From assembly GCA_002205965.3 (NCBI GenBank), contig NADL03000002.1, forward strand, positions 1,116,001-1,180,000: 64,000 bases of DNA, written 5' to 3'. Source of the DNA: Kappaphycus alvarezii (lineage: Eukaryota; Rhodophyta; Florideophyceae; Gigartinales; Solieriaceae). This document shows positions 1 through 64,000 of the stretch, piece by piece; positions within the stretch are counted from its first letter, which is position 1; every line of letters starts with the position of its first letter. The notes below the pieces were generated by a model. It did not search any database. It worked only from the letters and a program-made list of their open reading frames with translations, and was not told where the DNA came from. A program made the translations under genes and the position numbers.

Positions 1-1262
1 CACACCCCTTCCTTCCCTACTCTGACGCTTATTCACTTGGATTTACTTATCCTTACTAGATTGGCTCGAGCCGCACCCTACAGCACCTCTCGCTCGTTTC
101 AAAAAACGCCGCGCCAATTTCTTGGCAGCTTAAAGCTTCAACTTGCCCGTCAGTGCTTCACAAAAAGTCGTATAAGGCTCGGAGATCACAGTACCACGAC
201 ATTCTTCTACGAAGAAAGCCATTTGCCTTACAACTTCAACATCTTGTTATTTAATGTCCTTGAATCATTGCTCTCTCATACTTTAATACTCCACTGTAGC
301 CCCGATCGCCGTCTCAGCTACTATTAATCTTCTACCAATATCTTTTGCATTTCCTTCGATGGTTCTTGCAACTTTCAATGCCATAGCGGGCAATTCGGCC
401 CTAACGCTGGCTGCGTATACATACTCCCACTATTTCGCGGACCACCGATCCTGAGCATTCAATTTGGTGAAAAAGCCATCGACTTGCCGCGTAAAATAAA
501 TATTTTGGATCAATGCGTCATGAGTCCCATGGTATAAAACGACCACTTCACCAACCAAACTTGACGGGTTTAAATCTGTGACGACCTTGCGGAAGTACTC
601 TCTACTGGACGGCAGCATCGAAAAAACCGAACGAAACCTTGCGCGCCCTTTGGATGGAAGCAACATGGGCTAGTCTCTGGCAGCACTAATCCTCTCATCG
701 CTCGACATATCGTTTCTGACACTCTGCTCGTGCCTACGCGAAGATGCCACCGCCCATGTTTGGGATAATTTCACTCAGAGAGAGAAATGGACATGCAAGA
801 GGCATGCAAGGCAGCACATAGCAGCGCGAGGACTGGATTAAATATCCTGAACGCAAGCTACATGTCCGCCGTAGAACCTCTAGTGTTGTACACTTGGCTA
901 ACAAATGCCTTTACGACTTTGGAAGACCAATCTCTATTTTCCGTGCGTCTTCACACGTATACAGTACCAGACACCTCCGCAACTATACGGTACTGAACTG
1001 TTCTAATTTTTTTGGGGGGAAATTGGTTTGGTTTACTGCGAGTAATGGAAAGGTTGGGAGTCCTCTGTATTTGTAATCATTGGTCCAGGACTGGGTTTAT
1101 AATGAAGCTGCCACAGAGGGTGGGGAATTTGAAGTGATTTATGTAGGAAGAAAATCGTTGAATAGGAACTAATTTTGATGCTAGGAGCGCGGACGGTATG
1201 GCAGGATGTCTAATTCCTAAGTAGTGGGATGCTAATTTACTTGCGTTACTGTACAATGATAC
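1..1262. other. No supported gene; probable decayed 3' part of a copia element
   Basis: Only short open frames of 60-96 codons on both strands, none with a motif I recognise. The minus strand downstream of the copia RNase H segment (1263-1595) would be expected to hold the rest of RNase H and an LTR, but I could not identify either. I see no LTR ends, tRNA or host gene here. Confidence 0.3.
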
Positions 1263-2937
1263 CTATTTGGGAGTGAATAGTTGGTAGATTATGAAACGAG
1301 GCTTCGGTGTACAGACGTCTTTGTATTGACGCTTGGTCCAATTGAATACATGGGATTTTGGAGAGGCTTTGAGATTAGATCTCTGCCAATTTCTGGTGTT
1401 TACTTCTGAGAACGATGAAATAGGCTGCTTTTGGTCACTGTTCCGTTGCAATGCGACTATTGCTTGGAAGGAGGACGAAGGGCATGTACTAGCTGCGATC
1501 CAATCGATTTTTACCCCAAAAGAACGGGGATTGGAGATTTCTTGGGTTGTGATGGGTCTGTTGAAATTCGTCTTTGGTTGATTTTTCTGGTTCATTGTAA
1601 TGGATCTCTTGGAATGGTATGGTGATTAAGAGATGCTGATGTCAGAATATTCTCATTGTATGTTGAATCCTTTGAAATCTGTTAGAAGATTCTGCGCGTT
1701 ACGACACAGGAACTGCTGTGCCAGCTTGCTTAAATCCATAAAACGATTGTCCTGTTCGATTATCATCCGGCTTCTACCTTTCCGGAAATTTGCACGTTAG
1801 CTTTCCAGATGTATCCTTTTTTCTGTGTGAGTATTGTGAAGAGTTCCCACAGTGGGCGGTAGGAGATGAATCTCTTCATTAGGGGGGTTTGAAGGTAGGC
1901 CTTGGTGTAGTCTCGAGCAACCAGGGTGATTGAATTACTTTTGTGCGTTGAGCAGGACATCCAGAGTATAAAATTGGAAAAAAGGGATTCGGAGTGAGAT
2001 CAGTCCGACAATGAGAGCATTTACTGTAACTGAGTGTCGGAAAGATGAGAGATTGGCTGCATTGACGAGACGTGCGCGATAACTAATCGAGAGGGAAGCG
2101 TTATGTGATCTTTGGATTATGAGCCTCCATTTAACAATCTAAAGTTCAGAAGAGTCGTCCATGATTGTCTAAGGTACGACTGAGACTGGGTCTCTGGTGA
2201 GGAACTTGATCTCTTCAGGCTTTGCTTCGTGAAATGCCTTCTGCTGGTATGCGGTAGCTTGGAAGCGGATCTGATCTTTTTTGCTAATGAATGGAGGCCG
2301 AGAGAGTGTTTTACGTCTGTTATGACAGAGTACTGTGTGAACTGGAGTTCAGATGCGTCAATGGTACTGCATGGTGGTGCAGAGGGTTGGAGAACCACGG
2401 AGTTGTCGTCCGTTACTATTAATTTTGGGCATGAGTAGATAGTAACTTTGCTAGTGATATTTGCAGTGTTCAAGTCGTATCCTTGATGTGGCGTGGATGA
2501 TTCGATCGCTTCCGATGCTGATTGTTTACCGAGTGCTACAGCATCTGACATATCGTCGTTGCCTCGTATTTCTGGAGGTAGTGAAGTGTCCCGAAGAATA
2601 GACGGACTCTGGCCTTGTGTGCAGGGAACAATTTTCCGTCGTAAGATACTGTTATCTGAACTTTCGCAATAGAGGCGACGGTCCATTGGGGCCAGTCCTT
2701 TCTTCTTCGATGGAAACAAACCAGTTGGTCGACATTGAAGGAAACCATTTTGACTAATTTACGGTGGTGTGGGTGTGGTGCTTTGTGAATGACGACGTCG
2801 GCTCGAAGTCTTTCAGTGTCGTTCCTTGCCATTGCCGTCAGGGCAATCCGTTCATTGATTGTGGCTGTGTCTGCGAGATCGCCAGGATTCGAAGCATTGT
2901 TCCGGATCTGTTGTGTGTGGAAGAAGTCGCTTGGCAT
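1263..2937 (-). mobile_element. Ty1/copia pol remnant (integrase C-terminus, RT, RNase H), element D
   Basis: Minus-strand pieces read in the order of a copia polyprotein. Positions 2536-2937 resemble an integrase C-terminal region: a run of basic and acidic residues, then VDQLVCFHRRRKDW and WTVASIAKVQITVSYDGKLF, the usual 'DLV.V.R....W.GP..V....YDGK' pattern. Positions 2117-2719 look like the variable spacer between integrase and RT. Positions 1763-1960 contain VARDYTKAYLQTPLMKRF, matching the copia RT motif D.TQAY.QS....R. Positions 1263-1595 contain IDWIAASTCPSSSFQAIVAL, matching the RT-RNase H linker 'YIASTC.PEA.FDL..A.Q'. Stops and frame changes occur between the pieces, so it is not functional as read. 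No LTRs or target duplication were found. Assignment to copia rests on motif order, not on a database match. Confidence 0.7.
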
Positions 2938-3544
2938 GCTGGGTAAAGTTCCAGGCCATTTCGATTTCGGCCATGAGTTTTTTCAAATTAATTCCGGGGT
3001 CTAACTGAGAAGTGAGAAGGAGTTTTTCCATTAATTTTTGAAGGAAGCGATGAAAGCACTCGTTTGATCCATGAGACTATGGGCATTCCGTTGGGATCCG
3101 TCAAAGTTGGGAGTCAGGACTGCGTAAATGGTTGGTGGCGGTTATAGTTTCCGCTGCTTTTTCGTTGACCATAACGGTATCGGAGAATATGGCGGTGGGT
3201 AGGAGGTAAACAAGTATTTAGGAAGAATGCAGCTAATGGACTATCTGTGTAGTCGGGGTGTTCAAGTGTTGAAAGTGCATGGTACATATGCTCACGAACT
3301 TGGATTTTTGCTGGGATTTGAGATGTTCATCCATATTTGAGGCCGCGATCCGGAGGAGCTCTGCGAATGTGGCCTGTTTCTGGTGTGGTTTATCGATTAT
3401 GCCCATAATTTATCTCAAGTACCCTGATAGTATCCTTCCAGTAACCGTTACCGAGAATGCAACCTGTAAGAAGACATCAGTGCAACGTGTGCAATGTGCT
3501 CAGACACAAGTATAAAACACAATATCATACCACTTTGTGCCAAG
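2938..3544. other. Transposon-derived spacer
   Basis: No plus-strand gene is supported. The minus strand may continue element D upstream of its integrase C-terminus, but no HHCC or DDE residues can be placed. It ends where a plus-strand reverse transcriptase begins. Confidence 0.25.
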
Positions 3545-5486
3545 CCAACGACATAAAGCCATCGTGGCTATCTCGCCTGGTTCTCGAAACATGGTCGGCC
3601 CCTTGATCGCCAGTCAATGCTGTCTCAACTTCCAGCACTCGCTCCTTCTCTGGCCCGCTTCGTGAATATGATATACGGTCGTACTCAGCCACCGTTGCTT
3701 ATACCGAATCGCCAGAACACGGTCATCTCTAGTGCTCAGGGCACCCAGCAGGGCGACCCGGCCAGTATGTTGCTGGTTTCACTCACGATCCAACCACTAA
3801 TCCGGAAAATCGCCGAGGACAGCAACATTGTGCTGAATCAATGGTACGCGACGACGGAACCCTCCTAGGGACACTCCAGTGTCTGCGCTGTGCTCTCTGC
3901 CTCCTGCAAGCAGAGGGTCCGGCTGTTGGTCTCTATGTCAACGCGAGAAAGAAGCGCATTCACTGGCCGAACACGCTCCTGCCGGACCGCACGGACTTCC
4001 TCCGCAAATTTCCTCTGTCCGAGAGCTCGCGCGACGGCTTCGAGCTCCTAGGAGCGCCGATGGGCAACCGGGCCTTCACCGATGCATACTACGGGCAAGG
4101 TCGAGGGGTGCCGCCGCACCTCCGACTGCTGACCCACGTTCGTGACCCCGCGCCCGTTTCCACATGCACCGGCTGTGCGCGTCGGCATGCCTCGTCACCC
4201 ACGCGTTCCGGCTCGCCGACCCACAACACTCGGCCCCGCTGCACAAGCCTTTGACGCCCTGCAGAGGTCGTCTTACTCGGAGCTACACGGGATCGCCCTC
4301 ACAGACACTGCATGGGACCAAGTCACGCTACCGATTCGCCAGGGAGGTCAGGGATTTACCCTCATCTCCCCGTTCCTACACGGCTCGGTCGCAGCTAGTA
4401 TCATCGACGCGGTTCCGGCACGTGAGAGATCGGCATCGTACCCACGCAACGTTCTGCCGCCGTCTCGGTCACCGATACCGGGGTGACAGGGCGTTCCTGG
4501 TCCGACAAGCCTTGCCGCGAATCCGTGACTTCCTGCAATGTATCCCTGGGCGCCCGTACTCCGTCGAATTGGCCCATTTGACCCAGCCTGCTTGCTGCCA
4601 AACCATCCAACCTCCAAACCTTCTTAAATGGTGTGCAGCAGGAGGCACAGGCAAGGTCCACTGGCGTGATGACTCATGGGTGACACACCCCAACCCGGCT
4701 CAGCACAGCACTCAAGAAGTTCGACATCGGATTCGTGGCCTGGCGTTCCGGAACAGCCCCGCCGCCGCTTTTCTCATCGCTCACCCCACAACCGCTACGG
4801 TGGTGTCCTCGGCCCACTGGCAGACCATGATCCGCCGGCACCTCGGCCTCCCCGTATATGACGACTCCCGCCCGCTCACCTGCGCCCACTGCAACCAAAC
4901 TATGGACGCACTGGAGACCACGCGGCGGACCTTTGCCCTGCCGGCTTCGGCCGCCCGCACCGCCACAACTCGCTACGCAACGTTTTCGCCTACCACGTTG
5001 CTCGCGCTGCGGGCCTGGACTGCCAATACGAAGTCCCGCTGCTTGTCCCGGGAACGAATATCCGCCCTGCGGACATTCTCATACAACCCCCCCCCTGCCC
5101 ACAGGCCAACAGGTCCGCCCCATAGCCTGCGACCTAACCGTTGTCTCGCCGTTCAAACAAGGGTGCGCACAAGGGCCACACAAATGGCCGGCGGCGCCGC
5201 CGACATTGCCCACCGAGACAAAGTCAAAGACCTGGAGCGCAAACTGGTACGCCGCATCCCCCCCCTTCGCACAACACCCTCCAGGAACCGAACTTCAAGT
5301 TTCAGCCCCTGGCTTTCGACTCCCTGGGTGCCCCATCCCCCGCCTCCATTCTGTTCCTCGAAGACTTCATCCCGCGCATCGCAGAGAAGCTCAACACAAC
5401 CACAGCAGTGATCCGCAGACGTATTTATCAGCGCATTAGTTGCACACTGTGGTCTTCTGTTGCAATGGCGATTCTATCGCGAGCCC
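3545..5486 (+). mobile_element. RLE-class (R2-like) non-LTR retrotransposon, 5'-truncated copy 1
   Basis: Plus-strand frames form a chain of RT palm, thumb, Cys/His finger and nuclease-like domain. The palm at 3617-3868 has AQGTQQGDPASM (RT motif 4) and ends NQWYA; the following frame, from 3841, begins with a DDG, so the YADD catalytic box straddles a one-base frameshift. The C-terminal part in frame 4164-5527 has RRHLGLPVYDDSRPLTCAHC with a CxxC start of a Cys/His finger, then RPADIL (around 5080) followed about 17 residues later by CDLTVVSPF. The R-P-x-D ... D-x-T spacing is what R2-type restriction-like endonucleases (PD-(D/E)XK fold) show after a CCHC finger. The 5' part of RT is missing, as in abortive target-primed copies. 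The C-terminal frame crosses several frameshifts. It is followed directly by two copies of a ~70-bp tail repeat. Confidence 0.72.
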
Positions 5487-5554
5487 CACTGCACGTGCCT
5501 GACGTGGAACATCCGGTTAGTTCTTAGCCGTATAGTCAGTCCTGCAGTGTACAC
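5487..5554 (+). repeat. RLE-element 3' tail repeat, copy T1
   Basis: Begins CACTGCACGTGCCTGACGTG and ends CCTGCAGTGTACAC. It follows the last codons of the RLE-class copy at 3545-5486. About 80% identical by eye to T2 (5594-5665); related copies are at 9980-10080, 13685-13756 and 29731-29793. I infer it is the 3' untranslated end of this retrotransposon family. Confidence 0.65.
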
Positions 5555-5593
5555 GATAGATACTCAATGAAGTAAGTTCTTGTCTCTAGTATC

Positions 5594-5665
5594 GCTGCAC
5601 GTGGCCGACGTGGACCACCCGGTTAGCTCTTAGCTAGCAATATAGTCGGATCCTGCAGCGGACAC
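5594..5665 (+). repeat. RLE-element 3' tail repeat, copy T2
   Basis: Second tail copy 107 bp downstream of T1, with core GACGTGGACCACCCGGTTAG and end TCGGATCCTGCAG. It is closer to the isolated copy at 13685-13756 than to T1, so T2 may be the tail of a separate, extremely short insertion, or the 3' end may be a tandem repeat. Confidence 0.65.
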
Positions 5666-5870
5666 CCGTTTTACTAATGCCATAAAGTTGCGACCGTAAG
5701 ATAATATAGTTAAAGTTCGTCGCTGCCCAGCTCAGGAGTACGCGCTAGAATAGATGTTGCAAAGGTAGACCATATGGTCGACGAGATTCGTTGCCGTGGG
5801 TGGTCAAATTTAAAAACTTTTATCTAAAAAAAATCATACGTTTCACCTTATCGGCAAATAGGAAAAGACC
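5666..5870. other. Leader of gypsy-like element; no LTR recognised
   Basis: AT-rich sequence between the tail repeat and the gag start at 5871. A 5' LTR and primer-binding site should lie here if the gypsy element were complete, but no TG...CA boundary repeated near the other end could be found. Confidence 0.3.
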
Positions 5871-6658
5871 ATGGAACCTTCGGGCATTACGGTAAGTTCT
5901 CTGGCACAAGCTGCAAGCGGACTTCGATGTCAGCTGTCAGAGGCTTGTAATCTGATCTCTGCCCAACAGAACCAGCTCAATAACGCTGCTCAGAAGGTAG
6001 GAGCCTTCGGGAATGAACTACCCCTCGTCAGAATCAGTACTGGTAGCTCTAATGGTCAAAATGAAAGCAAGAACCCCCCTAAGAAGAATAAACTGGGATC
6101 ATTCAGCGGAAAAGGGTCCATTGACAGCTGGTGTGTGCAGATGGAAAATTACCTTGGCGAGGGAGATGGGATGGCTAGCATGAACATTTCACTAAACTAC
6201 CTTTCTGTAAAATACCATGAGTGGTGATGGTCAACTCTAAGAGTGTCGAGGGGTACGAAATTCAAACATCGAAGGAACTGAAGGCTACCCTTCTCAATCG
6301 CTCTGAGACGAAAACAAGGAAAATCGCACGAGACAAGCTGGCTCGCTGGAAACAAGTTAACGAAGTTTCTGCCTTCAATGAAGATTTAAACAAAATAATA
6401 TCGGATATTCCAGACGTAGGAGTCAAAGATCAGATTGATCGCTATTCACGTAGCCTGAAACCATACGTTTGGAAAGCCTTACGCACGAAAAAATGTTCTG
6501 AGATTTCCGATATAATGGCAGAAGCGGAAAGAATTAAAGCAGCCAATAGGCGTTCAGGACCGTTAGGCAATGTAGAATCGAGTACAATGTCCTTGAACAG
6601 CAATTCAGTTACTGCGAATAGTGGTCACGTACCCATTGAAATTGGAAACTTGGAATGA
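5871..6658 (+). pseudogene. Ty3/gypsy gag remnant
   Basis: Two overlapping frames (5871-6227 and 6221-6658) join into one gag-like protein. The first has a heptad-like N-terminus and SFSGKGSIDSWCVQMENYL, the 'F.GK..ID.W...ME.YL' pattern at the start of many gypsy capsid domains. The second has a helix-rich segment with KLARWKQVNEVSAFNEDLNK and RYSRSLKPYVWKAL, like the later capsid helices (L...L...V..++..L..Y..GLK). The frames overlap by 7 bases, consistent with a single frameshift. A zinc knuckle was not found. It lies upstream of gypsy RT on the same strand. Confidence 0.65.
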
Positions 6659-7419
6659 ATAGGACGTAGAGACCACAAATAGTACCTTTCAAAAACTGGA
6701 TCAAAAAAGAACGGGAGAGATAAATACGTGAAGGACTCTGTTTAGGATGCAGAAAGAAAGGAAACATAGCAAAAACTGCCCAAAAGCTCGAAGGAACTGA
6801 TTGAAGGTCCTCAATCACTTCTGGAACGAATAAATCTTATTTTTTCAACAGTAGGACTTCAGGATGCGTTTAGCGGAACACCAAACCCGACTTTACGACG
6901 AAATCATAAAGTGCTTCTTATCGTTAAAGGACTCATTTGCAATGGACTGGATCAGCAAAAAGTCTCATCCACTCATGTGGAGAGATGAATTTCCTCAGTG
7001 CATTATTCCGCGATTACCATAAGATTAATACGAAACGATCAGAAGACCTTACCAAAATGGCAAACAGTGTTGAACAAGAGTTGAGAGAAAAAAATACCGC
7101 CTCGTGATCTTCCAAAAAAGTACTACACATAGCCACTGCACTTTAATGTGAGCGACCTCAATGGATATAATGCAGTCTACGGAAAGGAATGATGTGGCGC
7201 CCGTGGAGAAGTTATCGACTCTGCAAGTAATGAAGTTTTTTTCAAGCAAAGGGATAAAATTTCTCTGTCACTGCCAATGAAATCAGAAAGAACCCTTCCG
7301 ATTCTGAAAACTCAGTAGTTACTGATTTGGAGGAAAAGTAGCCCTTCGCTGTGCTTGTACGACCATTACACTCAAAGCCGAATGTTCCGTATTTCTATCT
7401 AGAAATATTCAAAGTGCAC

Positions 7420-8720
7420 TGAAAATGTATGAAGATGTTTTCCAAGAAAAATCTTCAGAAAAACTTCCTAAGGGCCTTCCTCCGAAGCGAGACTATTATT
7501 TCAAGATCTAATTGGAGAGAGCTGATAAGACACAGAAAAAGGGGCTCTAAAGACTTTCCGAAAAAGAAATAATGGAACTTCGTAAATAAATAGATGATCT
7601 ACTGGAGAATGACATAGCGTAACTAAATAGATGGTCTACTGGAGAATGACTCCAAAAGACAAGCAAAAGTCCTTGGGGAGCGCCATTACTATTTTTAAAT
7701 AAAAGGATGGCTTTTTGAAGATATGTGAGGATTATAGAGCACTTAATCGGCTTACTGTGAAAAAATTACCCCCTGCAGGGCATCGCTAATATCTTCGATC
7801 ATCTCAAAAGAGCCAGGTACTTCTCTAAAATAGATTTGAGGATGTTTATCTTCAGTTCAGACCGAAAGAATAGTCAATCCCGCTCACAGCGTTTCGAACC
7901 AGATACGGACATCTTTAATTTCTCGTACTACCTTTTGGGTTGACCAAAGCAATAGCAACCTTTATGAATCTCATGAACGAAATGTTCAAAGAATTCCTGG
8001 ATTTACTTGTTATCTTTTATTTAGATGACATATTTATCTTCAGTAAGACATGGGAAGAACTTCTAAAACACATTGCTGCAGTACTAGAGATTCACCGGCA
8101 GGAGAATCTGTTCGTGAAGTTGTCAGAATTTGTCTTCGGTGTTAAGGAATTCGAGTATCCTGGAATAATAATCTGTACAGAAGGAATTGCGGTGGGTCCC
8201 AACAAGACAAAGGCAATCATGGAATGGCCCTCACTAAAGAATAAACAACAGCTTCAGTCATTCTTAGGACTGTTAAGCCAATATAGAAGAAGATTCATTA
8301 GAGGCTTCCCATTGGTTGCTAAACCTTGTACTGAGCTGACGAAAATGCTCCATTTCTGTGGACGGATACTCAGGATGATTCTTTCTAGATACTCAAGAAA
8401 TTTCCATGCAGTGCCCCAGTCCTTAGAAAATTTGACTCTGAACTTCCAATATATGTCACTACTGAAGCCTTTCAGTACGCTATTGGAGCTGTGTTTGAAC
8501 AGGGAGATTCAAATTCCAGAAGACCAGTTGCCTTTGCGTCTAGAACTTTAAGTGATGCTATGCAAAATTATGCCGCTCATTAAAGAGATCTCTTGGCCAT
8601 TGTGGAGTGTTTGAAATGTTGGAGAGCATACCTACACGGAAACTTTTTCATAGTTCATTATGACCACTACCAATTAAGATACCTCGAGACCCAGGCCAAT
8701 CTGTCGCATGGACAGGTCAG
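7420..8720 (+). pseudogene. Ty3/gypsy reverse transcriptase-RNase H remnant
   Basis: The longest open piece, 7940-8551 (203 codons), carries FYLDDIFIFSKTWEEL, the gypsy YLDD catalytic box, then EGIAVGPNKTKAIMEWP and LQSFLGLLSQYRRRFIRGF, the standard thumb ('G...P.K..AI..WP...  FLGL..YYR+FI..F'). Upstream, around 7800-7900, broken frames read like 'F.KIDLR' followed by a poor palm motif. Downstream, around 8520-8700, other frames read RPVAFASRTLSDAMQNYAAH and RDLLAIVECLKCWRAYLHG, the RNase H start. A 26-bp direct duplication (7588-7650) lies in the N-terminal RT region. Many stops make this copy non-functional as read. Confidence 0.85.
7588..7650 (+). repeat. 26-bp direct duplication inside gypsy RT
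   Basis: AAATAGATGATCTACTGGAG plus six more bases (7588-7613) recurs with one mismatch at 7625-7650, a 37-bp period. It duplicates the codons that would read 'IDDLLEND' ahead of the RT palm and breaks the frame. Confidence 0.8.
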
Positions 8721-9049
8721 ATGCCACCTGGATAGAAAGATTAGCAAACTTTGATTTCAAAATTATACTAATCTCCCGGAAATGAAACATTGTTGCGGAT
8801 TCTCTCTCAAGATATCCCATGAATGCACCATCACCTAACTACAGAAACAAAGAACTACTTCCGGAAGTTAACACAAGAACAAACTCAGAATTCAATAATG
8901 TATCCGTACCTTGCTTTAGATGTTCTGAACTAGAAGAACTGGCCAAAGATTACAAGCTAGATAAAAACATACAGGGCCAATAAAAGGATCCAAAAGCACT
9001 TCTCGAGAGAAAATGGTTGCTTTTACTAATAAACGGAAAGATTTGCGTC

Positions 9050-9979
9050 CTAAAAGGAAATTTTGAAGAAAAGTTATTATATTACTACCATTTTACTCCG
9101 AATAATGGACATGTGGTAATTTCAAAAGCTATCAATAGAAAATCACCGCATGTTTACTGAATAAACATTAGTACATAATTACTCCGATAAGTTCTTTCTT
9201 ACAACCGCTAAAAAGAAAATCTGTCCAATCAGAAACTTGCGGTTCTCTCACAACTTCTTGACCAAACGAAAACCAAATTGACGCCCATAACAATGAACTT
9301 CATTACACACCTTCCAATGTCAAAAAAGTGAACAGTGGCATCTCAGCTGCCAGCTTCCGTTGAAATATTATCAAAGATGATGAGAAATATCACAACCAAG
9401 CCTAAAGTAGATGCTCCTTCAACCTACATGCTGTTTAAGGATCTTATTTACAGAAATCACGGAATTTCGACGAACTTCACTTGTGATAGGAATAATATTT
9501 TTATGAGAAAGTTTTAGAGGAGTATGTTCAACCTTCTAGGTACCAAAATATTCCCTTATTCAGCGTACCCACCCCGCACAAATTGACAATCTGAGAAAAT
9601 GAGCAGTAAAATCGAAGAAGTGATTCACTCTTTTATTACCTTCGAGAACTCGGATTTGGACAACTGTTTGGTGGACTTCGAATCTGCTAGCAATTCATCT
9701 ATTAATGCAAATACAACATTCTATTCCTTCTTTCTCAGTTATGGAATTCACCCTAGAACCGTCCCTTTGTATAAACAGTACTCTCCGCAAACAACCCTGC
9801 TGCATTGCAGTTCCTCAGAAATTTGCAAGAATCACTGCAAAAGGCCCAAGAACAAATTAAGAAATTACATGATTCAACATCGTACGTCAACGGAAGTAGA
9901 AGACCGTCTACTTACAAAGTTGGTGATAAAGTATGGTTGTTTACAAGAAACCTAGCTCTAGAAAATGGTGCTGGATCTG
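9050..9979 (+). pseudogene. Ty3/gypsy integrase remnant, truncated by an insertion
   Basis: Frame 9335-9517 reads SKMMRNITTKPKVDAPSTYM and YRNHGISTNFTCDRNNIFM, the integrase core 'D..SK..H..P.......A..+.+.++.+HG.P...+.DR...F'. Frame 9599-9955 reads SKIEEVIHSFITFENSDLD then NSSINANTTFYSFFLSYGIH, the end of the core. Frame 9805-10050 supplies the C-terminus: SLQKAQEQIKKLHD then STYKVGDKVWLFTRNLALEN. Homology stops at about 9979, where a minus-strand RLE-class tail repeat begins, so the gypsy element was cut there. The first catalytic Asp and the HHCC finger fall in badly broken sequence. Confidence 0.8.
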
Positions 9980-10080
9980 TCTGCTGCAGGACCCGACTAC
10001 GGGGTACTGTACTGTACAGTGCCTGTACTGTACTGCTTGCAAAGAGCTGACCAGGTAGTCCACGTCGGCCACGTGCAACG
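9980..10080 (-). repeat. RLE-element 3' tail repeat, copy T5, with internal TACTGTAC expansion
   Basis: Read on the minus strand it begins GTTGCACGTGGCCGACGTGG, continues with GTCAGCTCTT, and ends GTAGTCGGGTCCTGCAGCAG. The middle is expanded by a TACTGTAC-type microsatellite (10004-10036). It sits at the downstream (3') side of the minus-strand RLE fragment at 10081-10846, the same arrangement as T1 after copy 1. Confidence 0.65.
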
Positions 10081-10846
10081 ATATTCGCGACAAAACGCGT
10101 TAAGTCCTTGGCGACCATGTTATGCATCCACTGCGCCCATAGATGCGCGTGCGGAAAACTCCAACCGGTGTGAACTTCTCCGCGATGCGCAGCTGGAGAC
10201 CCTCTAGGAGAGGACGGTAGCTGGGGAAGGCGAACCCAGGGAATCGGAAGCTAGCGGTTGGAACTCGAAGTTGGGGGCTGTGTAGAGTTGTCGAGAGGGG
10301 GAGGCAGTTTAAGCTACAAGCCCGTCACCTTGTTGCGGTGCGCCATTGTAGCAGCACGGCCCACTTCTCGAGTGACCTGTAATCGTACGTCATCCCTGAA
10401 AGATGAGACGACGGTGACGACGCAGGCAACGGGGCAGTCAGGAGCTGCTGGTGTATGGACCAGTATGTCAGCGGGTCGCAGCTTGGTGCCTGGCGCCAGG
10501 AGCGGGACCTCGATCTGGCAGTCCAGGCCTGCTGTACGGGCGATACGTCCTGCAACGATGTTGCAGACCGAGTCATGCCGGTGCTTGCGACCGAGCTCTG
10601 GAGGGCACAGGTCCACTGAGTAGTCTCCCAGCCTATCGATAGGATTTTGCAATGCCCGCTGCTCCGAGGGAGGGAGTCATCGTAAACGGGCAGCCCGAGG
10701 AAGCGTCGTAACATACTGTAGTCCTCCAGAGCACCGCAGACACTTTCGCGTCGGCGGTGGGATGCCCTCGAAAGAATGCGGGCATTTGCGGAATGCGAGG
10801 CCAATGGTGGCTTGACTGAGTGTACAGTACTATCCGTGCATGTCAT
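10081..10846 (-). mobile_element. RLE-class non-LTR retrotransposon C-terminal fragment, copy 2
   Basis: Minus-strand frames match the C-terminus of copy 1: RRFLGLPVYDDSLP (frame 10325-10846) followed by a broken finger region, then KLRPADILVHTPAAPDCPVA and TVVSSF (frame 10314-10652). Here the Asp of the D-x-T element reads Val. The copy has interrupted the gypsy integrase at 9979. It starts abruptly near 10846, next to TACTGTAC repeats, so it is 5'-truncated to little more than the nuclease domain. Confidence 0.7.
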
Positions 10847-10996
10847 GTACTGTATTGTACAGTAAGGCCACTGTACAAAACGGTATTTTCGACGAATTAT
10901 GAATGCTTCCCAGGCTCAGATCAGTGTTAACATTAAAAGTCAAGGCAGGCATTGATCCGGTCCTCCCAAGCACTTTACTGTACCTGTACTGTACAA
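10821..10996. repeat. TACTGTAC-type palindromic microsatellite cluster
   Basis: Repeated TGTACAGTACT and ATGTACTGTATTGTACAGTA at 10821-10864 and CTGTACCTGTACTGTACAAT at 10978-10997. The unit is self-complementary, so each block can form a hairpin. The same motif occurs at 10004-10036, 13548-13652, 35083-35116 and 45186-45227. Confidence 0.75.
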
Positions 10997-11153
10997 TACA
11001 TTATTTACCTGGCCATGGCGAACTCGTTATAGCGTGCGGGTGACCATCCCTCGTCGCTCGCTCTTGGTCCATCGAACTCCTCTCCGCCGCACACCCCTCT
11101 TTTGACGCGCCCGATGCCTACCCACCCCTTTTCCACCCCTCGCTTCCTCTCAA

Positions 11154-12123
11154 GTGCTCTTCCCCTCCTCTCTCTGCCCTTTCAAACCGCCGTTCACTCA
11201 ATCCCGCCCCTCGCTCTCTTCCCAGAGCCCGCCTTCCCGTAAACCCCGGCTTCCGCATTCCCAACCTCCGAGGCCGTTCACTTCGTTTCTCCCTTATTGC
11301 CGCCTCTACCGCCATTATTTCTGTCGATATCTTGCACACCCACTCACAATCCCTACAAGATCAACTCAACCTTGCCGTCCCCGATGCATTAGCGTCGACA
11401 GCCGCGACTGTCGTTTTTTGCACGGCTCTGGAGGATCAACGCAATCAAGCAAGAGGAAATTCGAAATAACTTAGCAACGCACATAGAGCACGATGAAAGC
11501 GACATGCCATTGATAGAGGGCCCTGCGCGATGTCAAACACTTTTTCAAAATACTTTTGAGCAAGCAGCGGTTTGAAGTAGGAGTTACGGGATTCGTCGTG
11601 TGTCAGGGATCAGACATACTCTGTGCGAAAGGGACGTGAGACAGGCGCTGGTGGAGTCGTGGAAAGGGTGCAACAAGTGCATCGGGCGATTTACATGGGA
11701 CGCTTCCAGTAATGGATGCAATCCCTTTGGAAGGCGAGTTGCTGTAGCTTATTTTGTTCCGGTTGGGGGGTTAGTAGTTGGATTTGGAAGTGCACGCAGA
11801 TTAAGCGTAGGGCAAAGGAGGTATTCAGGGCTCTTGCAGAGGATTTGTTGTAAGGAAACATGGGAGAAGGGCAAACAGTTAACAGTCGGGGTGCGATTGG
11901 TCTTTCTCAATTCGATGTGTCAGAAACGATGTATTGGAATGACGAGGTCCCGATTTCTAGCCGCGTACAGCTCTACCTCGTTCATTTTAAGCAGTATGGT
12001 TTACAGCGTATACGGCGGTCCCGGTCTGGCGAGTGCGAGTTGCAGTGCAAAAATGAGGGCGGTCAGAGTAACTCTCGTGTGATCTCGGGATTGTGTAAAA
12101 GGTGGCGTCCTACTTCGAAGTGA
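11154..12123 (+). CDS. Hypothetical protein, uncertain, frameshifted
   Basis: GC-balanced sequence with three overlapping plus-strand frames: 11154-11474 (106 aa, Ser/Pro/Arg-rich, pyrimidine-rich DNA), 11600-12082 (160 aa) and 11860-12123 (87 aa). Between the first two, another frame reads without stops through an acidic segment with HIEHDESDMPLIEGPARCQT, suggesting one coding region broken by indels. The front could be an organelle-targeting leader (basic, Ser/Pro-rich), but this is only compositional. No family recognised. The region is convergent with the BMT2-like gene, whose stop lies at 12385. Confidence 0.3.
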
Positions 12124-12384
12124 GTCTCGATTATTTCATGGCATGTATCCGGTCAAGCGCAATTAATCAGGCGACCCTGAAACAATCAATCCACAAAAAC
12201 CTCGCAATCACCATAACGGGTATCTGGCTTTGCACTGTTCATGCTTTGCTAGGGGAGGGGTTGGCATTAGCACGTTAGTTAGATTGCATCATTGGGACGC
12301 GTTTCAGAACTACCTTGACGCTCACTGAGACGTGCCAGTTTCTTCTTTGCTCGACGAGCTTTCTTCCTCTGATTGCTCGTATTG

Positions 12385-13481
12385 CTATCTTCTCAATCCC
12401 CGGGCCTGTTTTCTTCGCTGTTTTCTCTTCTTCTTCCCGCTTCCTCTCAAGGCGGCTAATTCCGAGCCATCAGTTTGTGAAAACTTCGCCACGGCATCAT
12501 GCCTTGATCCTCTTTTAAAAGCGATGAGGTCGAGTCGAATGGCAAATTGTTTCGAGATCTTCCGCCTCGCAGAGCCTCCTTCCTTGCGAACCGCCGGCAC
12601 GCTTCTAGATTCTTATATCCATCTCCCTCAGCTCGACTCGAAATACTCTTCATCAACTTCGAAGAGTACGATGTCGTTATTTCTTTCAATCCTACAGCAT
12701 TCAGAATGCCGTGAAATCGCTCCTCATTCAAATACCTGCTGTTTTCCACGCAAGCGCGCGGTAGAACAAGAAACAAAAGCCCGCCCCTCAGCAATAACTT
12801 CGATGCAAGATGTATCATGAGGCCACGTCGGTTCGCACTGCCCTCAAAATTCACACACAAAGATAAGCATACGACGTCATACTGCGAACCTCCCTTTGCA
12901 ATCTCCTGTCTCGCAAAATCAAAAAAGTCGGCTCGAATCACTCGTCTGCCCGCTTCGCTATCCTCCGGGTTCAAGTCAATCGACGTAACGCGCAAAGAAT
13001 AGTCTTTTTCATGGAATGAAGCTGAAGCTCTTTCGGAAATCGATGCGTGATAGATCCCACATCCAGGACGTGCAGCGGTCCTCTCCGTTCCAAGACGTCA
13101 TACGAGCCATGCTGTAATGCATAAATCACCCACTTGGAGGAATCAAATCCACCTGCAAGTTCCTCCCCTTCTCGTGATGCGTGTTGATAGTTTTCAATCC
13201 CGATGAGCCTAAGTTGTGCCTCGAGTACTTGCCGTCGAATTTGACGCGCTGCTTCGTTCGGATATAGAGGACTTTTATCCAGAATTGCCAGCTGTTTTCT
13301 TAATCACATGATATTGGGATATTATCCGGCCGCGAGAGAGGCTGGCTAAATCAGGCGGCAGTAACCTCTCAACACTTGATGCGCTGGACGAGACCGGTCG
13401 TTCGCGACGTTTTTGCCTGTCCGCAGCTCTCATTTGCCTCGTAGAACTGAAAGTGGAAACGGCGGACTCCTCGCGTCTCAT
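12385..13481 (-). CDS. BMT2: 25S/28S rRNA adenine-N1 methyltransferase, BMT2-like
   Basis: The product should methylate an adenine N1 in the large-subunit rRNA using S-adenosylmethionine (BMT2/SAMTOR family). Start at 13481 gives a basic, Ser/Arg-rich N-terminus, then SRGRIISQYHVIKK. After a frameshift comes LAILDKSPLYPNEAARQIRR and a segment with LHVLDVG (SAM motif I). After a second shift comes VTSIDLNPED, then ADFFDF, YDVVCLSLCVNFEG (motif IV, 'YD++.LSLV.NFV'), KLLLRGGLLFLVLPRACVEN and SRYLNEERF, all typical of BMT2. A last frame gives the C-terminus ISKQFAIRLDLIAF and a Lys/Arg tail ending at 12385. The shifts coincide with an AAAA run (13295-13298), a GGG run (13057-13059) and about 12560. 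I think these are sequence errors rather than decay, because the motifs are intact. No introns seen. Confidence 0.85.
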
Positions 13482-13547
13482 CTCTCGCTCAAGCGCCCCT
13501 TGTTATTCAAACCGTAGCGATTTTGTTAAGCGAATGGCGATTGTGCC

Positions 13548-13652
13548 GTACAGTGCTTATAGTTCTCACTGTACAGTACCGTCCGTCGTGTATAGCACAG
13601 TATACTATACTGTACAGCTCAATGCTCAACACAATACAGTACTCGCCAGTAC
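13548..13652. repeat. TACTGTAC-type palindromic microsatellite
   Basis: Several imperfect copies of CACTGTACAGTACC and ATACTATACTGTACAG between the start of the BMT2-like gene and a tail repeat. Being just upstream of the gene start it could lie in the promoter or 5' leader. Confidence 0.7.
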
Positions 13653-13684
13653 CGTGCTAAATGACCGTTCTCCGTGGCAACCTC

Positions 13685-13756
13685 CACGGCACGTGGACGA
13701 CGTGGACCACCCTGTTAGCTCTTAGCTAGCAATATAGTCGGATCTTGCAGTGGACA
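13685..13756 (+). repeat. RLE-element 3' tail repeat, solo copy T3
   Basis: CACGGCACGTGGACGACGTG ... TAGCTCTTAGCTAGCAATAT ... TTGCAGTGGACA. Nearly the same as T2 (5594-5665) but with no retrotransposon coding sequence beside it, as expected of a severely 5'-truncated non-LTR insertion. TACTGTAC repeats lie on both sides. Confidence 0.65.
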
Positions 13757-14205
13757 TACTGTACAGTAGTTTGAGGCACAAGGTCGGTCGACTGATGTAA
13801 CGGCACCAAGTTTTGTGTACTGCTGCAGCGATAAGTTTCGGCCTGCTGTAAAAGTGTTTCTTGGGTGTTTTCTTTGTTTTTCTTATTTTTCTTTTTTTCT
13901 CTAAACAATTCAATGACTTCGGTATTTCTACGCTAGTTCAATGTCTCGGAGCTGTACTCCATTTAAAGCAGAGGTGAGGGTAAGGACTTCTCGTTGTTTC
14001 CGTATGCCAGGTTCCTACGATGTTTTTGGCTGGAAAGATGTAAGCGCTGATCAACTTCCGAGCTTGCACGAGTGCCACACTCACACTGGAGGCGGTTTAT
14101 CCATTACGAGGGATCAGAGAGGTTGTTGTGACGAATCACAGCGTTGAGGTGCTTGGACTCGGCTTTGTGGGCCTCAAACTGGTTCCCTGCTCCCGTTCGG
14201 AAGTT

Positions 14206-14908
14206 TCACACCTTGTAGTGGTAGCTTGCTATCTTTTCTTCCTTCTGACCTTCTTTATTTCCTTTTTTCTGGCTAATATTTAGAGCCGTTAAGCAGGCCC
14301 GACCGATGCTGACCTTGGATGGTTCGGCAGTGGGACTGGGCGCGCGTGGCTTTTCGACAATTCGTCTTTCCACCATGAGTTCACCTTCATTCCTTCTTTC
14401 GGCGACTGTTCTTTCCTGTTGATGCGCTGAGGCTGCTTCCAGTACAAACATGTCCGTTTATTTTTCTTACTGGGAGCTATGGGATTTTTTCGGTCCCATC
14501 TTTGGTATTTTTTTGCTGCTGACTAACCCTGGAGGCACCTACGAATTTTACCTCCATTTAGGTTTTCTATACGCTGCCCTTTTCTGCTTCGTCGTCTATG
14601 AACCTGGTTTTCGGGTCCACGGACTCTCTTGGCGTTTGGAAGTATTTTTTCAAACGCTTATTCCTACCCTCTGGTTTTTTCTGCCCTTTTTTGATGCCAG
14701 AGTAGATAAGTTTGTCAATTTTTTCCGAGGACAGGCTTCATATTTGCGAGGTCAGTTTCCCTGCGGAAGAGCTACGGCTCGGGTGGCTGTGACGACGGGC
14801 AGAACCAGTGGAGTTACCTTCCTGTGTAAATCCTCTAATTCCCTCCTTTTTTCTCTTTTCCGACTCCTTACCTATTTCCCACCTCTTTCCCGCTTCCCAC
14901 ATCTTTAA
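14206..14908. other. Open on both strands; coding strand undecided
   Basis: Plus-strand frame 14450-14908 (152 aa) starts with a very hydrophobic stretch (WELWDFFGPIFGIFLLL), but the DNA is T-rich, so any frame would look hydrophobic. The minus strand, in frame 14206-14451 and broken frames up to about 14830, reads as a charged, Lys/Arg/Glu/Pro-rich protein with KPRAPSPTAEPSKVSIGRAC and RFIDDEAEKGSV, which looks more like real protein. No family recognised in either direction. No evidence of a promoter or splice sites. Confidence 0.25.
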
Positions 14909-15480
14909 CTCTTTCCCACCTTTTTATCTTACGACTTGTTTATGCCACACGGGCGAATTATTCCTGCAAATCCTTGCTTACCTGTGCACACAAAGTGCTC
15001 CGCCCTTTGTAGCGAGGAAGTTCAGGTAGACTAAAATCTCTGGTATCGCCAAACGACGCGCTTGCATACACACAAGCAATATCGCCCGACATGGGACGCT
15101 GAGCGGGGTTTGAGGGTCGGTTAGTAGGGCACAGAAGGAGAGGAAGGGGGTTGAGTTAGTTGCTTTTGGGAGTATTTTTTGTTGTTGCTTGTCGGTTTCT
15201 AGGGTCTGACCGACCGGCAGAACCAGGGTTTAAATAGATAGCGAGAATTTTTCAAATCTTTGCGATGCAGTACTAAAATTATAAAAATGCAATCAAAATC
15301 GACTCCTACAGTACTAAAATTCCAAATTTTGTCTTTTTCAAGTGAATTGACTGAAATGAAATTTTTCTGCAAGGGGAATTTGGACTTTTGTTGTTTACGG
15401 ACGGTTTCACCTTCCGTAACGTTCCAAGTTGTTACCAAAAGTTCCAACGTCCGTAGCGTTCCAATCCCCTCTCCATCACG

Positions 15481-16140
15481 ATGGCATTGACTTCCTGCAT
15501 CGGCGCGCCACACCCGGCTCTCCGTGGGGACCGCTCTCGCATGAGGCCCTTTCAGCGTACTGCGCTCGCGTTGAGTAGATCGCGCGCCACCGCCCGGTAC
15601 ACCCCACGGGTACAGCTGCACAGCGCTCCCGCCGGGCTGAGGCCCTCTGTGCAAACGCATGCTACGTAATGGCTGTGCGAGCCCTTCAACACTCCCACCC
15701 GCGGATCTCAACGATTTCAAAACGGGCTCCCGGCGCAAAGCCCTCTACCCCACCCCCGACGGTGGAGATCGTCCCCGTCGCCCCTCCGTCCTTCCCCTGG
15801 GCCTCGCTCTCGCGGAGACCCAAGTGAAACTTCGTGCACAGAACCTCTACCGCGACACAGCTGCCAGCCCGGATTGCACGCCCGCCTGCTGGCATCACCT
15901 CCTGGTAACCACCCCTGTCAGCCCGGAAGCGAACGTTACTGTAATTGGTGTCTTCAGCTGCCTTTTCAATCATATCGCAGGCAGCAACCTCCCGGACCCC
16001 ATTGTCCCGCTCATTTCTGCCGCTTCCCTCTTGCCGATCCAGCCCAAGCCCGAAAAGATCCGCCCGATCGCTGTCGGCTCCGTACTGTGTAGGCTCGTTA
16101 CGAAGGCCCTGCTGCCCTGCGCCGTCGATGACTCCCCGTA
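15481..16140 (+). mobile_element. RLE-class non-LTR retrotransposon N-terminal RT fragment, copy 3
   Basis: Frame 15659-16141 ends with SAASLLPIQPKPEKIRPIAV and GSVLCRLVTKALL, the RT motif 1-2 region of non-LTR elements ('L.P..K..G.RPIA+..V..RL..+.L'). Upstream frames (15481-15669) are Arg/Ala/Pro-rich, like the GC-rich body of copy 1. It stops where the palm should begin, so it carries the part that copy 1 lacks. High GC compared with the AT-rich DNA on its right side marks it as an insertion. Confidence 0.6.
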
Positions 16141-16205
16141 ATATATTTCCCTCTTCAATATTCCCAATCAGCTGCCAACAGGAACTTAACACCAAAACAT
16201 AACAC

Positions 16206-17886
16206 TTGTCTTGCATCTATGCTACAAGATTACCTTATTTTAGAGGTCTTTTCATTTTTTCGCTCGAAACATTGTTACGACCAACACTAAAAGCCAACTT
16301 GAGAGCCTATCCAACAGTGCCATTCAATAATAATGGAATTGAATCTTTACGAAATACTGTATACTGTACTGAGGAGCCCAAAGCAGCCAAAAAACAAAAA
16401 ATAGCCAATAATGGGCCGGGCGAACGCATTGTCAGAACAACTCCAAGAAGTGATTATAGCTTTATTCCACGATATAATACCCGGAGAAAACCTGTTGAGA
16501 TCACTGAGCGCTCTAAAACGGCTATGCGTAACTATATTGTCTCCCGAAAAGGCCGAGGAGGAAATATAAGGCAGTTACCCCCAAAAAAATCATCAGAAAC
16601 GCAACTCCGCGCACTTTTCAGACATCCTTCTACTGGTACAATAATTCCACTGCTCAGGAACTGAAAAAAAATCTAGATCTCTCAATTTCAGAAGTAATAG
16701 TCAAGAAAATAGTCAAGAAGTTACTGCAGGGAAGGGAAAATGTAGGTGATTTAATATTTGAAAGATGTGGTCGGTTGTGGTAGGGAAGTGTTTGTAGCGA
16801 AAATTCAATGGATAAAAAGCAGACAGGCGGCGTTAGCGGCGAGCCTGGAAAAACAGTAGACGTTCTTTCCATTAGAGACAAGTTGAATAGGTTGGAATAA
16901 AATTGTTTATACTGTTTTTACTTCAATGCCAAAGGCGTTGAGGCCTTTTATAGGCATTATATGCCATCGACTATCTCTAGCACATCTACTAACTACTAAC
17001 AAAACTTCCTAGCGAATTGTCCTGCGGACGTCCCTAGCGACCCTTACAATAAGCAATCCTAACATGCATCGCTAATAGTAAAATAGAATAGAGAAATATA
17101 GACTACGTAGGATAGAAATATTATCAAGTGCAAAATAGCTACATTACAGGACTGTAGATGATACATAAATAAATTTTATGTATCTTTGTAACTTTAACAG
17201 TGTTCATATGATCTACAGGAAAGAAAAACTATCCCCTCGATGACAGTTGGCCATAAAAAGCACTTATTTAATTTTCAAAGAGTCATGTTACTTGATCTCT
17301 CTCTGATTAGAAGGGTGTGATATTTACAGATGAAAATTTTAGTCTAGATGTGCCAGATGTATTTTTATATTATCAGCATGATTTGGGAAAGGAAATAGGG
17401 TTATTCTCAACTAGACAACAAGGTTGATAATCACTAATGGTTCGGGCGCTATTTCCTACCAAGGAATCTCTCAGCTCGCGATTATTTTGCAAAACAGGAT
17501 TCCAAGCTCAAATTTGTTGTACTGGACACTGCTTCATAGCCATTTGCAAATATTGAAGCAGGTTAATCTTTTATTTTGCAGCATGAAAATGCTGCCACTG
17601 ACAAGAATGACTACTTGAGATCCCGGTTGGACATAATGATATGTACATGCTACCCTGTTCATGTAAACCATCCGATTTAAACAGCATTTAGAAAGTTTAG
17701 AGTATTCTGGCGAAGGCAGTGTACAAAAAGAACCGCCAGTTCCATAATGCGGAGGATTTGGAAGAGTTTATTAACAACGCGTGGTCACGAATTGGTCGGC
17801 ACCTTTCAAATGCGCTTTTTAGTTTATGCTGCATAGTGTTTATTGAACAACAAGACAGTTTGGACCCATTGCTGATAGAATTTTAA
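16206..17886 (+). pseudogene. Tc1/mariner-like DNA transposase remnant
   Basis: Broken plus-strand frames follow the order of a Tc1/mariner transposase. Frame 16206-16664 has GRGGNIRQLPPKKSSETQLR and ALFRHPSTGT; then, around 16640-16760, another frame reads AQELKKNLDLSISEVIVKK (the helix-turn-helix 'S.REI...L...VS..TV...L'). Near 17300-17400 comes VIFTDENFSLDVPDVF and YYQHDLGKEIGLFSTRQQG, the first catalytic block ('V.F.DE..F..D.PD....YW.D....'). Near 17430-17620 comes AISYQGISQLAII and ENAA. Around 17660-17770 'PSDLNSI' and 'AVYKKNRQFHNAEDLEEFI' match 'PDLNPIENLW..+...VY.....F....+L+.++'. Multiple stops: dead. Terminal inverted repeats were not located. Confidence 0.75.
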
Positions 17887-18759
17887 CAATAATCGCATTT
17901 TTTTCTTGGTTTTATTATTACATTTGCCCGAAATAACGGTCCTAGTTGACATTTCTTCCTCTACTCTTGCTGTTCTGGACAATTCACATAAATTTGATAT
18001 CAAATTATAATTGTGTATGCTTCTTTATTTATGCCACGGGTGCTTTTTTTAGATGTTATACGCTATTTGGAGCTACATTATGAAGTTTTGTTGGTCGCAA
18101 TAATATTTCGTTGAGTTTATACAACAGGAAATTTCGATCCTCAGAATTGGAACGGTATAGAATTCGAATAAACGCATAGTGATGAAGACAGAATATACGT
18201 GCCAGACTTTCGAGCTATTATAATATCAACATATGTGACATTGAGACATGAAGTTGGAGACAATACAAAGTTAAATCAGGAAAATTTGAAACCGATTTGG
18301 GGGAAAGGCCGGAAAATGAAGGCAAAAATACATTATCTTATGGCTATGAATCAGGTACTGCAAACTCTGAAATACAGCAAGTAGTGAAAGAAAACTCGTA
18401 ACTGAAATATTTCTCGGCTTAATCAAAACGTGGTAGAAAGCCACCGGAAATTTTCATCTACTGAGGTCTGGAAAGACTTCATACAGTTACATGACAACTA
18501 CAATGCAAACTGAAACTGATAATGACAATATTGGATTATTTAGACCAGCGAACAGTCCTGGTAATACAAGTTTGCTGTATGATACAATGCGAGAAATCCA
18601 GTTCATGCTGATTCTGTGTCTCTAAGAAGTCGAGATCCTGAGTACTAGATAATTTCACCTTACAGTGACCAGTTCGTCGTGACATTAATATCGGTGTCAT
18701 TCAAGGGTGGAGAGTAGGTGATAGTGATATGTTTTTCCCTTCGCTTGAAGTCTTCGACT

Positions 18760-21700
18760 TCAACGAATCACCAGTTTCTTGGTCTACACCCATGTTTCGA
18801 TGAAAAATACAGTTTTCCAGTGCTCACTGTTTGGCGAAGCAAGTATTTCTCTTGTTTACGCGTTACTTTATCTGTTATATTTTGACTGGATCTTATCCAA
18901 ACAACACTAATGATCTATCCGTCCTTGAAGGCGAGTCGTATGTAGTAGATCTTTCTCATGAGGTAGAGTTGGCGTAAACGCCACGACGCTGTTATGGTGT
19001 CAAAGATGCTCTTCGAATCCGTAAACAAGAATATCGCTACCCAGATTTTCATTTTCTTGGGTAACATCTTGAGGCTGATAACGTGATAGAAACCATGAGA
19101 AAAAGCGTAAGTTTCTCTAGCCAATATAGTTATTTTTATGAGTTAGGGCTTCTCCGAAGTCCAATTCAGTATATGAAAATTGTATTCATTGTCAACGAGA
19201 CAGATGATTGCGCCCAGTTGACTTGTAGCGTCGTGATTGATTTTGTATCTACTATCAACAAATGCATGTAGTTTCAGACTTTTTGCTTCGAGACACTTGA
19301 ACTTGAGTATCAGTTTCTTAGTGCATTAGATGTGCGAGACAGCGTCCTTAAGTATTTTAGTACGTGTTTTAGTTATGGCATCCTTTTTTACTTGAAATAA
19401 TTGCGCTACATGGTACGCAATGTCAAGCTAGAAACTTTGCGCGATAAAACGTTTGTTGGTATCTGACTAGAACACTCTGTGTGGTATATGTGCGTGGCAT
19501 TAATGCGGGTCAGATTGCTAATATGCTGATTTTGTGAGAGCGTTATCAGGTCTTCTTTGCGGGAAACCGGGGGACCAACGAAACGAAAAGGAAATTGCTC
19601 TTCTGTTCTAGTGAGAAATTAGCTATATGATGTTGCTCAAGTTCTTGATATGCGGTTTTTTCATTGTCGATGAAGTCATCCGTTGCAATTCCTGCGATAT
19701 CTCTTGGTGCATTATCATCAGAACGATAAAGAAGAAAAGGATCAGACGGGAAGGACAACACGTTCAGCTTGTAATTTAGGAGCGGATATTATGCTTCAAA
19801 GGAGCGCGAACTCGACTCTACCAATCCATAGTGTGGTAGTTTAATTTTTAGGACTTTTTTCCAGTGGCGCAACCTTGCCTCCGGTAGTGTCATTGTGTAA
19901 AAGTCAAGCTACAGTGGTTTGGACTTCATTTTAGGCTAATCCACATCCCTCATCCTCAGCACGACACCGGAAAATGTCACAACGAGTGATACCGTTACGC
20001 GCAACATCATAATCATTAACATATTTGAGTCGTTCGCGATCTTATTTTGATATTTATCGTGGTTCCCTTGCAAGATCCATCCTGGTTTGAATCTCTGTGT
20101 GATTTTCCCCAGATTCTTAATGAAGGTTACGAATCTGTTTCCAATAAAGTTAGTCCACGGGCATGTCGCTCATGTTCACTGGCTTGACGCCACCATTAGC
20201 TGCAATTCTATCAAACTCTTTTTGCTTGCTCTCGGTAAAAGTTGGTTCTTTGGGTTCGTGATATTTTTTCGACGTGATTGGCATGAATCGTGTCAGAGCT
20301 GACGTTTTTGCTGGTTTCAACAAGCCACGTATTAGCAGGTATAGTATCTAACAGGGCTTTATCATTATATTTTATCGAACATGTTTTTGTGCCCTTTGTC
20401 GTTGAAAAAGACAGACATCGTCCGCCTAAGTAGTGAATAACCGAGATTTGCACAAACGACTCCCATGCAGTACAGGAATCCTGTTTTTTTGAAAACAGTG
20501 GTGCGAGAGAAATGAGTCTACTGAAATACAGTGTGCAGGATAAGGGTGTTCCTGGTAAACAAAACATCGATCGCAACATCATAATTAAATTATTATGATC
20601 AGGAAGGAATGTCTCTACACTGCTCGGCTGCTTTGAATACAGATGATATCCATAAAAAGAATTTTTGAACATTCTGTAGTTTTTCCGAGTCCGTAGCTTT
20701 TTTCTCTATCATTTATGCTATGCTCAGTGCGCTTTATACTGCTCCAGGAGGTGAATTTCTGATATTAATGTAATTTTTGGCAAGCTCTTACTTCTAAAAA
20801 ATATTCTTTCTTGCCCTTTTGTTTGTAGTATAGGTGTTCGAAGCGAAATATGAGTGGTATCACAATTCCAAGTCTCTTGAAGGTCAAAGTGTAGTTCTGC
20901 AGATCTTTTTCAGTCATCACGCGCAGTTTAGTCTGTGTAGTGATAGTAAGAAGCATTGGTATATCATTTGAGATGCATGTGGACACGTAATCAAAGTATG
21001 AGCGTGCAGGTAGCCGCACTCTTATTTTGAACCCTCGGAGTGTATGCACTCTTATCTTATTGTATCCTTGGCCGCCGAAAGATACGTACATTGTTAACAG
21101 CTGTATATCGTAGAAGCGTGTGGGATGTTGGTATGCGCCAAGGAAAGAAAGCCATTGTGAAACGCCGATTACTAACTGCTGAGCTCCTTCGTTCAATGAA
21201 AAGACGTAAAAATTACTCGTGTTTCAGCCAACAATTCTTAATACTTGTCGAAAAGTTTGTTCAAATAAATGGGGAAGGGCCGTGGTTTTGTGCTGAGATA
21301 ACTAGTGCCTGGGATTAGTAAGTTCTGTGCTGGCGAGATACCATAGAGATACGAACAAGATCTCCTGATTTTATGGCTGAACTTTTGCGCTTTTCTTCTG
21401 TTCTGCTCCCGTTACTTCCGTAAAGCTACAATAGTGAATTGACGTGGCCACTGCGGAATGTTGTGTGTTTGCGGTTCGGTGGTGTCGGGGTGGTCCGGAT
21501 GTTCTCTGTCTTCAGATGCGCAGTGTGATTGTATATCTGGACGATCTGGTCACGCACTGTACAGATGTTGCCCTGAGTTACAGAATGAACAAATAAGAGG
21601 CTTCCCATCGGGTCCATTTTCGTTTCTCACGACCGAGAAAGTCACTCATCGTTGAAATCGATTGATAAGTGGGCTAGCCATTGCACTATGGCTCGGTCTA

Positions 21701-22149
21701 TTTTATTGACCTAGGTTTATGTACTTCAGGGTTGAAGAGGTATATCCGCCCATTATGTGTCTCTTGAAAACATTTTGAGGTTTTGAAAACATTTTGAGGT
21801 CTTGATTTTGTTACAAGTCGATAGGGATCATTTCTACTTTTTTTCAACTAGGAAGACATGTGAGGTAGAATTTTAGGCCTGGTTCCGGGCTTTAGGTAAA
21901 TTCTGTGTCTTCTTAGCCGATTCATTTCTGCAAACGTGTGTAGAATTTGTTTGGATCAGTGAATATGGCAGTGTTTATCAAGGGAAGATAAAACGGCTCA
22001 GATTTGACCGCTGTAACGATGCTATCCCGCAGTAGGAGTGGTGAATGATATGCCGGGTACGACATGGACTCTAGGTCCCTTACACGCTTGTATAGGAGGA
22101 CCATTTTGCGATGTAATTTTTTCAGAGTGTTTGCGTTTATTTTCGGCAA
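18760..22149 (-). mobile_element. Ty1/copia remnant, element C (gag to RNase H)
   Basis: Minus-strand pieces are in copia order from right to left. 21922-22149 and 21426-21617 are gag-like. 20765-21196 has the second half of the protease and the link to integrase (GFKIRVRLPARSYFDYVS, then FEHLYYKQKGKKEYFLEVR). 20211-20672 and its neighbours read as integrase core (PVLHVVDFSTHF in a shifted frame near 20530). At the left, 18915-19124 has IFLFTDSKSIFDTITAS and, upstream near 19150-19270, AFVDSRYKINHDATSQLGAI, both hallmarks of copia RNase H ('DASF....D..SQLG', 'LFTDSKSLFD'). The RT region between 19300 and 20100 is too decayed to place. AT-rich and full of stops, so older than the element at 52984-60167. 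No LTRs found. Confidence 0.7.
21762..21799. repeat. Small tandem duplication
   Basis: TTGAAAACATTTTGAGG occurs at 21764-21780 and again at 21783-21799, a 19-bp period. It lies inside copia remnant C. Confidence 0.85.
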
Positions 22150-25100
22150 ATTTTAACATGTTCTATTCCGCCGATTATGCCTCTATATAAGCTGGAGTCA
22201 TGACATGGTCCATCATTTTGGCAAAAGCGTCATCAACTGAGGTTACAGTTGAGGCCACGTGGTCCTTGAATTAGCAGAGATCATCATTTCGGAACATAAC
22301 ATGAAGAACATATATGCATTGGTGATCTGGAACCTTAAAAGCTTCGCAGTTCTTCGTGAACTGGCGCACAATTGTATACATATGATCATCCGTCGTAAAG
22401 TGCCGGGAATTTCTCACATTCAGCTCACAGGACTTTCAATAAGTCCATTTTCGCTAAACATGCAGACAACCAAATCCCCATTAAACTGGTAAAGAGAGCT
22501 TCATCCAAGGACGGAGGCAAACAATCATTTCTTTTATCTTTTTACACGGGAAATAGAAATACGCTGCGAAAATTTGAGAATAAAAAGAACTCTAGCGAAT
22601 ATGGATGCCTGTTACGCACTGATGAGACGTAACTGAGCCATGGCAGCCAATTCAGTAGCAAAGGTGATGAAATAATTACCCTGACTTGGAAATCGGAGAA
22701 TGCTAAGCCTCATTCATGCTAATTATTGTCCTGATCCAAGAAAACACACGGAATGCGTCAAAGATAAAATCTCCACACGTCTCTTCTGTGGCTCGCTCTG
22801 TCTCTGCGAGTTGGAGATGATAGGGAAGTCACGAAAGTTTACGACTTCAGAGATTCCATGCGCTTGAATCAAAAGGCGGGTTCTCTCTCTATCGTCATAG
22901 CCCTCTTTCCTAGTGAAATTTTCCTTTTTCCCGTTAAATGTTTAGAGTCATGTTTCATCTAAAGTTATTCATCTGTCAGAAAATTGTTTTATTCAATCAT
23001 AAGATATTCAGCCAGATGACTGAAAACATTGATTTATGCCGATCAGGGCGATTTCTTCCTGTAATTGCGCGACGGTGCGTCCCATCTCCACCACAGCGTT
23101 CTCCTTCTCTGTGTAGCCGCCTTCTAAGTAGCTGCCGCTTTCCATTACAACCTTTACCTAAACAGACACAGTTACTCCCATTGCTGCGAAGTGCGCTTCC
23201 ATAACCGTCAATTTTTTCTCTATCGCGGCCGAGTATGCCTTCATCTCCGTAGTAACAACCAATAAAAAACGTATCCACCGCTACCGATTCCAGCCTTTTT
23301 CAGTCTTTCCCTCACCCACAGAGTCACCACTTCTGTGACCTGTTTTCTTGTCGCCAGGACTAAGGCAACTACCATCCACACTGTTTTCTCTGTATCTTCA
23401 GCCGCCACACCCTTGAAAACTCTTCCGTCATTACATCCTCCAACGAATAAATTGCATGTTGCCTTTTTCCCTGGCATAGCCGCTGCCAGTTCCATTACCA
23501 TTGTCATAGTACTCTTTTCATCGGTAGTCACTATCTTCGTTCTCCAATCCAACGCTCTGTTTGTAAGTAACTTTCATCCCTCTTCATCTCCGCAATCTGA
23601 CATTAATTTGAGAAAATAAAATTTGAAAAATTTAAATCTTTTCGATTTATTTCCGGTAAACATTATAAAGGTGAAAAACGCGAAAAAAGCTTAATGTTGA
23701 GCAAAATATGAACATTCACTCGCATTGCTACATCTTTTTTTCCATTATGTCTTTTCCAACCCTCAACATTTCGTTTCCTTTGTTCCAGCAATTTCCAAGT
23801 CGGATCGAGGGACTCAAAAGCACCAAACTCAGCAATAAAATTGCATTGTTTTATTTTTTCGTGACCTCAGGAACCTCCTTGGAGGAAAATGAGGCTAATT
23901 TTCAGCAAAACATTTTGCAATAAGGCCAGCGAGTATGCTGTATCACTAGCTTTACTGCAAAAAAAACTAAAATAAAGGATGTTAAGTAGTCATATCGCCC
24001 TGTTAAACTTACTTTTTCTTCAGGCAGAATTTTGAGCCAGAAGATCACCTATCAAAAAGTTAGACTGATAAAAGGAGACCGTCAAAAAAATTGAAAATAT
24101 TGGTGGAGCACCAAGTAGGAGCAGGTTTGTAACTACGTTTACTATATCACGAGTATCAGATATGGGAGTAAAGGGCAGTACTGCTCTTCGAGAGAATTTT
24201 CTCGTTGAAGCGGACATAATCACCTCTCCCACAGCATTCAAACTAGCAAGAAAAAGAACTCCTCCAAATATCTGAAAATACATAGAGTAACTATCAATCC
24301 ATATATGTGGACAACAAAACATGGAACGTCTTCTGAGTACTGCAATCGGAAAGAAAAGATAAAAATATAGCTGAGCTGCAAAATGGTTTTACAAACTGCT
24401 AGGAGCAGCGCTTGAGCTCTTTCTTCGGAAAAACAAGACGAATGAGATAGGGGTAAAGATCACAGCAATGCGGTTCATGAAATATCTGCCAGGGTTAATA
24501 TATAGGTTTTTGATAATCTAGTCAGAAATCTTGTGTAAATTATGCGATCTTTCGATAACGCTGGTGCAAAATCCCAGACCAATTCCTTGCAAGATTTACT
24601 ATAAAATTTCAAAAGTTTTCCGCTTATCAAAAAAGAAAACTTCTAGCAAGAAAGCGCCTTCTGAGCAAAGTAGGTTCCATTTATTATCTGTGCTATAGAG
24701 TTAGAATGAGTGAAGAAACTTCACGGTCTTATTTGAGACATTTCTTTCCTTACGTTTGGGAGCGACATGTGTGTCACGTTTATGTAGAAGTATAACACTC
24801 AGAGTTTTGATTTTATCGAGTCAAAAAGTAGGAAATATGGGTTCTAAGAATATGTTGGAGCAATAAAATTCTGCAATATTTTAAGGAAACACTTTTTTCA
24901 TTGAAAGGAATCCATACAATTCTGAAGATAGAAAATCGCGGTTATTCAAGTTAAAGCTTGGTGTTACCGCAATACATATTTTTTTATTTATTCCCTGGTC
25001 TTTTTGTGACCAGCTAAGACAAAATTTTGTTTGTGGTCTCGCTATTGATGACAGATACTGTAAACAGTATGTACAACTTCAGACTTCCCAGCAATATAAG

Positions 25101-28100
25101 AATTAATAGCGCAACCACAGCGCGATATTTTCATATTTTCTTGCTAGGTGAGGAATTTTAAGGCATGCTTGAAATACTTATCAAATATTTTAATCAGAGT
25201 AGGTCGCGCTTGGGTTTTAGTGTTAATTTTAGCTTTCTATGGTGCTTGGGGAAGACAATTCGCGCCTAGGCTTCCAATAATGTATGCAATTGGTGGTATT
25301 CTACGTTCTAGTTCCACAAGGAGCGGGAAAGCCCTTTGGATTCCTTTTTGACCTGACCTATTTTCAGATTCCCCTACTTTTCCTTTCATAATGATAATTC
25401 TGAATAAGTAAGCATACCATTTATGAAGCAAAGAAGCGGGAGATGTGAGATACATGATTGATCAATATTGCGATACAGACGACGCTTTTGATAATCTGGC
25501 GCTTGAGTAAATATTTCATGCCAAAATATTCGAACGATTATTTTTATCTGTCAGCCTAACGTTAATTTCATTGACTAGGTGTTTTTGGCGGTTGAATTTC
25601 CGGTATAGTTGGGAAAAAATCGATCGGGAAAAATTCCAGTGACTTTCGAGAAAATTGAAAGAAAGCTGTCATTATGATTTCTTCTAGTGTCTTCTAGAAA
25701 CTAAAATTAAAGCGCTTCTGAACCCAATTCAGTACTCTGGCAGCTTTTAAAAAATTATTGAAGATTATAGGATTTTTGCGGTAATACCAGTGTACGGATT
25801 GGTAAAAAGAGGGTTTTCAGCTTATTTAACTATTTAACAGGCCAAAAAATCAGTCAGATATAGCTAGATTTGTTTGGATGGGATTCAGGGACGCAATCAT
25901 ACCATTCAAGTTTCGTAACGGATTTTCTGCGGAAACCCATGCAGTTGAAAGATGCAACGAAACTATGAGCGCGGAATATACGATTTAAAAATGCTTCTCT
26001 CCCTGATTCAATGACTCCTCAGTTTTTTTATCCACATCGAGTCAGAGTATTACATTACAGAAAGATTAAATTTGTTCCTATGGAGTGCCTAAAAGTTCCC
26101 GAAACTCCGCCCGGCTGGCGCATCTAGTCAAAACCCGAATCATTTAGCTGTTTTATCAGAACTCCGCGTCATATCGACTTCCTTTGGTCTCTTTTATATA
26201 ACATTCTTAACTGCAAGTGTCTTCATGTTATCAAAGTTATCATAAATTAAGATATAGTTCCCAAGACTGGAAGCGTAAGCTAAAAATATTTTTGCTGTTA
26301 TTGGCAATTAACTAGAAGATATTGCACAGAAAATTCTCTGCTTTCAACGCCAATAAATTTTTGTCAATTATCCCAAAAGTTTCAAACAAGCAGTGCAAAA
26401 ATGAGAAAGACCGCCGTTTAATTTGTGAGATGGTCTAAAATAAAGCTTTTTGATCCGTTCAGACCAGCAATTGCTGTGCTATTACTATGCAAAAATATCA
26501 TAGAATTGACAACAAAAGAAAAGGCGATAAAATTTGAGATGTTATCAATAAAATATGAAAAATACAAAGGTACTGCACAGATAAAGGCCACATTTTGAAA
26601 ACTAATTATTTGCTTCATGTGTGTAAAAAAGGCATTTGCCTCGTAAGACTTTTGTAACAATGTTAAAGTGAATGCAATGGACATTTCCAGGCCGCAATCC
26701 GTCAAAAAAGAACACACATATATATTTCGTATAAACCCCGAAACAGACTTGAAACCTTGCAAAAACGTAACACTTCATGGCTTTCAGTACTGATTTTAAA
26801 GACAAAATGTGATTATTCCGTGTTACGTTGATCAGTATAGCCGAGAATCCCAACATCTGCTCCCACCATCAATACGCTCTTCAACTATATCAGAAACCCA
26901 ACTCTCTGTGACCGCGACCCTGATTCCACGGCAGTCAATACTCCATAATCTCTTGACTTACAACAGATCTTCCGCTTTCGTACGCCTCCTTACTATCACG
27001 CCCATTCCGCGGGAAAATGAAACAAGCCAGCGCATCCGTACACTCGACTTAGATGAATGCAATTGCGATGACGATTCCCTTATCCCGTAATGTACGCATT
27101 CTGCCACGAATGCGGAGTAGACTGCATTAAATACATGATCAAACTCAAACCGAATCAGTTCGAACAATTTCGAAACCATTCGGAATCACTGTCAGAAATT
27201 TGTTATTTATACCCATTATGTCGGAAGGAGGCCTAACCGAAGAATAAATGGAAAAGATGTTTTTCTTATGCTACTAAAGATATTAAAATATGGAGTTCAT
27301 TAGCGAATTGTATCAAATTTCTTCAATAAAAAAGCCTTTTCTTTTCAGATAGTAATTATGAAAATTTTGATGCAAATTCATATTTCGCGTACAAATCATT
27401 CGTGAGAAAAATGGGAAATGCAAACTGTGAAAAGGCTGAAGAAAGATCGATAAATCTTTCAGTAATTTTCGGAGGCTCTTTACCCTACAAAAATATTTTT
27501 CAGAAACCATTTAGGCCCAGTTAGACTGCCAAGATTGGGAAACGCTATTTTCGCAGTGAATAATAAATTGAGAAACACAATTATACACATTTAATTAATT
27601 TGACTCTGAAGTATTCATTACAGCAGCACAAGGAAACTAATACTAACAGGACAACTGACGCTCAACTGCTTGTCCTAGTAACCTTGAAGATCGGGATTCG
27701 ACGTGTTGCGCGAAAGCGCGCCCCTATAGGTGCTTGCACTTGTGGTTGGCTTGGGGACGCACACGTCGGAGAAAGTGACTTCTGATGGACGTATGGAGTA
27801 GTTGAGACATGGTGGAAAAGGGAAGGAGTGGAAGAGATGGAATTGTGAAAGGTAAAAGGTGCGTCTCCCCAAGCACCCGGATCCCGGACACCGTTTTGTC
27901 TCCGTAGTTCCATTTTTCACGCATATGCATACAAAGAAAACGAATGGGTAAAATCTCATATTCGGTGCGTTCGCGCTCGCGAGATTTGTGAGGAGTGTAG
28001 TGCTGGTAATTCACCCATACCAATGTGCACATTTGAAACTCCGACCGAACCGAATATTTGCCCCTGATGCAAGAACATCCTATCCAAATATTACTCAAAT

Positions 28101-28800
28101 AACAATCAAAACAAAAGAACATACGACGGCTTGTGATTGGGCCATGAAGGATGAGTGGAGGGCGGAAGGCGGGAGAACAAGCGAAGACTTGGGAGACCGG
28201 CAAAAGCAACAGTGGCGACCAAAGTCGGGGATTTTATAGCCCTGTTCAACGGGCTGTATTCGCACTTGCACAAGTCCTTGCAAATCATGAACATTACCAG
28301 GTAGACACGTAGCGCAGCGCTGGTGTGTTAATGACAATTTGAACTTTATTGAAATCAGAATGTCACGCGTGACTTGCTTATATTGGTGGAAGGCAGACAC
28401 GATGAAGCCTCTCGACACATTCACCCATAATTTTCCAATCATAACACAAAAACGAGTTATATTGGCTGGAAGTTGAAGTTTCTGTCTTGATTTATGACCT
28501 GAGTGTTGGTACTAGTAATTAATGTATAACCAAGCGTCTGTATCAAACTCGCTGAATTTTCAAAAGAGACGAGACTGGCAAAAAAAAAAGAACGGAAACC
28601 GCAGGATGGGAGAAGTTTGGCAGATTTGGGGTAGTATTTTGGAAAATATGCAGTTCTTGGGGTGGTCTTGTCTTGTCACCAAAGGCTACCAAGGAGTCCA
28701 TTAAATAGTTTGAGTCATATATTGCATCGTTTGTATCCTAAGAAGCCGCAGCTTGGGGTACTTCTTCTGCTCGACGACCTATTTAAGCTCGAAGTGACGA
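22150..28800. other. AT-rich tract with no supported gene
   Basis: Open frames rarely exceed 100 codons. Three could be remnants. 22997-23552 has long frames on both strands rich in Thr/Val/Ala. 24020-24322 minus (100 aa) and 26418-26762 minus (114 aa) are strongly hydrophobic, with FGGVLFLASLNAVGEV, LLLLGAPPIFSIFLTVSFY and FIAFSFVVNSMIFL, as membrane proteins would be; but AT-rich DNA makes such reading common by chance. I recognise no family, tRNA, or transposon end. GC rises again after about 26.8 kb, where 26809-27180 is open on both strands without motifs. Confidence 0.35.
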
Positions 28801-30339
28801 CTGTATAATTGTTAAAAATTATTTCGGTTGTCATTGTGGCGAGCGGATCTTGCTTTCTTACACTTAGAGCTGGTCAGAGTCACTACGATCCTCCTTGTCA
28901 GATCAAATATTACTTAACAAACTTACATAAAAGGATGTGTCCGTTGGAAGGCCTTACCATCGGAATTTTTGGAGACTTGGAACAGGCTGTTGATTACTTC
29001 CAATACCACAGCTGAAAGGCGCAGGCGTGTATCGGAGTCTCTCATGAATGCTGTCCTGCCCCGCTCAGTCGGTACTAAAGAAAGCATCGCTATAGCATCT
29101 GGAAACAGAGTCATCGATGACGGTAATAAAGGCATGTAATTTTTTGTCTCTCCTCTCCTATCCATTTACTGCCATCTTTTTCAACCTCTGCGACTGATCT
29201 CTCCCAACATTTATTTCACATCGCTCGGCGCCCGGGCCTTGCTGGGCATTAAAGCCTTGTGGGTCTTGCGAATCGCCTGTCATCGCTTCAGAGCCCTCGT
29301 GTCGAATTTGGGTTTTCCGCTTTGTTTGGATTATCATCCCTCGCCCCACTGCACGGCGATCAATCCGGGAAAGGCGCGTAAGAAGGGCCGTCCTCCCCAA
29401 TCAGGCTTAGCAATGCTCACCGTACCTGCCGCACTCAATCATTGCTGTCTTTGTCATAGTTAACGAAGGTTCTTAGGTGTCGCTGTCCTAGGGTTTCACT
29501 CAAGATCGCTCATTTCAAGCATTCGCCGCTATCGTCGTTGCTTTCTGTAACACAACGCCTACACAGGTACTCCAAGGGTTTCAGCCTATTGTTTTATCGG
29601 CTTGATGGGATTTCATGAGAGGAACTTGCTTTTGACCCCTTTTCTGGAATAAGCATCGGTGAAGCCTTTGCCGCGGTATGTCAGTTTCAAATAGTCGCAA
29701 ACAGTTTACGTCAAATAGTTTTTTTGTCTATTGCAGGATCCGACCGCACGGCTGGGAACTAACCGAATGGTCCACGTCGCTCATGTGCAGTGGCCTGCTC
29801 GAGTGGATGGCCGTAGCAATAGAAGACCAGAAGATGCAACTAACGCGCTGATACATACGCTGGCGTATTACGCCTACAGTTGTACCATACTTCCGCCCTA
29901 TTCGCGGGATTAACTCAAGGAAAACACGAGTTTGGGAGCAAGGGCACCGAGAGAGTCAATTGCATTGAGTTGAAAGGTAAAGTTAAGTGCACGGGTCTGA
30001 GTGTCAGACGGTGGAGGGAGACGGCGCAACAGCGTCCGTAGCAGGCCCACTCAGATCTTTTATTGAAGGTTCCAGTTTCTCCTAGTTCTCTCATGTTCGT
30101 GCTAATTAGGGCATCGGGGAAGAATGGAAATATTTACTGCTCAAAAGAGATCATTAGGGTGACTTTTAGAGCCTGTCGTTCGCGAGAGCACCACGGGCCG
30201 TGCGGTTTCTTTCATCCAAACAGGAAAACACATCTACATATCTCGGGTTTCCGCGCCTGCCCTTCCTTGGCTACGTCGCAGTCCTTCCCAGCGCCTCCGG
30301 CCTCCATTCTTTGAGTTTGGTGTCACTAACTTCGTACCT
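28801..30339. other. No supported gene; contains a solo tail repeat
   Basis: Short frames only (28923-29165 minus, 29158-29400 minus, 30063-30314 plus), without recognisable motifs. The only assignable item is the RLE-family tail repeat at 29731-29793. Confidence 0.3.
29731..29793 (-). repeat. RLE-element 3' tail repeat, solo copy T4
   Basis: On the minus strand: CCACTGCACATGAGCGACGT, GACCATTCGGTTAGTTCC, then CGGTCGGATCCTGCAATAG. Same order of blocks as T1-T3. No coding part of the element is adjacent, as for T3. Confidence 0.6.
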
Positions 30340-31010
30340 TTGAGCCCAAGACACTTAACGCACCGATCGTCCTTTATCCTGTTGGTGCCAAGGCAGCAAG
30401 CTACAGAAGCTCGCACATTCTGTGAGGATAAACTTTCGGACACCCACCCCAAGCATCGTGACCACAGGGCCGTATCTGTCCACCGACGCGCGTGTTTGCA
30501 ACTCTCTGCTCCCTCCCGGCGCCTCCGCTTTCCTTACTACCCATCCCTCCGCCACCTCCAAAACCGTAACTATGTCTGGTCGGTTACGCTGCGCCCACAT
30601 GTCCACTTCCCCATTCACGAGGAATCGGTTGCCCGATCCGTTTCCCACATAGCCGTACCCCAATGGACCCCCGCCTAGTAGTATATTCCACGATCTGCAA
30701 GTCTGGCTTTAGGGTTGTGCTTCGGTACAACACCATAGGGGAACCTCCTCACCACAAATGTGCTCAAGAACGCCGGTATCGTATGTCAGCAAGAAGTTCG
30801 CTTCCTGGTGGCTGGCACGCCCCGCCCACTTCCTCGTCCAAACCGGCCCTGCCCTCCATGGTTCGCCGCCTGACAGGTCCATTCCTTATGACATTACGAC
30901 CAGCTCTTACTTGCCTCTCCCACTATCCAGAATGCCGACAAGGCGGTTGCTAACGCTGCTGAGCTCGCTGATACCTCTAAGCTCAATACTTTTCAGCAGA
31001 GGGTAACGTC
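30340..31010 (+). mobile_element. RLE-class non-LTR retrotransposon C-terminal fragment, copy 4 (diverged)
   Basis: Broken plus-strand frames match the order of copy 1: LLPPGASAFLTTHPSATSKT (compare SPAAAFLIAHPTTATVVSS in copy 1), then a gap with Cys/His residues, then ARPAHFLVQTG and SIPYDITTSSYLPL, and finally NADKAVANAAELADTSKLNT (compare AARAADIAHRDKVKDLE-like sequence elsewhere). The RPxD motif reads RPAH, but the D-x-T part (YDIT) is kept. This is a more distant relative than copies 1, 2 and 5. Frames change about every 100-200 bases. Confidence 0.5.
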
Positions 31011-32998
31011 CTCGTCTTTTTCACAATATCATGGTCTTTTTCTCCGTCTCCGTAGTCCCAACCAGCTTCTCCCGCATGTGCACGTATACTTCTTTCGCGT
31101 GACGTGCCACGGCGGCGGCATGCTGGTTAATCTTGAGATGACGCACTCACGTGGGGTCATGGAAGTGCCACTTTTCTTTCGCCTCATGAAACGATCAACT
31201 CACACTTCTCCATGTGGTCATTCTACTTCGTTCCGTTGAAGGGCTTACGTCCTCTTTCTTTGTAAAGGTCTACGTAAGGAAGACCACAATAGGCATGGCG
31301 AAGTCGAGCTCGATTGGCGAGTTGTCCTCAAACTGAAGGCGGGTGACGTTTGCGGGACCAACGGCTTCATGTTCTCGGCTTGGACTTCCAGGCAGAGGAG
31401 ATCTTGGTGCACTCGAGTGGGTGCATAGTTTGAGGCGAGAATTGACTGACGGCAGTGATGAAGGGGTATTCGGGGTGGCCGGGCCGGGGCCACTGCGCCG
31501 TGGTGGACGGAATCGGGTTGGTGAGCAGGTGCCGCATAGAGGCAATGCTTTGTTGTTGATGCTGGGCGTCAGGTCGTTAACCGAGGTGTTGAGCTCTTCT
31601 TTACAACGACGGATGAGTTGGCAGAGTGTGGTACTAAGACGGAGGGGGGGCAGAATTGGTGCAGGCGAAGACGAGTCGGTTAGGTTTACATGGATAGAAT
31701 TAAACCAGATACGGTGAGGTTGGCTGGTTCGGATGGAAGTATCAAACAGGGGGAGTCAGGGCTTCCTTTGCAACACGTGAACAACACAAAGTAGGATCAA
31801 AATGCGGGTTGTAACTGCTTCCCAGTTGCTAATCCCGAAGAAGACTCCAGAGACTGTTTCAATCTTGTCGGTGCCCGACTTTTTAGCCTCGGGATCAACT
31901 CAAAGAACAAATCATGCGTACCAGCACTCTGCAATGCGGTACTGTAGCTCCAACACTTTCGTGGTCTCCGCGCGCACTCACATGCACGATCCTTGCGTAC
32001 CGACTTGCCTAACAGTACCCACCTTCAGACAATCTGATCTACAGCGCTCACCTGCAGCCGCCACAAGTTTCCACAGTGCTGCGGGCAATCTAGAGAGGCA
32101 TAAAATAACTAAACAAACAGGCCAAGCATGGAAACAAGCCTGTTCTCCTGTCCCTCAAGCGCCAAGCTTCTTCGCAATGGAAAACTTTTGTTATCGATGC
32201 GAACGCAGCTACCATGGGACCGGCAATCCCCTCGCAGGCTGGTGCGATTGACGTCCGGTTGAGCGCTAGCTAATTCCTGAAGTACTAAGCCTCCTGCCGT
32301 TACACTTCGCGACCCCCGCAGTAAGTTTCAGCCTATTGTGTTCGACTCACGCAGTGCTTCGTGCCCCGGCATATGGCATTCTCGACGAACTTAAACGGCG
32401 TGAAAAGAGCTGGTACCACGTCTCTGCTGATGCAATACTAGGCTTTTTCTTGTGCATTACGGCCGCAAATTGACCAGCGTCTCCGCTCTATCGGCCGTTT
32501 CTTAGTCGATGCAGAAAACGTACCTTGGCCACTCTACGCAGTGATGTAGCTTTCATGACTATACACAGTGCACAATGAACGCCCCGTTTACAAACGTCCG
32601 CCCCACTTTAGTGTCCACCAGTTCGAGGCAGTTCGTGCGTGTTCTTTCGAGACATGGCCTATTGCATGGACCTCATTGGAGTTGTGTTCCAGAGACGACC
32701 GCCTCGCTAAGGACAGAGTAAGCCTCCATGAGTTATCGCGTGAAAGCGCAAAAGCGTTACAATTCGATTATTCCTGGGATATTGCGCTCTTGCTGAGACT
32801 TGTACTACCCTGCGCTTGTGTATTAGGAGTAAGTTACCAAAATTGATGGATGCTAAGTTGATCTCAGCCTCCGCAAAAAACACAGGCCGCTGCCAGTATA
32901 TCGTTGCATCCCAGTGCATGAGCTCCCTTACAAGCTTCCTTGCCGCCCGGCCCTCTCCAGTAAATCCGCGTATGCCTGATACTCTTTGTCCAACTTTG
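31011..32998. other. No supported gene
   Basis: Frames 31343-31717 (+), 31270-31545 (-), 31802-32251 (+) and 32568-32846 (+) are open but lack recognisable motifs and overlap each other on both strands. This is the gap between the transposon-rich left part and the host gene island. Confidence 0.3.
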
Positions 32999-34932
32999 TC
33001 ATCCCAGACACAGCCCCATCCCAGTCACCTCTATCCACAGCAACTCGTCTTGGCGTACAGGGGTGAGACGGGCGGACCTATGCCGACGCCAGATCACACC
33101 GGGTGATGGTTTTCGCCTGTCTGTTAATGGTTTAACAGCACTCCAGTATCTCTTGTCGCCATCATCACCTGACTTTTCCTCGGAAACATTATCAGCAAAA
33201 GGCGTTGGTATTTGTTTGCTCGGTAGAATGCGCAGGAATGTAACGATATGCCGAGACAATCTCCGCAAAACGTCCATCACTTTCTCCAGTTCTGGCCGTA
33301 GCAATGGTCCACTGTTAAGCAATTCCTGAGCTCGACGTTTTGCAGTTTCGATATCTGGCACCTTTTTGGTTGCAGAGCCCTCCCACAATGCTATCCCTGT
33401 AATCTCAAGTCTTTGCGCTGCACCCCTGTGGCTCTGTGGTGCAGGAGCCACGCAGAACAGCGCGCCAATCTCCAACTGCCCCCCACAAGTGCTCTTCCCC
33501 TATCCTTATTTCGCAGAAAGTACCCAAATGTCTCGGCGGAACCATCCACATCTCCGCAAATATGCACACTTAGACACAAACCTCTCAAATCTACAGTGAG
33601 TGTCGGTCGGCTGGCATACGGCCTTCTGGCACCAAGCATGTTCAACGCTGCATGCCTCCCCGTCAACTTAGCATGATCCGCGCTCCACCTCATCACTTGT
33701 GCATAATCTAGTGCCCCTTCCCCTACATAGACAGCCCCCCCTGCTGCATACACGTCACTAGCAACCATGAGCTCTGCATTTACAACAAAGCCCCCATCAG
33801 CCACAACCGCGGATGGTACCTTCGATGCGGCAGCTTGCGATAGCGTCGTGCAAAGACGACATGATCTGTCCGAAAATCCACAATCGAAAACGAATCAAAC
33901 ACAGGTTCCCACATGTACTTCCGCCTCTACAGGACGAAACGTTTCCTTCAACGGCTTCCTCGCAATCACATACCGCAATGCAGCGTAAGACATAGAGTCC
34001 ACTCCCCCATCACTTCCCCACACAAAACGCGCCAGCAGTTCATGCGCCATATACTTTGGAAAGTATCTGGCCAAAAACGCCGGCTCGCATACGAAAACGT
34101 GACATCGGCACCGCGATCCACAAGAGCGGCACCGACTGCGGTGGACATCCAACCGCCGCCAATGACAGTGAGATGTGCACGCGACTCGTGGTTTTTCATA
34201 GGCATTGCACTGCCCTGAGTGATTACCGATTCGATGGCATTCCAATCGGAGGCGGTTTGGGCACCACTCACAAGGGCCATTGCATCGTTGCGACGACGTT
34301 GCCGACAGGAATTTCAGGGACTGCGTTTCCGACGGCGATGACACTTTTCAAAGTAATTTCAGTGTCATCGTCGAGGGTTGCGATGCAACGAGAGGCGTCT
34401 ATTTTCTGGACGCGTGGGCCGATGACGATTTCGGGTGGGGTTGGAGATGAGGTGGAGTTGAGGGAAGAGGGAAGGATAGAGGTGACATTTGTTAGGATGG
34501 TGGATAAAACACCGGTGTGAGATTTGGGATTTGTGGAGTGGGGTGTGAGAGAGGGAGGGGAGTAGCGGGAGTGGCGCCACTCCGGGGATACAAGAAGAAG
34601 TCAGCAGCCTTGTTGTGCTCGAGGAATACGGAGAGAGCTTCCTGGGCTGCAACGCCGGCGCCGCAAATTAGATACTTGTAGGAGCGACGGGAGGGCTTGG
34701 AAAAGGATAGTTGCGGGGTCGGGGGCGGATTGTCGGATACAACAAAGGTGGAAGTGAGGCAACCGAGTGCGGCAGCGAAAAGAGTGAGGTGAGAGGAAAG
34801 AGGGGGTTTGGAGAATTTCTGTGGAGATGGCGCTGAGCTAGAGCACCGGAGGATTGGAAGGGAAGGGATGTTCTTAGGCCGAAAAAGGTGAGGTACGGAT
34901 CGAAACATGGGATGCCTCGCACCATGCCACAC
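32999..34932 (-). CDS. Apoptosis-inducing-factor-like FAD/NAD(P)H oxidoreductase
   Basis: Likely a mitochondrial flavoprotein of the AIF (AIFM1) family, which binds FAD and NADH and in other eukaryotes supports respiratory-chain assembly and cell death. The N-terminus (start 34932 or the Met 30 nt downstream) has a basic Ser/Pro-rich presequence and one hydrophobic segment, LTLFAAALGCLTSTFVV, then the FAD dinucleotide fold YLICGAGVAAQEAL. The NADH fold is LTVIGGGWMSTAVGAALVD (near 34160). Then FLARYFPKYMAHELLARF, and the C-terminal FAD segment VNAELMVASDVYAAGG, RWSADHAKLTGRHAALNMLG and LCLSVHICGDVDGSAE, which correspond to AIF 'VNAEL.A+S.+WVAGD', 'HHDHAVVSGRLAGENM' and 'D.GP.+.+E..G'. Frames change at least four times, for example in a six-C run at 33479-33484. 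No splice sites explain the changes. Divergent from AIF at 'GGAVY' where GDAA is usual. Confidence 0.75.
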
Positions 34933-35082
34933 TCGACAGGATATGCTGGGATTAGGGAAGGGTGGATCGAATGCAACTTGATATTAGTTCCTTGGCGACG
35001 TTGCAGCAGAGCTCGAAAGCATTGGCGTTCAAGGGCGTTACTGTAAATGCCAATTGCTTCGAGATGCTTTACCCGAAATCAC

Positions 35083-35116
35083 CTACTGTACTGTACTGTA
35101 CTGTACAGTACAGTAC
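35083..35116. repeat. Perfect TACTGTAC palindromic microsatellite
   Basis: Four TACTG units followed by the complementary TACAG units give a perfect inverted repeat centred on TGTACA. It lies between the AIF-like gene and the fibrillin gene; a weaker block lies at 35226-35252. Confidence 0.9.
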
Positions 35117-35302
35117 CGAAAGCAATAAGATTAGGATTAAGAAATGTGCTTAGGACCGAAGGCTGCCCGCAGTTCACGATATGTCATGTATCGCGCGGAC
35201 CGATTAGGGCTAGAGGTCCATGTACATACTGTACAAGGCAATGCAGTACAGTATCGCCCAGAATAAGTATTGTAAAGCGTGTGATAACTCGAACCGTTTG
35301 AG

Positions 35303-35358
35303 TTTGAGATTCAATGTTCACGAATAAGAAAATGATTTGAGATTCAATGTTCACGAAT
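35303..35358. repeat. 23-bp direct repeat across the fibrillin stop codon
   Basis: TTTGAGATTCAATGTTCACG plus AAT occurs exactly at 35303-35325 and 35336-35358 (33-bp period). The second copy contains the fibrillin stop codon (35344-35346, minus strand), so the last codons and stop have been duplicated just downstream. Confidence 0.85.
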
Positions 35359-36185
35359 CAGCAGAAACACATTGCCCTTGTCACCGCCGCGTACCGGTGG
35401 CGACCTGCCCACCCGTATATCGTCATCCAAATACGTTGTCTCAATCCATCCCACCGGCTACCTAATTCTACACCTATCGGCGGTAGTCTCTCTGGCACTT
35501 GCCATCCCACCACACTCTGCTGTCTCAACTTTGTCCTCACAAACATGATGTCGATGCGTTTGTCACTCGCACGCCTTCCCTCCGCCAACACCTTCAATTC
35601 GTAACAGTTCTTCCCATGAATGAATTTGTCACCGGTGCGAAATACGGCTCCAGCAGTACCACATTCTCAATCTCATAGTCATATCCCTTTTCTCCTTTTC
35701 TGTCTTGCTCTGCTACTTCAAATATATTCTGATTTATCTGTGCCACCTGTGCCACTGGGGACAGCAACGACAATGACAGCACATCCAATGCGTCTGTATA
35801 CAACAACCGCCATTTACCAAACAACCGAGTGTCATCAGCGGTGTTTGAAGACATATTCGTCCCCTCAGATCGGAAATGAGGCTTGAATTTGCTCAGCTTG
35901 CCACTCAGATGGAATGAACCCGCGATTGGTTCCTGAAACAGCGTTCAGAAGATCTTGTTTCACAGTGGCAGCCGGAACGGGACGCACTGTGGCCTCGAGT
36001 GGTGGCGAAGAGCTTGAGGGAGCGCTGGAGGAGCCATTGGACTGTTCGTTAGTGGTGTTGTTGAAATTGTGGTTGTAGTATGGGTTCGACGGTGTTGTCA
36101 TGAGCGTCATGGCCCGATGTCGAGAGGCTAATGGGGACGGGCGGCGACGGAAGGGAGTGGGAATTTGGGGAATGAATAGGCACAT
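35344..36185 (-). CDS. Plastid lipid-associated protein (PAP/fibrillin family)
   Basis: Fibrillins bind lipids at plastoglobules and thylakoids. Start at 36185 gives a leader with FIPQIPTPFRRRPSPLASR, plausible as a plastid transit peptide (Phe near the N-terminus, basic, Ser/Pro-rich), then an Asn/Ser-rich linker and KQDLLNAVSGTNRGF, the usual 'K..LL..V..T.RG' start of the domain. The next frame has DDTRLFGKWRLLYTDALDVL ('L.G.W.L+YTS'), INQNIFEVAEQD and a Phe/Val-rich strand region. The last frames have VPERLPPIGVELG and ETTYLDDDIRVGR...RGGDKGNVFLL, the signature C-terminus (ETTYLDEDLRI.RG..GNVFVL). Two or three single-base shifts separate the frames (about 35875, 35600 and 35460). I consider the gene intact apart from these. 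Confidence 0.87.
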
Positions 36186-36662
36186 TGGTGAGAAATAGCG
36201 TTGTAGGTCAGACAGTCCGGGGAACTACAGAGAGATTGAGGTGGTTTGGTTAGTACACTCTCCTGGTTGCGCAAGCAGAGCGGATTTCTTTTTGTGCGTG
36301 CAGCTCTTATTTCGGCTCCTAGTCGTTCATGAACAAAGTGGGAAATGTTGCCGAGATTTTTTTGAGCGGTACGCAGCGAGTCGAGACACTTGTCCCCATC
36401 AACGGATTTCAATGGAGAAAAGAATCGGCTTTTTATTCCACTGAACTGACTCTTGAGAATCAACCAAGTTTCTAGATTACAGTATTACATATTTTAATGC
36501 CCACCCCGTTAAACGCATTTTGTTCTCAAAACTATGACGCATGCATCAAACTCAGGAATGGCATCGTCCTTGAGGCGCCATTACGCACAACAATTTCATC
36601 CCACCAAAGCGTGTACGGGTCCATTTCACTCTCGTCGCCAAAAACCATTTGAAACTACCTCC

Positions 36663-38265
36663 ATGGCATGGCCCCGACGCGCTCTCGCCAACGCCTCGAC
36701 CCCCGGCCCTCCCATTTTGCTCCCCCTTACTGCCCTTGTCTCTCTAATCGAAACCCTTCTCAAAGCAACCCCATCTCCGCCGTCCCAACTGACCAATTCT
36801 CTTCATTCACTCAAACTCAACCCCGCGTTCCTCCCATTTCAGCTGCAGGTTGCAAATTCCCTCCCGCATCCTCCCTTTCCTCCTGCGCTCAATCTTCTCT
36901 TCTCCATCTCACCCTGTACCACTCTCACTCCCGACTCGTCCTCCCACTCCTGGCGTCCAACCTTGCTCTTCCTACAACTCCCCCGCTCCTCCCATCCCTC
37001 GCATCCCTTTCCCTTCTCACCGCGACCCTCCTCCGCAATTGAAATCGCCCTCCTCCATCATCTGCCCTCGCTTTTGCCCCGCTCCATTACCTCCTTCTCC
37101 ACTCCGCAACCATATCTCCATCCCTAACCATTCCTCAACCTCTTTCTTCCGCTCACCCTCAATCGCTTCTCCCATACTGGTCTCTATTTCTACCTCCTTC
37201 CAAATCCCTCACGGATCTGCTCCACTCCCCCAACCACACCCTCCGATCTCATGCCATTTCCACCCTCCACAATTTCACTTCGGCGCTCGCCAGCTTCTCC
37301 GAAATCTCCCCCTTTCTCACACCACCAGCTCTAACGCCTTCACCTCAACTGGTCTTCGTGCCCTTCGTGCAACTCGCGCCCTACATCTAATTCTCGCAGA
37401 GGCCCTTCACCACGAGTCCGATGGCGTTGTCTTGGCAAACTCTCCAAGCTCGCTGCCCTTCTCTTCAACTGCGTCTCATATCCTTCTGTCGATGCGAAAC
37501 ATATCAATCCACTTATGACTGCCTTGCGCGCCTGTGTTTCGCGGAAGGACGACCAGATTTGACTAGTCGATCGGCGGCGGCGGTGGCCATGGCCGCTGGA
37601 TTGAAGAAAAGTGGCCAAGTCATAGAAGGGGTTGAGAATTTGTGTGAGGAGGTTGTGCGGGCCCTGGAGAATGAGGAAGAGGAACCGTTCGTCGAGCTGC
37701 TGGGTGTGTTGAGGGGTCATCAGAGTGAAAGGGACACTGTTTGCTAGGGTGTGGGAGAAGATTGGAGATAAGTTGGTCAGGTTGGCGAGTAGCGGCAAAG
37801 GGAGAGCCTGCATTGTGTTAGATTGTCCGCGACCTGGTTGGAAGGAGCAATGAACCGTGTTTTGACGTTTAAGCAAAAAGATTACCAAGTATCTGGGATC
37901 ACAAGCAGTACTCAGGAGTTGGCACTTGCGTGGGAGGTGCATGAAAAGGTTTTGAGAGAAGCTGCTTGTAACGGGGGAGAAAAGATTCAAGCAGAGGCTC
38001 TGGCGGCAATGGAGGCTTACTGAGACTGACCGACTGTGTAGGAGAAATGGTGGAATGGAAATTAGTCGGAGCGATTGAGAACGAGGTTCCTGCTGGTTGT
38101 AATCAGCTTGTGCTGAAGATTTTAGAGGTAGCTGGAATGTTGAAAGAGTATGCGTTGTCAGAGTACGGGATTAGAGTAACGGATTGCTGCCTTACGGTCA
38201 TTGGCGAGTGTGCCCGTCGGATATGGGTAGGAGCTACTCTGGAGTCTTTTGCGCTGCTTTCATGA
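36663..38265 (+). CDS. Large alpha-helical repeat (HEAT-like) protein, unidentified
   Basis: A chain of plus-strand frames reads as Leu-rich helices: PLTALVSLIETLLKATPS and FLPFQLQVANSLPHPPF (36663-37127 frame), LPYWSLFLPPSKSLTDLLHS then ISTLHNFTSALASFSEISPF (about 37160-37330), KLAALLFNCVSYPSVDAKHI (about 37440), then 37421-37747, 37823-38023 and 38047-38265, the last with LVLKILEVAGMLKEYALSEY. The alternation of amphipathic helices suggests HEAT/ARM repeats, and the beginning resembles focadhesin/RST1-type proteins, but I cannot confirm this. Start at 36663 (MAWPRRALANAST) is the first Met with a basic leader. The minus-strand open frame of 216 codons at 37340-37990 overlaps it; I take it as a shadow, but it is long. 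At least six frameshifts. Confidence 0.45.
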
Positions 38266-38531
38266 GGTGACAAGGAAGAGAGAATGGTAATGGCGTGAGG
38301 GGAAAGGCAATGACTGCCGCAGCAACTGTTATGGATCGCGCCGTGTCGGCTAAACAGAGATTCGGGCAGAAGTACGGCTAATTTTCTGGACATCACGAAT
38401 CATGCGCTGAAGTGTTGCAAATGCCTGAATATATATACATGGGAGAACAATCAGCTGCAACTCGAGCAAATGTCGAGTCAAGTAGAATCTTGCAATCAAC
38501 ATGATCGCATCTCGCTCGCAACTATGATCAA

Positions 38532-39230
38532 GTGCAATCGAGCCCTAATGCTGGCAATGCCGTGAACGAGCAGACCAACGCTCTAACCAGGTACTACAGG
38601 ATGATACCTCGGAATGTCCAGTGTATTTGTGCCAAGGCTATTGAACAAGTCCTGACGTCAAACTGTAGCTATTTGGGGAAACTATTTTTCTCCCCCGAGA
38701 GAATAGTGCTAAGACGCGCTTTGGAAAGCTCGCTAGACATGGGAGACGTAAGGTTGCAGATGGCCTGTGCTCAAGTGCTGACAAAACTCCCGACTAAGGA
38801 ACCAGGAGCTTCTGATCCTTTTCATTCGCTCTTTTTGTTCGCCTCTGTCTATGAAAAGTCTACCTGCAGGATGCAATTAGAAAATGACCATACTGAAATA
38901 ACAAGAGGTTGTTGCTATCACTGCAAGATGTCCTAAGCGAGCATATCTACAAAGTGGTTGCGGAATTAAGCGAAGATTTGCTGAAAGAAAAGTGCGTCAC
39001 CTGGGCTGCATCCAAATCTCTAAATGTCAACAAGATTCTCGTCGATGCAGTCTTCATCATTTATCAATCCAAGGCATCTGGCGGAGTACATGAGGGAACC
39101 TGGAGTGCGAACGCTAACATCAGCACGGGAGAGAAGCGGGCAACTGTTCCTGAGTTCCTTGAATGCAGAATCCCGCATTACGGTGATGAAGGTTCTTCTA
39201 CTAGATAGTCAGAACGGATACTTCAATTCA
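38532..39230 (+). CDS. Helix-rich protein segment, perhaps the 3' part of the preceding gene
   Basis: Frames 38532-38936, 38909-39208 and 39024-39236 overlap in order and read as helical protein: RRALESSLDMGDVRLQMACA, SLQDVLSEHIYKVVAEL, LLKEKCVTWAASKSLNVNK and then LAEYMREPGVRTLTSARE. No family recognised. It could continue the HEAT-like gene upstream (270-bp gap at 38266-38531, with stops in all frames and no clear intron) or be a separate gene. Downstream, HPPK-DHPS starts 350 bp away on the same strand. Confidence 0.4.
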
Positions 39231-39584
39231 TCATGATTGGGTATAGGAAGTTCTTTGTATGCCGCATGGTGCCTTTCCAGGAGCATTCATTTCGATAATT
39301 CATTCCCCGCGTTCAAAACCTCAAGTCAAGGGGCTGCGTCGAAAAAAAATCGATAGGCCATTGGTGATGCTACCACTTGTGCATCAATGGTGACCGTGTC
39401 CAAATGGAAATCAGGTGATGCTCAGGAAATGTTTGCAGAGGGATTCTGAAAAAATGATTTTTTAGAGATTGTATTTTTGGACGTTCGAATACCGAATTGA
39501 GCGCTATCCCGTCGGAATTGTTTTGATAAATACTTTGGTACTTGACTGGGGAACGAGAAGCAACTGCTTACTTGTTGCCCTAGT

Positions 39585-41185
39585 ATGTTGCGATTTCTTC
39601 AAAAACAAGTTCGTAGGGGATTTAAATCTGTCCCTACCGGCGAACGAGTCTTCATTGCTCTAGGCTCAAACATGGGAAACCGTGCAAAGGTAATCCAATG
39701 TGCCTTGGGCAAGCTTTGCGAAATTACTCGAGTCATTCAAACATCTTTTCTTTATGAAAGTTCTCCGTAAGTTATATCCGACCATATGTCAACTTCTCAA
39801 TTTTGTGCGAAATAGGCCACACTGAACTGCGATGACTTTAAAATTACTGAGCCTAACGAGAAGAGCATTCATGGATGTTTTCAGAATGTACAATGTTGAT
39901 CAGCCACCATTCTTGAACGCAGTCTGCGAAATTGACACAAACCTGGAGCCTGCAGACTTATTGCACGCCATCAAGAATATTGAAAAAGATCTTGGGCGAG
40001 ACTTGCGAGGTCCCCGAAATGGTCCACGTCCTATAGATCTGGATATCATAACATTTGGAGAGAGGGCCATTCATGACCCTCACTGTGACTTGACAATACC
40101 GCATCCCCGTTTGCATGAGCGCGAATTTGTTCTTCGACCTGTTTTTGATATCTCGCCGAGTTTGTCTGTACCACAGGCCAATGGGGACACTAAACTCATT
40201 TCTACTCTCCTGGATGACCTGGTCGCAAAAGATGGGGAGGCTGGGCTTATCAAAGTCACACCAACCCACACGGGGAGGCTTCTTCGTTGGGGCCAGCGTG
40301 TCCTCCTGATGGGAATTCTAAACGCTACCCGGACAGTTTCAGCGATGGCGGCAAGCATAATACAGTCGACGGGGCTCTTGCGCAAGCAGAGAAGTTTGCG
40401 AAATTCGGGTTTGATATCCTAGACGTAAGCTATGGCCAGTTCATTTCCAGCTCCCCAATTGTGAAGGCACGTTAACAGTTGGCATGTTCTGACTCTATCT
40501 CATTCTACATCGACTAACAAGATCGGGGGCCAGAGCACGCGTCCAGGGGCTGAACTGCTCCCGCCGGATGTTGAACTTTCACGGATTGTACCCATAACCG
40601 AAGCTGTTCGACGAGAATTTCCGTCACTTTTCATTTCTATAGACACTTTTCATTCGGCGGTAGCACAGGAGATGCTAGAGGCGAATGTAGAAATCATTAA
40701 TGATGTTTCCGCGGGTATTCTCGACGAAAACATGCTTCCCACACTCGCCTCAGCGGAGGCAGCTGCAATCATGATGCACATGCGTGGAACACCGGAAACA
40801 ATGCAGAAGATGACGCATATAGCGATCCTGTGAGTGAGGCGGTGGCGAGGGAATTGCATTCACGTCTTGATGCGGCGCAACGGGTGGGGATTCCTAGATG
40901 GTCGTTGATGGCAGATGTGGGCATTGGGTTTGCAAAGACAGCAGATCAAAGTGCATATCTGTCGGACAAGGACAGAAAATGAAGGAACTGATAGGTGGAT
41001 ACCCGATGGTGCTTGGGGCTAGTCGCAAGTCGTTCTTGAGAAGTGCAACAAAGGGAGAGGATCGAGACTGGACAACAGCGGGGGTGATAGGAGCAGCAGT
41101 GGGAAAGGGAGGTGTGGATATGGTGCGAGTGCACCGGGCTGAAATGGGGGATGTGGTGAGAGGTGCTGAGATGGTAACAAACTAG
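39585..41185 (+). CDS. Bifunctional HPPK-DHPS (folate biosynthesis)
   Basis: Makes dihydropteroate from 6-hydroxymethyl-dihydropterin: HPPK transfers pyrophosphate from ATP, DHPS condenses the product with p-aminobenzoate. Start at 39585 gives MLRFLQKQVRRGF, a mitochondrial-type presequence as in plant enzymes. HPPK: FIALGSNMGNRAKVI, then after intron 1 DQPPFLNAVCEI, GRDLRGPRNGPRPIDLDII (catalytic Asp pair) and IPHPRLHEREFVLRP. DHPS: MGILNATPDSFSDGG (after restoring a base in CCC at 40328-40330), then after intron 2 IGGQSTRPGAELL, INDVSAG, MHMRGTPETMQ, MADVGIGFAKTADQ, LGASRKSFL and a C-terminal VRVH. Both domains are complete. Single-base shifts at about 40330, 40820 and 40970 break the frame. 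Its TAG stop overlaps that of the convergent gene. Confidence 0.92.
39767..39884 (+). other. Spliceosomal intron 1 of HPPK-DHPS (118 bp)
   Basis: Donor GTAAGT after ...AGTTCTCC; acceptor GTTTTCAG at 39884; CTAAC branch-like site at about 39853-39857. Removal joins the frame as ESSP-MYNVDQPPFLNAV, which is exactly the continuous HPPK motif, so the boundaries are well supported. Confidence 0.93.
40425..40521 (+). other. Spliceosomal intron 2 of HPPK-DHPS (97 bp)
   Basis: Donor GTAAGC after ...ATCCTAGAC; acceptor CGACTAACAAG ending at 40521, with the CTAAC branch-like site only a few bases before the AG. Removal joins FGFDILD-IGGQSTRPGA, the continuous DHPS motif. Confidence 0.92.
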
Positions 41186-41651
41186 TTTTTCGCGGATTCA
41201 TTGTGGGCAGCAATGGCGGTGGAGATATCTTCGCGCGTGGTGGCATGTTTGTAGTTGGAAGACATTTCCGTGGCTTGATTGCGAGAATAGGCCTTGCCTA
41301 GGTAGAGAGAGGCTACACCGGCGCTGAAAACAAGAAGCCTGCGGAAGGATGCAGAGGGATCGGGGGTCGGTTAGCATTTTGGGAAAGGGATCAAATAGTC
41401 GTGAGTGCGGAGTGGAGAAAGGCTTACCATTGCATAGTGGCGGTGACCTTGTAATTCATGATGGTGGGGAGGTGTTTGGTGTTTGGATCCGGTGAAATGG
41501 TAGGGAAGATGCTGGGCAGATGAGATGAAAGAGAACTGTTTACCAAGGAGGCCTCAATGAATTTTCTATCAGGCGCTTTGAGCAAGACTTGAGTGTCACA
41601 GGGCGTGCTAGTGGAGAAGTTTGCGGGCAATAAACGGAAAGTCGACGTCAA
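41182..41651 (-). CDS. Small single-pass membrane protein, unidentified
   Basis: Two exons joined by an 89-bp intron. The first Met (41651) gives a Ser/Thr/Arg leader (TSTFRLLPANFSTSTP) that could target an organelle; an internal Met (MNYKVTATMQW, about 41460) would give a protein of some 62 residues. Across the splice the sequence becomes MQWLLVFSAGVASLYLGKAY, one membrane helix, followed by a polar tail ending AAHNESAKN. I recognise no family; size and layout would suit a small mitochondrial or plastid membrane subunit. Its stop codon (41182-41184) overlaps the HPPK-DHPS stop (41183-41185) on the other strand. Confidence 0.65.
41339..41427 (-). other. Spliceosomal intron in the small membrane protein gene (89 bp)
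   Basis: Read on the minus strand: donor GTAAGC after ...ATGCAATG; acceptor CTTCCGCAG at 41339. Removal places a complete hydrophobic helix in frame. A TGCTAACCG branch-like site lies about 35 bases before the acceptor. Confidence 0.85.
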
Positions 41652-42048
41652 CGCAACTCTACGTTGAAGCGGGTTTCACATAACCTTGACAAAATCTGTT
41701 ATGCAAAGCAGCGCAGGATCGCGTATGATAATCGATAGCTTTATATTTGCCGATGCCAAGCGCCAGGTCCAATGAAAAAAAAGCACAGGCTTCGCCCACC
41801 ATTTAAATCTTGCCACGTTTCATATCATTTTCGCCGGAGTGAGGTTCCAAATCTGAGACACAGAGATTAGGATCAGGAAATGGTGGGAGGGTATCGGCAA
41901 TGCAGAAGCTTGGGGCGTTCCTGACCTTCTGTTCCCCTCCTCTTTCTCAACCACTCCCTCTGCGTCCGGCAAACTTCTTGTCCAAGGCTGCAGCTGGCTA
42001 TCGTCAACAAATCCATCACCGCGCCCTTTGTCACAGCAAGTCACCTCA

Positions 42049-42903
42049 ATGACTATCCCAGCCTTTCTTCCCCACCTTTCCCTCCCCAAATCACCAATTT
42101 ATTCCCGTCCGTCCCCAGACGATGCGCAACCCGCCGAGTCCCCGTCTCCCCCCGCATTCCCCCTCCCCCACCATGTCCGGCGTAAACGGCGGAATAGACT
42201 ACGACATTAACCTCACAACCCTTCCCGACCGCTCGCCTCCCGCATACGCACCATTCAGAAAGGCCCCGACTCCCCCACCAACTAATCTCCGCCGCCCATG
42301 AGATCGCGCGCCGCCTCCATCACAACCCCGCCGTCCTCCCCGTCCTCGTCGACATGCTCGGCTTTAACAATCCCGTCGCCGCCAATATCGCAATCGAAGC
42401 CCTTGCAAAAGCGGGTACACATTCGTTCCTAGCTTATTACGAGGCGTCGCGGCGTTCAATTATTCAGTCAATGCGTATGCATTGCGCGCCTTGGCGAAAA
42501 TTGCAGACCCCTCCGTCATGGATGTGGCTATCGCTTGTGCGGTTAAACCTATTCCGAATGTTAGGAGGGCGGCTGTTAGAGCTTTGGCATCGTTGAAATA
42601 TGAAAGTGCGGATCAGGCGGCTTGCGCCTTTGACCAGCTTTTGAAGTTGGCGGACGCAGAGCCGGATTGGGGTGTGCGCTATGCGGCGCTTGCTGCGTTG
42701 GAAGCTTTTCGGAGTTTGCACCTGCTTGGAGACGGAATGTAGACGCGGCCGGTAGCAGTAGTTAAAAGTGCTGCGGACGGCACCTCGGGGGTATACGTAG
42801 AGGGTGCTGTGGAGTGAAGAAGGATGCGACCGTTTGTGCAAGAGCGTGTGTAGCTTTAGAAGTGTTGGAAAGAAGAGTTGGTGTCAACGCTGGTGTCCAG
42901 TAG
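42049..42903 (+). CDS. E/F-type phycobilin lyase subunit (CpcE/CpcF family)
   Basis: HEAT-like lyases of this family attach bilin chromophores to phycobiliproteins in the plastid. Read across frames: SRIRTIQK, then LISAAHEIARRLHHNPAVLP, VLVDMLGFNNPVAANIAIEA (about 42340-42410), then after a shift LLRGVAAFNYSVNAYALRAL, AKIADPSVMDVAIACAV, IPNVRRAAVRALASLKYES and PDWGVRYAALAALEAFRS. The blocks 'YN..AR..A+RALA.IGDP.A...L..A' and 'SVRRAAA.GL' are diagnostic of the family. A last frame gives TVCARACVALEVLERRVG, stop near 42903. The N-terminus is uncertain: 42049 (MTIPAFLPHLSLPKSP) looks like a transit peptide; 42173 (MSGVNGG) and an upstream 41899 are alternatives. I cannot say whether it is the E or F partner. 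Its presence argues for a phycobilisome-bearing host. Confidence 0.82.
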
Positions 42904-43085
42904 CGTGCCCTAGAAATTTCAGTTTAATGAAAGTATCAAACAGTCAGTTAGGGGCAGGCTCATGAGTAGGACGCGCTTCGAAAATCAAGTGAGCTTGTCT
43001 CGGAAAAAGTCCTCACCTGTGCACTCGAGCCATCCTCTTACTGGAGCGACCAGAGAGAGATATGAACAAAACTAGTGTTGACTGT

Positions 43086-44605
43086 CTACAAGCCTGATCT
43101 GGGCGAGGTCCGTGAGGAGGACCCCGCTGGAGAGGTCGGCGGCGTACGCCCGTCATGATTGAGAGCCCTGTTGGCCAGCATGGATCCGAGGACTACACGG
43201 AGTAGGAATCGGACTCGAAAAAGCAAGTGCGACTCCGGACTCGATTCAAGCAACGCGTGTGGGTTCTCAATGGCACCATCTTGTCTCGCGGCTATCCGTA
43301 GTTGCCGCTGCCGCTCCAGAATTTCAATGTTCTCTGCTGTTTTTCTGCAGGCCACATCCACCAGGTCCTTTGCAATTTCTAGTGATGCTTGCGGCCTTCC
43401 CAGGCCTTGCGAGCGTTTCGCAGTCTCTGCGAGCAGTGTAGGATTCTTCAGATACCGAACAACAATATCTGCTATAGCTTTGGGCTTCTTTGCAAATTCG
43501 CCGACTTTTTGTTGGGTGACGAAAGCAACGTTGTCCTCCTCCTGGCCTGGGAGGAATCCGGTGAGAATGATAGGCAGTCCGCGGATGAGAGACTCTGCGA
43601 TTGTACCGGGCCCCGCTTTGGTGCAAATCATGTCACACGCTGCCATCCAGTCACTCATGTTGTTGACATACCCCTGAGCAATGAGGTGTATCGGCCATGT
43701 TGTTCTTGCAGCGAAGAGCGCAACGACTGGTTTTTCCCGCAATAACAACAAGCTGGGCGCATGGCTGCCAAGTTGTTTTGAAATCCTTTGTACCAGCTGG
43801 GTTACAATAGCTTTCAAGCCGCCAACGCCGTCGCCACCTCCCACGACGAGAATGCTGGAATTCTTGGCCGCATGCCCAACTCGGCGCGAAGCACTTCCTT
43901 ATCCCTTGGTGCAGTCCAAAAGTCCTTCCGCACAGGTAGGCCATACTGGCGCAGCTTTTCGGATGGGACTCCGACCTTGAGGGCTATCGGGCGTACACGG
44001 GAAATCGGAATGTAAATCATATCAGCGCGCTTATTGAACCAAGTTGGGTGTGCAATACCCAAGTCGGTAACAACAGTGACATACGGAACAGATGGCATTC
44101 CGGAAGTTTTGCGCATCTCCCTCAATATCTTCAAACTCAGGGTATTAACCAACGGATGAACACTGAGAATAAGGTCCGGAGCGTACTTGATAAAGGCATC
44201 CCTAATTTTTCGGTACGCCAAAGTGTTCATGATAACCTCGGAAGAAACCTCCCTGGCGGCATTTTCGTAAATTCATAGCTAAACTTCCATAGCCACGGAC
44301 GCTTGGCCATAAAGGTATACTGGTCGGGAATTTGCGAAAACATACCACCCGCAAGGTCCACAAAAATCGACAATATCGACATGAACCGAGCCTGGATGCA
44401 ATTGCTCCAGTGCGGCACATAGGGCTTGTGCGGAGGCGCGATGTCCCCCACCGGTATCGGAGGAGAGCACGAGGACGCGGAGTTTGCGACGGGGAGGTGT
44501 GGTGCCGATAGAGGCTGGTAAAGTTTGAAATGGTACCGGAGTTATGACATCGTCCGGTGTATCGCAGCTTGTTGTGGAGAGGGGTGATGGTGCGGGGTCG
44601 GCCAT
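43086..44605 (-). CDS. MGD1: Monogalactosyldiacylglycerol (MGDG) synthase
   Basis: GT28-family glycosyltransferase that moves galactose from UDP-galactose to diacylglycerol at plastid envelopes. Start at 44605. N-terminal domain: RVLVLSSDTGGGHRASAQAL (the GGGH lipid/substrate loop), VHVDIVD, then after a shift GMFSQIPDQYTFMAKRPWLW, LAYRKIRDAFIKYAPDLILS, VHPLVNTLSLKIL, VPYVTVVTDLGIAHPTWFNK and GLPVRKDFW. C-terminal domain: MGGGDGVGGLKAIVTQLV, LVVIAGK, YVNNMSDWMAACDMICTKAG and PGTIAESLIRGLPIILTGFL with the nucleotide-binding GQE just after. The C-terminal extension ends in a Ser/Arg-rich tail. At least four single-base shifts; no introns needed. A Ser/Pro-rich open stretch upstream (to 44910) could hold a transit peptide. 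Confidence 0.93.
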
Positions 44606-44949
44606 GTTTTGAGTTACGGGTTGTGAGTCGGGGTTGAGGGTGGTTGCAGAGGGAAGCGTAGTGGAGTAGTAGAGGTGCTGGCGGTGTGGAAGGGTTTATT
44701 GGGGTAGGAACGGATGGTAGTTTGCGGTGAGGACTTGGCGTCGGGTCGTATCGCGGCGGCGTTGCTGTTGATTCGGGCCCCGTTGCGGTTCCGTTTGCCG
44801 CTTGATTGGGGAAGTTGGGATTGGTCGATTGGCGCAGTATTATCGAGACGTTTGAGGAGAGCCCGTACATATGATAGCTTCGAGGCCCAGTACTTGACAT
44901 ATGATAACATTGCTGTTAATCTGTTTGCGGTTTACGAATATTTGGTGTG

Positions 44950-46350
44950 AGAAAAGGTTTCTCGAATTTACTTTGTGAGTGGCCACTTTTGCCTGACGTG
45001 TCGACTTTACATTGTCTGATTTGTGGCTTACTTTTATTTCAAACGTGGCACTCGTTGATTGGATTCGGTTCATTACAATCCTATACTTTCATCCGCAAAA
45101 GTCCGAATCTGATCGACACTTTGAATCAGAATAACAACTTGTAAGGCATTCGGATTACAGCATCTTCCCGCGAAATTTTCATAGAGTACTGTATTGTGCA
45201 CTGTACAGTACACAGTACAGTACAGTGCAAAATAAAACAATGGGGCTGCTGCATACTTTACCTTTTTCTTATTGCAATGAGGCAACTGATACTGTATCAT
45301 CCTCATGAAACATTACCGAGCAACCACTAGATTGTGGTTAACAAAGCTTTGCATTTCAACCTTGTTCATCTCTCGCTCCTGCATGGTGCAAGACATGCGG
45401 TACTGGGCTCAGCTGCCCTTATGATCGTGTGGCGTAATAGCTCCGATTTGATTATAGCGCTGTAGTACCATCACTGCACGGTACGGTACAGTACCTCTAC
45501 AGCAAACAGAACACCATCGACGGTCTAGCCAATATTAGCCTCATCATTTTATCAAGGAACAGCAATGATTGCGGCAGTACTTTGCATGTTTTGCGTAACA
45601 GCTCCGTTTGCATCTCCAAAAGGCTTTCTCCTCGCCCATTCATGGGTTTGAGCCGCCGCTTTCACTGCCTGATATCGCGTCATCAACTAGTGATCTGAAC
45701 CTTTCCTTGCCACCAATAACCCTACTCGACGCATTTCGCCCATCTATCTTCCAAAGGGACTGCATTCCTGTCAAAGTTGCACCGCTGCGATTCGTTCAAT
45801 GCCATAAAGATGTCTTCCAGTCCTTCAATACCTTGGCAATCATGCTTTGCGACCATCAGCTTACGGCTTACACCACCATTCTGCCTAGCTCTGAATTCAT
45901 CTGCCACTCCAGTTTGCGCCGCATGCAATAATCGTCTATTCGTACTGTATTTGCCAGACACCTTACCTCTGCCTCCAATGTACTGTATAGTCAAACTTTA
46001 TCAACAGCGGGCAAGGTGATGTGTCAAATGATAACGGTATCAGCAATATTGAGCTACGTTGCATATCTTTGTTTGACGGAGCCGTGCGAGTACTCTATAC
46101 TGCCTAGCTGATGCATGAATTTTTTGCTCGGTAGCATCAAAACTGAAAAGCGCTCAAATGCTTCTTTTCAACGAGTGATGTAGAATAGATCTACCTTTCT
46201 TTCATCATGATAGCCCCAGCCCATCGACTTGTATGCGGTAATGCAAACACAAAGTGTCCGTGTGCGATATGCATCACAACACGGCTTGCCTGGTATTTCT
46301 CTTTTTTGCATTCGTTTATCACTCTTCTAAGTGTGTGCAGCACTCCGAGG
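44950..46350. other. Intergenic, no supported gene
   Basis: Contains a TACTGTAC palindromic block at 45186-45227. Frames 45608-45931 (+) and 45722-45994 (-) are open but overlap on opposite strands and show no motif I recognise. Confidence 0.3.
45186..45227. repeat. TACTGTAC-type palindromic microsatellite
   Basis: GTACTGTATTGTGCACTGTA followed by CAGTACACAGTACAGTACAG; self-complementary like the block at 35083-35116. Confidence 0.85.
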
Positions 46351-47344
46351 TCACTGCAAATCTATTTTTGAATTAGGAGACGCGACAACTACCACGTATT
46401 TCTCAATGACCTTGGACCATGTCTCAGAAGGTGATCCAAGCGAGTGAAAGGCTAACCGCACAAAATTCCATCCTAGCCTCGATCGTCCCGTCAGGACCTC
46501 GCCAGGAATGGCACCCACGTTCGTGGCTCGGTCCCTCTCCTTACGCTTTTCCGCTGCATTGGCAACGACCTGCGCTTTCCGTTCTCCCATTAATGCATAG
46601 CTCCCTTGGAATGGCGAGGATACACGGATGTCGTAGGCCATTGGGAGAGGGCGCGGGGTGTTCGTTGTGTCAGACCGCGGATGCACCAGAATATCTGCAG
46701 GCCGCGCATTGAGTCCAGGGAGTAGGTACTTGACCTCGTATTGGACGTCAACTCCTGCTGCCTGAAATAGCTCTCGCCCGAGTACTTTCACCACTGCCGT
46801 GTGTCGGTTGGTCCACTCGAGATCTTTGCTACAAAGATCAGCCGCATGCTCTCCTAGGGAATCCATCGGCCTGTTGCACTCTGCGCACCGCAGCGGTGCG
46901 GTGCCGTCAAACACGCAAACGCCCAGGTGACGGCGTAGCATCACTGACCACCTCTCATTGGTATTTCTTCTTCAGAAAGGTCCAAGACTTTTTGGTCAAC
47001 TTGCCTCTCCGCAATCTCACTGCTTGCATTTCAAACCCTTCTTTTGCGGAACTTTATCCTGCCCACTGCAAAGTACAAAGTTCCGCAAATGGGCTGATGT
47101 GGCTGAGCACTGGGGAGAGGGCCCAAAAGTTGGACAAGGATCATGTCGGCAAGGAGATGGGCTGTGCAGAGGGATAGGATGCAGCTCTCGCAGCGGGTTT
47201 GAACTCACGCCTGCTGAAGAAATACCGGACAATGTTGCGCCGATGCGCCAGTTTGAAACATCAGAATCATATTGTACTTCCAGCGGAGAGCAAGGTCATC
47301 GTAACGGTCCGGAAGGATCTGGCAATGGTGCCAAATTAGGATAG
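46351..47344 (-). mobile_element. RLE-class non-LTR retrotransposon C-terminal fragment, copy 5
   Basis: The 197-codon frame 46351-46944 is the best-preserved C-terminus of the family: MLRRHLGVCVFDGTAPLRCA, a Cys/His finger with CAECNRPMDSLGEHAADLC (CxxC ... H ... C), YEVKYLLPGLNARPADILVH, then MAYDIRVSSPF about 17 residues later, the R-P-x-D ... D-x-x spacing of R2-type nucleases. It ends with LAFHSLGSPSETW, matching LAFDSLGAPSP of copy 1. Upstream minus frames (47017-47402) probably hold the connecting region but carry no motif. No tail repeat was found on its 3' (left) side, so the copy may be 3'-truncated or the tail may have diverged. Confidence 0.75.
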
Positions 47345-49060
47345 TGGAGGCCTCACAGACAGGAAGACAGAGAGAGCCATGCAGCATGGCTTCTGACAAC
47401 ACATCACAAGCGACGCAGGAAGAGACAAAAAGGTGGAAAGTGAGAACTGCAGCCGCACTACTGTAGGTGTAGACGGGGAGTTACGGCGAGTACGGCGTTG
47501 AGAGGACTTGACCCTGCAGTCGCCAGAGTCTCGACCCAGTTGCCCATACGTCGTGTTCCCTGGAAGTGCGGGAAAAAGTCGCCTTTACCCATTAATGAGA
47601 ACTATTTGCTACTATTGGAAGATAGGAACTTTAGCATCACAAGATCTTAGGTCGAAAGTCGGGGATGGAAAATCGGGAGCAGTTGGCGGACAGTCAGGCA
47701 CTATACAAAGGGAAGATGACTACATAGCGCATGCGACTCCACGGGACGAACGGGTGATCGAGACCTCTGACAAGGTGCTGCTCATTCAGCGTGGCTTACC
47801 GATACCGAGCGGGAGACAAGCAAAGAACCACGCAGCGCTTGGATTCCGCAGTCACCCATGCATCAACAAAAGTGGACTCGAAAATAGGAGTGAGGGATAT
47901 TCGAGAGGGTAGTTCCAGTTCCATATGCCTTTGTGCAGTAGCAATCGGCGCGCCTTCATACCGTGTTCTCAGGGTAGAGGTAGTCACTGGGCAAAAGGTA
48001 CAAGATTGCTGCGCGCAGCAAGTGCAGGTGATCTGGTGCAGGAATCGTCAAGGTATCGGGACTTTGAACGGGAAACTCACATTCTAGCCGACACCGTGGT
48101 ATGCCTTCCCGCCCACCATGACCGTCGCTAACACCTCTCGCGCGCGATTTCACTACGTGTGTTTTCTTTACCCTGAGCTCGTTTCATCATTATTGAGGGT
48201 TTCTCGGAAGACCGATAATTTTTTGTCCTCACCGTCCTCCCTCTCTTACTGACCTCCTCCAGTTTTGTTTTCGCTCTTCTCGGCGCCCGCGCTGCACTTG
48301 GCGCGGGCGCCGGACCTATGTCCGCTCTCATGCCCTGGCGACGGAACAACCATGACTCGAGATCTCTCACTGCGCCGTCGTCGCTGATGGTTATTTCAGG
48401 TGGATTGTCGTCCCGGGGCCCCCAGCGCACGTGGACGACCTGGGAAAGGCGTGTAAGGACGGCTCTTCCACTCGAACCGGGTTTTCAAAGTTCGCTGTTT
48501 CCTATCGCTTTTCAACCTACTGTGTTGTTACAGTCTCCGAAGGAACGTGGTCTGCGCAGCCCTGTCAATCTGTCGGCAAGTTCGTTCGTCCGGAGTTTTT
48601 TTCGTTGTGGTGTGTTATCGTCTGTAAGCGGTCATGCTTACACTAGACGTTTTCAAAGCTGTCTAGATCTCGCATTTGGATGGTGTCCACTGCAGGATCC
48701 AAGTGGTTTTCCTCTAGTCCCCCTTTGCCCTTGGAGTGGGTGATGGTTCAGCCGATGATGGTTCAGCCGTCGCCTGGAGATGTTCATAGTCTTCTAGCGT
48801 AACCCACGACCTGTATCATATGGTTCAGATTTTTGAAAACATTAAAAGATTCCTAATGGCGTCCGATTTGGTACACCCGGAAGGGAGTTGCAAGTGGTGC
48901 AACTCAATAGTGACTGTAATGCAACGCAGTGTAAGCAACAATCAACAATTTATAACCTAAGTGCAGAAAACGAGACAAGCTGTCCGATAAATTTGAGCAG
49001 GGGTTCCCCGATGGCAACCCGAATTTACAGTTGCTCGGAATAAATTTGACCAGAGCTTAG
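47345..49060. other. No firm gene; possible transposon remnants
   Basis: Plus frames 47508-47912 and 47791-48087 contain SDKVLLIQRGLPIPSGRQAK, faintly like a retroelement integrase C-terminus ('GD.VLL....L'), not enough to call. Minus frame 48128-48430 (100 aa) is charged and Arg/Lys-rich, function unknown. Near 48425 (GCGCACGTGGACGACCTGG) and 48687 (GTGTCCACTGCAGGATCC, opposite orientation) are short matches to the two ends of the RLE tail repeat. A 14-bp direct repeat (GATGGTTCAGCCG) lies at 48744-48771. Confidence 0.3.
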
Positions 49061-49106
49061 CTCCTTTAGATCCAAATTCACCACTTGGACCCCCGGTTGG
49101 AGTAAA

Positions 49107-49259
49107 CAGGCACGGCACACACTAGCCTCTGTATAGTACAGTAGACTAGAGTGTGTTGGAGGCCAACTGCAGTCCCTCCCCTGAGCCTGCGAAAGCAATT
49201 ACAGGCACGGCACACGACAGCCTTTGTATCGCACGATAGACTATCGTGTGGCGGAGGCC
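49107..49259. repeat. Two colinear 58-bp units, each able to fold as a hairpin
   Basis: Units at 49107-49164 and 49202-49259 start CAGGCACGGCACAC and end GGAGGCC, with equal length and no gaps. Their middles differ, but each keeps complementary arms: CACACT/AGTGTG in the first and CACACGA/TCGTGTG (plus CACGATA/TATCGTG) in the second. Spacing between unit starts is 95 bp. Confidence 0.7.
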
Positions 49260-49344
49260 TACTCACGAGTAATTCCAGCAACATCAAAGAACAGCGAGCA
49301 ACAAGAACGACGCAGCAGCAGTGATGGTCGATGGTGTATGGGTC

Positions 49345-49545
49345 GGTGGTGGTCCGTCGTGCAGTGGTAGTGTCGGTGGTATAGTAGTCGGTGCTCAGTC
49401 GTGCAGTGGTCTATGGTCCGTCGTGCAGTGGTAGGTGGTCGGTGGTGCAGTGGTCTATGGTCAGTGATACAGTAGTCGGTGGTCCGTCGTGCAGTGGTCT
49501 ATAGTCCGTCGTGCAGTGGTCCATTGTCAATCGTGCAGCGGTCTA
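49345..49545. repeat. GT-rich minisatellite
   Basis: Imperfect tandem copies of a ~21-23 bp unit, GTCCGTCGTGCAGTGGTCTA, with variants (GTCAGTGATACAGTAGTCGG and others). Strongly strand-biased: G and T rich on the plus strand. Confidence 0.85.
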
Positions 49546-49696
49546 TTGTTGGTAGTGTACTGTAGTGGTATATTTATTCACCTTTTGTAGGTCTGTGATA
49601 CCGATGCAGGCTTTGGGATGTTTTTGAGGCTGATCCCTTGCACCAATGGAATCAGCCCAAAAAATGATTCAAAATCTCGATGTTGTTACAGGGATG

Positions 49697-49850
49697 GTCA
49701 TGTTAACAATCATGTTACACCTGTTACCCGTGTAAAAATCATTTTCATCAACAATCGTGTTACACGTGTGACATGATTGCTAACATGGCCCGTGTAGAAA
49801 TCATGTTCATCATGTTCATCAATAATCATGTAACGCAGCAAATGCGTGCC
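49697..49850. repeat. Degenerate tandem and inverted repeat with ATCATGTTACAC core
   Basis: CCCGTGTAAAAATCATTTTC at 49727 recurs as CCCGTGTAGAAATCATGTTC at 49789, a 62-bp period; the blocks between contain ATCATGTTACAC, ATCGTGTTACACGTGT and complementary GTGACATGAT, so hairpins are possible. A minus-strand frame through it (49710-50003) only reflects the repeat. Confidence 0.7.
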
Positions 49851-50398
49851 CCTGGGAGACTGAGATGCACCCGATAGCGATCCTTTTATTCGTGCAAGAG
49901 AGAATCCGAAAACTCCTGTGTCACCCAGGAAATTTATGAACTGCAAATATTTTGGAAGGATGTCTAGTGTCGGTTGATCGTGGCCACAATTCCAACACGC
50001 CACAGTAATAATTATCGATGTTATGAACGCAAGATGTCACACGACAGCGCAGCAACTTCAGCCGGGCGGTTCGATCCACTGCCGGTATCTACTCCTTACG
50101 CGCTATTTTAGGTTGCACGCTCCCTAAAGTCGATAATACCTACAAAGGTGATTGTTTTCTATTGCTCTAGTTTTCTTGTTAAGCCTTGTCTGACTATTTC
50201 ACCCAGGTAGACTGATCCTTGCTATTTTTTATGAGCTAGGCACTTCTCACTGCAATTCCGAGAACTATCAAATGCATGGATACGGGAGACACTAGAGAGC
50301 GAATGTAAATATCAAGAGAGTGCACTAACTTATCAAGTGTGCCGGTTTTATCACTGTATGCAAATGCAGTGTTACTTCAGGATAAATGACCATGTCTC

Positions 50399-52081
50399 TT
50401 AACGTGAATACACACTCGACTCTTTCTGATGTTGGATCAAGTTCTTTGTGACCCATGTAAGTGGAACCCTATCAACCCAGGCATCCGGGGTCATATCCAA
50501 CCTGTTATTCTCAATAAGGTTATCTAGGGCAAGGCAGAGTTTTCCTTTTGTAAGTCTGCCTGCCTGATTTTGTCCTATAAGTATCCAAGGGACATCCCTG
50601 ACTTTACGTATCTCATTTGATTGGCGCATCGTGTTGAGATCAACAAGAAGTCGTTTTTCCGAGGTATATTTAGCCATAACATGCAATCATAAAGATTCTT
50701 GGAGTCAGTGAATATTTGTAATGGTACCATCTTTCCGAAGATTGAGTTAATAGTCAATCGCATAGAAGTGGCAAAATCGAAAACCTGAAACTTCCCTACC
50801 CCTTCGCTCGCAACTACACACAAGTACGCGCAAGCATGCGTGCACTGCTGTACCATTGGAATCAACTCAGCTGCCAATACACTCTGGGCAACGCGTCGGG
50901 CCTTCACACTCGCATAGTGAATACTACTTGCTTTTCCGTGGCAATCCATCAATGTCACAAGGTAACCCAGCTGAGAGGATTGATCTTTGTAGGTCGCAAA
51001 ACTTGCATCAACGAATAATACAGCTGAGAGAGACTTAATATCCAATTTGACAAAATTCAATCCGTTTTCAAGGTTGTACTTGCAGCATTGCATGTATTGG
51101 TTCAATTGCTTACAATCGACTAAAAAATGATCTGTGATCTGAGCAGCAACTGCAAACCTGAAAGATATGTCCGGCGTACAGATTGCAGCGATGTAAGATA
51201 CTCGTGCAAACTGAGATACGAACTAATCTTTAGATGGCTTTTACTCATTAACGATAGAGAGCTTCCTAATATTCTCTGGCTGTGTGAGGAGAAAGTTTGG
51301 TCCATTCTTAGATATCTTACCCCGTTAAACTGGACTGATGATCTTTCTTCAATAAATGAAGCGTCTTTATACTTCAAACGTGATGAGCCAGCTTTTCCCA
51401 TTCTTACAAATTTCTGATTAGCTGCAGTCATTGTGTCATCGGTTTGCATGCACGTAGTTTCCCTGGGACGACTATGAAAATTTGGGCAATGTCTTGCTGT
51501 GGCAAAAAAATGCTCTTATGAAAGTATAGTAAGCATGAATCATAGACTGAGGGCACTTTACAAATTGGTTGGTGTGGTGGGAATGATAGGTCAGATACCG
51601 GTGAACCCCTGCCTCAGAGATACCATACAGAGGCTTTGTAATTTTCCATAACACTCCCGTGGGAAGTTTTAAGATATCCGGAGGGCGCACATAAAAATCA
51701 CGGTGCATAGGTGTAGATGATTGAGTATATGCCTGAGATATATCCCCGGTGAATATTTGCAGAGTCGGATCAAGCGCCATAATGGCCAATAGTAGTCTCT
51801 GGGAGGCATGTTGTACAATAGGGGCGTATGTAAGTAAGGATGACATGTTTCGTGTCATAATACGCTTGAAAGACAAGTCTGGCTTTCTCATAGGCATCAA
51901 GAGATCCTTCGTGTTTCATCTCATCCACGAGATGACTACCATAAATGCGGCGTTCATTTGCATTGCGGTTAGAAACAACCTCAAAAACGCCTTGTGACAT
52001 TAGCTCATCAATCTCTTTCTGCCTGGACTCATGGAACCTCTTGTGATTCTTCGATTGAGGTTTCACACAAATGGTCAACAC
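50399..52081 (-). mobile_element. Ty1/copia element B, RT-RNase H half
   Basis: Minus-strand frames in copia order. 51770-52081 is the RT N-terminus (RQKEIDELMSQGVFEVVSNR, YEKARLVFQAYYDTKHVIL). 51472-51900 continues with IFTGDISQAYTQSSTPMHRD, FYVRPPDILKLPTGVLWKIT and KPLYGISEAG. 51120-51449 is the palm/thumb with MQTDDTMTA (frame-shifted neighbourhood of the DD). 50575-51105 is RNase H: LSAVLFVDASFATYKDQSSQ, LGYLVTLMD and LQIFTDSKNLYDC. 50399-50686 is the C-terminal end (KRLLVDLNTMRQSNEIRKV, then WVDRVPLTW). Well preserved apart from frame changes. The matching protease-integrase half lies at 60173-61578 on the same strand, separated by the complete element A. Confidence 0.85.
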
Positions 52082-52978
52082 ATCAACTAGTTCAATAAAA
52101 TTCTAATCATGGGTAAAAGTGGATGATATAAGTGCATGAGTAGGGTACACGAGGGATGCAAAAGGAGTTTTCGTGTTAGTTCCCTCGTGTCCATTCCTGG
52201 AGGGTTGAGTAGTCACAATGAAGCGCTTAACAACAGATGTGCGAAAAGGTGTTGGGCCACTTGGTGGTTGGACATTGTATGTTTGTTTCTCCCTCTATGC
52301 CTAGCAAGGAAAATAGGCCATCCTAGCAGTCCTTTTTAGGCCTTTATACGAGAAAATGTGAACCAATTGGTGCAGCATGGATGTCAGAGATATCTGAGCA
52401 CTTGCGGACCCTTAGCGCTGATCGCACTCGGTGCTTTGCGGAAAAATTCTTTACCTCTTTAGTAGCTTGTTGAAGAGCAGCGTTGTTTTGGTAAACGGAC
52501 TTAGAGGGTCAGTCAGTTGGAAATCCCAGCCTAGGTAGATCACTGTAGACGGGTAACGTGGGCACGAAGCCATCTGGTCCGACAAAATCGTTCATTCTCT
52601 TCACCGCAAATCTGTATAACAGCGTCATCATCAAGTTGGGAAACCGCGGATTTAGTCACTGATGACGAAACGGTCACTAGCACCTCTCGCCACTTTAGAT
52701 TAAGGCCAAATGTTGTCATAACAGTTAATAGACGAGCCAGTGATGTCTTGGCTGTTCAGGGCACTCATGTGGATCGACACGTGTAGGCGGTGGCAGTCAT
52801 TTGGAATGCTATGCGCGATGTGAGACGTGTGTGTGATGGAAAACGCATGGGTGATAAGTGTAAGCTACAGGTCCACCTTTGGTATGACACGTGATTGAAC
52901 ACTTCACATGTGTGCAACTGACATTACCACAATTCGCGTCCGCCGGCGTTGATTGATCTTGATGTTGAAAACAGAGGA
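52082..52978 (-). other. Presumed integrase-RT spacer of copia element B
   Basis: No long open frame. It lies where the variable region between integrase and RT of element B should be, and ends at the target site of element A. Identity is inferred from position only. Confidence 0.4.
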
Positions 52979-52983
52979 GATTA
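52979..52983 (+). repeat. Target-site duplication GATTA (left)
   Basis: GATTA directly before the TG of the 5' LTR; identical GATTA at 60168-60172 directly after the CA of the 3' LTR. Confidence 0.95.
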
Positions 52984-53285
52984 TGTCAATTACACTGTAA
53001 TGCATTAATCACACTACGTTTCAAACGCAGTCTTGCACACCTTTGCATGTACTAATATCTACGAGCTCAGCTCCTCCCAGGCCGACGGAAAAAAAGGGGA
53101 CCATCATCGAGAAGTTTTCGCTACGTCTGATTCCGCAGAATCCGTAGCTCTACCCACGCCACAGCGTCGGCCCTTCTCGCCTGGCAAAGTAAAATTTTAC
53201 TCTATCCTTCCTATCTTTGCCGTTGATACTAAGGCTGATTGTACAGTCTTACAACAGCAGCCAGTAGAAGTGGGAAAACACGACA
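52984..53285 (+). repeat. 5' LTR of element A (302 bp)
   Basis: Begins TGTCAATTACACTGTAATGC, ends GTGGGAAAACACGACA, with TG...CA termini. The first 20 bases contain an inverted repeat (TTACA/TGTAA). Matches 59863-60167 almost base for base. Confidence 0.95.
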
Positions 53286-53459
53286 ATCCGGATTCTTTTC
53301 CGCACTCTACTGCGCCGATCTAGTTCTACTTCTCCAAACCCCCGTCAATATCGAACTCGCCTCTCAAAATACCCGTCTTCGTTTCGAACACTTGACTTTC
53401 GCAAAAGATCGCCGCTTTCCCGCAATCAGTTCAAGCACAAGTGTGATCAGATACTCAAA

Positions 53460-55230
53460 ATGATATCAACTTCGTCATTGAGTGATGATTTACCCTCTAA
53501 GATGATGAATGCTGCTAAGGCCACCATCGAGTACTTCACAGTCCCTGAACCTCCGTCTGGATCATCATCTGAAGCGTCCTCTGCTTTACCTGATTCTGAA
53601 AATTGCCGAATACATGGCGGATCTGCTTCCCGCGCCGCAGAGAATCTTTGCTGAAGAGTATTTTTCGATGCCGCTGCTACCAGTCAAGGTATTGTTTAAA
53701 GTCGCTGAGCTATATGGTTTTCATGAGATCCGAACGAGTTTTTGGACAGTGTCAGGCTTTCTGTTCCAGATAAGAACGAGAAAGTGATCCATACGAATTT
53801 GGCTTTGCCTTGTGAACTGCTCTCCCGAATTTACACAAGCCGTTGTTATGAGGTTAAAGGAGCATCGCGGTTTAAATGAGCGTTTAACGTCCATTAACAA
53901 CCCCATGGAAGCTTGAATGAACCCGCAATTCAAGCGAGGCACATCGTCCTGCCGCACAAGATTCGGATGGAAATCATGGTCATCCTCGCCGGTCCTTCGG
54001 TATTCCCCCGGCTGGAGGAGCAACACCATTTGTTGCAAATCCGTCTGCAAGCCCGGATCAGGATCTCCGCATGGATAATCCTAATCTCGACATGAACTCG
54101 CATCCAAGCCCAAACCCGACTAATACTCGGCAGTCACCAGAACGGATCGGATGATCCTCGTAAGGTGAACTATGTACAAGATTTTAAAGACAGCAGATTC
54201 ACTGGAGATATATCACAAGACATCAATGAAACACTTGAGATGTATGGCATCTGTGCTCGACAGTACAAACTATCTCCCTCCCAGAAGGCAGATTTTTTCG
54301 TACATATTCTTGACGGTGCTGCTCGTCGATTCTTCTTACAGAATTGCAACAGTGCTATGAACTTCACTGAAATGGTCAAAGTAATGACAAGTGAGTATCT
54401 GAGTGATGCAAGGCAGATTCAAGTTAAGGGATCGCTCGAGACACTTCGTCTTAAGTCATTTATGCGCGACAAGGAGATTAGATGTATCTGATGGACTCAC
54501 GAAACTTGTGAACACATCAATGAATCACTCCGCATGCCCTCCTGACTTTCGTACCGACGCCCACAAGACCGATTTCTTACGGAAAGCAGTGACAGAATTT
54601 CAGGAGTGGTCTCGAATTCCCATCCAGAGTATCTCATCTCAGAACTACTCCTTTAACAAGTTCGTGACGACGCTACACGAATCTATCCAGAATCTACGCC
54701 AATTCAAGCAGCTGACAGGTGAAAATCGTGCTTTCGAAACTGGAATCGCGCATCAAGATGAAATGGGCACGCATATGATGCGTTATGGTCGCAATCCGCG
54801 CTATTCTCACCGGGACTATAACAGTCGTAATAAGAGAAAGCTTGCCGACAACCGTGGTGGCAGGCGCTCTTCGAAGACTTTTGAGGAAGCCAGAAGGCGA
54901 AATGAATGCATTAAATGTGGAGGCCCTGGAGTCCAAATCACCGTTGCAAGAAGGAAGATCTCGCTGCTCACACTCGCCATCGTCTGGAACGTGGAGACTC
55001 TTCCGTTCACATACTTGCTGACATCATTAAGGATCAGGATGAAGGTGATGGTACTCACAGCAGTGATTCTGAGAAAGAAGGAATTGCAGAGGAGTCCACT
55101 GAGCTGCAGGAATTCGACGCGCACTTTGCCGACAATGAAGGTCAGGATCAGGATGCGATTGAGTCAGCGGACACCTCTATTTTCCTTTCACAGCTCTCGT
55201 CCTCGATGGCACCTACTGCAACGTACATAA
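53460..55230 (+). pseudogene. Element A gag with zinc knuckle
   Basis: Starts at 53460 or at the MMNAAKATIEYF Met just after; Ser/Pro/Glu-rich N-terminus. Frame 54165-54491 is the capsid-like part (VQDFKDSRFTGDISQDINET, LSPSQKADFFVHILDGAARR). Frame 54403-55230 continues with TEFQEWSRIPIQSISSQNYS and FNKFVTTLHESIQNLRQF and reaches the knuckle NECIKCGG, completed in the shifted frame by PWSPNHRCKKE (CxxC...HxC). An acidic linker (54915-55313) leads towards the protease. At least four frame changes. Confidence 0.8.
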
Positions 55231-55359
55231 GCAATTCCGTGGAGGATTTCGTTCAGGCGACGGGGCCCTACAGTAAAACGTTCTGCACGTTTTGCGCGCC
55301 CGCGTCGCCGTAAGTATCTGAGCAAAAGCCCGAACCAAAATAGATGGAAGGATGTCTGG

Positions 55360-55680
55360 ATGAAAGATGTATACGTTGGAAAACTAAAGGCTGAAACGCG
55401 TAATCGACGACCTTTGGGAATGCTCTGTGATACTGGAGCACCTTCGTCTGTAGTAGGTCGCAAGGAGCTCAACCGAATCTGCAACATTCTTGGAATTCAA
55501 GGGAAGCGTATTTTACCTTCACGCAATCGGTTTCGATTTGCTATCACACGTATAATTCTCTTGGCAAAATAGCACTTCCTATTGATGCCCCTCTTGGCGT
55601 TCCGAGAATCTCGGTAACGATGGACATTGTTGAAGCTAACATCCCTGCCTTACTCGGATTGGACGCCATGGACAGTGAGT
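55360..55680 (+). pseudogene. Element A aspartic protease
   Basis: Frame 55360-55572 contains MLCDTGAPSSVVGRKELNRI, the DTG(A) active-site box of retroviral-type proteases. The shifted frame just after (about 55600-55680) reads VTMDIVEANIPALLGLDAMD, the 'D+V..++P.LLGLD' flap and C-terminal strand. One frameshift near 55560. Confidence 0.85.
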
Positions 55681-55690
55681 CCATTACCCC

Positions 55691-56825
55691 GTGTACCGTC
55701 TCGAAATACTTGTGAAAAGGATCCCGCACGTAACTAAGGAAGGGAACACCGTCTACTTTGACGAATGGTCAATTCCGTTGATCAGGTCTCGTAGTTCCCA
55801 CCTCTACATCCCGATCCGTTTCTCCAGTGATATGTACTTCACTCAGTCGCAGTTATCGAAATTGCATCGGCAATTCTTCCACCCGACCGCGCAGAAGCTG
55901 TACGACCTGATCAAGAGATCTCGCCTGAGGAAGCGACGCCTGAAACACTCAAGACGCTCCAAGAAATATCAAAGCGCTGTGACCCATGTCAAAGAATTCA
56001 GCATGCTCCGATAAGATTCCGCGTGACGCTCGGAGCTGAGAACGTCAGGTTTAATGAGTGCGTCATCATTGATATTATGTACATTGACAACGAGCCAGTG
56101 CTTCAATAGTTGATGAAGGCACAAGATTCAGTGCTGCCCGCTTCCTACCGAGTGTGTCAACTGAGGATATCTGGAAAACCATTGTCAAATGTTGGGCAGC
56201 CGTCTACACGGGGCTCCCAAACAAGATCCTAACCGATCAGGGCTCCCAATTCGGGGAAAAATTTCTGCACCTGGCGCGAGCATCCGATGTCGACGTTGGT
56301 AGACTGGAGTGGAAGCACATTCAAGTCTGGGTTTAGGAGAAAGGTATCACGAACCGCTTCGAACGACCTTCCGCAAAATTAAGGCCTCGCACCCTGATGT
56401 TGACAAGAAACTTGCCCTCGCTTGCGCGGTGAAGGCGATGAATGACACTCTGGGACCCGAAGGACTCGTCCATCGGCCCTTGTATTTGGTGAATTCCCGC
56501 AATTTTCCTTTCCACTTGAACCGCCTTCTAGTCGCCCAAGCCTCACTAAACGAGCAGAAGTCGCCCAGATTGCTCGCAGGGAGATGGAAAGCCAGATGCT
56601 GGATTGAAGCTCCGACGTGCACTACGCCATGCCGTACCGCCGTCTAGCGATCGAAGCTACCAACCCGGGGATAAGGTGCTGGTCTGGCGGGAGAAGCAAA
56701 TCAATAACCGTATCGGGGAATGGCTAGGCCCTTTCGAGGTCGAAGGTGTCGACTACCAACGGAAGCTTGTATTTGTTCGAGATCAGCCAAACAAACCTGG
56801 CCGTATTCAACGTTGCACAAGTTAA
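55691..56825 (+). pseudogene. Element A integrase
   Basis: The HHCC domain opens in frame 55691-56014 (SKLHRQFFHPTAQKLYDLIK) and closes in the next frame with CDPCQR. First catalytic Asp in FNECVIIDIMYIDNEPV (about 56050-56105). Second in NKILTDQGSQFGEKFLHLA (frame 56154-56336). The Glu in GLGERYHEPLRTTFRKI (frame 56309-56647). So the D, D and E are all present but in three frames. The C-terminus reads SYQPGDKVLVWREKQINNRI and GEWLGPFEVEGVDYQRKLVF (56604-56825), typical of copia. Confidence 0.88.
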
Positions 56826-57039
56826 ACCGTATTTCACCCCCGATCATTTATCGCACGCATTCATGATGGATCTCGACAGTAGTTTGGCCAAGTTCCGATC
56901 CCAGACGGGATTGATATTATGGCGACTGAGATCATTCCCGACCATGACGAACGGGCCACCAGCTCTGAAATGATAGAAGCCAAGAAAAGGGAAATTCGCG
57001 GACTATTGGAACGCGGGACCTTCAAAGTGATCCTTAAGG

Positions 57040-58445
57040 AAGAAATTCCGCTGGATGGGAATGTACTACCAGGACGTTTCGTGTTGCAATAAAGTCAACT
57101 GTGGATGGAAAAGTGAAGTATAAGGCGAGGTATGTCATCGGAGGACATAAAGACAAGATGAAGGATCTAATGGTTCACATCCTTGGCTACTCTCAACACA
57201 TCCGGTACGCCTGTTACTCGCCCTCGCAGCTGCTTTTGGATGGGATGTTTGGACAGCAGATATTACCCAGGCCTATTTGCAATCTGCCGAGCCACTCGCA
57301 CGACAGGTGTTTATCGACAAGCCAGTCCCGGAGTTCGAGCTCAGTCCTGAGCAATGCCTTCAATTACTCCGCCCCCTTTATGGCTTTGCGATGCCGGCGA
57401 TCTATGGCATGCTACGCTGGACAAGCATCACCGCCACGACCTTGGGATGAAGCCGTTTAGGATGGATCCCGCACTGTACTACCTCCTTGCCGACGGACTA
57501 CTGAAGGGACTCAGTGGTAACTACGTTGAGATTTGCTACGATGTGGAAAAAGGAGTTCAAGGAAGTCTCGAAGAAAACTAATGAGCGCTTCGAGATGGCG
57601 GATGACATCATTACCGACAGAATTTACTGGTTCATACTCAACCAAGAGAAGAATGGAGATTTTGTCATCGACCAGAACGCTTACTGAGGAAGCTAGAATG
57701 TCTACCTGCGGATGCATCGTTCAAGCATTTCGTTCCATGCGCATGAAGCTTGCTTGGCTCTCTAACTCTCGTCCGGACTGCGTCTTTGAAATTTCACAGC
57801 TCGCACAAGTCACAGAAAGCATGTTCGAGGGACAAAAGGGAGTCTTTATCCGGAGGATAAACAGGGCTATAAAATATGCAATCGACAATAGAGTCCAACT
57901 TCGGATGCGGAGACTCGACCGAAACTCTCTCAAGATCGTCGGGTTTTCGGACTCATCGTTCGCAAATAACGCCGACTTGTCATCGCAGTTGGGATATGTA
58001 GTATTCCTTGGAATGAACAGGGAAGGTTGCGCCCGTCTCTTTCAAGTCGTACAAGTCGAGGCGTGTAACAAGGTCGGCAATGTCCGGAGAAGTCATTGCT
58101 TTTAGTGACATGTTCGATGTCGCAGCTTCGCTCTCGCAGGAACTCGGGACTGTTTTGGGGAAGTCCGTCCCGGTTCAGCTATTCACAGATAGCAAGAGTC
58201 TCTTTGATGTCATATCCAAGGGGTCGCGTACCTCGGAGAAACGCACCATGCTGGACATCGCCGCAGCGAGAGAAGGTTTCCGAGACAGAGTGATTTCAGA
58301 TATTGGTTTTGTTCGGAGTAACAAAAATGTTGCAGATGGACTGACAAAGGTGATGAGTCAAGCCGTGCTTCGAAATGTTGTCGCAACTGGGGAGCTCAAT
58401 GTGGTACCGGATCAGTGGATAGTGAGATCGCAAGAGGTAACTTGA
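57040..58445 (+). pseudogene. Element A reverse transcriptase-RNase H
   Basis: [22 protein letters not shown] (57101-57460 frame), then in a shifted frame [40 protein letters not shown] and RPLYG. The catalytic YVDD box at about 57520-57535 reads NYVEICYD; adding one base restores NYVDDLLRCG, so it is hit by a single-base shift. Thumb and RNase H: IVGFSDSSFANNADLSSQLG, YVVFLGMNREG (57533-58105), then VPVQLFTDSKSLFDVISKGS and RTSEKRTMLDIAAAREGF (58080-58445), ending at a stop at 58443-58445. All copia RNase H landmarks are present. Confidence 0.9.
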
Positions 58446-58689
58446 TGGGCATCTTTCTTTCAATCTACTTTTGCTCAACAACTTGTCTAACCTCTGCCAG
58501 TTCGAGGTTAATAGGATCTGGCCCGCCACACATGCGCAGACTATTGCCGCACAAACGAATGGCAAATGTCTCGGCAGGATCTAAAATAATCCCCTTGTTC
58601 GCATTAACAAGGACACAATGGTCCACCCCCGACCGGAGTTGCGCACAAGGCGAACTAACCACACGCCATGTCTGAGACTACCGATCATG

Positions 58690-59694
58690 TCAAAGGCGCG
58701 AGCTTTCCGATTTTGGTGTAATTCCTGTCGGGATGCAGGCTTGCGCAACGCAACTTAAGCCCAAGACTCTGGACCATTCCTCCCACCTGTCCGAGGTTGC
58801 TGGTTTTCCATTTGATTGAAGGAGTTTCTCCATTGCGACCTTGACCCCAGCTTTGCCTCTAAAATATTGCACTGCATGAACAATCGAGGAAAGGCACACA
58901 GTCCAGTCTTCCCCCATCTGGATGACATCGCTGCATCTCGGATCGCTGTATTGGACTAGAGCTGGATTTGGTTGTCGACTTCCAGGGCCCCGACCAGTGA
59001 TGACGGCAACACCTGGGTTCTGCTTACAGAACTTCAATATTTTCTCCACTACGAAGTGGTTCGCCCCACGGTCCAATGCCACACACCTCAGTGCTCTCCT
59101 GTTGCTAAGAGTGCACTCACCTGGTGCGTCACTTATGGACGCATCAACACTTTGGTCGGGAACGAAACCGGGCGTGCACCACAATCTGGCGCCGTTAATG
59201 ACCGGTGCTCAATCTCAAAGTAACTCATGGCGTCACTGACAGACGTCTGGCATCCGTACCATGTCCCCTTCTCAAGTTGTTGAGTCCCTGCTGTCATCCC
59301 ACTACCGAGCACTACCCCATCAATTTCATATTGGGTTCTGTCAATGACAAACACAAATTCTTCCGTCGGTGGGGGTGTACCTGTCGGTTCGTCAGTGGTG
59401 ACTGTAGCGGATCACCACTATCCCTGCAGTCAATGAGCTTTTCCTGCTCCACACTTTCTGGCACATTTGAGTTGCTAGGCGTCGGAGCAAGATCCACATC
59501 TTCGTAGTTGCCGCTGCATTCAATTCGGTCAAGGTAGTGGCATCCGGTTCTGTATCTGCGGGTACGCTGTTGTCAACGATCACGGAGAACCTTGACTTCT
59601 TGCGCGGACGCGCCGTGTTTGGGTCAGGACCTACGCGCCGTGCCATGTCCGCCCTTGCCTGCTGTGCAGGCCTTCCGTTCATTGCACGCACCAT
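58690..59694 (-). CDS. Antisense open reading frame chain inside element A, unknown function
   Basis: Between the RNase H stop (58445) and the 3' LTR (59863), the minus strand reads as a coherent protein of about 330 residues across four overlapping frames: 59392-59694 (start; basic, with RPRKKSRFSVIVDN resembling a nuclear localisation signal), 59312-59497 (linker), 59133-59354 (VVLGSGMTAGTQQLEKGTWY, GCQTSVSDAMSYFE) and 58690-59184 (LRCVALDRGANHFVVEKILK, then GVAVITGRGPGSRQPN and CLSSIVHAVQYFRGKAGV). The plus strand here lacks gag/pol homology. The two 'C..S(S/V)...A..YF' segments look internally similar. I recognise no family. It would be read towards pol from about 170 bp inside the 3' LTR boundary, so an antisense LTR promoter could drive it. 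It could also be captured host sequence. Confidence 0.5.
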
Positions 59695-59862
59695 GGTTAA
59701 GAGAAGGAAACAAAGGAGACAAAGAAAAGGTCAGCACGATCAAACTGGCATCCCCCGGAAGATAAGCCGTCGATCGTGGGAACGCAGCCTGGTGTCACTG
59801 TGGTAATCTCGATCCTACTATTGTACAGTGCCATGCAAAGAGTGCGCTTGGCATTGGGGGAG

Positions 59863-60167
59863 TGTCAATTACACTGTAATGCATTAATCACACTACGTTT
59901 CAAACGCAGTCTTGCACACCTTTGCATGTACTAATATCTACGAGCTCAGCTCCTCCCAGGCCGACGGAAAAAAGGGGGACCATCATCGAGAAGTTTTCGC
60001 TACGTCTGATTCCGCAGAATCCGTAGCTCTGCCCACGCCACAGCGTCGGCCCTTCTCGCCTGGCAAAGTAAAATTTATTCCTCTATCCTTCCTATCTCTG
60101 CCGTTGATACCTAAGGCTGATTGTACAGTCTTACAACAGCAGCCAGTAGAAGTGGGAAAACACGACA
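59863..60167 (+). repeat. 3' LTR of element A (305 bp)
   Basis: TGTCAATTAC...AAACACGACA, preceded by a TTGGGGGAG purine tract and followed by GATTA. Differs from the 5' LTR at an A/G in the A7G4 versus A6G5 run, an A/G, a T/C, and small indels (TTTTACTC versus TTTATTCCTC, TACTAAG versus TACCTAAG). Confidence 0.95.
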
Positions 60168-60172
60168 GATTA
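60168..60172 (+). repeat. Target-site duplication GATTA (right)
   Basis: Identical to 52979-52983; marks the integration site of element A. Confidence 0.95.
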
Positions 60173-61578
60173 GAAGAAAAGGTACGAGTGGGGACTGAGG
60201 TTCGAAGACAACAAACCAAAAGGTCAGATCGATCATTTGATTCATCTGTTCAAACTACCTTTGTCAACTATAGTCACATTGAAAGCCTTTTTTATGGTTT
60301 TATGGTACCGCTCCACATACGTGCCCTAGTTAGGGCTCTCGACAGGTACCTGGTTAGTGCGGATATGTAAATGATTTAGCTCTGTTTGGAATGCCTTCGA
60401 CATTAGATGCTTCCCTTGATCATAAGTAATGACCTCTTGGGTCCGAGGTAAGTTTCGATCCAGCAAAAGCGGATTACTCCCCAAACAGAAACTGCTGAAA
60501 CACTACCCAGCCAGCGGTGAGCTTGATATTTTTTGGACTCATCAACTACATGAAGCACGAGTTTCTTCAGTAGAGTAAATGTGTACACGAATAGGTTCTG
60601 ATTAAAATGATTTTCATCCTTCAATATGAACTTGAAACGCCTAGTTTTCTGTGCGTAACTTTTGCATGGGTGGTAGGAGCGGAAGATTTGCTCCAGAATT
60701 GACATCGTAGTTGAGCCGGCCTTTTCAATATATGCCATGCGCAAAAAATTAAACAACTTACTAGCGCTGGGGTGGCCGACCCGTCAATGGAGGCGTTGGA
60801 GCTCAGCCCTTGTATATAAGCATTCGTAATTAGGCTATAACGTAAGAGGCCATGCCCAAACTCCTAGAGCCAGCAAATTTCTTACCTGTTTCAATATGGG
60901 TGAGATGATCAGTGATTTTGTTGTAGTAAATGCCCATGCATTCCATGTCAGATGGACCAATTATTACAGGTAGATCCTCATCGCTAATGTGAACGACAAA
61001 GAACATTACAAAATTTACAAAAGGGAATTTGATTAGGGCTGTAATGATTGATTGATCAGATTTTTCCAAACGTAACTTCAGCATTCCTGGACTTTGCAAT
61101 ATCAGGTCTCAACCCTACATGCCTGCAGTATGCGTTTTACTGGGCGATTCCTGAAGTTATCCCTCTAGCACCTCTAGGGTCTACCATGACTCCATCATCT
61201 GAGTAGCGATTGGTCTGGTAGACCCCAGAAACAAATGCGTGGATAGCCTTTGAGTCATGTAGATTTGTAATGAATGAGCTAACATTTCCGTGATGCTCAT
61301 CAATACCGTCAACATCATCCTTCAAAGACATAATTCGTTCAAATCAGAAAGCGCCAATTGACAGCACATGTGCTGTATATCCTCGAACTCATTTATGACA
61401 GCGTCTTCCTCCTACGAGCTGCCTTCCTGCAATCAGCTTCCTCTTTGAAGTACACCTTATTCTTCATAAAACATCCATTCGTTCCAAAATTGAGTGGTTG
61501 GTAGATCAGCATCCCTCTTGTTGACATACAAAACAATTCTTTTTCCTGTTCTTTGATGTGCGTAATTTCTGTCAACAA
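60173..61578 (-). mobile_element. Ty1/copia element B, gag end-protease-integrase half
   Basis: Minus strand from right to left. 61393-61578: C- and K-rich end of gag (NGCFMKNKVYFKEEADCRKA). 61137-61331: protease start with SDDGVMVDPRGARGITSGIA, corresponding to 'G.MVDTGA.RG...G.AQ' with the usual DTG reading DPRG. 60830-61099: rest of the protease (LKLRLEKSDQSIITALIKF, DLPVIIGPSDMECMGIYYNK). 60403-60756: integrase core with RFKFILKDENHFNQNLFVYT, KLVLHVVDESKKYQAHRWL and RFCWIETYLGPKRSLL. Further left, near 60270-60330, a shifted frame reads ERYHKTIKKAFNV, the integrase Glu region. It runs up to the GATTA target site and continues beyond element A at 50399-52978. Confidence 0.8.
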
Positions 61579-61825
61579 AACATAGCATCAATATTATTCT
61601 GCCTTTTAATTGAGACAAGTGACGCACGGACATCAGCGATCACACCCTGTACAGTAGTAGCAGGCTTGGAGTATGCATACTGGCAATCCGGCCCGCTGCG
61701 AACTGCATTTAGCAGTTTGTTTTTCAATGCAGTATCATTTCGATATTAAGTTGGTAGTGAGACTTGAATATCATAAGTGCGGGATACTATGATTTACAGA
61801 CATTCGAGCTTACTCTTTCCACATT
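61579..61825. other. Junction between copia elements B and E
   Basis: Short frames only. Either the gag start of B (minus) or spacer of E (plus) could lie here; no LTR boundary seen. Confidence 0.25.
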
Positions 61826-63839
61826 TTGAGACATTGTCTGTGTCAGTGTCAAATTATTCCATTCTCGAAGTTTTGTTCGTACCCTTTCGGTAGTTTGAAA
61901 TCGCTGCTTAGTACTTTCTACTGGAGTTTTTCAAACGGAAGCCCCTTGTTTCCCGGATTATCAAAACAAAGCGGTCTCATTACTTATGATCAAGATCTAA
62001 CAGGAATTAGTCTTCTGACTCCCCTTTATGGTGTACTTCCAGAACAACTTGTGCATGTACCCAATACCGACCCCGAAACTGAGCTGAATACAGCCGAATC
62101 CGGTGTTGCGCTCGAACTCACGGCTCATCCTGACGTAACCAACAGTCTAATGAGGCAGCCCCTGACTTAGTGATGTGATGGAGGCTGGAGAAATTGAACT
62201 TCTCCCTGGCCAAGAACTACAGCACTTCGACCAAGAATACATAGCGCTGTACGACAACCGGTTTTCTTCGAAGTAATTCCTTGCCTTTCAAGCACAAGGT
62301 CTGCCGAACTCTGTTCTGCAGAATGCATACGAGACAGAAGAGCAAAACTTTTTGAAGACATGCACTAAGGTAAACGTTTCCAAAGTCCCACCCGACTCTA
62401 AAATTATCAGCAGCCATGTGATTTACAAGATTAAGACACTAGAGATGGGACTAAGTTGTGCAAGGCGCGAATTGCACCACACAGCAACAAGGACCGTGAT
62501 CGATTTGACCTAAACACTGATTCTTATTTTGTCCGCCCTCTGGAATTCAGCTTCTTCTATCTCTCTGTGAAATTCACAACTTTTTTATTACAAAGATAGA
62601 CGTGAAGAGCGCACTCTTGCAGTCGGCAAAGCCACGAGAGATATATATGTGATACCGCCGCTTGAGTCTAGCACCAGGACATTCTATTGGCTTTTAAATG
62701 TTGCATCCTACGGTTTCGATAACGCCAACGCCAAGTGGCAACTGCATTCGGACCAAACAATGATCAGCATTGGTCTGAGATCAGTAGTGTACATCCCCAG
62801 TTGTTCTACATGTTTGAACAAGGACAGCTGTCGTTGATAGTTGCCAAAGTGGTCGACGATATTCCTGTCGGTGGACCGGAGAGTAACCGCTATCATTTTG
62901 TCAAGAAACTATCTGCAGTTTACAAACTAGGCACAATCGTTCACTCACTAGTATTATTCAAATTTTTTGGGTTCACTATTGCACAAGATGCAGACTGTGT
63001 GATTACAATATCTGATGGAGAGAAACTGCTCGCTATTGAACCATATCAGCTGACACGCTATCGTCGCAAGCAGACAGATTCTCCGTTGAACTCAATTGAA
63101 CTCACCCACTACATGTCTGTGAATGGATCGCTCAGTTTCTTAGGTCTAACTGTTTGCCCCTTAGCCTCTTTCCATTCCAGTCACCTTCAGCAGTGTGCTA
63201 GTCCGACTGTTAATGACCTCTTCAAACAGCAAAACGCGGTCCGTAAGTGAAAAAGTTTGGGACCACATCAACTTTTCGCCGTCCAGAAAGGAAAGGGACA
63301 TTCGAATTATCTGTTGTGGTTTTGCTAATGCTGCTAGACCAAATGAAAATCGGCAGCTTGGATTTTTAATTGGATTATTGTTCGGATCACTGGCCCGCAA
63401 CGCAGTCTTTCATCTTGTCGCATGGTCCTCTCACCTCTCCAAAAACAGCAGTCAAGAGCATCGCTTCTGCGGAACTCGTAGCAGCTGGCACCGATTTCGA
63501 TGAAGGTCGACTAATTGCACCACGTACTGCACTTTACTTGGTATTCATGTACACCCAGCAGTAGTCGTTGGTTCTAAAGATCTGTTTTCAGCCATGTCAA
63601 CTTGCCGAACTCCTGAAGACAAATCTATCAGAGCCGACATTCAGCTGTTACGATACTATTTTGAGACCCATCAACTTAGCCGGCTAGTCTGGATACCCGG
63701 TTCAACAAATCTGGTTGACCCACTCACGAAACGTGACAGTCCTTTGGTTGCAACTTTACAGTTGCTACTGTATGATGGATGCCTTCCCATTGACTTCGCT
63801 CTGCAAGAATCGCGAGATGCCAATGCTCCACTTGGATAA
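61826..63839 (+). mobile_element. Ty1/copia remnant, element E (RT-RNase H)
   Basis: Plus-strand frames in copia order. 61826-62170: Ser/Thr/Glu-rich spacer before RT. About 62340-62460: RT start with VPPDSKIISSHVIYKIKTLE ('S.WVYK.K....G....KARL'). 62649-62837 and 62735-63250: palm with LIVAKVVDDIPVGG (catalytic DD kept), KLSAVYKLGTIVHS, FKFFGFTIAQD and VNGSLSFLGLTVCPLASF. 63195-63503 and 63370-63564: RNase H with RIICCGFANAARPNENRQLG, FLIGLLFG and SIASAELVAAGTDFDEG. 63594-63839: MSTCRTPEDKSIRADIQLLR and LVWIPGSTNLVDPLTKRDSP, the RNase H end. Different sub-family from A-D judging by these motifs. It may extend past the window end; no LTR found. Confidence 0.85.
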
Positions 63840-64000
63840 CCAAATTTCTGAAGAGCGGGAGTATGGAATTTGGAATAGCAACACATTTAATCAAACTGAT
63901 ATGAAACGATGCAGTGGCTTCGCGCCCGTGTGTGATGCTTCTGGAAGACCTTGCTCTACCAATTTACAAAAATACCTTCATTGATTACCTTCATTGATGT

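Follow-up and report, generated by a model that had tools for sequence, protein, structure and literature searches.

Grande of maize, RIRE2 of rice, PvRetro13 and Boty of Botrytis are gypsy elements. Each of them, like the Gypsy element Retand of Silene, is named in the accessible text of two reports as carrying an antisense additional ORF between pol and the 3' LTR (aORF-3R), including gene23 of Grande and ORF4/TRP28 of Retand, and the encoded proteins are described there as having no clear similarities except for SMC and TRP28 domains (PMC7264820, PMC11963269). Genes beyond gag and pol are also found in LTR elements of bdelloid rotifers, whose ORF3 encodes enzymes, a GDSL esterase or a DEDDy exonuclease; an antisense ORF3 is not described in the accessible part of that report (PMC5408684). 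The locus described here, in a 64-kb window (the whole stretch of DNA that was analysed), resembles the aORF-3R examples in that a gene, which we name ASP, has the same place and orientation, is shared by many copies and is of deep origin. By contrast, those examples, as far as the same accessible text names them, come from land plants and one fungus and carry TRP28, SMC or no domain, whereas ASP resides in a red-algal Ty1/copia lineage and has a predicted papain-like fold. The likeness to the bdelloid elements is that an LTR element retains an extra, enzyme-type gene, although the enzyme families described in the part of that report at hand are unrelated. By position ASP belongs with the aORF-3R genes, and by predicted fold it would belong with the papain-like proteinases.

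The host element spans 52984-60167 of the window and is flanked by a 5-bp target site duplication, GATTA, read directly at 52979-52983 and 60168-60172. Repeat search and LTR alignment delimit a 5' LTR of 302 bases with TG...CA ends (52984-53285, plus strand) and a 3' LTR of 305 bases (59863-60167, plus strand), 97.7% identical over 305 aligned columns, and a polypurine tract, GGGGGAG (59856-59862, plus strand, read directly), adjoins the latter. On the plus strand, pol extends from reverse transcriptase to RNase H (56970-58445; tblastn, Pfam and open reading frames) and is frame-broken here; its last open reading frame is 58080-58445, with the stop at 58443-58445, and tblastn with the open pol stretch of the near-identical copy L004 as query covers 56970-58349. 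The Pfam model RVT_2 is matched by pol of two near-identical copies (2.7e-16 in L004, 1.9e-20 in L003). The features of a Ty1/copia element are therefore present, namely an RVT_2-type reverse transcriptase, TG...CA LTRs, a short target duplication and a polypurine tract, and the initial annotation was right to read a young copia element, given the similarity of the LTRs, their ends, GATTA on both flanks and RVT_2 in the sister copies. Pfam integrase models matched neither of two pieces upstream of pol in this broken copy (55691-56011 and 56309-56644), and a search of Rfam over 52900-60300 found nothing. Two more copia-type pol stretches lie in the window, both on the minus strand (50680-51846 and 18858-19421), at ~28% identity to the lineage of the element. 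tblastn with two gene proteins as query found no second antisense gene within the 64 kb.

ASP occupies 58465-59694 on the minus strand (about 410 codons, ATG at 59694, stop at 58465-58467), as delimited by open reading frames, homologous frames and selection. It lies between pol and the 3' LTR, inside the LTRs, which is the aORF-3R position, and its stop is 19 bases from that of pol, the two genes standing tail to tail. The initial annotation had seen minus-strand open frames here that read as one protein of ~330 residues from this ATG to 58690; the frames and the start are as it described, whereas the homologous frame runs on to the stop at 58465-58467, giving ~410 residues. In the window copy the gene is broken over several frames (six tblastn pieces with the L003 protein as query), and pol is broken too. 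Counted from the ATG, the open frame extends over 370 codons in the near-identical copy L003, its last ~14 codons being in a frame unshared by other copies. A distant copy (L028), at 44% identity, has 354 open codons. The whole gene stands in a single open frame in none of 40 loci; either all the sampled copies are decaying, or breaks were added by assembly indels.

A DNA search of the genome (336 Mb, 884 contigs) gave at least 65 matches from the 40 of 53 candidates that were scored, including the window itself. Among the matches listed there are three copies at 98-99%; the others are at 64-81%, save two stretches of 46-47 bases at 91%, both confined to the block 59729-59775 discussed below. 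Two of those listed (G000:C809:588466-589369 and G000:C530:2025103-2026006) have the same score, identity and span, and are perhaps a duplicated segment or an assembly duplicate. A second search, with a diverged copy as query, gave 29 matches, including a seven-member family at 92-100%, and at the protein level the best pieces of diverged copies are ~37-74% identical to L003. The gene is convergent with pol in 38 of the 40 fetched loci, all of which were located via the antisense region itself and thus form a gene-side sample; in the remaining two (L010, L039), pol was not found within the stretch fetched. At L033 the ATG of ASP (5149) is 189 bases from one member of a 300-nt repeat pair, 98% identical, presumably the LTRs of that element; the 9-kb stretches of L029-L032 yielded no such pair. 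The window copy and a copy on contig C14 (L002) show zero substitutions over ~840 compared bases of the antisense region, and both carry frame breaks that are missing from L003 and L004; they may be either very recent sister insertions from a broken source or a duplication.

Between families, the antisense frame evolves as a coding frame. In counts over eight loci, change at antisense position 3 is ~2-4 times as frequent as at the other two positions, of which position 2 is usually the slower: mismatches at positions 1, 2 and 3 are 49/219, 33/221 and 116/221 for L003 versus L005, and 55/217, 40/220 and 113/219 for L003 versus L008. No such bias is seen in close copies (L001-L004; L005 with L007) or between L006 and L008 (~11% apart), which fits the neutral decay expected after insertion. 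The ratio pN/pS was compared across six frames for 18 open pieces, in the 69 different-family pairs with at least 80 shared codons, pairs that share pieces and are non-independent; it is lowest in the antisense frame in 67 of them (median 0.40), while four frames lie at 1.04 to 1.48. The pieces were picked for openness in the antisense frame, so that zero stops there are meaningless, but the substitution pattern is not created by this choice. Among 8 pol pieces and 5 gene pieces, dS is finite in 6 of 8 pairs for ASP, with dN/dS of 0.10-0.31, and in 15 of 23 for pol, with dN/dS of 0.04-0.10; most between-family comparisons have saturated or nearly saturated silent sites. In most family pairs dN is higher in ASP than in pol (A-D, 0.351 versus 0.143; A-B, 0.197 versus 0.073-0.114), B-C being the exception (0.072 and 0.198 versus 0.169). 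An accessory gene has this profile: it is retained, yet looser than the replication enzymes. Computation shows that ASP codes for protein, that several diverged families have it in common and that purifying selection acts on it; it is almost certainly a real element-borne gene. The initial annotation had suggested an antisense accessory gene of this element family, to be checked by dN/dS below 1 on the minus strand and contradicted by equal rates across its codon positions; values below 1, unequal rates and the convergent arrangement in 38 of 40 loci all uphold that part of its reading, while transcription driven from the 3' LTR and a role in regulating the element or its host would be conjectural.

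About 170 bases separate the ATG of ASP from the 3' LTR, and they include a noncoding block 5' of the ATG (59729-59775, minus strand), identified from DNA matches and alignment as a candidate antisense promoter or leader element and kept across families in 23 aligned upstream regions. A 31-mer of it was recognized by ungapped scanning in 36 of 40 loci, 31 of them with no more than 8 mismatches and five with 9-10, where single-base shifts are likely; the other four, with 13-15, were scored absent. An AT-rich, TATA-like stretch, read by eye, precedes the block in antisense orientation in several copies. As a candidate antisense promoter, this conserved noncoding block between LTR and ATG would be as good as the 3' LTR. 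It is the most conserved DNA of the region and noncoding for ASP; its plus strand reads GGCATCCCCCGGAAGATAAGCCGTCGATC, for which a short sense translation, GIPRKISRRS, is also possible.

Other accounts of the conserved region can be weighed against these data. In pN/pS, the sense frame that shares third positions with ASP comes next after the antisense frame (median 0.50; it is the lowest of the six in 2 of 69 pairs), and open sense stretches of 179 and 168 residues occur in L005 and of 168 in L007, as would suit a sense-strand gene whose codon bias the antisense frame merely mirrors. However, it is in the antisense frame that position 2 changes most slowly, the behaviour of real genes, that sense frame contains 315 stop-bearing codon pairs (a sum over 69 non-independent pairs), and distant protein relatives match the antisense product; these relatives refute a sense-strand gene in practice, and we give it next to no credence. 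Alternatively, the region could work as antisense RNA, for example as double-stranded RNA limiting copy number, with its open frames incidental. Other LTR elements do produce antisense transcripts that encode no protein, according to the accessible part of one report (PMC7264820), and conservation extends here to the noncoding block 5' of the ATG. But the bias among codon positions, the pN/pS values and the protein relatives conserved on other contigs show that selection acts on the protein, which largely refutes RNA as the whole explanation and leaves it very unlikely. The same partial source documents the capture of host genes by LTR elements (PMC7264820), and ASP could be such a gene, hitch-hiking in one element lineage with no function for the element. 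Yet it is common to families whose silent sites are saturated or nearly so in most comparisons, and purifying selection persists, a combination which implies that the gene was kept through many rounds of transposition and makes mere capture highly improbable.

A clue to what the protein may be comes from its distant relatives, which exist on other contigs. Pfam profile searches of ASP and these relatives gave nothing better than E ~0.03. A profile search against PDB sequences found the mitochondrial ribosomal protein mL43 over 33-57 residues only (E 0.013, 0.51, 1.4 and 0.015), a similarity that was set aside as it spans little more than one helix and one strand and is probably due to chance. 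When the distant alignment itself served as query in a third search of proteins, P0006 was again the only relative among the best 7998 candidates by shared words, and relatives were found neither in viral contigs nor in prokaryote genomes. For copies of the window lineage itself, the predicted structure had a pLDDT of 35, and the model used here is that of P0006, from an input alignment of 7 proteins and 53 open pieces. Its best structural matches are the C39 peptidase domains of PCAT1 and ComA, with other papain-like proteinases (staphopain, AvrPphB, YopQ) also matched; residues 1-269 of the model were barely probed by the fold searches. The papain-like core is described, in the accessible part of its report, as a Cys at the N-terminus of a helix, a His on strand 2 and a polar residue on strand 3 (PMC10318531), and Cys287, His382 and Asp395 of the P0006 model take these positions. 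Both the Cys-His-polar arrangement and a structural match to solved members are thus present in the model, and the prediction that P0006 carries a papain-like cysteine-peptidase domain at its C-terminus, complete with the conserved Cys, His and Asp, is a confident one; on the strength of this model, a papain fold is very probable.

Aligned to P0006 residues 270-432, and with the fold matches to its model, the predicted domain covers approximately 58465-58950 of the window (minus strand). The Cys-helix segment ends in SIVHAVQYFRG (58855-58887, minus strand), the Cys being in a shifted frame in the window copy, and the candidate His (codon 58618-58620) and Asp (codon 58579-58581), placed by alignment to P0006 on the same strand, lie in VDHCVLVNANKGIILD, near the C-terminus. 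Upstream of the domain, the alignment shows a well conserved segment, HFVVEKILKFCKQNPGVAVITGRGPGS (58978-59058, minus strand). The faint papain/C39 resemblance noted initially is supported by the predicted fold of P0006, although the motif then cited, RCVALDRGANHF, sits upstream of the Cys helix. C39 peptidases have a Gln six residues before the Cys; in ASP and its relatives, this oxyanion Gln stands at the C39 column in 3 of 28 rows and one column upstream in 10 of 28. Pfam scans of the gene and relatives gave no match to C39 (PF03412), with filters that drop most matches above E 0.1, and no ABC transporter fusion in P0005-P0009 or ASP. Membership of family C39 by sequence was therefore rejected. 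The likeness to C39 of PCAT1 and ComA, and to cluster I as described in the accessible text (PMC10318531), lies in the predicted Cys helix, the helices around strand 1' and the His and Asp strands of P0006. Unlike the C39 and other papain-like proteinases, ASP has no detectable sequence similarity to them, no ABC transporter, no conserved oxyanion Gln and an extra N-terminal region of ~250 residues.

These features suggest how ASP might act. An antisense promoter, placed within the ~170 bases that separate ATG and 3' LTR or else within the LTR itself, would drive its transcription. The protein would then enter the nucleus via its basic N-terminal stretch, RPRKKSR, part of a conserved candidate nuclear localisation signal, RPRKKSRFS (59584-59610, minus strand), recognized by comparing open pieces; the stretch ends in [KR][KRQ]SR in 18 of 19 open N-terminal pieces counted by eye, L023 differing, which points to nuclear entry. 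There the papain-like domain could cleave a protein of the host or the element, or strip a modifier from it; the most plausible targets would be host restriction or silencing, ubiquitin-type modification or the integration complex, and the effect would be to raise the success of the element. For Grande, an own promoter and a nuclear protein have been reported in the accessible literature, whereas for ASP we can only infer both. The explanation as a whole, a Ty1/copia lineage with a convergent papain-like accessory gene, is likely. That intact copies are catalytically active is an even bet. The protein may help the element against its host; that its role is directed against the host or at integration, rather than another role, is a guess that we hold tentatively and at less than even odds.

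Whether the domain is an enzyme at all is the main point on which a competing reading turns. A real antisense protein with the papain-like fold could be a pseudo-enzyme, a binding module for nucleic acid or a ubiquitin-like protein, for instance, that regulates the element much as has been proposed for the Grande gene23 and Retand TRP28 proteins. The relative P0005 lacks both the Cys and the Asp, the Gln is not conserved at the C39 position, and the accessible text of the relevant reports discusses antisense accessory proteins in terms of nuclear location or DNA binding (PMC7264820, PMC11963269), all of which would suit such a module; against it, Cys in 24 of 28, His in 25 of 26 and Asp in 20 of 24 mostly broken copies is more than expected of a dead site. 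We regard the pseudo-enzyme as a serious contender, if a little short of an even chance. Alternatively, selection might have favoured an active enzyme that processes the Gag-Pol of the element itself, or proteins of the host within the particle. Copia elements already carry their own aspartic protease, expression of ASP would need a separate transcript and its conserved basic stretch points to the nucleus, so this role is improbable, even though papain-like and OTU-type proteinases do process polyproteins in several plus-strand RNA viruses, as partly available accounts describe. In the boldest reading, which we consider rather unlikely, the lineage would encode an active enzyme of the nucleus, either a papain-like protease or a ubiquitin-type deconjugase, that is made from a separate antisense transcript and disarms a host silencing or restriction factor, its module possibly exchanged between families.

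If that reading is true, the enzyme would be the retrotransposon equivalent of a viral accessory protease, a counter-defence enzyme from a separate antisense transcript, and would suggest that antisense retrotransposon genes can serve as counter-defence proteins. With an enzyme fold predicted for the antisense product and a Cys-His-Asp set in view, an open question on such genes becomes testable, and the phenomenon would extend beyond the land-plant and fungal examples named in the accessible aORF-3R literature. Titles and abstracts of the open-access literature yielded no cysteine-protease or papain-like antisense genes in retrotransposons, red algae included, and no earlier description of the combination of antisense accessory gene and papain-like fold. 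In a viral structure library, the P0006 model had one match below E 0.001 (G8DGE4, E 9e-4, probability 0.99), a possible hint at a viral source, with a superposition so poor (TM-scores under 0.3, rmsd 32) that the match is uninterpretable. Families B and C (L005 and L006) differ at silent sites by 0.40 and 0.43 in ASP (106 and 109 codons) versus 0.75 in pol (302 codons), a pattern that an exchange of the 3' module between families, by recombination or template switching, might produce.
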